DNA from: a candidate division KSB1 bacterium
GTDB lineage: Bacteria > Zhuqueibacterota > JdFR-76 > DREG01
Direction: 5' to 3'
Assembly: GCA_022566355.1 (NCBI GenBank)
Contig: JADFJB010000039.1
Coordinates: 1-35,048 of the forward strand
DNA: 35,048 nt
Part shown: piece by piece, positions 1 to 35,048 of the stretch
How the letters are laid out: every line of letters begins with the position of its first letter
Position numbering within the stretch: the stretch's first letter is position 1
The notes under the pieces: generated by a model
Database searches by the model: none
Told to the model about the DNA's origin: nothing
The model's input: the letters and a program-made list of their open reading frames with translations, nothing else
Program-made: the position numbers and the translations under genes

Positions 1-186
1 CCTCATCAGAAAAGGGATGTCTGTTTATAACAGCGTGTTTGTATTTTGTTTTGTTCTGTTATTTGTTCTTTAAATCTTGCTTCTGTTAAAGTAAGAAAAG
101 AGTTACTATGCCTAAGTTTTGCTGGCATCTGATAAAATTCCTTGACTTTTTACATAACAGCCTTTCGACCTTGCTCAAGATAAACT

Positions 187-207
187 CCGTCGAAGGGCTT
201 CGTCGAA
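187..207. repeat. short palindrome in intergenic DNA
   Basis: Near-perfect inverted repeat with arms cgtcgaag and cttcgtcg (one mismatch). It lies downstream of the symporter gene's 3' end. It could act as a weak hairpin or be a dispersed palindrome. The rest of positions 1-238 shows no gene I can support. Confidence 0.35.
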
Positions 208-238
208 ATGACATTCTGTTAATTTTTCAGAGTTACTA

Positions 239-1633
239 TTACTTTTTCCTTAAAAAACCCAATATCCACCAACCTATCGAAACTACAAGTCCCGGGTACA
301 TGGGTTCAATTCCCAGGACATAAACGGGTTGGTTGGCAACGGCCATAACATATCCTGAAATCAACCAAAAGATAGAAACCACACTCGTCGTTACCATCAT
401 TCTGAATGTAGATTCTGCGCTCAACTTCAACCGTGGGAAAAAGCTGGTCCAGATCGGAATCAAAAGAACCGGAATAGCGACCGAACCCAAAATATACCAA
501 ATATCGATGACGGATTGAAATCCAATTGCGAGAAAAATAGAAAGAACCAGGCTGGCCAGCAAACCCCAACGGGTGAATAGTATGATTTTTTTTGGATTAT
601 CTTTGCTGCCGCGTAATCGCCAGATAAAATCCCGCCCCAGGGTGATCGCAGAAAGAAAGGAATAACTATCCAGGGAAGACATAATGATCGCCAACATTCC
701 AACCAGGAAAATTCCCTTTATTCCGACCGGTAAAACCAGCTCACCCAACAACGGAAATGCCATGACCGGATCGATACCTTCCAAGGCGAATCGTGCATAA
801 AATCCGGCGGAAAGTGTCATCATATCAAACACAAACCAGAAACCTATAGCGGTAAGAATTCCCTTTCTGGCAATGTTTTCATTTTTCGCAGCGGAACAGC
901 GTTGGTAAAAAGAAGGACTGACGATTGTCCAAAGTGCGATGATCACCCAGGCTCCTATTTTCTGAATGGATAATTTACCAACCAGGCTAGTATGGCCGGC
1001 CGGTAATTGCGGCAGAAGTTCAAATAGATTGCCAAGTTTAGCCCAGGCAAATGGCAGCAAAATACCAAAACCGGCAAACATCAGAAAAAATTGCAGGATG
1101 TCCGTTCTCACGACAGCGCGAAAGCCACCAAACATAACGTAAATTGTCGAGAATAAAGCGCCAACTAGAATTGAAACAGTTATCGACCAGCCAAAAACCA
1201 GGTGGATCAAAACGCCGACCATTAACACATAAGGAGCGGGGGAGACCAATATAAATGTAAAGAAACTACCAAGCAATCCTGTTGATTTATTGTAGCTGGC
1301 ATAAAGTTGGTCCGGCAGCGTATAATGCTGGTTACGATGAATTTTGGGCGCTAAATACAGTGCATAGAGCAATGCGAAGACATAATAAAAAAAGCCCTGG
1401 GTGAACCAGCTTACCAGGCCGAATTGATAGGTAAACTCGCCAACCCCAAGAATCCCCCCGTAAAACGTGGAAACCAATGTGGCGACAAAAGCGCCCAAAC
1501 TGAGTTTGCGACCGGCGATGAGAAAATCGTCGTTGCTTTTTTGTTTGGGTGATTTAAAAATGCCCAGTACGATTAAACCAATGAAATACAGGAGAACAAA
1601 AAAGACATCCCAAAAATGAAGTTCAAATTGCAT
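239..1633 (-). CDS. sodium:solute symporter (SSS) family transporter
   Basis: The 464-residue polytopic inner-membrane protein has about 12 hydrophobic segments. Its N-terminus carries the SSS hallmark of a first helix, a short basic loop, a DDFLIAGRKL segment (about residues 35-44) and a glycine-rich second helix. In this family the N-terminal signature and the LeuT-type fold couple uptake of a solute (sugar, amino acid, carboxylate or similar) to sodium entry. The substrate cannot be read from the sequence. A second conserved stretch, MSSLDSYSFLSAITLGRDF (about 315-335), is the SSS segment that normally contributes to the Na2 site. The length is slightly short for the family but both ends look complete. 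It is transcribed alone on the minus strand, divergently from the DUF4870 gene. Confidence 0.9.
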   Translation of the reverse strand: MQFELHFWDVFFVLLYFIGLIVLGIFKSPKQKSNDDFLIAGRKLSLGAFVATLVSTFYGGILGVGEFTYQFGLVSWFTQGFFYYVFALLYALYLAPKIHRNQHYTLPDQLYASYNKSTGLLGSFFTFILVSPAPYVLMVGVLIHLVFGWSITVSILVGALFSTIYVMFGGFRAVVRTDILQFFLMFAGFGILLPFAWAKLGNLFELLPQLPAGHTSLVGKLSIQKIGAWVIIALWTIVSPSFYQRCSAAKNENIARKGILTAIGFWFVFDMMTLSAGFYARFALEGIDPVMAFPLLGELVLPVGIKGIFLVGMLAIIMSSLDSYSFLSAITLGRDFIWRLRGSKDNPKKIILFTRWGLLASLVLSIFLAIGFQSVIDIWYILGSVAIPVLLIPIWTSFFPRLKLSAESTFRMMVTTSVVSIFWLISGYVMAVANQPVYVLGIEPMYPGLVVSIGWWILGFLRKK

Positions 1634-1771
1634 AATAGAATTTTAATGTAACTTTGTTCTAATCACAATAGTAGATTTAAGATATGAATACTCTAGAAAT
1701 TTACTGTATCATAACTACTTTTGAGACGTAAACAAATTTTGACAGAATAATTTATAATCAAAGGAGAAAAA

Positions 1772-2161
1772 ATGGAAAAGTCCAGCGATGCGGCAATCAA
1801 CCAAAATGCAGAAATTAGTGCAATTAGCAAAGATGAACGAGTGTGGGCTTTGCTATGCCACATCAGCGCCTTTGCGTGTTTTGTCTTCCCTTTTGGCAAT
1901 ATTATTGCGCCATTGATCGTCTGGGTTTTAAAGAAAGATGAATCCCCTTTCATCGACGACCAGGGAAAAGAAGCCCTCAATTTTCAAATAACCGTAACCA
2001 TATTTTTCTTTATATCGATCATATTGATCTTTGTTGTTGTGGGAATTCCTTTATTAATCGGACTATTTTTCTTCAATATAATTTTTACGATTATTGCGGC
2101 TTTAAAAGCCAATGATGGTGAAAAATACAGGTATCCTATCAATATGAGGTTTATTGATTAG
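1772..2161 (+). CDS. DUF4870 domain small membrane protein
   Basis: The protein has 129 residues. A polar N-terminal tail of about 25 residues is followed by three to four hydrophobic helices. The pattern ERVWALLCHISAF (about 27-39), a loop containing DDQGKEALNFQ (about 65-75) and a C-terminal YPINMRFI fits the DUF4870/Tic20-like family of small bacterial membrane proteins, whose function is unknown. A strong ribosome-binding site (aaaggag, about 1760-1766) supports the ATG at 1772. It is a single-gene unit, divergent from the symporter. Confidence 0.85.
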   Translation: MEKSSDAAINQNAEISAISKDERVWALLCHISAFACFVFPFGNIIAPLIVWVLKKDESPFIDDQGKEALNFQITVTIFFFISIILIFVVVGIPLLIGLFFFNIIFTIIAALKANDGEKYRYPINMRFID

Positions 2162-2191
2162 GGTCAGAACGAAAACACCCATCATTCTGTC

Positions 2192-2216
2192 ATTCCCGCA
2201 TGTTTTAAGCGGGAAT
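2192..2216. repeat. palindromic intergenic hairpin
   Basis: Arms attcccgc and gcgggaat are perfectly complementary around a 9-nt loop. It sits between the convergent ends of the DUF4870 gene and mltF, so it may serve as a two-way terminator, though there is no long T tract. This type of gcgggaat palindrome is a common dispersed intergenic element in bacteria. Confidence 0.55.
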
Positions 2217-2274
2217 CTACATTGCTTGGAATAATTAGATCCGGTTCAAAAGTTCAATTTTGTTAACTATGATT

Positions 2275-3738
2275 TTATTGGGATAGACCTGCTGCTTCTT
2301 GCGGAGATAATTCCAGGTAGTGCTGGTATCTTTCCAGGATTTCTCTTACATATTTAACCGGCTCTGAACCCCGGCAGTAACCAAATTCTACTACCACGTC
2401 ATTGAAAAATTCCGGTTTTGATTTTTGCTCGAGGTAATATTCCACATTGTCTTTCCATATATTGGGATCTCCGCCAAATTTTATGGCAAGGTTCCTCGCG
2501 TCCTGGACATGGCCTTGTCCCACATTGTAAGAGGCTAAAATAAACAATTTTCGTTCTTCAGGATCAGGGATAATTTCGATCCAATTAGAATCAAGCCATT
2601 GTAAAAAACTGACGCCTGCCTTCAGGTTTTCAACCGGATCGTAGAGATTTGTCACGCCAAACATTTTACCGGTTCTTGATAAGACCTGCATTAAACCGAT
2701 GGCTCCCATCCATGATTTTGTGGTTGGGTCGAATTGAGATTCCTGGTAGACCTGGGATACCAATAGGCGCCAATCCCAGCCCAGGGAATCGGCATGCTGC
2801 TGCAATAGTGAATCATAGGGAGAAATATTGCCCTTGCCGACATAAAGGAATTCGCTTTTAACCCGCTTCTTAAATGCATATCGATTTTTGTAATATTTAT
2901 TGTAAAGAACATTAAAAAGGGCGCCGGATTTTAATTGTTTTAAGGTTTTGTTAATTGCCTTTTGTAATTCCGGTGAATTTTTTCGAACCGCCCATGCGAT
3001 TCTCTGGGACAGGCTTACCGGGGTAGCTACATCGATATTATCATAATTCGCTTGGTTAATCAGGGCGACATTTTGATCGGCAATTGCGTACTCAATTTCC
3101 TTCCCGGCAACCATTTTAATGAGATCTTCACTGGTCACACCCACCGGCGCTTCGATAATATGAATGTCTCCGCCAATTTCTTCCGATAGATTTTGTAATC
3201 TTGAGATGTAGGCCGAGCCTTTGCGAACGTGAACCGAATCGCCGATCAAGTCAACCGGATCGCGAATTAATTCTCGTCCGATTTCATGAAGTTTCATTTT
3301 ACGCCAGTTATCCGGTTTCCGTTGAACCAGGACTTGCCGGGTTAAGGTGTGATGTTCACTGAAAGCTACTCTTTCTTGCCGTTGTTTGGTAACCGTTAAG
3401 TTGAATGCGATCAAATCGCCTACACCTTCGTTTAGCAAGGTGAACATTTCATCCAGGTCGTGAGCCAGCACAATATCGAAATCCAGCCCCATGGAGTCGG
3501 CAACCTGGCTCAGGAGTTCATATTCAAATCCCATAGGTTGGCCCCGGTAAATAAAATAGCTGATCGCCGAATACCCGGTAATTGCCGTAAGTTTGCCGCG
3601 CTAATTTATCTGGGCCAGATCGATTGCTACTTTAGGTTGGAATTCTTTCTTGCTTTGACAACTCAGAGTAAGAATTAGGAGAGATAGGATTGCCCCGGTT
3701 TTAGAAAGGGTTTTGCAGTTGTTTAAAATATTCTGCAT
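2275..3738 (-). pseudogene. mltF: membrane-bound lytic murein transglycosylase F, interrupted by TAG
   Basis: Read from an ATG at 3738-3736, the frame encodes a lipoprotein-like signal peptide ending LILTLSC, a short linker, then an in-frame TAG (3603-3601, codon 46). It continues without a shift into a solute-binding-protein type 3 domain and a C-terminal SLT (lysozyme-like) domain with the catalytic Glu in YQESQFDP. MltF cleaves peptidoglycan glycan strands at the outer membrane. The residues right after the stop (RGKLTAITG) are what normally follow the linker in this family, and the expected residue at the stop is Lys or similar, one base from TAG. The longest intact ORF starts at an internal ATG (3534) and would lack the signal peptide and first strand, so it is unlikely to be exported. 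Restored length is 487 residues, normal for MltF. It is a recent nonsense mutation, a sequencing error, or, less likely, read through. Confidence 0.85.
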
Positions 3739-4044
3739 GATTGAAAATTTTTATTATATTGGCTCGATTGTTAGTTTGATGAATTAAAAATTGAAGTTAA
3801 ATAATCCGGAGATTAAATACAATAGTTAATAAGACGATGTAAATTGTTAACGTAGGAGCTGCATACTAATGCCTTTACCCTGCCAAAGTCCTGAGATGTT
3901 GTCCCGGAAAAATTTCATTCGAATTTGTATTTCGTTGTTTTGTAAAGCCAATTTTGTTAATCAACGTATTGAATAAATCAACCGATGAAACAGCTTGACA
4001 CCTGAAATTAATTATACTATATTCAATGCCGATATAGAAATTAT
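3739..4044. other. intergenic region, no supported gene
   Basis: AT-rich. It should contain the mltF promoter on the minus strand. A 35-codon frame (3869-3976) with a weak upstream taggag is present but resembles nothing I know, so I do not call it a gene. Confidence 0.5.
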
Positions 4045-4110
4045 TCCGGCGTAGCTCAGTTGGCAGAGCGAGTGGCTGTTATCCCGACGGGTCGGGACGT
4101 AGGTTCGAGT
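4045..4110 (+). pseudogene. damaged tRNA-Asn copy
   Basis: The first 37 nt (4045-4081) are identical to the intact tRNA-Asn 104 bp downstream, covering acceptor arm, D arm and anticodon stem up to the GTTA of the loop. The 11 nt that should follow are replaced by 17 nt (4082-4098) forming a perfect self-complementary hairpin, tcccgac-gg-gtcggga. Sequence matching the T arm (gtaggttcgagt, 4099-4110) then resumes, after which the 3' T-stem and acceptor arm are lost. It cannot fold as a tRNA. The shared leader bases upstream suggest a local duplication that was then damaged. Confidence 0.85.
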
Positions 4111-4148
4111 TTCAATGTTAAGTAAAAATTTATAAGATAAAAATATAT

Positions 4149-4221
4149 TCCGGCGTAGCTCAGTTGGCAGAGCGAGTGGCTGTTAACCACTAAGTCGTAG
4201 GTTCGAGTCCTACCGCCGGAG
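4149..4221 (+). tRNA. tRNA-Asn (anticodon GUU)
   Basis: A full cloverleaf of 73 nt can be drawn: acceptor TCCGGCG/CGCCGGA, D stem GCTC/GAGC, anticodon stem AGTGG/CCACT with loop CTGTTAA (anticodon GTT), five-base variable loop, and T stem GTAGG/CCTAC with loop TTCGAGT. The discriminator is G. CCA is not encoded (gca follows), so it must be added after transcription. Confidence 0.96.
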
Positions 4222-4704
4222 CAAGTGACTTCATAAAATGGGGAATTAATTAATCACCAAACCTACCAATGCTGAGATTACACATTTCGCAATAAAAAGA
4301 AAAACTTGTCTTTTAAATGATGTTCTAGAAAAAACCCATTTATCTCATCGAATAATATTTTATAAGAGCCGGAGGAGAAATGTAATATGACACTTAAATT
4401 TCCTCAGCTTTTGTAGCACAAAACACGATTAGAATATCACGCATTCTATTTTTAATAAATTTTACACACCTACCGTTTAAGTAAAAATTGAATTAATTTG
4501 GTGAATTGATAGATAGTAATGAAAATGGAAATACATGCCGATAGAAAAAGAAAATCAGAAGAGGCGCTGGTGCGTTGGGCAAGATCGGAAGATAAGTAAG
4601 GAAAGTGGTTGACGAGAAAGATGGAATTCATTTAAACTGAGATCAACGAGTTGAATTCACAAAAAGAATACGAATCTTTTTCATTTCTAATTAAGGAGTT
4701 CAGA
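4222..4704. other. intergenic region with very short frames only
   Basis: No gene longer than about 30 codons is supportable. A strong ribosome-binding-site-like ggaggag (about 4372-4378) precedes atgtaatatg, which opens only a 9-codon frame before TAG. A 26-codon frame (4519-4599), rich in charged residues, also lacks recognisable homology. These look like remnants in a decaying region. An aaggag at 4693-4698 serves the following porin pseudogene. Confidence 0.5.
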
Positions 4705-5550
4705 ATGAGTCAAAGAGTCAAAAATTTCAGTATGATTATGTTTCTTTTATGTGCCGGATTGATCTGGGGTACTGCTTAGGTGAATGCGCAGTAAAGATTG
4801 CTCATCGGTGGATACGGAAACATGCATTATATGAATCACAACGGCATGCCGCAGTTTGTTAATGCGGCGGATTTGAACAACGGTTTCTTTCAAATTCGAG
4901 AGTTCTCACTCTTCTTCGATTTTGCCATTACGGATGCGATCGTCGCATCAACTGAACTTGAGGCGGGAGACAATGGACACAGGTATGTTGCTAACTATGC
5001 CTACGTCGATATAGAAGTGTTTGAAAACTTCAGCTTCCGGGTTGGGAAAGTGCTGGTGCCATTCCTTTCTTACAATGAGAATAAGCCAAATTTCAAACAA
5101 AACCTTATGAGTCAACCCTTCACTGCATGGAATGTGGTTCCGGTAAATGGCATTGCGCAACAGTTTCATGGTTTTGGTTGGGGGGATGCTGGCGTCACGC
5201 TGAACGGGCACACTGCCCTGGGAGAAGCAGGCATGCTGGACGTTAAATTTTCTGTGATCAACGGCATCGGATCAGAATCAAACGTCCTGGACGGCAATTC
5301 CCTGCAGCTGGATGCTGGTATGATGAAGCCAGTCGTTCGTATCAGAGATGGATTAATCCAAAATCGAGTAGCCACTGAGCTGATTGACAACAATGACGAC
5401 AAAGCAACAGTATTAAAGGCTTCGTTTAAAACACCTGAAATCCCATTAGAGGTTGGCTTTTCCTGGTATCGAGGCTCCTGGAACAAGGCAGGCGACAAGA
5501 ACCTAAACAATGCAAGGACTGCATCTGAATTGGCTTGCGCGATGGGTTGA
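4705..5550 (+). pseudogene. outer-membrane porin-like protein, two stops and truncated 3' end
   Basis: A good ribosome-binding site (aaggag) and ATG at 4705 open a typical signal peptide. The frame then meets TAG (4777-4779) and TAA (4792-4794) exactly at the expected cleavage region (GTA-stop-VNAQ-stop-RLLIGGYG). It continues in the same frame for about 240 codons of beta-barrel-like sequence. Alternating polar/aromatic strands and a segment like FRVGKVLVPFLSYNENKPNF are typical of OprP/phosphate-selective-type porins, where the strand motif GKxxVPFxxxNEN is common. The barrel is only about half a normal porin. Around position 5520 the reading becomes unrelated and merges into an H-NOX relic, so the 3' half has been deleted. 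The downstream ORF could start only at an internal TTG (4798), without export signal. Confidence 0.8.
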
Positions 5551-5687
5551 CTAGATTCATGATTGGATAAGAGAAGGGACTCGCCAAAGATGTTTGAGCT
5601 GAATTGTAATGTGCGGATCATATTGAAAAAAGTGAAGGCGCTGACCACGATCAGTTTCTGGTCACACTTGTTAGTGCATCAACATAA
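5529..5687 (+). pseudogene. C-terminal relic of an H-NOX (heme NO/O2-binding) protein
   Basis: Reading the phase that ends at TAA 5685-5687 gives IGLRDGLTRFMIG, stop, EKGLAK. A one-base slip then gives KMFELNCNVR, and a return to the first phase gives HIEKSEGADHDQFLVTLVSAST, stop. This matches, in order, the last two helices and the final strand of H-NOX/HNOB domains (compare REGLxxxVIGxIK...xxCDHTQFLI in soluble guanylate cyclase beta). In-frame stops and two compensating slips show it is dead. It lies directly 5' of a kinase bearing an HNOBA domain, the standard partner domain, which makes the identification stronger than the short length alone would. The heme-binding N-terminal portion has been deleted. 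Confidence 0.72.
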
Positions 5688-5700
5688 AGTTTGAAGAAGA

Positions 5701-7845
5701 ATGCTTACTATCGAAGGCCAAGACCTCGACAAGACATTCCCATTTTTCCTCGCGATTGACTCGTCTTGCAGAATAATCCAGGCAGGCAGTTCTCTAATTA
5801 GCCTTGATCAGGAAATTGAAGGAGAACTGCTGCTGAGAAAATTTAAAGTCCTTCAACCAGTGATTGCAATAGACTTTGAGAAAATCTGCGATGCTGCGGG
5901 CGCCACCTTCATATTGCAGCATATCGAAAGTGGCTTGTTATACAGATACGAGGTCATTATCCCGAAGGGGAATACACAGCTCCTTTTTATTGGTTCTCCC
6001 CAACTGAAAAGTATGGAAGACTTCAACCGCTATGGCCTTAGCATGATGCACTTTGCGCTGCATGACACAATTCGCGATTACGCATTAGTATTGAATTCTA
6101 AAAATATGCTGGTTAGTAAGACTAAAGCCCTTTCCAGTAAGCTGGAGCTATCAAATAGTCAACTGGAGGCTAAGGTTGCTGAGAGAACCAGCGAATTGGA
6201 AAAAGTCAAAGAAGCAGCAGTTGCAGCAAATACTGCCAAGAGCGAATTCCTCGCTAATATGAGCCATGAAATCCGAACGCCGATGAACGGTATCATTGGC
6301 ATGACTGAGCTGGTTCTGGACACTGAGCTTAATTCCGAACAAAGAGAATATTTGGATGTTGTAAAATCATCAACGAATTTGCTCTTATCAATAATTAATG
6401 ATATACTCGACTTTTCCAAGATCGAAGCGGGCAAACTGGAGCTTGAATTCATAAACTTTAGTTTGCGGGATTGTGTTGGTGAGACTGTCAAAACCCTTGC
6501 TATACGCGCTCAAAAGAAGGGCCTGCTATTTGCCTTTCGCATCTCTGCTGAAGTCCCTGATACATTGGTTGGAGATCCTGGCCGGCTGCGACAAATTATA
6601 ACCAATTTGTGTGGAAATGCCATTAAATTTACAGATCACGGTGAAGTTGTACTACAAATTTATCTAGAAAAATCAAACCAGGTTTCCTTAGAATCACAGA
6701 AAAAAAATGTTCGTCTGCAATTTTCTGTTAAGGACACGGGAATAGGAATTCCCAAAGATAAGCAAGCCGTTATTTTTGATTCCTTCAGTCAAGCCGATGG
6801 CAGTACTACCCGTAATTATGGCGGCACCGGTTTAGGATTGACGATTTCAAAACAATTAATCGAGATGATGTCTGGCAGAGTCTGGTTAGAAAGTACAAAG
6901 GGAAAAGGCAGCACATTTTATTTCACCGCATGTTTTGATGTGCAGAAGAAAACAAAGCAGGAATTATTGCCCCTTGCGCCTGAAGAGTTGAAAGACGTCC
7001 CTGTGCTCATTGTAGAAAAGAATGCAACAAACAGGCGCATTCTGGAAGAGATGGTGGGCAATTTACAGATGCAGGTTTCAGCAGTGGACAGCGGCATGGC
7101 AGCGCTAGGGGAAATGAAACAAGCAAACGAATCAGGCAACCCCTTTGCCCTGGTGTTACTTGAATCCAATTTGCCGGAGTTGGATGGTTTTGAACTTGCA
7201 GAACAAATCAAGCAAAATCCTAAACTGGCGGATATGATAATAATTATGCTGCCGACAGTGGGTAAACGAGGCGATGCATCCCGCTGCAAAGAGCTGGGTA
7301 TATCCGCTTATTTAACCAAGCCGATATTACAGACAGAACTGCTGGATGCGATAAAAACTGTGCAGGCCAGGTCAGCTGTTGGCAATAAACAAAATAGCAA
7401 GAAAGAGGAGGGTCAGCCGGCAGAACTGGTCACGCGCCACTCATTACGGGAGGAAAAGCAGCGCCTTAGCATCCTGTTAGCAGAAGACAATAAAATAAAC
7501 CAAAAGGTTGCGGCTAGACTGATAGAAAAACGGGGTCATAAAGTGGAAATAGCCAACGATGGTGCAGAGGCACTTACTTTGTTGGAGCAGGGCCATTTTG
7601 ATTTGATCTTGATGGATATTCAGATGCCGAATCTTGACGGTTTGGCAGCGACGGCAGTCATACGTGAAAATGAAAAGGAAACAGGTGTTCATATCCCCAT
7701 AATCGGTTTGACCGCCCATGCGATGAAAGGTGACAAGGAACGCTTCCTGGCAGCAGGTATGGATGGTTATGTGCCGAAACCGATTCAACCAAAAGAATTG
7801 TTTGAGGTTATAGAAAGTTTTACATCGGTTGATTGGCATGAATAA
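5701..7845 (+). CDS. HNOBA-domain hybrid histidine kinase with pseudo-receiver and receiver
   Basis: 714 residues. Residues about 13-160 match the HNOBA domain of guanylate cyclases: [19 protein letters not shown], a [11 protein letters not shown] segment, then LLFIGSP and [18 protein letters not shown], followed by a coiled coil. Next come HisKA with phosphoacceptor His189 (SHEIRTP), an HATPase_c domain with N box (302-306), DTGIGI (345-350) and GGTGLGL (374-380), a first receiver (about 433-552), and a second receiver (about 590-705) with E595-D596, phosphoacceptor D639 and K693. The first receiver has Glu488 where the phosphorylated Asp should be and E-K (439-440) for the acidic pair, so it is probably not phosphorylated. 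A TGA at 5692-5694 in the same frame fixes the ATG at 5701. It would normally be paired with an H-NOX sensor, of which only a relic remains upstream. After the TAA the frame stays open for 27 codons to TAG 7927-7929, so the original protein may have been longer. Confidence 0.9.
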
Positions 7846-8000
7846 CCTCATTCAGAAATTTCACTAGAGAATGGTAGAAAAGATGAATGTGTTGAAGGAT
7901 CCTTACAGAGTGACGAGCAGGTTGAATAGTTACAACATTAAAGAAAAACATATAGTTAATTAGTTAAATATGAATCTATCCCTACCGTGAAGCTAACGCG

Positions 8001-8193
8001 ATGTTCGTTCAGGGAAACGCAAAGAGGACATACTTTTACTGGCAAATTGTTTTCTTAAAGACAGATAGAGATATATCCAACAGATGTAAATTCCTTTAGT
8101 GAATCTGTCCAACAAACACTGGTGGGATATAATTATCCCGGCAATGTGCGAGAATTAGAAAACATCATTGGAGCGCTCACCTATTCATTGTAA
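8001..8193 (+). pseudogene. relic of a sigma-54-dependent (NtrC-type) activator
   Basis: Two phases preserve pieces of the AAA+ sigma-54 interaction domain in the right order. NAMFVQ (about 7995-8012) and RKEDILLLANCFLKD (about 8018-8062) correspond to the family's VPPLRERxEDIPLLxxHFL. VGYNYPGNVRELENIIGAL (about 8122-8178) corresponds to the highly conserved YxWPGNVRELxN. A frameshift and a stop (TAG 8066-8068 in the first phase) separate them, and no helix-turn-helix tail follows. Its position after a hybrid kinase suggests it was the cognate response regulator. Start and end are approximate. Confidence 0.75.
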
Positions 8194-8583
8194 GGGTAAT
8201 TTTTTCAAAAAACGCAGACATCTTACTATTATCATGGTGGTTCACCAAAGTAAAAGTCTTGATGAATAAATAGTTATCCAAAACCCTATACACGGCAACC
8301 AAGCCTGGATTTCTAGAAATCTTTCTTTTATATCTTGCTTACTCATAACAACTGAACGCTCCTTCTTTGATAATTTCTATAATTCTATATCCATAAGGGA
8401 ATACTTATTGGACAGTAATTTCTTCTTAGTTAGTTAGTTCCTGCAAATTCGTGCTCATTTATATCATTCAAAGCTATACTAGATTTCAATTCGTACAGTC
8501 TTTTGAAAACTTTAAATTTTGAATTATATTGCATATTACAATACCCAATTAGTAGTTGTAAACATTCATTCTTAAATGGTCAG
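8194..8583. other. intergenic region, no supported gene
   Basis: AT-rich with no complete gene. On the minus strand a 54-codon frame without a good start (8177-8338) looks somewhat protein-like but resembles no family I know and overlaps the activator relic. It may be another eroded gene. Confidence 0.45.
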
Positions 8584-8796
8584 TTTCGTAAATTTCGGCG
8601 ACATATTTTTAAACGAGCTATAGAGTTTGAGTAATTTGCTTATCTCAATTACCCTTCCATAACTTCCCCTTAATCAAGGAGAGAATAACCCTTCTTGTTT
8701 TAAGGAGGGTAGGGGAGGTTTTAAAAATGCTTTTTTTGATATTTATAAGTACAATTTTAATGAGTTACAGTAATTAATTATGTTATTATAGACTAA
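8584..8796 (+). repeat. dispersed palindromic repeat, copy 1
   Basis: About 200 bp, clearly related along its whole length to 11780-11973 in the same orientation. Shared blocks include atttttaaac, tatctcaattaccc, a G/C-rich palindromic core (ending taggggaggtt), and aagtacaattttaat followed by gttacagtaatta. The core hairpins are more degraded here than in copy 2. Confidence 0.85.
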
Positions 8797-8816
8797 TTCT
8801 AAGAAAAGGAAGAAGG

Positions 8817-9014
8817 ATGGAAAGTACAAAAGTATTCACTTTAATATTGTGTTTTTTCGTAAGTGTAGTGGGAAATCCCGCTGGGTTCCAAACAGGATGA
8901 TTTTAGATCATGGCTCCTGCAACTATTATGAAAGATTTTGAAATTGTAGTCATACAAGAACTTGTAGCACTGAGTGATCTCTACATGTTGACTGACCTAG
9001 AAACTGAATGTTAA
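8817..9014 (+). pseudogene. small secreted-protein relic with two in-frame stops
   Basis: A ribosome-binding site (ggaagaagg) precedes ATG 8817, which opens a hydrophobic signal-peptide-like sequence (MESTKVFTLILCFFVSVVG). TGA occurs at 8898-8900 and TAG at 8904-8906. The same frame then resumes for 36 codons (MAPATIMKDFEIVV...) to TAA 9012-9014. No family is recognised. The signal-peptide character and good start argue for a former gene, but the second half could be chance. Confidence 0.45.
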
Positions 9015-9090
9015 ATGAACAGATGAAATTGATGAGGTGTAGGCAAAATCATAGTTCAAGTCATACTGCGGTAAAGAAAGGCTTTTGTCA

Positions 9091-11241
9091 ATGATAAGTA
9101 AAAATCAGTTTGTCGGTTTGAATAGCCAAAGATATTACCTGTTTTTTCTGTTTGTTTTTCTGTTTTTTGCAGAAAATCTTTATAGTCAAAAAACACGAGA
9201 AATTCCCGCGCGTTCAGGTGGATCGTATCTGAACTCACGTCACTCAAGTTCTGGTGTTAACATTGGCCCTTATTCAGAAAAAAGTAAAATATTACTCCCT
9301 AAGATTGCAGCCATTCTTAATACTTTTGAAGGCTTTGATTTCGACGACAACGCAACTGAAAATGACGGTTTCGTATTTGTTCCTCCCGATCCTATAGGTG
9401 CAGCAGGTACGGACCGAGTCATCGGGGTGGTCAATGCCATGATCGAAGCGCATGATAAGACTGGAACTTTATTGTGGAGAGATGCCCTTGCGGATTTCTT
9501 TGCCCCTTTGGCACCGACAACTTTTACCTTCGATCCGAAGGTGGTATACGATCACTATGAAGGTCGCTTCGTCGTCGTCACCCTGGAAAAGGTTGAAACG
9601 GGAACCAATCCTGACCCGGGAAACACATCGTTCATCATGCTGGCGGTGTCGAAAACGGCAACGCCTGCCACGGCGACTGCGGCAGACTGGTTCTTTCACA
9701 AGATTGATTCGAAGACCACAATAGGTGGGGTTGACCATTGGGCCGACTATCCCGGCTTCGAATTGGATGAAGAAGCTGTCTATATCACCAACAATATGTT
9801 CGCCCATGATGGCGCTGCTACCGTCTTTGGAGTGCGATTGTGGATCGTTGACAAAGGCGTTGTTGGAGGATTTTATGCTGGCAGTGCAGCCGCTGTAACG
9901 GTTCACGACCCATATGCCGGTAGTGGCGTTAAAACTACCACGATGCCCGCCCTTGTATTTGGTGCCGGCGGAGCGGGACCAGGGATTGGCACATATCTGG
10001 TCTCATTCAGTGGAATCGCCTTTGGAGGGATTGAGTCCGTCCAAGTGGTGCGGGTTGACGATCCACTGGGAACCCCGATTTTCACCCAAGAGTTCGTCAG
10101 TGTCGGTGATATTGATACTGATGTTGGAGAGCTACCAGATGCTCCCCAATTCGGAACGGCGACACTTATTGAGGTCAATGACCGACGCTGTCTGGATTGC
10201 GTTTGGCGGAATGACGAATTGTGGTGCACGACGACTATTAATCCAAATTCCGGTCCGGATACCGGTGAAACTACGGCACACTGGTTTAAGCTCCTCACTT
10301 CCGCTGTACCCGGTGGTGCTATCACATTAGCCGATCAGGGAAACATTGGCGGTGAAGACATTGCTTCTGGTACCTATACGTTCTTCTCCTCAGTTGCTGT
10401 GAACAGTTTGGGAGATGCGAAATTCGGATTCTCTGCTTCAAGCCCGACGACTTTTGCCGGTGCCTTCCTTACCGGTCGGAGACCGGGTGATACCGCCGGT
10501 ACGGTAAGAGCAACGGAAACAGTCCATGCTGGTGAAGACTTTTATGTACGCACGTTTGGCGATACTAGAAATCGTTGGGGCGATTACAGCGGCATATCGG
10601 TGGACCCGACAAACGATGTAACGTTTTGGGTTTTCAATGAATATGCTGCTGAACGTGGAACCGTGATTAGCGGAGAGGATGGGCGCTGGGGAACCGCCTG
10701 GGCAAGTTCAGACTTTGGATCTGGCGATCCGGCAGTGGTATTTCGAGTGCAACGTTCCACAGGTGACGTTTTTGCCAAGGGTTCATTCATAGGAGGCGGC
10801 GCTGATCTTGCCGAACACATCAATGTTACTGAACCAGTAGAACCGGGTGACATTGTTGAGCTGGATCCTACTAAACCAATGCATTATCGTAAAGCCCGTG
10901 GATACAGCCAGTTGATTGCCGGAGTTATTACAACTGAACCCGGGTTTACGTTGGGGAATCGTCCAGGGAAAAAGGAAACGGCAAGAGCTCAGGCTTTTGA
11001 AAAAACCGTAACTTCAGAAACCTCTGGCCGTTTTCTTTTAGCCCTTATGGGGCGTGTGCCAATTAAGGTCACAACAGAGAATGGTTCAATTCGTCCAGGA
11101 GACCTGCTAACGGTATCGAGTTTACCAGGTTATGCCATGCGATGTGCTGATTCTAAAGTTTGTGAAGCGGTTATAGGCAAAGCGCTGGAAGGTCTGGTAA
11201 AAGACAAGGGAACTATACTGGCTTTGATAATGTCGCATTAA
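9091..11241 (+). CDS. large secreted protein of unknown function with conserved C-terminal domain
   Basis: About 717 residues from the ATG at 9091, which has gaaagg about 9 nt upstream and is preferred to the TTG at 9085. The N-terminus is a clear signal peptide (YYLFFLFVFLFFAENLYSQ). The body (about 75-575) has many Asp/Gly/Thr-rich strands, for example VPPDPIGAAGTDRVIGVVNA and NRWGDYSGISVDP, and reads like a secreted beta-propeller or adhesin-type protein. The last 130 residues begin GGADLAEHINVTEPVEPGDIV and include GRVPIKV, IRPGDLLTVSSLPGYAMR and IGKALE. This looks like a C-terminal module I associate with other exported proteins of unknown function, though I cannot name it. Codons inside the gene look richer in G+C than the surrounding AT-rich DNA, and related repeats lie on both sides, so acquisition by transfer is plausible. 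Enzymatic activity is not evident. Confidence 0.8.
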   Translation: MISKNQFVGLNSQRYYLFFLFVFLFFAENLYSQKTREIPARSGGSYLNSRHSSSGVNIGPYSEKSKILLPKIAAILNTFEGFDFDDNATENDGFVFVPPDPIGAAGTDRVIGVVNAMIEAHDKTGTLLWRDALADFFAPLAPTTFTFDPKVVYDHYEGRFVVVTLEKVETGTNPDPGNTSFIMLAVSKTATPATATAADWFFHKIDSKTTIGGVDHWADYPGFELDEEAVYITNNMFAHDGAATVFGVRLWIVDKGVVGGFYAGSAAAVTVHDPYAGSGVKTTTMPALVFGAGGAGPGIGTYLVSFSGIAFGGIESVQVVRVDDPLGTPIFTQEFVSVGDIDTDVGELPDAPQFGTATLIEVNDRRCLDCVWRNDELWCTTTINPNSGPDTGETTAHWFKLLTSAVPGGAITLADQGNIGGEDIASGTYTFFSSVAVNSLGDAKFGFSASSPTTFAGAFLTGRRPGDTAGTVRATETVHAGEDFYVRTFGDTRNRWGDYSGISVDPTNDVTFWVFNEYAAERGTVISGEDGRWGTAWASSDFGSGDPAVVFRVQRSTGDVFAKGSFIGGGADLAEHINVTEPVEPGDIVELDPTKPMHYRKARGYSQLIAGVITTEPGFTLGNRPGKKETARAQAFEKTVTSETSGRFLLALMGRVPIKVTTENGSIRPGDLLTVSSLPGYAMRCADSKVCEAVIGKALEGLVKDKGTILALIMSH

Positions 11242-11267
11242 TTTTATTCGATAATGGTTATTGGCAT

Positions 11268-11304
11268 AATGAAAGTGCACCGGTAAAGGTGTACTTTCAT
11301 TTTG
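11268..11304 (+). terminator. rho-independent terminator of the secreted-protein gene
   Basis: Arms aatgaaagtgcacc and ggtgtactttcatt pair over 14 bp with one G-U, and a short T run follows. It lies 27 bp after the stop codon. The symmetry means it could work in both directions. Confidence 0.75.
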
Positions 11305-11779
11305 CATTTAACCGATAATAAATAGATTTGCAAGGAACCCTACTCAGACTCTTGTTTTACTTTTTGGGTAAGCTCTGCAAAGTATTCAATTTTCGTTTGT
11401 AACTGTGACTATCGTTCCCTGCAACATCAAATTCTTCTTCAGCTAACGCTTAATCAAACGTGAAGAAATCCAGTTCATGTTGCCGAGTCATATACGAGCT
11501 ATCAACAAAATCATTCTCTGCAGTACCCATCACTTGGCAGAAGAGTTTTCCGTTGCGAGGCGACGAAATACTGCTATAGTTACCACTCAAGAAAGTACCG
11601 CAGCTGTACGAAGTGTGGAAAATGACTCCGATACACGCTGGTTAGCCACTAAAACTTCTTTGATTTTGCCTGGTGTTATCAAGGTTACCCCGTCCGGCAA
11701 AACTCAGGCTTCTGCCAAAGCCTCTAAGTCCTTGACACAGGCCGAGCCAAGTGTCAACTGCTTCGGGCTAAGTGGTCTG
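11305..11779. other. intergenic region, possibly an eroded gene
   Basis: No supported gene. A plus-strand frame (11477-11908) runs into the repeat and has no plausible start signal or family. On the minus strand several medium-length open stretches separated by stops look protein-like, but I recognise none. The region may be the remains of a minus-strand gene. Confidence 0.4.
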
Positions 11780-11973
11780 CTTCATAAATTCGGTGACGTA
11801 TTTTTAAACGGAGCTATAAGCTGTAGGTTTTTGTTTATCTCAATTACCCCTCCTAACCTCCCCTTATCAAGGGGAGGAATTTCCCCTCCTTGCTTAAGGA
11901 GGGGGTAGGGGAGGTTTAATAATATTGATAAGTACAATTTTAATACGTTACAGTAATTATGTTTATATACTAA
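11780..11973 (+). repeat. dispersed palindromic repeat, copy 2
   Basis: Second, better-preserved copy of the 8584-8796 element. Its core has two perfect hairpins, cctcccctt/aaggggagg (11857-11877) and cccctcctt/aaggagggg (11883-11904). An outer pair, aacctcccc/ggggaggtt (11855-11863 with 11908-11916), could instead enclose both. Palindromic elements of this kind behave like MITE/REP-type dispersed repeats. The core could also serve as a terminator for flanking genes. Confidence 0.88.
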
Positions 11974-12049
11974 GCTCAGGGTAAACTTTTGCTGTTTGCC
12001 ATTTAGGCACTTTAAACTTTAGGCATTTTGGGCGCTTGTTTCTACTGAC

Positions 12050-12562
12050 TCAAATCTCAAACTCCATCGAAGTCAAAACTTTCTTCTGAACGTCATCGAG
12101 CATGTTATTAGCCGTGCGAAATTCAAGGCCGAGAAATTTGCCTTTGTACTCGATCACACAGGAAATCGTGTGGACAGAAGCGATTGCATCATAGTGATCG
12201 TAAACATATCGATAACCCTTTTGTCCACCCATTTCAATTTTTTCAACCGCCTTATTACCCACCCAAAGTCCACGGCTATCACCCTCCTCCTCTGAAACGA
12301 AAACAACACGAATGGCTGTTATTCCATCATATTTGAAAACGACTTCTTTACCATCTTTCGCTTCGCTTTTCGAATAGATATTTGGGTATTTCATTGAATA
12401 ATTAAGTTGCCGGTTTGAATAAGTAGCCCATTCAATATTCGTTGAATCCAGCGCTCTAGGGTAAGGTTGAGTGCAACCGTTGATAAAGAAGGTTGCAGAA
12501 GCGAATATTAAAAGCGGAAAATTTTGATAACTTTTTGATGATTTCCTTAACTGTTTCATCAA
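12050..12562 (-). CDS. small lipoprotein of unknown function
   Basis: 170 residues. The basic N-terminus and hydrophobic stretch end in FFINGC, a lipobox-like site with Cys at about residue 30. The mature part (about 45-170) has an alternating strand pattern (LNYSMKYPNIYS, AIRVVFVSEE, GQKGYRYVYDHYD, FLGLEFRT) and a closing amphipathic helix. This is reminiscent of PsbP/Mog1-like small domains, a resemblance of shape only. It is the last gene of the minus-strand operon, 21 bp after the preceding membrane protein gene. Confidence 0.75.
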   Translation of the reverse strand: MMKQLRKSSKSYQNFPLLIFASATFFINGCTQPYPRALDSTNIEWATYSNRQLNYSMKYPNIYSKSEAKDGKEVVFKYDGITAIRVVFVSEEEGDSRGLWVGNKAVEKIEMGGQKGYRYVYDHYDAIASVHTISCVIEYKGKFLGLEFRTANNMLDDVQKKVLTSMEFEI

Positions 12563-12583
12563 AACCTCCTTGAATTTGATGTT

Positions 12584-12970
12584 TTACCTGGGAATAATCT
12601 CATAATTTTCGACGATGCCATAAAGAAGAATTGCTGCAAGCAGAGCCAAACATATGCAGATGATCAATGGGTTCCGAATTCTGTCTTTATAAAAAATGGG
12701 TTTTACTAAGCTACTTTGATCGGAATGCAGGCTGGGTCGGACTACGGCGAACAGGTTGATCATAAATGCCAAACCCAACCCGCCAAGTATAACAACCGGG
12801 TGTAAAATAAAGCCGATAGTGTTTTGAACCGGATCGATGAGGTTTAGCCCGGATAACGAAAACAAAATTCCTGTTGTAATCAGGTAAAACGCCGGAATGC
12901 ATAGAATAAAACCGATCAAAGCGATCCAGTACGGTTTTTCGTTCGATATTTCTGTTCTGATTTTATTCAA
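12584..12970 (-). CDS. small four-helix membrane protein, unknown function
   Basis: 128 residues with about four hydrophobic segments (about 16-40, 50-76, 100-122). A polar loop in the middle contains the only clearly charged stretch. No family is recognised. It lies between the CrtYd-DgkA fusion gene and the lipoprotein gene with 21-bp gaps on each side, so it is almost certainly co-transcribed. Confidence 0.75.
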   Translation of the reverse strand: MNKIRTEISNEKPYWIALIGFILCIPAFYLITTGILFSLSGLNLIDPVQNTIGFILHPVVILGGLGLAFMINLFAVVRPSLHSDQSSLVKPIFYKDRIRNPLIICICLALLAAILLYGIVENYEIIPR

Positions 12971-12991
12971 TCCTCCAAATTAGTTTCTTAA

Positions 12992-13699
12992 TTAATGAGT
13001 TAACAATGCAATCACTCTTGATAGGAAAATCACGATGCCAATTACAGCAGCTGCTATCGATGAAACCAACACAGCCGCGGCAGAGGCATCTTTGATTGTG
13101 CCAATTTCTTTATCCGGCTGTTCATCCGTAAGCCTGGATGCCAATCGCTCCACAACGCTGTTGACGATCTCAAACGCAAGTACGGAACCAATCGCCGTAA
13201 CGATGAACAGCCATTCTGTGGAAGTGACGCGGAACAGTACTCCCTCAAGCAGGACGAATACGGCAACAGCAACATGGATGGTGGAGTTTCTTTCCAATGG
13301 TATGATGCTTAATCCTTTGAATGCCTGTTTAAAACTGATGAACAAAGCCTTCATTTCCCGCGAGACAATGTCGATTCCCTGGTCTTCATAATGTGCGGAT
13401 ATGGAGATAAACGATGAAAACAGTAGTCCCGTAAATATCCACCAAATTGTGTCATCCAGAAAAACAAAGCCAAGGAGCTTTATGTTCGTGATTTTTTCCG
13501 GTGAGTAACTCCAGGCTCCATATTTTAATGCGATGGGCCAAATCAGACAGCCATAAAGGGTGAGTATAACAGTTGATATAATGATGGTTTTTACATTTTT
13601 CCGCAGGATCAAAAAGAATTCTTTCCTGAGCCACATCAGGATCAATGGAGGAATACAAAATAGCAGGGTATAACCGATATAACTCATTTGCTCAAACAC
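12992..13699 (-). CDS. lycopene cyclase-like (CrtYd) domain fused to a DgkA-like kinase
   Basis: 235 residues. Residues 1-100 have three hydrophobic helices and a motif pattern like carotenoid cyclase subunits of the CrtYc/CrtYd type (GAWSYSPEKITNIKLLGFVF then LDDTIWW). The usual PLEE signature is FLDD here. Residues about 115-235 match the diacylglycerol/undecaprenol kinase (DgkA) family: a membrane-entering amphipathic helix, then the conserved FEIVNSVVERLASR (E177, N180, E184) and IGTIKDASAAAVLVSS (K203, D204). Three membrane helices follow the family layout. CrtY-type cyclases close the ends of lycopene, and DgkA-type kinases phosphorylate diacylglycerol or undecaprenol. The joined enzyme is unusual. 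Its start overlaps the CrtYc-like gene's end by 8 nt, suggesting coupled translation. Confidence 0.8.
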   Translation of the reverse strand: MFEQMSYIGYTLLFCIPPLILMWLRKEFFLILRKNVKTIIISTVILTLYGCLIWPIALKYGAWSYSPEKITNIKLLGFVFLDDTIWWIFTGLLFSSFISISAHYEDQGIDIVSREMKALFISFKQAFKGLSIIPLERNSTIHVAVAVFVLLEGVLFRVTSTEWLFIVTAIGSVLAFEIVNSVVERLASRLTDEQPDKEIGTIKDASAAAVLVSSIAAAVIGIVIFLSRVIALLTH

Positions 13700-14003
13700 G
13701 ATTAAACCGCCTCCTCACCAACACGACCACAAATGCAATGAATAATGTACCGAAGATATAGAAACCGATGAATTCTTCAATGGGTATACCGTCTAGCCAA
13801 ATACCAATAGTCCTTGAAGAGTCATATCTCCACACCCCGGTATTCACAGAAAGCCAATCCCAAATGAACCCAAAAGTATATACAAAAACCAAACACCAGA
13901 GTACCGTTCTTTTGTATTTGATGATTTCTTTGCCGGTAATCCAGCCAAGAATCAACACCGGGAAGACAAAAAATATCGATAAATAAATTAAATATACCGG
14001 CAT
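13692..14003 (-). CDS. lycopene cyclase-like (CrtYc) domain protein
   Basis: 103 residues with three hydrophobic helices. The diagnostic segment GVWRYDSSRTIGIWLDGIPI is followed by EEF (about 57-79), and the P-I-E-E of this family's active-site motif is intact. Heterodimeric cyclases are built from two such small subunits, here with the next gene supplying the other. No phytoene synthase or desaturase is in the window, so a non-carotenoid role is possible. Confidence 0.78.
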   Translation of the reverse strand: MPVYLIYLSIFFVFPVLILGWITGKEIIKYKRTVLWCLVFVYTFGFIWDWLSVNTGVWRYDSSRTIGIWLDGIPIEEFIGFYIFGTLFIAFVVVLVRRRFNRV

Positions 14004-14030
14004 CTTCTAAACCTTTAATTAAACTTGTTT

Positions 14031-14411
14031 TTAAGACTGGGCTGGTTTTAAACCCGATAATGGGAAACTGATATTCTCATTTGAGTTTTGAACGGCTTCG
14101 GCCGCTTTTTTCAGGACGTTTTCCAGGGTTTTCAAATATTCGATGAATCTTTCCCGGCCCTTATCGGTGATGGAAACTTTGGTATGAGGCTTGTTGTCCA
14201 CAAACGACTTTTGCATTTTGATGATGCGAGCTTCGTTCAAGGTTCTTAAGTGGCTGCTGATATTGCCAAAGGTCAAATTGCATTCATCCTTTAACTGGTT
14301 AAACGAGAGACTGCCATCTGAAGCGCACAAGGCTGAAATGATCGCCAGACGGCTGGGCTCGTGAAAAATTCTTTCTAACCCGCTGTAGATGTTTTTTTCA
14401 ATTTTGGTCAT
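14031..14411 (-). CDS. winged-helix transcriptional regulator (HTH_34/ArsR-like)
   Basis: 126 residues. Residues about 10-95 form a winged helix: FHEPSRLAIISALC, then the recognition region FNQLKDECNLTFGNISSHLRTLNEA, and a wing with KMQKSFVDNKPHTKVSITDKG. This matches single-domain regulators of the HTH_34 family. A helical tail likely mediates dimerization. No metal-binding cysteines or histidines stand out. It sits second in the minus-strand operon, 27 bp before the CrtYc-like gene, and may control the operon itself. Confidence 0.88.
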   Translation of the reverse strand: MTKIEKNIYSGLERIFHEPSRLAIISALCASDGSLSFNQLKDECNLTFGNISSHLRTLNEARIIKMQKSFVDNKPHTKVSITDKGRERFIEYLKTLENVLKKAAEAVQNSNENISFPLSGLKPAQS

Positions 14412-14451
14412 GATACTGCATCCTTATTATAAATTGATGTTTGGCTTCATT

Positions 14452-15051
14452 TCAATCATCGAAATGAAGAATAATTCCTCCCAGCCATTCACCGATAAAA
14501 AATACGATTCCCATAGGCCAGGGATTTAGAAAAGACACATCTGAAAACAACAAATAAACCGTCCCGCAAAAAATATAGAACAATCCAACGATCCAAATCA
14601 GTTTGGGAAGCGCCGTTCGCGAAGTAAGACAGGCCAGTCCGAATAAACACATCCAAATCCCAAACAGTAATTGATGCTGGTTTTGTGAGATAAAAGCCAG
14701 GGTCAGGATTCCACCTACCAACAGCGGCGGGAAGACGTCGACAATCGGGCGCAATTTGCGAAAATCCCGTTGAACTTTTGAATCGAATAGAAACCAGTTG
14801 AGCAAAGCGCCATAGTTAATCAATAAACCGATGAAGAATACACACCCCCAGCCGTAGAGGTGAGCAGTGTTGGTTTTAGGAAAGCCGACAGTTGACATAA
14901 TCAGCGCAGCTAATATCGCTGTCGTTCCAGCAAGCGCTCTTGCCCTGCCGGAATATCCTTTGAACCTCTGCTTCTCAAGTATTTTTTGCTGCAGCTCCCG
15001 AACTTGACTTAATGCATCCTGTATATGGATGGTAAACATTGCTGACTCCAA
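14452..15051 (-). CDS. six-helix membrane protein of unknown function
   Basis: 199 residues. A soluble N-terminal stretch with a coiled-coil tendency (SQVRELQQKILEKQRF, about 15-30) is followed by five or six hydrophobic helices. Membrane proteins of this shape are often encoded next to HTH_34-type regulators, here 40 bp downstream. It may act in sensing or transport with that regulator, but no function can be assigned. First gene of the operon. The ATG at 15051 is chosen as the start; a second in-frame ATG lies 12 bases downstream. Confidence 0.72.
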   Translation of the reverse strand: MESAMFTIHIQDALSQVRELQQKILEKQRFKGYSGRARALAGTTAILAALIMSTVGFPKTNTAHLYGWGCVFFIGLLINYGALLNWFLFDSKVQRDFRKLRPIVDVFPPLLVGGILTLAFISQNQHQLLFGIWMCLFGLACLTSRTALPKLIWIVGLFYIFCGTVYLLFSDVSFLNPWPMGIVFFIGEWLGGIILHFDD

Positions 15052-15606
15052 TAACTATTTATTGCAAAATATATGTAGATTTAAAGAACTTTGCAACACA
15101 AAGTTTATAAAATATTACCCCAGACCCCCAGATTTACCATTTGCTAAAATCAGAACGAAATTTACAAAGGATTCAATTCCATAATTTCGTAAATTTAATC
15201 TTGGTGAGATTAAATGAAAAACATCGTAGATGTTTAAGTAGTGTAGTAGTATTAATTGAATTCTTACACTCACGATTCGCTAGATGGCGGAACAATAAAA
15301 AGACTGAACGTTACAACAAGATAAATAATGATAAGAGAAAATTATGAATCCTCTACGAGGATTGAAAACGTTTAGCGATCCTATATCTACAATAATATAA
15401 CCTCTACGAGGTTATTTATAATCAAGTAATTCCAATGTTTTAGCAGGGACTGAACAAAAATTATCGAGATGTAGCCACAGGCAAAGAATTCAGCTGATAT
15501 TCAATAAGTTTCTAAATTCAGTATCTACACTCATAATAGTTTTCTTTTAGTCGTGTCCGTTTAGTTTTGCTTTAGCAGGGGTACTCACACTATTGAATTT
15601 TTTTGC
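15052..15606. other. intergenic region with clustered palindromes
   Basis: No supported gene: the 68-codon frame at 15141-15347 overlaps the palindromes and has no ribosome-binding site. The first 90 bp should hold the promoter of the minus-strand operon. Several hairpins occur: atttaatc/gattaaat (15193-15215), and the short palindromes described separately. Confidence 0.55.
15219..15414. repeat. cluster of three short related palindromes
   Basis: Perfect or near-perfect palindromes lie at 15219-15235 (aaacatcgtagatgttt), 15347-15363 (aatcctctacgaggatt) and 15398-15414 (taacctctacgaggtta). The last two share the core cctctacgagg, 51 bp apart. The middles share the trinucleotide gta or its complement tac. 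They may be transcription factor sites or small dispersed repeats. With only two close copies this is not a CRISPR. Confidence 0.6.
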
Positions 15607-15634
15607 TTGACTTCTGCAAACCTAAATGTACCTT
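15607..15634 (+). promoter_or_regulatory. predicted promoter of the 172-residue exported protein gene
   Basis: TTGACT (15607-15612) and TACCTT (15629-15634) are 16 bp apart. The flanking bases nearly match those before the acyl-ACP desaturase gene (16536-16564), including the run of T's before TTGACT and the TTCTRCARAC that follows. Confidence 0.6.
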
Positions 15635-15688
15635 AAAAATGTAGAATAATTTGTTAACAACGATAAATTCTCAACAGAGGAATTTGAA

Positions 15689-16207
15689 ATGAACCATCCA
15701 ACCATTTCCCAGTCTGTGCGGGCATTTATGTCGCTATCTAAAAGGTTGCGTTGTATGTATTTATTGTGGGTGCCCGTCTTGCTCGTATCACAACCTGAAA
15801 AAGCAAATGCCTGCGATCCGAACTGTGATGGTTTTTTGTTTTTAACCTTCGGCACGCCTGCGGCTTTGGGAACTACACTTATTGCTCCGCTTATGGGGCT
15901 TGCTCTAGATCGCAAGCCGCATTCGCCATATTGGCCGGCCGTTGGATTTACGGCCTTGGCGGCAGGAGTTGGGTGGGGAATTGGTGCTGCTGCCACACTT
16001 CCGACAGGTGAGCAGGTTGATAACAATGGATTGTTGGCTTTGGCTGCCCTGCCAGTCGCAATGGGGTCAGTTGCCACATTTCTTGTTTACCGCCATTGGT
16101 CCCGTCGAACGGATAAGAATTCAAGCACGTTGTGGCACCATGGCCCCCGGATTTCGGTGGCGCCCGTCGTTCGCGGTGGTTTGATTAAACTTAACTGGCA
16201 CTTCTAA
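15689..16207 (+). CDS. small exported/membrane protein of unknown function
   Basis: 172 residues. A basic start precedes a hydrophobic stretch (about 24-36) ending near QPEKANAC, a likely signal-peptide region. Two further hydrophobic segments rich in Gly/Ala/Leu (about 50-70 and 82-100), a third at about 110-130 (LLALAALPVAMGSVATFLVY), and a short basic tail ending GGLIKLNWHF follow. Five residues after ANAC lies a second Cys (CDPNC) that could form a disulfide. No family is recognised. agagg (about 15676-15680) supports the start. It shares its promoter sequence with the desaturase gene downstream. Confidence 0.7.
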   Translation: MNHPTISQSVRAFMSLSKRLRCMYLLWVPVLLVSQPEKANACDPNCDGFLFLTFGTPAALGTTLIAPLMGLALDRKPHSPYWPAVGFTALAAGVGWGIGAAATLPTGEQVDNNGLLALAALPVAMGSVATFLVYRHWSRRTDKNSSTLWHHGPRISVAPVVRGGLIKLNWHF

Positions 16208-16535
16208 TTGCGCTTTTCATTTTGGAAGATGATTACCAGGGCGGCAGAAGTGTTCGCAGCCCGGTGGACCGGATAAAAAATAATATTTTACGAACCGGTT
16301 TAAATGAGTCGCCATACATGAAAAAAATAAAAAAATAATCAAAAAATGTTCTGCAACCCGTTTTCGCGTAAACACCCTTGCTTTTCGCCATACCATAATT
16401 TGCATAAGTCTAAAAAAGGATCTACTATGTGACACAAGAATGTCTGTTTTACCCATTATTTTCAATGCAGAATTCTATACCTGTGGCGCCATCTTAAAAA
16501 CGAATTGGAACAGCTCATTTTATTTCATTTTTTTC
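16208..16535. other. intergenic region, no supported gene
   Basis: I see no gene here. The segment separates the exported-protein gene from the desaturase's own promoter. Confidence 0.5.
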
Positions 16536-16564
16536 TTGACTTCTACAGACATGAAGAGTACCTT
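16536..16564 (+). promoter_or_regulatory. predicted promoter of the acyl-ACP desaturase gene
   Basis: TTGACT (16536-16541) and TACCTT (16559-16564) with a 17-bp spacer lie 36 bp before the start codon. It closely resembles the promoter at 15607-15634, which suggests common control of two neighbouring but separately transcribed genes. Confidence 0.62.
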
Positions 16565-16599
16565 ATGTGCTTTTTGTAACATACTATTAAGGAGCAAAC

Positions 16600-17691
16600 A
16601 TGGTAATGCCAAAAATTGAAGAGACAATCGTCAAAGAAATTGAAGAGCAGCGTCCCAGTATCCCTGCCGGACTGCTAAGTCGGCGGGAGAAAGATACACT
16701 TATTGAACGTAGTGTCAGAGGCTTATATCGTTGGTATACCTCGCGCTCACAAGCGAACCGAAATTGGCATCCGGACTCATTCAACTGGCGTGATTTGCGC
16801 ACCAATCACACACCTGAGTTGAATTCCATTATCGAGGGGTTCTTTGCAGTCGAACAGTATGCGCCTGACTATGCCAGTAAAATCACCCATTTGATGCGCA
16901 AAAGTTATGGCCGCGCACAATTCCAACTCCGTTGGGGCGCCGAAGAAGAAAAGCATTCCGACATGTGGCTAAACACCATGTTATTCATGCGTTTCCGAAC
17001 ACCGAAATGGATTAACGATTACATGCACTTCTTGCGCAATGGGGAGTGGCAGCTGCCCTGGGATGACTCTCTCCACATGGCTTTCTACGTTGTCATCCAG
17101 GAGCGGGCTACGCAAATTAATTACCTTAATCTGGCAGTGATTGCCAAGAGCAATGGTGTCAAGCCGGGGTTTACAGATGCAATTGATCCGGTGTTGGTCG
17201 ATGTATCACAAACGATAGCCCGGGATGAAGCAGCCCATTACAATTTCTTTCTCGAAATTGCCCGCCTTTATCTGTACTACTATCCGGCCCAGACAATTGA
17301 AGCGTTGCACGATGTTATTAATCACTTCGCGATGCCTGTATTGGACCTCCTTCCTGACGGGGCGAAATTTTCCGAGGAACTTTACCGCAGCGCTATATAC
17401 GGCCCACGAGATTATGCACGCGATGTTCTCCAGGTTGCCCTCAAAAATCTCGGTATCGCTAATCGAAAAGCGGTTGAGAATGGTGTCAGGCGTTCCCGGC
17501 AGGCGCCAGATCCCGATGGTAATATGCGCGACACGGCGATCTTCGATGCTCTTGACTATGAAGCTGTGGAGTTATCTGTCAAGCGGTTATTTAGTCGCGT
17601 AAACAAGTATGAAGAAGAATTCGGCCTGGCGGAGATTGACCCGATACAATTTGTTCCAAGCGGTCTTGCCGGAAACGGGGTAAAAACGTAA
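16600..17691 (+). CDS. soluble acyl-ACP desaturase (di-iron)
   Basis: 363 residues. All di-iron ligands of the FA_desaturase_2 family are seen: Glu84 (FAVEQY), E116-x-x-H119 (EEEKH), Glu168 (VIQERATQ) and E210-x-x-H213 (DEAAH). These ferritin-like enzymes introduce a double bond into the acyl chain of an acyl-carrier-protein thioester using O2 and ferredoxin, and so adjust membrane fluidity. The length matches the family. aaggag (16590-16595) supports the ATG at 16600; an ATG two codons downstream is a less likely alternative. No ferredoxin gene is adjacent. It is a single-gene unit with its own promoter. Confidence 0.93.
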   Translation: MVMPKIEETIVKEIEEQRPSIPAGLLSRREKDTLIERSVRGLYRWYTSRSQANRNWHPDSFNWRDLRTNHTPELNSIIEGFFAVEQYAPDYASKITHLMRKSYGRAQFQLRWGAEEEKHSDMWLNTMLFMRFRTPKWINDYMHFLRNGEWQLPWDDSLHMAFYVVIQERATQINYLNLAVIAKSNGVKPGFTDAIDPVLVDVSQTIARDEAAHYNFFLEIARLYLYYYPAQTIEALHDVINHFAMPVLDLLPDGAKFSEELYRSAIYGPRDYARDVLQVALKNLGIANRKAVENGVRRSRQAPDPDGNMRDTAIFDALDYEAVELSVKRLFSRVNKYEEEFGLAEIDPIQFVPSGLAGNGVKT

Positions 17692-17711
17692 AAACCTATC
17701 GTCATAAGGAA

Positions 17712-17798
17712 TAGCGCTGACCTCGCGCTAAATATTCAGTACCCGCATGTTAGGCTTGTCAGCTTACAAGCCATTCCACCGGATAGCTTAAGTCCGGT
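17712..17798 (+). repeat. three successive hairpins after the desaturase gene
   Basis: Three perfect 6-bp hairpins follow one another: tagcgc/gcgcta (17712-17730), gcttgt/acaagc (17754-17771) and accgga/tccggt (17778-17798). The last is followed by tttt and may terminate the desaturase transcript. Their regular spacing may be chance or may mark a structured RNA tail. Confidence 0.5.
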
Positions 17799-18283
17799 TT
17801 TGGTTGTGTGAGTGACATAAAGTTGGTTTGCTATTGCGGCCACTTGTGGCAGCTAATAACTTGGCTTCGTCTTAAGGTAGTGTTATATGTATAGGTAGCC
17901 TTAAATGACAGTTTTATAAACTCATGAACTTATTCTGCAACAGCTCAAAGCCAAAAACTTCGTGGCTACGAGGAAGCTGGCGCTGACCGAATAAAGAATT
18001 GTCAAAAAACCCTGAGGTCTCGGAGATCTTGGGGTTTTAAACTTCGTCTACCGTTCGAGCGAGATTTGGTATTAATTATAATACTTCGCAAGCTTCTTCA
18101 AAAATCGCCAGGAACGCCGATCCTACATGAACTAAAAGGTCATGCCAAAAGTTCTGTGTATGTTATTTTGAGAATCTGGTTGTTCTCATGTGATACCCTT
18201 AAAAAACCAACTTATCATTGATAGTATCTCCGCAAAGTTGTAGCTTATCCTAAAATTATCCTCTCACTTTATGATCATTTTAT
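17799..18283. other. intergenic region before the ABC transporter
   Basis: No complete gene. Around 17935-17994 one frame reads LQQLKAKNFVATRKLALTE, stop, and looks like the C-terminal end of a lost protein, but I cannot name it. A terminator-like hairpin follows. No clear ribosome-binding site precedes the ABC gene. Confidence 0.45.
18005..18038. terminator. bidirectional-looking rho-independent terminator
   Basis: Arms aaaaccctgag and cttggggtttt pair with G-U wobble over a short loop, with A's before and T's after. It lies after the possible gene relic and before the ABC transporter genes. Confidence 0.65.
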
Positions 18284-19183
18284 GTGGCAATGGATTCTCC
18301 TACTATCATTTCAGTAAGCAATCTAACGAAATATTACGGCACTACACTCGGTGTTAAAAATATCAATTTTACTGTGAACCAGGGTGAAATTTTCGGATTC
18401 CTTGGCCCGAATGGCGCAGGCAAAACCACCACCATTCGAATGTTGCTCGATTTGTTAAGACCTTCATCCGGCCAAATAAACATATTTGGACAGGAGATTT
18501 ATACCCATTCACTCGAGATCCGGAAAAGGTGCGGGTATTTACCCGGCAGTTTTTCCGCTTATGGCAATATGAGCGGAACGGATTTTCTGCATTTCGCCGC
18601 TTCCATGCGAAAGACTGAACCTAAATTACAGAAAAGTTTGATAGACCGATTTCAACTTTTACAGGAAGATCTTTCGCAAAAAGTCAAACATTTATCGCAC
18701 GGAACCCTGCAAAAATTAGGCATTATTCAGGCATTTTTTCATCAGCCGGAATTATTCATTCTCGATGAACCCACCATTGGTCTCGATCCTCTCATGCAAG
18801 AGGAATTTTACCGGCTTTTACACGAAATGCAAAATGAAGGGAAAACCATTTTCTTTTCCTCTCACAATCTTCCGGAAGTCGAAAAAGTTTGCCACCGGAT
18901 CGCGATCATCCGGGAAGGTGAATTGGTTGCGCTGGAAACATTGGAGGGATTGAAAAAGAAAAAATTGAAACGATTACACTTCACACTGAGTCGACCTGTT
19001 CCCGGTTTAGATTTACCCGGGGCTAATTTAGTGGATCAAAAAGATTTAAGCTATGAATACCTGGTCGAAGGTGATATTCAAACTTTACTGCAGCGACTGT
19101 CAAAATTACCTATCGAAGATTTAACCTTGCCGGAACCGGATTTGGAAGAAGTGTTTATGGCCTACTATCGTAAAAAAAAGTAA
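18284..19183 (+). CDS. ABC transporter ATP-binding protein
   Basis: 299 residues. Walker A GPNGAGKTT (41-49), signature LSHGTLQ (137-143, with His for the usual first Gly), Walker B LFILDEP (157-163) and a switch His in FFSSHNLPE are all present. The overall layout is that of ABC-2/BcrA-type exporter ATPases, with a C-terminal extension of about 80 residues. The GTG at 18284 gives this length; ATG at 18290 is equally possible, and neither has a good ribosome-binding site. Its permease begins 3 bp after the stop. What is exported is unknown. Confidence 0.92.
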   Translation: MAMDSPTIISVSNLTKYYGTTLGVKNINFTVNQGEIFGFLGPNGAGKTTTIRMLLDLLRPSSGQINIFGQEIYTHSLEIRKRCGYLPGSFSAYGNMSGTDFLHFAASMRKTEPKLQKSLIDRFQLLQEDLSQKVKHLSHGTLQKLGIIQAFFHQPELFILDEPTIGLDPLMQEEFYRLLHEMQNEGKTIFFSSHNLPEVEKVCHRIAIIREGELVALETLEGLKKKKLKRLHFTLSRPVPGLDLPGANLVDQKDLSYEYLVEGDIQTLLQRLSKLPIEDLTLPEPDLEEVFMAYYRKKK

Positions 19184-19186
19184 GAT

Positions 19187-19990
19187 ATGTCCTATTTTTA
19201 TTTCATCTGGAAATCCCATCGCAGCTTCTTGCTGTTTAGCCTGATCACCCTCTCACTATTTCAGTTCATAATCCTGAAATTTGTTACAACCATCGATTAT
19301 TCATCCATTATCACGTTACTTTTGGAACAGCTTCCTGAGAATATACAGGCGCTATTTAGCGAGGATTTTATTTCTATGTTAACGGTTGAAGGCGCCGCAG
19401 CTTTCGGATTCAACCATCCCATGGTCCTGGTCATCTTGTCCATGGCCGCAATTACGATCCCAAGCCGTCATATTGCCGGAGAGGCCGAAACCGGAACGTT
19501 AGAACTGCTCTTGTCTTTTCCGGTAAAGAGGATTTGGCTTCTTTTGAATCTATGGTTCACATCGGTTTTCTTCCTGTTTTTCATTATTTTTTGCGCTTTG
19601 TGTTCTTCACTATTTGCCATTAATATTTTTCACCAGTTGTCATTTGAATTTTTTGTTAGTATGCTTAAGATCGCCTGTAATCTTTGGCTGCTGTTTGTAT
19701 TCATAATGAGTTTGACGATGGTGTTATCTTCATTTGAAAAAGAAGGAAATAAAGTTGGCATTAGAGTAGCAGGCATTACCCTAATCTTTTACGTGTTACA
19801 TTATATAAGCTCATTGTGGAATGCGATCAGATTCATCAAACCGTTTAATATCTTTACTTATTACCAGCCGGAAAACCTCATAACCGGCCAACGAAGTTTT
19901 TTACTGAATGTTACGGTTTTGTTTTCGATCATTCTTATCAGTTTATTTTTAAGCATGTTCCAATTTAATCGAAGAGATATACCGGGGTAA
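19187..19990 (+). CDS. ABC-2 type transporter permease
   Basis: 267 residues with six hydrophobic segments (about 10-28, 70-95, 115-145, 155-180, 195-215, 245-262). An AGEAETGTLELLLSFPVKR motif (about 98-116), typical of ABC-2 permeases, follows the second segment. It pairs with the ATPase directly upstream to form an inner-membrane exporter. The cargo is unknown. Confidence 0.88.
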   Translation: MSYFYFIWKSHRSFLLFSLITLSLFQFIILKFVTTIDYSSIITLLLEQLPENIQALFSEDFISMLTVEGAAAFGFNHPMVLVILSMAAITIPSRHIAGEAETGTLELLLSFPVKRIWLLLNLWFTSVFFLFFIIFCALCSSLFAINIFHQLSFEFFVSMLKIACNLWLLFVFIMSLTMVLSSFEKEGNKVGIRVAGITLIFYVLHYISSLWNAIRFIKPFNIFTYYQPENLITGQRSFLLNVTVLFSIILISLFLSMFQFNRRDIPG

Positions 19991-20079
19991 TGTGTGTTAC
20001 CAATCTTATAGGAGTGAAATATTGAAATCTTTAGTTAAGCGCTGATGACATTAAATGCAAATATCAGCAATGATATTCT

Positions 20080-20346
20080 ATGTGCCGGAACATAAAAGTA
20101 TTATTTAACTTTGATCCACCCGCAACCGATGAAGAAATTTACGCATCTTCCCTGCAGTTTGTTCGAAAGCTGAGTGGTTTTACCAAGCCATCGAAAGCGA
20201 ATGAAGCTGCATTCAAACTTGCTATTGGAGAAGTAACACAAGTTGCCCGCAAGTTGATAGACTCACTTTCCACGAATGCGCTTCCACGTAGCCGGGAAAT
20301 CGAAATTGCTAAGGCTCGTGCGCGTACCGCCAAACGATTCGGATAG
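20080..20346 (+). CDS. DUF2277 family protein
   Basis: 88 residues. The opening MCRNIKVLFNF, the middle QFVRKLSGFTKPSKANEAAF and the ending AKARARTAKRFG are the conserved landmarks of DUF2277, a short soluble helical family of unknown function. The whole length matches. It stands alone between the ABC transporter and the respiratory cluster. Confidence 0.93.
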   Translation: MCRNIKVLFNFDPPATDEEIYASSLQFVRKLSGFTKPSKANEAAFKLAIGEVTQVARKLIDSLSTNALPRSREIEIAKARARTAKRFG

Positions 20347-20815
20347 TTCCGACGTAGTCCACTGAAGTCTGAACCATAGATTGCATGACATGCAGGAATG
20401 ACAGCGTTAATAATTCATGTTCTTTTTCTGCAGAAGTCCGTCAAGAGGGGAACAAATTGTAGACTTTTCCACAATTCCTACCAGGGAGGACGAAATTGTA
20501 ACCAGACATTCATGTCGGTTTATTTGCCGGTTGCCTGTGGTCCGGTATCTAGTATTGGTTAACCACTCAGGAATGCTTATTGTGGCTGAATAGAGTGGCA
20601 ATCCTATAGTAATTTACTCTAATTGATTCACGGATCATTGTTCATTGATCATTGTTCATTGGAAAATCTCCAGTCTCTTAATTTTTTATTTACAGACATT
20701 TTTACGCTGCTTATTCTTTGCATCCATATTGATTATTAGATATATTCTAGGGCTTTTCAAGCTAAGTTAGCGCTTCACTTTACATATAATCATTTTATTT
20801 GGATAAAGTTATAAA
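20347..20815. other. intergenic region upstream of the respiratory cluster
   Basis: No gene is supported. A perfect tandem duplication of 14 bp (gatcattgttcatt) occupies 20633-20660. The AT-rich last 100 bp should hold the promoter of the respiratory operon, but no box is clear enough to mark. Confidence 0.55.
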
Positions 20816-21628
20816 ATGAAATATTCTCCGGGTATGTTGGGTTTAATACGACTTTTGGGGATAATCTCTATGAACCTTTTAATAGTTAATCCTGGATTTA
20901 CTCAACCAGATTTAGAATCGACTCATATCGGCATGGATGAAAAGTTAGGTGAATTTATCCCGCTCGAATTAGCCTTTTTTGACGAGAATGGAGATTCTGT
21001 TCGCCTGGGTGATTTTATAGATAAACCGACTATCCTTGCATTTGTTTATTACGATTGCCCGGGAATTTGCACTCCCTTGTTAAATGGACTGGTTGACGTA
21101 TTGCAAAAATATGACGGTTTGCCCGGGAAAGATTATTCAATTGTCACGATTAGTATTAATGAACTCGACAATCCGGCAGGCGCTACTCTGAAAAAGGAAA
21201 ATTATTTGGCTTCATTTAAAACGGAATTTCCGGAAAATGAATGGCATTTCCTAACCGGTGATACCGCATCCATTGCTGCGATTACAAATGCTGTCGGGTT
21301 TAGGTATGAACGCAAGGGGATTGATTTTATCCATCCCGGGTTATTGACAATTCTTGCCGCCGACGGAAAAATAATACGCTATTTATTCGGCATCACTTTT
21401 AATCAGTTTGATTTAAAGATGGCCTTAATTGAAGCGATCGAGGGGAGGCCTGGTCCGACCATTGCAAAAATATTACAACTTTGCTTCAGCTATGATCCTG
21501 ATGGCAGAAAGTATGCTTTTAATTTTTTAAGAGTTACCGGCACCGTTGTTTTGTTTTTTGTCTTGATCTTTGTCGGTTATCTTGTTGTTAGCTCCAAATT
21601 ACGCAAAGCACAGATAGGGGTTAAATAA
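20816..21628 (+). CDS. sco: SCO1/SenC copper chaperone for cytochrome oxidase
   Basis: 270 residues. A signal/anchor segment at the N-terminus is followed by a thioredoxin-like fold with the copper-binding C81-P-G-I-C85 motif (YYDCPGICTPLLN) and His173 in DFIHPGL, the three Cu ligands of SCO proteins. A further transmembrane helix lies at the C-terminus (about 238-260). It helps assemble the CuA site of cytochrome oxidase subunit II, encoded four genes downstream. The stop codon abuts the start of ctaD with no gap, so the two are translationally linked. Confidence 0.95.
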   Translation: MKYSPGMLGLIRLLGIISMNLLIVNPGFTQPDLESTHIGMDEKLGEFIPLELAFFDENGDSVRLGDFIDKPTILAFVYYDCPGICTPLLNGLVDVLQKYDGLPGKDYSIVTISINELDNPAGATLKKENYLASFKTEFPENEWHFLTGDTASIAAITNAVGFRYERKGIDFIHPGLLTILAADGKIIRYLFGITFNQFDLKMALIEAIEGRPGPTIAKILQLCFSYDPDGRKYAFNFLRVTGTVVLFFVLIFVGYLVVSSKLRKAQIGVK

Positions 21629-23272
21629 ATGGAAGCAGAAGTATTGGTTGAAGAAAACAAACAAGGGAATTCCCCTTCCGCAATACCAAGCTATTTGGAG
21701 CATAAAGGAAGATTCAGGGGAATTTGGTCCTGGCTTCTTACAACCGACCATAAACGTATCTCCATTCTCTATCTTGTATCCATTCTGACATTTTTTGCCG
21801 TTGGATCTATTTTTGGTTTTTTTATGCGGCTGGAGCAGATGACTACCGGGCCAACCATCATGGAACCCCAGACCTACAATGCTTTTTTCACACTGCATGG
21901 CGTAATGATGATATTCTTGTTTATCATTCCGGGAATCCCTGCGGCTTTTGGTAATTTTATTCTTCCCATTCACATCGGCGCTGAAGATGTGGCATTCCCG
22001 CGATTAAACTTAATGTCATGGTATTTGTATATTTCCGGGGCAATATTAGCGCTTACTTCTCTCTTTGTGGGTGGTTTAATAGATACCGGCTGGACGTTCT
22101 ATGTGCCATATAGTTTACGCACCGGCACGAACGTATCATTGGCATTATTTGGGGTTTTCCTCCTGGGATTTTCTTCCATACTAACAGGTTTAAATTTTAT
22201 TACCACGATTCACCGGCTCCGTGCGCCCGAAATGGGTTGGTTTAATATGCCCTTATTTGTCTGGTCATTATATGCTACCGGTTGGATTCAAGTTATAGCA
22301 ACACCAATCATTGGAATTACGGGATTATTGGTCATTGCTGAGAGACTGTTTGGGATTGGTATATTTGATCCGAGCAAGGGTGGCGATCCGGTTTTATTCC
22401 AGCACCTGTTTTGGATCTACTCGCATCCGGCAGTTTATATCATGATCTTACCGGCAATGGGTGTGATTTCTGAAGTCATTCCTGCATTTGCCAGGCGAAC
22501 GATTTTCGGATATAAATTTATTGCTTATTCAAGTATCGCAATAGCCTCGGTTGGTTCTTTGGTCTGGGGCCACCATCTTTATGTTTCCGGTCAGAGTTAC
22601 ACTGCCAGTGTGGTGTTTTCTCTACTCACCTTTTTAGTTGCGATCCCCAGTGCCATCAAGATATTTAACTGGGTAAGTACGTTGTACAAAGGCTCTATTG
22701 ATCTTTCAACGCCAATGCTGTACGCCCTGGCTTTTATTTTCTTATTTATGATCGGCGGATTAACCGGTTTAATGCTTGGGACGCTTTCTGTTGATGTTCA
22801 TCTGCATGACACCTATTTTGTAGTTGCTCACTTTCATTATGTTATGTTTGGTGGAACCGGTTTTGGACTTTTTGCCGCGCTTCATTATTGGTTTCCAAAA
22901 ATGACAGGTAGAATGTATAATGAACGTATCGCAAAAATTGCATGGGCTCTGTTGGTCATTGGTTTTAACGGTCTTTATTTTACCATGCTGGTTTTGGGTT
23001 ACCAGGGTATGCCGCGACGTTACTATGACCATCTTCCGGAATTTCATGAGGGACACATCATAGCAACCGTAGGTTCCTGGATTCTGGTTTCAGGAATTTT
23101 TCTAATGCTTGGCAATATCCTATACGCTTTGTTTAAAGGCCGCAAAGCCGGGCAAAACCCCTGGAAAGCAACTACATTGGAATGGCAGGTTCCAACACCG
23201 CCGCCATTGTTGAATTTTGTGACAAAACCCAATATACCCGAAGATCCCTATGATCATAAATTTAGGTTTTAA
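21629..23272 (+). CDS. ctaD: caa3-type cytochrome c oxidase subunit I (A2 type)
   Basis: 547 residues with 12 or more transmembrane helices. Heme a ligands His90 and His403, heme a3 ligand His401 (VVAHFHYVM), CuB ligands His266, His315 and His316, the crosslinked Tyr270 (HPAVY) and the K-channel Lys344 are all present. The motif is YSHPAVY with Ala where A1-type enzymes have Glu, preceded by Y264-S265. This is the hallmark of A2-type heme-copper oxygen reductases such as the Rhodothermus caa3 enzyme, which use the YS pair in the D-channel. It reduces O2 to water and pumps protons. Confidence 0.97.
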   Translation: MEAEVLVEENKQGNSPSAIPSYLEHKGRFRGIWSWLLTTDHKRISILYLVSILTFFAVGSIFGFFMRLEQMTTGPTIMEPQTYNAFFTLHGVMMIFLFIIPGIPAAFGNFILPIHIGAEDVAFPRLNLMSWYLYISGAILALTSLFVGGLIDTGWTFYVPYSLRTGTNVSLALFGVFLLGFSSILTGLNFITTIHRLRAPEMGWFNMPLFVWSLYATGWIQVIATPIIGITGLLVIAERLFGIGIFDPSKGGDPVLFQHLFWIYSHPAVYIMILPAMGVISEVIPAFARRTIFGYKFIAYSSIAIASVGSLVWGHHLYVSGQSYTASVVFSLLTFLVAIPSAIKIFNWVSTLYKGSIDLSTPMLYALAFIFLFMIGGLTGLMLGTLSVDVHLHDTYFVVAHFHYVMFGGTGFGLFAALHYWFPKMTGRMYNERIAKIAWALLVIGFNGLYFTMLVLGYQGMPRRYYDHLPEFHEGHIIATVGSWILVSGIFLMLGNILYALFKGRKAGQNPWKATTLEWQVPTPPPLLNFVTKPNIPEDPYDHKFRF

Positions 23273-23274
23273 AA

Positions 23275-24069
23275 GTGATGACAAGTACAGCAGCAACAGC
23301 AAAAGTCGAATTTCATGAGCATCACGATTATACCGGCGGAAAGATCGGCATGTGGTTGTTTTTGTTTACCGAATTGCTATTATTCGGCGGTATGTTTATT
23401 GTTTATGCAGTTTATCGATATCAGTATCCCCAGGAATTTCACCAGGCTGCCATGGAATTAAATACCCTGCTAGGCACAATTAATACAATTGTATTGCTTA
23501 CCAGTAGTTTGTCAATGGCATTATCCATTGCAACTTTACAAAGAGGTAAAAGAAAAGTTTCTTTGGCATTCCTTTCCTTTACGATTTTTTGCGCCCTGGT
23601 ATTTCTGGTCAATAAGTATTTTGAATGGAGCGATAAAATCCACCATGGCATATATCCAAATTCCGAAGAGTTATTGAATTTTGAAAAAGGTGAAGTTCTC
23701 TTTTTTGGATTGTACTACATGATGACCGGCCTTCATGGTATCCATGTTTTGGCAGGAGCTATTATCCTTTCGATAATGGCTTATTTTATCGCCAAACGGC
23801 CGAGCGAAAAATATTATTTCTATCCTGAAAAACTAAAAGATTTACAGGGTTCAAAACTTGTGATCATAAATCAAAAGGGTGAAGAAATATGGAACGGCGC
23901 AACCATTAATGAATCCGTCGATCAGTTTTCAGTGAATATTAAAAGACCGTTAACTGACAAATATATTGACAAAAACAATATCGGAAAGTTAGAGAACAGC
24001 GGATTATATTGGCATCTTGTAGATGTCATTTGGATATTTCTGTTTCCATTATTTTATTTGATTACTTGA
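23275..24069 (+). CDS. ctaE: cytochrome c oxidase subunit III, with extra loop
   Basis: 264 residues from GTG 23275, or 263 from ATG 23278. Seven hydrophobic helices and the conserved FFGLYYMMTGLHGIHVLAG (about 143-161) identify subunit III. The usual bacterial protein is about 190-210 residues. Here a polar stretch of roughly 65 residues (about 176-240: EKYYFYPEKLKDL...ITDKYID...) is inserted before the final helix, which normally follows closely. It begins 2 bp after ctaD. Confidence 0.93.
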   Translation: MMTSTAATAKVEFHEHHDYTGGKIGMWLFLFTELLLFGGMFIVYAVYRYQYPQEFHQAAMELNTLLGTINTIVLLTSSLSMALSIATLQRGKRKVSLAFLSFTIFCALVFLVNKYFEWSDKIHHGIYPNSEELLNFEKGEVLFFGLYYMMTGLHGIHVLAGAIILSIMAYFIAKRPSEKYYFYPEKLKDLQGSKLVIINQKGEEIWNGATINESVDQFSVNIKRPLTDKYIDKNNIGKLENSGLYWHLVDVIWIFLFPLFYLIT

Positions 24070-24078
24070 GGTTTCGGA

Positions 24079-24384
24079 ATGTCAAATCATCACGAGCAAG
24101 AGCAGCATTTAATTAGTTATAGCACCTATTTTTTGATTTGGCTTGGATTATTGGCTTTAACGGGTGTTACAGTAGCAGTGGCAGGATTTAAATTCAAAAA
24201 TTTAAGTGTTGTTGTTGCTTTAGTAATCGCTTCGATTAAATCGATATTGGTTTTTAATTATTTTATGCATCTTAAGTATGAGGAAGCTTTTTTTCGGGTT
24301 ATGTTATTTGTCACACTCACCTTTTTCGTTATATTTATTACGTTAACTTTTTTCGATTATTCTTTCAGAGGTATAATTTTTTAG
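24079..24384 (+). CDS. ctaF: cytochrome c oxidase subunit IV
   Basis: 101 residues with three transmembrane helices (about 13-34, 43-60, 73-95). The central VVVALVIASIKSILVFNYFMHLKYE pattern (split here across helix 2 and its loop) is characteristic of prokaryotic COX4-family small subunits. It is 9 bp after ctaE, with gagg before the ATG. Confidence 0.88.
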   Translation: MSNHHEQEQHLISYSTYFLIWLGLLALTGVTVAVAGFKFKNLSVVVALVIASIKSILVFNYFMHLKYEEAFFRVMLFVTLTFFVIFITLTFFDYSFRGIIF

Positions 24385-24406
24385 TTTATCAGTTTAAGGG
24401 TTTAGG

Positions 24407-25354
24407 ATGTTGACAACCGCAGGAAATTTTGCAGAGAATGTAGATAATGTATTTATTTTAATTCTAGTTATATCACTGGTCTTATTGGTAGGAATAACCG
24501 GGTTGATGATTTATTTTGTCATCCGGTACAATAGCAAACGGAATCCAAACCCGACAGATATTCATGGACATGCTTTGCTGGAAATCTTATGGACTGTAAT
24601 TCCGACATTGCTGGTTTTGGGAATGTTCTATTTTGGCTGGATCAATTTTAGGGACATGCGGGATGTTCCCGAAGATGCTTTGGAAATTAACGTTACTGCA
24701 CAAATGTGGGCCTGGGCTTATCATTACGAGAATGGTGCAAGTGCGGACACTTTATATGTCCCGGTCAATCAAAATATTAAATTAAATCTGCATTCGAGAG
24801 ATGTGCTCCATAGTTATTATATACCCGCATTTCGTCTTAAGTTTGATGTCGTACCGGGTACAGATCAATATCTTTGGTTTAAACCGGATAGAGTCGGACG
24901 GTTTAATGTTTTGTGTGCGGAATATTGTGGATTGCAGCATTCTTATATGTTTTCTTCCATTGTAGTTTTGTCGGAAGAGGAGTATAATACCTGGTATAAC
25001 AAAAATGCTCAAACTGCAGATATGACTGATGAAGATTCAAAAGAAGATACTATCGGAAATGCTGCACGAGGTGCTCAATTGGTCAGGATTAACGGATGTC
25101 TTGCATGTCATTCCACGGACGGTACTAAGTTGGTAAGCAATAGCTTTAAAGGATTATACGGCAAGAAGACAATAGTTATAACCGATGGACAGGAAAGAGA
25201 ACTTACTGCCTCGGATGATTATATTCGCAGGTCCATCCGCGACCCGGCTTCGGATTTGGCAAAAGGATTTTCTAATTTGATGCCTCCCCTGGGAGATAAA
25301 CTTTCCGATGAGGATATTAATAATATCATTGCCTATCTAAAGGAAATTAAATAA
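24407..25354 (+). CDS. ctaC: cytochrome c oxidase subunit II with fused cytochrome c domain
   Basis: 315 residues. Two transmembrane helices (about 14-40 and 57-80) are followed by the CuA domain with ligands His135, Cys170, Glu172, Cys174, His178 and Met181 (CAEYCGLQHSYM). A C-terminal cytochrome c domain binds heme via C231-x-x-C234-H235 with distal Met292 (LMPPL). This fusion defines a caa3-type oxidase: electrons from complex III enter the heme c and pass to CuA. No cleavable signal peptide is evident. Confidence 0.96.
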   Translation: MLTTAGNFAENVDNVFILILVISLVLLVGITGLMIYFVIRYNSKRNPNPTDIHGHALLEILWTVIPTLLVLGMFYFGWINFRDMRDVPEDALEINVTAQMWAWAYHYENGASADTLYVPVNQNIKLNLHSRDVLHSYYIPAFRLKFDVVPGTDQYLWFKPDRVGRFNVLCAEYCGLQHSYMFSSIVVLSEEEYNTWYNKNAQTADMTDEDSKEDTIGNAARGAQLVRINGCLACHSTDGTKLVSNSFKGLYGKKTIVITDGQERELTASDDYIRRSIRDPASDLAKGFSNLMPPLGDKLSDEDINNIIAYLKEIK

Positions 25355-25370
25355 ACTTTATAATTTTCTA

Positions 25371-26234
25371 ATGAATCAAAAAAAAATAAGAATTCTACTC
25401 GAACTCACCAAATTTAAGATTTCACTATTTTCATCCCTCACAGTCTCAGTTGGTTATATCTTGGCTACGGGATCGCTTACCCTGGAAACTTTTATTCCGA
25501 CTTTCGGAATATTATTCTTAGCTTGTGGCTCATCTGCTTTGAACCACTACCAGGAGCGGAATACAGATAAATTGATGAAGAGGACCAAAGGCCGGCCTAT
25601 CCCATCTGGGAGAATAGCAGCAGGTAAGGTGCTGACCGTCTCAATAATATTATGCTTTTTAGGTTTACTGATATTGTTCCTGGGAACGAATCAAACAGCT
25701 TTTTTACTTGGGCTATTTGCCTTGATGTGGTACAATGGCGTTTATACCAATCTAAAAAAAGTAACAGCTTTTGCAGTAGTTCCGGGCTCTTTGATTGGAT
25801 CCATTCCACCGGCAATCGGTTGGAGTGCAGGGGGAGAAAGCCTGGCAGATCCGCAAATCTGGCCGGTGCTATTTTTCTTTTTTATTTGGCAGATCCCCCA
25901 TTTTTGGTTGTTAATCTTACTTTATGGCGAACAATACGAAAATGCCGGGTTGCCTTCCATGACAAAATTGTTTTCAGTTCGCCAAATAAAACGACTGATA
26001 TTCATATGGATTATCGCCACTGCAGTAACTTGTACCCTGTTTCCGTTTTTTGGTCTTGTGAAATTTTCCATCATAAATATTGCTCTTTATGGTCTTGCAA
26101 TTTGGTTAATTTTTAAGTCATCCAGAATGTTTGGTGTGAATGCCGATAATTATTCCCCCGGTTCCGGATTTCGCGTGATAAATATTTATGCATTGTTGGT
26201 AATTATGTTAATTTCTATTGACAATTTAATTTAA
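25371..26234 (+). CDS. ctaB: protoheme IX farnesyltransferase (heme O synthase)
   Basis: 287 residues with about nine hydrophobic helices. The first aspartate-rich motif is NHYQERNTDKLMKRTKGRP (about 58-76), with Glu in place of the first Asp. A later YTNLKKVTAFAVVPGSLIG region and the IPHFWLL helix are also typical of the UbiA/COX10 family. The enzyme attaches a farnesyl group to heme B, making heme O on the way to the heme A of the oxidase. No heme A synthase (ctaA) gene is present in the window. Confidence 0.93.
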   Translation: MNQKKIRILLELTKFKISLFSSLTVSVGYILATGSLTLETFIPTFGILFLACGSSALNHYQERNTDKLMKRTKGRPIPSGRIAAGKVLTVSIILCFLGLLILFLGTNQTAFLLGLFALMWYNGVYTNLKKVTAFAVVPGSLIGSIPPAIGWSAGGESLADPQIWPVLFFFFIWQIPHFWLLILLYGEQYENAGLPSMTKLFSVRQIKRLIFIWIIATAVTCTLFPFFGLVKFSIINIALYGLAIWLIFKSSRMFGVNADNYSPGSGFRVINIYALLVIMLISIDNLI

Positions 26235-26313
26235 TAGCCTTATCATTCTTCCTTCTTAAATTTGGAAAGTAATTTGAATAATATTATTGGAGCTGCTTTA
26301 GGGAGTGCCTTAT

Positions 26314-27600
26314 ATGGATTTTCTTGATAATATGGCTCTTTATCCATCCTCAGAGCATATTGTCTTGCTCAAAGTAATTATCGGATTAATGTTACTTGTT
26401 CATATGCCCTATATCAGCATATTACTGGGTGGATCTCTGTTTTCATTATTTTTTAGTATGTTAGACAAACGCGAGCCGAATGCCACACATTTAAGATTTT
26501 CAAAAGATCTGATTCACTTAATTACCTCAAAAAAAAGCGCACCCATTTTATTAGGAGTATTGCCCTTACTCAGTCTTATTCTATCGTTTGCCCAATTGTA
26601 TCAAGGATCAGACCTTAAAATTACACAATATTTATTAATTGTATCCTTGTTTTCAATCAGTGGTTTCATTTTACTTTACCTGTTTAAATCATCGTTCGAA
26701 AAGCGGGAACAACAGTTCTCAACCCATGTTTTATTGGGACTGGGTGTTTTCGTGGCTTTTATGGTTGGATATTTAATATTTTCCGCCACGACTTCTTTGA
26801 TGTTTTTCCCGGAAAAATGGAATTTCGTTTATACTTCCTTCCCGATTTTTGTTTATGAGAATGAGTTGCCCCGCGCAGCCCTATTTTTATTTTTTACTTT
26901 CGCTTTTACAGCTGCCGCAATTCTGTATTTTTTCCTGAGTTGGCCCGGAAGAAAAGAGATTGATGCTACATATGGCGATTTCATTCGAAAATTTGGCGCT
27001 GTGGTTGGATTGATCTTTGTCCTGTTAATTCCGATTGTTGTTGTGTGGAATTTAATTACTTTCCCGGATGTTGCGGCTTCCGAATCGGTTTTTGCCGTCT
27101 GGGGAGTAACTTTATTATTGTTATTAATCACGGCAATCCTTTTCAATTCAATAATAAAATCGCAAAATAGAAAACTGGTTACTTCCACATTTATTTTGTT
27201 TTTGGTAACCTTTGGAGTTATGTCTGTTAACGATCGTATTGCAGCAGGGAATGCCCGCTATGAACAAGAAAAATTGTTGGCTGCAAAAGCTGATGAAATT
27301 CATCAGGAAATCCTGGCTGCACGTGCAGCGAAATCCGCAGCTGCAACACAAATAAATGGAGAGGAAATCTTCACTAATATTTGTACTGCCTGCCATCAAT
27401 TTGATCAGCGGGTTGTAGGTCCTCCATACATGAGTGTTTTGGCAAAATATGAAAACGATAAAGATGCATTGGTGCAGTTTATCATGAATCCGTCCAAAAT
27501 AGATACTGACTATCCGCCAATGCCAAACCAAAATTTAAGAAAGCCAGAAGCATCCGCGGTTGCGGATTACTTATTGCAAGAATATGTCAATCGGAAATGA
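26314..27600 (+). CDS. polytopic membrane protein with C-terminal cytochrome c domain
   Basis: About 428 residues from ATG 26314, which has aggga(g) (26300-26305) about 8 bp upstream; a GTG at 26305 is the other in-frame start. About eight hydrophobic helices fill residues 15-330. A charged coiled-coil linker (about 315-345) then leads to a single cytochrome c domain with C-T-A-C-H (about 356-360) and a PPMPNQNL distal Met region. The N-terminal part resembles no family I can name with confidence. It lies between ctaB and actA in the same direction. Its likely job is carrying electrons between complex III and the caa3 oxidase, perhaps replacing the missing monoheme ActE, but this is inference. 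Confidence 0.8.
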   Translation: MDFLDNMALYPSSEHIVLLKVIIGLMLLVHMPYISILLGGSLFSLFFSMLDKREPNATHLRFSKDLIHLITSKKSAPILLGVLPLLSLILSFAQLYQGSDLKITQYLLIVSLFSISGFILLYLFKSSFEKREQQFSTHVLLGLGVFVAFMVGYLIFSATTSLMFFPEKWNFVYTSFPIFVYENELPRAALFLFFTFAFTAAAILYFFLSWPGRKEIDATYGDFIRKFGAVVGLIFVLLIPIVVVWNLITFPDVAASESVFAVWGVTLLLLLITAILFNSIIKSQNRKLVTSTFILFLVTFGVMSVNDRIAAGNARYEQEKLLAAKADEIHQEILAARAAKSAAATQINGEEIFTNICTACHQFDQRVVGPPYMSVLAKYENDKDALVQFIMNPSKIDTDYPPMPNQNLRKPEASAVADYLLQEYVNRK

Positions 27601-27648
27601 TAGAACCTGTTTGTTTGATGTATGCATAAGTGCCAATAGGAGATTATA

Positions 27649-28161
27649 GTGAAGAGTCGAATTATTAACACCGCTATTGTATTATATTTTGGCTTGATCT
27701 CTCTTATGGTGTTGGGTTTTGCAATTTATTGGCATGATTTTAAGAAAGCGCCGGTTCAACCCATCAACTTTAGCCATCAAATTCACGCAGGTCAGTTAGG
27801 TTTGCAATGCATATTTTGCCACACGACGGTTGAAAAATCGATTCGTGCTTCTGTTCCAACCATGTCAAAATGTATGGAATGTCACAAGGCAGTAGCTAAA
27901 GACAAAGAAGAAATAATAAAACTCACACGATATTGGGACAATAAAGAACTCATACCCTGGGAAAAAGTTTATTCTGTTCCGGAGCATGTTTATTTTTCCC
28001 ATAAACGGCACATTAAAGCAGGTCTTGATTGCTCGAAATGTCATGGACAATTAGCAGCCATGCCAAGAGTTCGTCAAGTCACTTCGATAAGAATGGGATT
28101 TTGTATCGATTGCCATAAGGCGAAAGGTGTATCCCGCGATTGCTATATCTGCCATAAATAA
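27649..28161 (+). CDS. actA: alternative complex III pentaheme cytochrome c, ActA
   Basis: 170 residues. An N-terminal transmembrane segment (about 9-28) precedes five CxxCH heme sites (C54-H58, C75-H79, C128-H132, C152-H156, C165-H169). The length, heme count and gene order match the ActA subunit of alternative complex III, which passes electrons from the FeS subunit toward downstream cytochromes. It has a GTG start at 27649 with aggag upstream. Confidence 0.95.
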   Translation: MKSRIINTAIVLYFGLISLMVLGFAIYWHDFKKAPVQPINFSHQIHAGQLGLQCIFCHTTVEKSIRASVPTMSKCMECHKAVAKDKEEIIKLTRYWDNKELIPWEKVYSVPEHVYFSHKRHIKAGLDCSKCHGQLAAMPRVRQVTSIRMGFCIDCHKAKGVSRDCYICHK

Positions 28162-28182
28162 GGATGTGATTAGGAGAAATTA

Positions 28183-31026
28183 ATGCAAAGAAGGGATTTC
28201 ATCAAAACTATAGGCGTTGCTTCCACTGCAACTATTGCGACGTCGTGCGGTCTGAATGATAATTCAAATAAATTGATCCCTTACCTGGTACCCCCTGATG
28301 AAGAAATTTTACCGGGAATGGCAATTTATAGAAGTAGTAGCTGTACGGAATGTTCGGCTGGATGTGGTATTTCAGCGAAAATTAGAGAGAAATTAGTCAA
28401 TAACAAACACATTCGGGTTCCGATAAAATTAGAAGGCATCGATAACCATCCTGTAAACGATGGCGCATTATGCATCCGTGGGCAAGCCTCAATTATGAGG
28501 TTATACCATCCGAAACGGATTCAAACACCATTAATCAAAGATGAAAATGGAAACTTTGTTGAATCGACATGGGAAGATGCATTTGCCATAATCTCGAGAG
28601 AAATAGACTCTACAGAATTAAGCAACAAAAAAAATGTTTATCTTTCCAGGCGAAGAACCGGATCTCTTACGGAGCTGGTTGACAGCTTTTGCCGGAGAAT
28701 GGGAATTGAGAAGCTTCCTGAATATGAATTCTATTCACATGCTAATATAAGAGAAGCCAATAAGATTCTCTTTAACCTGGATGAAATTCCATACTATCGT
28801 ATTGAAGATTCTGATTTTCTAATATGCATTGGCGCAGATCTTTTCGAGACCTTCGTTTCCCCGGTTTCGTTTGCAAAACAATTCTCTCGTGCAAAAAAAA
28901 CAGGGAATTTTGAATTTTATCAAGTTGAACCACATGTAAGCACAACAGGTTATCGGGCAAACCACCGGCTTACTGTCAAACCTGAAAGTGAAGTTTATTT
29001 ACTGGCTTACTTACTAAGAAACCTCGGAAATAATAATAAAAACAGAATTGCAACTTCGATTTTAAATGCGCTTCCAAATTTATCCCTTGAAGAAACAGCC
29101 GAAAAGACCGGATTGACCGCCGATCAAATCAGTACTCTTACTCAAAAATTAGGCGATGCAAAAAATCCCCTAATAATTGCCGGTGGTGTTTCGACCAGCA
29201 GTAAGAACGGCCTGCATGTAGCTCTCATCGCGGGACTTATCCAATGGGCCTCCGGAATGATTGGCGCAAGAGTTGATTTTTCTCGGAGTGAGAATTACTC
29301 CGGAGTTGGAACACTGAAAGATATAGAGAATCTTACTTCCAGAATGAGTAAAGATGAAATTGGTGTACTCTTTCTTTCTGATGTAGACCCGATTCAGTCA
29401 TTACCTGCCGGTATCGCTTTTAAGGAGAATCTAAAGAAAGCGAAATTTAAAGTAGCTTTTGCTCTTTTGCGCAATGACACAGTCAATGAATGCGATGTTG
29501 TGCTTCCGTTATCACATTCCTTGGAATCCTGGGGAGATACGGAAACACGAAAAGGAATTACGAATGTGATTCAGCCGGCTATCGAACCGTTGTATAACAC
29601 GCTTTCAGAAGGTGATATTTTACTGCAATTGATGCTGCGAAAAATTGGGGTTTCGGAAGAACCGACTTTCCGGGAATATGTTTTAAAGAAATGGCGCCGG
29701 AAATTTAACCAGGCTGAAATTAAAGAGCTATTAAGTATTGGTTTCATCGAAGAAAACGTAAATACAAAACGAGTTCGACTAAACACAAATGCAGCTATTG
29801 CATCTATTAGGCGATCCGATTTATCTGAACCTGTTACCGGATCCGTGTTATTTGTGACGCCTTCTCTCAGAACTTATGATGGCCGCAGTCGTGATCTTCC
29901 GTTAATTGAAGAAATACCAGACCCTCTCAGTGCAGTTTCTTATGGACGATGGATTTCCTATCCATATAAAGCTGGCAAATCGATAAATCTAACGGATAGA
30001 GATGAAATCCAAATCAGTACTAGTGATTGGCAGTCTAAGCTACCGATTAAGCTCCAACCAGGGCTTAGCGACAATATTTTGATGGTTCAGCGAGACCTCG
30101 TAGGAGATGTACCTTTACAAATTACCGAAACGGGGGATTATGTTTGTTATGTTGAGAATATAACCGTTGAGGAAACAGGAGCTACCATTGCGTTCCCAAT
30201 TCTGTCTGGTCAATCGTTAGATCACGAGATTGCTGCAAAACGCTACAATTTGCATGGTGGAAAAAAAGAACATAGCCCGGATGAGTATAAAGAAGAGAAT
30301 AAGGGGGACGGTGAAGCGCCCTCAATGTATGAAGCTCATGTCCATAAAAATTATCGCTGGGCCATGGCTATTGATCTGGACCTTTGTACAGGGTGCAACG
30401 CTTGTGTTGCTGCGTGCTATATTGAAAATAATATTCCTATTGTTGGCGCTGTTGAACATCTAAAGGGTCGCGAAATGTCCTGGATAAGAATTGAAACAAA
30501 ATATAGCCAGGATGATGATGCAACCTTTCAACCGATGTTATGCCAGCATTGTGGCAATGCCCCCTGTGAGCCTGTTTGTCCTGTTTATGCCACTTATCAT
30601 AATGAGGATGGCCTGAACGCCCAGGTTTACAATCGTTGTGTAGGAACAAGATATTGTGCCAATAACTGTACATACAAGGTTCGAAGATTCAATTGGTTCG
30701 ATCCGGTCTGGGAAGCACCCCTCGATCTGATGTTAAATCCTGATATTTTCAATCGGACCAAGGGAATCATGGAAAAATGTACGTTTTGTGTACAAAGAAT
30801 CAGGACGGCTAAAGATCTTGCCAAAGATGATGACCGAAAAGTCGCCGATGGTGAAGTTCGTACTGCTTGTGAACAAACATGTCCGGCGAACGCCATTGTT
30901 TTTGGAAATCTTCTCGATTCTGAAAGCCAAGTCGCAAAACTCGCTGCAGACGGTCGAGGTTTTGTAGAGCTGGAGGATTTAAATACTAAACCAGCTGTGA
31001 CTTATTTAAGAAAATCTGAATCTTAA
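28183..31026 (+). CDS. actB: alternative complex III FeS/molybdopterin-like subunit, ActB
   Basis: 947 residues. The twin-arginine leader (RRDFIKT at 3-9) ends at a Cys (SCG, about 22), as in TAT-exported lipoproteins. Residues about 45-700 form a molybdopterin oxidoreductase-like domain, starting with a CTECSAGCG cluster motif (C54, C57, C61) that corresponds to the family's FeS site. The family usually carries no molybdenum. The C-terminal part (about 730-915) is a ferredoxin-like module with CTGCNACVAAC, CQHCGNAPCEPVC, CVGTRYCANNC, CTFC and CEQTCP motifs for several [FeS] clusters. It receives electrons from quinol oxidised at ActC and hands them to ActA. Confidence 0.96.
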   Translation: MQRRDFIKTIGVASTATIATSCGLNDNSNKLIPYLVPPDEEILPGMAIYRSSSCTECSAGCGISAKIREKLVNNKHIRVPIKLEGIDNHPVNDGALCIRGQASIMRLYHPKRIQTPLIKDENGNFVESTWEDAFAIISREIDSTELSNKKNVYLSRRRTGSLTELVDSFCRRMGIEKLPEYEFYSHANIREANKILFNLDEIPYYRIEDSDFLICIGADLFETFVSPVSFAKQFSRAKKTGNFEFYQVEPHVSTTGYRANHRLTVKPESEVYLLAYLLRNLGNNNKNRIATSILNALPNLSLEETAEKTGLTADQISTLTQKLGDAKNPLIIAGGVSTSSKNGLHVALIAGLIQWASGMIGARVDFSRSENYSGVGTLKDIENLTSRMSKDEIGVLFLSDVDPIQSLPAGIAFKENLKKAKFKVAFALLRNDTVNECDVVLPLSHSLESWGDTETRKGITNVIQPAIEPLYNTLSEGDILLQLMLRKIGVSEEPTFREYVLKKWRRKFNQAEIKELLSIGFIEENVNTKRVRLNTNAAIASIRRSDLSEPVTGSVLFVTPSLRTYDGRSRDLPLIEEIPDPLSAVSYGRWISYPYKAGKSINLTDRDEIQISTSDWQSKLPIKLQPGLSDNILMVQRDLVGDVPLQITETGDYVCYVENITVEETGATIAFPILSGQSLDHEIAAKRYNLHGGKKEHSPDEYKEENKGDGEAPSMYEAHVHKNYRWAMAIDLDLCTGCNACVAACYIENNIPIVGAVEHLKGREMSWIRIETKYSQDDDATFQPMLCQHCGNAPCEPVCPVYATYHNEDGLNAQVYNRCVGTRYCANNCTYKVRRFNWFDPVWEAPLDLMLNPDIFNRTKGIMEKCTFCVQRIRTAKDLAKDDDRKVADGEVRTACEQTCPANAIVFGNLLDSESQVAKLAADGRGFVELEDLNTKPAVTYLRKSES

Positions 31027-31048
31027 CTTAATATGGAATGATTGCTCG

Positions 31049-32380
31049 ATGAGTAGTGAAACATTGACATATAAAAGGATTAACGAATCCGTAATTGGCA
31101 TGCTTGACCCGCCGAAATTACCTTACTATGGTTTGATTGCAACATTTGTCACTATGGTGTTGATCGGAGCGAGTTGTTGGGCTTATCAAATCTACATGGG
31201 AATGGGAGTGGCCAGTATTAACAACCCGGTTGGCTGGGGAGTCTACATCACTGATTTTGTTTTCTGGGTTGGTATTGCGCATTCGGGAACTCTCATTTCA
31301 GCCATTTTGTTTCTGTTTCGAGCCAGGTGGAGAACCTCGATTTATCGTAGCGCTGAAGCAATGACAGTTTTTGCGGTGCTTACTGCAGGATTATTTCCGC
31401 TTATTCACCTGGGTCGAGTTTGGTTCGCTTATTGGTTATTTCCGTATCCCAATCAACGATTTTTGTGGCCAAATTTTAAATCCCCTTTGATTTGGGATGT
31501 ATTAGCAATCAGCACGTATTTAGCAGTTAGCGCATTGTTTTTCTTTCTCGGATTGCTGCCCGATATAGCGGCTGTAAGAGATTCAGCAAAAGGTGTTCGA
31601 AAGAAAATCTATGGTATTTTGTCGCTTGGCTGGCAAGGAAGCCATAGACTGTGGCATCACTACGGCAGCGCCTACCTTTTCTTCGCTGGGCTTGCGACTC
31701 CATTGGTAATCTCAGTACATAGTGTTGTATCCTGGGATTTTGCAATGTCTATTGTCCCGGGCTGGCACAGTACTATTTTTGCTCCTTATTTTGTTGCCGG
31801 TGCAATCCATTCAGGGCTTGCTATGGTCATTATGCTTCTAATTCCAATTAGAAAGGTGTTTAAAACTGAGCACTTGATTACCATGTTAGACCTGGAAACC
31901 ATGGCTAAAATGATTATATTAACCGGATCGATTGTTGGTTATTCTTACGGAGTGGAATTCTTTATAGCCTGGTACAGCGGCAATGAATACGAATATGAAA
32001 TATTTCGGTGGCGGGCAACCGGTCATTACGCACCTGAATATTGGACAATGGTCATTTGTAATGCGATAATTCCGTTACTCTTCTTTTTTAAGAAAATTCG
32101 CACCAATTTAATAACTCTTTTGATTATAAGTATTTGCGTCAACATTGGTATGTGGTTTGAGCGCTATGTCATCATTGTAACTTCTTTGGCACATGAGTAT
32201 ATTCCATATGCATGGGGCAATTATTCGCCATCACTTATAGAATGGGGAATAACGTTAGGCTCTTTCGGGTGGTTTTTTATGTTTTTCTTTTCATTCATTA
32301 AATTATTGCCATCTGTTTCTATTATGGAAATGAAAGAGTTGATACCCCCTCCTATGAGAAATCGAGGTAACAATCAATGA
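31049..32380 (+). CDS. actC: alternative complex III NrfD-like quinol-binding subunit, ActC
   Basis: 443 residues with about ten transmembrane helices of the NrfD/PsrC family. The conserved residues proposed to bind quinol in this subunit are visible: the His in FPLIHLGRVW (about 114-123) and the Asp in LIWDVLAIS (about 149-157). Its stop overlaps the actD start by 4 nt (ATGA), a sign of tight coupling. Confidence 0.95.
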   Translation: MSSETLTYKRINESVIGMLDPPKLPYYGLIATFVTMVLIGASCWAYQIYMGMGVASINNPVGWGVYITDFVFWVGIAHSGTLISAILFLFRARWRTSIYRSAEAMTVFAVLTAGLFPLIHLGRVWFAYWLFPYPNQRFLWPNFKSPLIWDVLAISTYLAVSALFFFLGLLPDIAAVRDSAKGVRKKIYGILSLGWQGSHRLWHHYGSAYLFFAGLATPLVISVHSVVSWDFAMSIVPGWHSTIFAPYFVAGAIHSGLAMVIMLLIPIRKVFKTEHLITMLDLETMAKMIILTGSIVGYSYGVEFFIAWYSGNEYEYEIFRWRATGHYAPEYWTMVICNAIIPLLFFFKKIRTNLITLLIISICVNIGMWFERYVIIVTSLAHEYIPYAWGNYSPSLIEWGITLGSFGWFFMFFFSFIKLLPSVSIMEMKELIPPPMRNRGNNQ

Positions 32381-32880
32381 AAAACGTTTCTCTTGTAGGA
32401 GTTTATTCCTACCTAGATGATGTACTTGATGGCATTAAAAAAGTTAAAGAAAAGCTGCCGGAAAGAATGGTGGTTTATTCGCCGATACCTAACCATCATA
32501 TTGATGAAGCGATGGAAAAGAAAATCAGCAAAGTGAGATATTTTACCCTGTTCGGCGCTATAAGTGGTTGTGTTGGCGGGTTTGCCCTTGCCATATGGAG
32601 CTCATTAAAATATGGCTTAATAACAGGCGGCAAACAACCCGTGGAGATCACGCCGTTCGTTGTAGTAGGTTTTGAAATGGCAATTCTGTTAGGCGCTATA
32701 TGTACTTTAATCGGTTTAGCATTTATGAACCATATAAACAGTTATAGAATTAAGAATACTTACGATGAAAGATTTTCGAATGATAAATACGGAATTGCCT
32801 TAACAGTTCTGGAATCTGAAAAGGAAGACTATGAAAGAATTTTGAATGCAACTGGTGCGGAGGAAGTAAATGTTCGATAA
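32377..32880 (+). CDS. actD: alternative complex III subunit ActD (DUF3341)
   Basis: 167 residues. A soluble N-terminal part (about 1-50, with the family's YSPIPNHHIDEAM) precedes two transmembrane helices (about 57-78 and 92-115) and a soluble tail. This matches DUF3341/ActD, which contributes to complex III assembly. The last 11 nt overlap the start of actF. Confidence 0.93.
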   Translation: MKNVSLVGVYSYLDDVLDGIKKVKEKLPERMVVYSPIPNHHIDEAMEKKISKVRYFTLFGAISGCVGGFALAIWSSLKYGLITGGKQPVEITPFVVVGFEMAILLGAICTLIGLAFMNHINSYRIKNTYDERFSNDKYGIALTVLESEKEDYERILNATGAEEVNVR

Positions 32881-34084
32881 AGAAAATCTATATGCCGATG
32901 CAACCGCACATCAAGCAAAAGGAGTTTCATCAAAATGGCGTATGATCTTTGCTTTGCTGGCAGTTTTGGGTGGGGTTAGTTTTATAATGGGCATAATGAG
33001 TGAAAGTCCTGAACGTGCCTGGCAGGTTTACCTTGTTAACTTTCTCTACTTTACAGGCTTGGCGCAAGGAATGGTTGTTTTCGCCGTGATACTTCAAATG
33101 GCAAATGCCAGATGGGGCAGGGTTTTAAAACGCCTGGCAGAGCTTGGCGCTTATTTCTTACCGTTATCTTTGGTATTCCTTATTATTTTATATTTTGGTA
33201 GATTGCATCTGTTTTCCTGGATTGAACACCCGGTACCCATTCCCCAAAAACAATCCTGGCTTCAATTTCCCTTTTTATTTACCAGAGATTTTATTGGGTT
33301 TCTCATTTTAGCAGTTCTTAGTTTCGCTTTCTTGAAATTGTCAACCAGTGCCGATGGGAAAGATGGTGTTGAAATTGGTAAATTAGCTTTTGCAAAATCA
33401 ACCAAAATTGCACCAGCCATTGTTATTAGTTACGCTTTGATTTATTCACTTATTGCGTTTGATTTAATTATGTCATTAGATCCGCATTGGTATAGCACTC
33501 TTTTTGGCGGTTACTATTTTATAACAACATTTTTAAGCGCTCTGTGCTGTTTAATGGTTATATCTGTATTGGCTAAAAAATATTTAAATATGGACCAATA
33601 CATTACTTCTAATCAAACTTTTGATCTGGGTAAGTTGATGTTTGGATTTACTGTAATGTCTGGTTATTTATTTTGGTCTCAATTCCTGCCAATTTGGTAT
33701 GGAAACCTTCCGGAAGAAACCGTATTTGTCATTTTACGTATTCGAACGAAGCCATGGAGCTACTTAGCTAAATTTGTTTTCGCTTTCGGGTTTATAATAC
33801 CTTTTGTTCTATTACTAAGTCAAAGCCTCAAGAGAAAACCCAATTTAATTATTACGGTAGCTTTTATTACCTTAATTGGGTTATGGGGTGAAAGATTCTT
33901 ACTAATTGTACCTTCAATTTGGCATGAACAGTCTATACCAATCGGTATTTCAGAAATTCTAATTAGCTTTGGATTTTTAGGAATATTTGGACTGGTGTAT
34001 TTGTTTGCAATCCAAAGGCATGCAATATTGCCAATTAACGACCCATTTATGCATGAACACCTGGAAGGATATCCGAATCATTAG
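32870..34084 (+). CDS. actF: alternative complex III membrane subunit ActF
   Basis: 404 residues with about ten transmembrane helices and NrfD-family features such as FTRDFIGFLIL and LGELG-like loops. It is the second NrfD-type subunit, thought to form the second half of the proton path with ActC. Normally a monoheme cytochrome gene (actE) lies between actD and actF; here the two overlap by 11 nt, so that gene is absent. Confidence 0.93.
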   Translation: MFDKENLYADATAHQAKGVSSKWRMIFALLAVLGGVSFIMGIMSESPERAWQVYLVNFLYFTGLAQGMVVFAVILQMANARWGRVLKRLAELGAYFLPLSLVFLIILYFGRLHLFSWIEHPVPIPQKQSWLQFPFLFTRDFIGFLILAVLSFAFLKLSTSADGKDGVEIGKLAFAKSTKIAPAIVISYALIYSLIAFDLIMSLDPHWYSTLFGGYYFITTFLSALCCLMVISVLAKKYLNMDQYITSNQTFDLGKLMFGFTVMSGYLFWSQFLPIWYGNLPEETVFVILRIRTKPWSYLAKFVFAFGFIIPFVLLLSQSLKRKPNLIITVAFITLIGLWGERFLLIVPSIWHEQSIPIGISEILISFGFLGIFGLVYLFAIQRHAILPINDPFMHEHLEGYPNH

Positions 34085-34122
34085 CAACGTTTCGGGTGCA
34101 TCCAATATTTTCTAATATAATT

Positions 34123-34219
34123 GAGTTTACTCTAAAAACCGATTCAATCGCTTTTCTAAAAAATTTTGAAACATAATAACAAATACTTATGAGAGCGATG
34201 GAATCGGTATCCCACCTTT
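34123..34219 (+). repeat. 97-nt repeat with long stem, copy 1
   Basis: Aligns without gaps to 34952-35048; by eye about 85 of 97 positions match. Arms accgattcaatcgct (34138-34152) and agcgatggaatcggt (34194-34208) pair at 14 of 15 positions around a 41-nt loop. The last 39 bases are identical between copies, and the loop varies most. It lies between actF and yceI. Confidence 0.9.
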
Positions 34220-34265
34220 TTAGAATGAACTCATAATTATTTCATTAATTAAAAAGGAGAAAATA

Positions 34266-34868
34266 ATGAAAAAAAGAAAACTAATTTTAGTTGCATTGTT
34301 TACAATATGGTCGACAGGATTAGTCATAGGAGCTGATAAATATACCATCGATAAAGCTCATACAAATGTACTTTTTTCTGTTAGGCATATGGTTATTTCT
34401 ACAGTGCAAGGCAGATTCAACGAGTTTGAGGGTGTAATAAATTATGATGAAAAGGACATTATGAAATTTACCATTGAAGGTAAAATCAATGTAAATAGTA
34501 TTGATACAAACAATGAAAGACGGGATGATGACCTCAAAAGTGATGGTTTTTTTGATGCTGAGAAATATCCCGAGATCCTATTTAAAACTACTAAGGTTGA
34601 AAAGCGAGATGACGATTATGTGGCTATTGGCAGCTTAACCATTAAGGATGTAACCAAAGAAGTTGAAATTCCCTTCGAGGTTTTGGGCAAAATACCAACC
34701 CGGCGGGGAGGATTTAAACTAGGTCTCCATGCTACTCTGGAAATCAACCGCAAAGATTTCAATGTTAAGTGGCACAGAACCCTGGACGGCGGTGGGTTGG
34801 TTGTTAGTGATATAGTAAAAATTGTGTTAAATATCGAGGCTAATTATAGGCCTCCACAGGAGGAATAA
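34266..34868 (+). CDS. yceI: YceI family periplasmic lipid-binding protein
   Basis: 200 residues. A signal peptide (cleaved near VIGA, about 19-22) is followed by the YceI fold: DKAHTNVLFSVRHMVISTVQG, GVINYDEKD, RRDDDLKSDGFFDAEKYPEI and LTIKDVTKEVEIPFE. YceI/LppX-type proteins bind isoprenoid chains such as quinones in a beta-barrel. It is close downstream of complex III but separated by a repeat, so it is probably its own unit. aaaggag supports the ATG at 34266. Confidence 0.94.
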   Translation: MKKRKLILVALFTIWSTGLVIGADKYTIDKAHTNVLFSVRHMVISTVQGRFNEFEGVINYDEKDIMKFTIEGKINVNSIDTNNERRDDDLKSDGFFDAEKYPEILFKTTKVEKRDDDYVAIGSLTIKDVTKEVEIPFEVLGKIPTRRGGFKLGLHATLEINRKDFNVKWHRTLDGGGLVVSDIVKIVLNIEANYRPPQEE

Positions 34869-34891
34869 TACTAATAATAACTTGATTTTGA

Positions 34892-34928
34892 AAAGGCAGG
34901 AACACAAATTGTTTCTGCCTTTTTTTTT
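34892..34928 (+). terminator. rho-independent terminator of yceI
   Basis: Arms aaaggcaggaaca and tgtttctgccttt pair over 13 bp with one G-U, followed by a run of T's. It lies about 25 bp after the yceI stop codon. Confidence 0.88.
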
Positions 34929-34951
34929 ATAATTACTTATCTATTATCTAT

Positions 34952-35048
34952 GAGTCTACTCTAAAAACCGATGCAATCGCTTTTTCCAAAAGCAATGTTA
35001 CATAAAAACAAATACTTATGAGAGCGATGGAATCGGTATCCCACCTTT
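34952..35048 (+). repeat. 97-nt repeat with long stem, copy 2 (may continue past window)
   Basis: Second copy of the 34123-34219 element, in the same direction. Arms accgatgcaatcgct (34967-34981) and agcgatggaatcggt (35023-35037) pair at 13 of 15 positions. The window ends in the repeat, so its right boundary is unknown. It lies downstream of the yceI terminator. Confidence 0.88.

Follow-up and report, generated by a model that had tools for sequence, protein, structure and literature searches.

Carotenoid cyclases of the CrtYc/CrtYd type and their one-chain CrtYcd counterparts (TIGR03462, PF18916) consist of two homologous three-helix halves encoded in overlapping or adjacent genes, with a PxEE motif in the first half and an acidic pair in the second. 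CrtYcd-type proteins receive a lycopene-cyclase annotation on sight. Domains of this type also occur fused to other enzymes of lipid metabolism, as in fungal CrtYB and CarRA and in protist CrtIBY, where the fusion partners are carotenoid enzymes (PMC3153474, PMC10016063). The DgkA kinases (PF01219) have a surface helix and three membrane helices and act on membrane lipids; the Escherichia coli enzyme has diacylglycerol kinase activity (PMC4703834), and that of Bacillus subtilis has undecaprenol kinase activity (PMC5723303). A gene pair that shares the cyclase features above was found in the window (the whole 35,048-nucleotide stretch of DNA analysed, from a candidate division KSB1 bacterium), but here the CrtY half is joined to a lipid kinase that has no part in carotenogenesis: unlike the known cyclases, the pair carries a C-terminal DgkA half, joined to the CrtYd half in one protein (Table 1). 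Both domain families are already known; their fusion is new, and a literature search yielded no description of a CrtYd-DgkA type fusion.

Both reading frames were open throughout and overlapped by 8 bp, with CrtYc first on the minus strand. In profile searches, the CrtYc-like protein matched TIGR03462 (1.2e-13, 51.4 bits vs. a cut-off of 39.4) and PF18916 (3e-7, 31.4 bits vs. a cut-off of 27); residues 5-85 of the CrtYd half matched TIGR03462 at 2.4e-5 with 24.8 bits, below the cut-off of 39.4; and residues 125-225 of the fusion matched PF01219 (DAGK_prokar) at 1.2e-22 with 80.1 bits vs. a cut-off of 22.3, spanning profile positions 2-102 of 102. The CrtYc and CrtYd profiles matched each other by hhalign (E 1e-6), as expected of CrtYc/CrtYd halves, and CrtYc matched the N-terminal half of canonical CrtYcd (E 3.9e-6); no significant hhalign match was obtained between the CrtYd half and canonical CrtYcd. 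Judged by these profiles, the CrtYd likeness of the N-terminal half is real but divergent. The matches uphold the sequence-only reading of the locus as a lycopene-cyclase-type pair in which a DgkA-family domain is attached to one of the halves.

A structure model of the fusion was of low confidence overall (mean pLDDT 67). In this model, the kinase half contained helices at residues 111-132, 137-155, 160-190, and 197-234, and Foldseek matched it to E. coli DgkA chains with a probability of 1.00 and a TM-score of up to 0.84 by target length, at E-values of 0.05 or worse. The membrane helix arrangement of DgkA was recovered in the C-terminal half of the low-confidence model. A canonical CrtYcd of a relative gave no fold match in the PDB, though its model was good (pLDDT 91).

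Table 1. Features of the CrtYc/CrtYd-DgkA locus, in window coordinates
Feature	Position	Strand	Basis
103-aa membrane protein, CrtYc-like, with lycopene-cyclase domain of N-half type	13692..14003	(-)	TIGR03462, PF18916, hhalign
PIEE motif, residues 74-77 of CrtYc	13773..13784	(-)	aligned with PxEE of canonical CrtYcd; PxEE in 4/4 orthologues
CrtYd-DgkA fusion, 235 aa, GTG start	12992..13699	(-)	domain matches; orthologues in G005, G072, G073
CrtYd-like half of fusion, residues 1-115, three predicted membrane helices	13355..13699	(-)	TIGR03462 below cut-off; hhalign; low-confidence model
Asp82-Asp83 of CrtYd half	13451..13456	(-)	alignment to E-D of canonical PxED; Phe/Tyr in place of Pro
Kinase half of DgkA family, residues 116-235 (matched by Pfam over 125-225)	12995..13354	(-)	PF01219; Foldseek
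E177-x-x-N180-x-x-x-E184 (E. coli DgkA Glu69/Asn72/Glu76)	13148..13171	(-)	alignment; roles from PMC4703834
Ser188 at E. coli Asp80 position	13136..13138	(-)	alignment; Asp80 role from PMC4703834
K203-D204 (E. coli DgkA Lys94/Asp95)	13088..13093	(-)	alignment
Upstream winged-helix regulator (HTH_34); a neighbour only, not dedicated	14031..14411	(-)	PF13601 9.2e-23
199-aa membrane protein travelling with HTH_34; neighbour only	14452..15051	(-)	neighbourhood comparison
128-aa membrane protein downstream of pair	12584..12970	(-)	no family match; no counterpart beside the G005 pair
170-aa PsbP-like lipoprotein	12050..12562	(-)	PsbP 0.0023, below cut-off

Among the 82 genomes searched in the phylum, four from two families carried the full-length fusion: the window genome (G000) and G005 in one, and G072 and G073 in the other. 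The three orthologous fusions were 57-68% identical to the window protein and had the same junction, and CrtYc lay directly upstream of the fusion gene in all four carriers. A missed stop or frameshift between the halves had been named beforehand as one finding that would undo the fusion; the recurrence of one junction in four assemblies, together with low dN/dS where dS was unsaturated, ruled out such an artefact in practice, and an assembly error was rejected on the shared junction. Beyond the phylum, one insensitive genome-contig scan with peptide patterns from the single window protein gave only a stand-alone DgkA of a Nitrospira, and the fusion may thus extend to other phyla; no fusion was found on viral contigs, and plasmids gave DgkA-domain matches only.

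In pairs with unsaturated dS, dN/dS was 0.05-0.20 across all parts (CrtYc, ~0.13; CrtYd half, 0.16-0.20; kinase half, 0.05-0.18), while the other pairs were saturated at synonymous sites. The pair is under purifying selection. The fusion was the only DgkA, and the pair the only lycopene-cyclase-domain protein, in each of the four carrier genomes. As the sole DgkA, the fusion could simply have replaced a stand-alone gene; it would then be a chance fusion, with a diacylglycerol/undecaprenol kinase working just as a stand-alone one does and the CrtY pair as dead weight. This explanation is highly improbable: CrtYc and CrtYd were 58-67% identical between the two families, dN/dS was low where measurable, and the CrtYd half (63-67%) exceeded the kinase half (50-58%) as the best-conserved part and is therefore not vestigial.

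The PIEE, DD, ExxNxxxE, and KDASAA motifs noticed in the first reading were all present, and PxEE, DD, ExxN(x)3E, and KD were kept in 4/4 orthologues. When the acidic motif PxE(E/D) was sought, it was intact in the first half of all four pairs and failed in the second half, which reads (F/Y)x-DD in the four fusions; relative to canonical PxED, the proline is lost and Glu is replaced by Asp. The first reading had noticed neither this missing proline nor the change at the Asp80 position of the kinase described below. This altered motif and a second half below the family cut-off set the pair apart from CrtYc/CrtYd and CrtYcd. The acids that are invariant in canonical CrtYcd (the second E of PxEE and the D of PxED) were nevertheless kept in 4/4 pairs, so that some cyclase-type reaction with a different isoprenoid may persist.

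The acidic motifs were located at the boundary between loop 2 and TM3. In CrtYc, loop 1 held 4-6 K/R compared to 1-2 in loop 2, which suggests that loop 1 is cytosolic and that the acidic-motif side is periplasmic, opposite the cytosolic DgkA site; the loop charges of CrtYd did not discriminate between the sides. Such an arrangement, and the invariant acids, would suit a bifunctional enzyme in which the CrtY pair still carries out a proton-driven cyclisation at the far (omega) terminus of an isoprenoid such as a polyprenol and DgkA phosphorylates the hydroxyl end of that lipid. The lost proline and Glu-to-Asp change of the second motif, the lack of a significant hhalign match between the CrtYd half and canonical CrtYcd, and the uninformative CrtYd charges count against it, and we consider it unlikely; to our knowledge, a bifunctional cyclase-kinase of this kind has no precedent. 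The boldest form of the idea, a two-headed enzyme that alters a non-carotenoid isoprenoid at its hydrocarbon end through the bundle (e.g., omega ring closure of a polyprenol) and phosphorylates the alcohol end through the kinase, seems to us more doubtful still, and its product, if it were true, would be a lipid carrier not yet described.

The kinase half was aligned with stand-alone relatives and with an E. coli DgkA sequence that agreed with the PDB stretch compared. All 4/4 fusions kept the catalytic residues that correspond to Glu28, Glu69, Asn72, Glu76, Lys94, and Asp95 of E. coli; a predicted surface helix and three membrane helices are likewise shared with the DgkA family. The fusion differs from that family in lying behind a CrtYd half, in lacking one residue ahead of the ERN motif that stand-alone relatives have, and in the loss of Asp80: this position was S/A/N/N in the four fusions and D in 16/16 stand-alone relatives and in E. 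coli. In the E. coli enzyme, Asp80 tethers the ATP-binding Lys94 (PMC4703834). Because its equivalent was lost in all fusions, the kinase may have weak or altered activity, or none. The equivalent of E. coli Arg9 was not kept in the fusions and was variable in the stand-alone relatives too. At the Glu28 position, which is metal-binding in E. coli DgkA, most stand-alone DgkA of the phylum (L006-L021) carried Gln, and Glu was retained by the fusions, by family f11, and by the Nitrospira protein.

It was also considered that neither half is catalytic and that the complex is a membrane-lipid sensor or scaffold, its DgkA half being kept for trimerisation and lipid binding. The missing Asp80, the divergent second cyclase motif, and, for what a variable position can say, the missing Arg9 are consistent with this; the invariance of the Glu69, Asn72, Glu76, Lys94, Asp95, and Glu28 equivalents in the fusions, the last at a position mostly occupied by Gln in the stand-alone relatives of the phylum, counts against it, and we regard a sensor or scaffold as improbable.

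No carotenoid genes had been noticed near the pair, and a genome-wide search, as the first reading had called for, strengthened this: crtI over cut-off was found in 0/4 fusion genomes. A canonical one-chain CrtYcd over cut-off was found in 33 genomes of the phylum, 30 of which had crtI over cut-off, and the canonical loci examined closely had crtI genes and a phytoene-synthase-type gene alongside. The difference in crtI absence between fusion and canonical CrtYcd genomes gave a Fisher p of 5e-4, not corrected for relatedness. Homologues of squalene/phytoene synthase (SQS_PSY) were not found in G072 and G073 (91% and 95% complete); G005 was only 77% complete, which makes absences there weaker. 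The window genome had two adjacent SQS_PSY genes on contig C77, one an HpnC over cut-off and the other HpnD-like and just below the HpnD cut-off, with HpnE next door. By these matches, the C77 genes are assigned to squalene synthesis (HpnC/D/E), and they were rejected as CrtB and as part of a carotenoid pathway elsewhere in this genome.

An ordinary CrtYc/CrtYd lycopene cyclase that happens to carry a kinase, and whose carotenoids come from genes at another locus or from uptake, would account for CrtYc scoring over the lycopene-cyclase domain cut-offs and for a CrtO-like/CrtI-like oxidoreductase pair on contig C25 of the window genome. The C25 protein tested, however, fell far below the carotenoid cut-offs (351 vs. 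1000 bits and 134 vs. 238 bits), and the C25 pair was rejected as carotenoid genes. With crtI over cut-off in none of the four carriers, no SQS_PSY in two of them, and HpnC/D/E rather than CrtB in the window genome, this explanation is largely refuted and has very little left to recommend it. A UbiA gene in the window (25371-26234) was rejected as an isoprenoid partner; its best match, below cut-off, was heme o synthase, and it lies in a cytochrome oxidase cluster.

In the absence of a detected carotenoid pathway, the four genomes again depart from those of known CrtYc/CrtYd and CrtYcd cyclases. The carriers appear unable to make carotenoids; lycopene is very unlikely as the substrate, and the pair therefore probably acts on a different membrane lipid. 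That such a pair, joined to a lipid kinase, is conserved where lycopene genes are apparently missing suggests a second role of this fold outside carotenoids. Separately, genome G071 encodes a different orphan protein (L073:18-743, minus strand) whose C-terminal part matches Lycopene_cyc (PF18916, 7.9e-19); its gene lies beside a methyltransferase-like gene, and crtI over cut-off was not found in that genome; the orphan may be a second hint of Lycopene_cyc domain roles outside carotenoid synthesis.

A PAP2-family lipid phosphatase gene lay directly after the pair in G072 and G073, and these two PAP2 proteins were 64% identical to each other. In G056 and in a Nitrospira, a PAP2-like gene also lay directly before the DgkA gene, there a stand-alone one, so that the kinase adjoins PAP2 as in G072/G073 but without CrtY halves. 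The linkage was seen at 2/4 fusion loci, with no adjacent PAP2 in the window. The PAP2 neighbours point to lipid-phosphate metabolism, at few loci.

Our tentative preference, held at somewhat less than even confidence, is for a membrane-lipid kinase with a repurposed cyclase bundle, in which CrtYc and CrtYd-DgkA form one complex; a polyprenol such as undecaprenol would be our first guess for the substrate and diacylglycerol our second. We favour this kinase because the PF01219 match is accompanied by most of the active-site residues, the fusion is the sole DgkA, there is no crtI over cut-off, dN/dS is low, the CrtYd half is well conserved, and PAP2 genes adjoin some of the loci. The loss of Asp80, the PAP2 linkage at just two of the fusion loci, and the low confidence of the fusion model speak against it. 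E. coli DgkA works as a trimer. The DgkA half would form the kinase, and the complex is predicted to contain three copies each of CrtYc and CrtYd-DgkA; next to every DgkA subunit, CrtYc and the CrtYd half would together make up a helical bundle of CrtYcd type. The bundle, repurposed from carotenoid chemistry, would bind or position a non-carotenoid lipid alcohol of the membrane and offer it to the kinase; the DgkA half would then use ATP to phosphorylate this lipid on the cytosolic side, and PAP2, where it follows the pair, would supply the opposing activity. We infer complex formation, the trimer, the substrate, and kinase activity alike. Undecaprenol, proposed in the first reading, is plausible; sequence alone does not choose between polyprenol and diacylglycerol. 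The locus offers a concrete case in which a fused membrane bundle might give a small trimeric lipid kinase a new lipid specificity.

The first reading had suggested looking for the regulator together with the fusion in other genomes; the neighbourhood comparison gave no support to the regulator as part of the system. In the window and in G005, the 199-aa membrane protein gene and the HTH_34 gene precede the pair; in G028 and G029 (L081, L082), which lack the pair, the gene directly after the 199-aa gene and HTH_34 is homologous to the PsbP-like lipoprotein gene that in the window lies on the far side of the pair, and in G073 the pair is present without the 199-aa and HTH_34 genes. A dedicated HTH_34 regulator was thus rejected. 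Since the PsbP-like homologue comes directly after HTH_34 in G028/G029, the window pair, with the 128-aa gene, appears to have been inserted into an older 199-aa/HTH_34/PsbP-like string, whose regulator does not belong to the pair. Elsewhere in the window, positions 20816-34084 hold a cytochrome oxidase cluster (SCO1, COX1, COX3, COX2, and a likely heme o synthase); after it come respiratory genes of molybdopterin/NrfD type that resemble alternative complex III.
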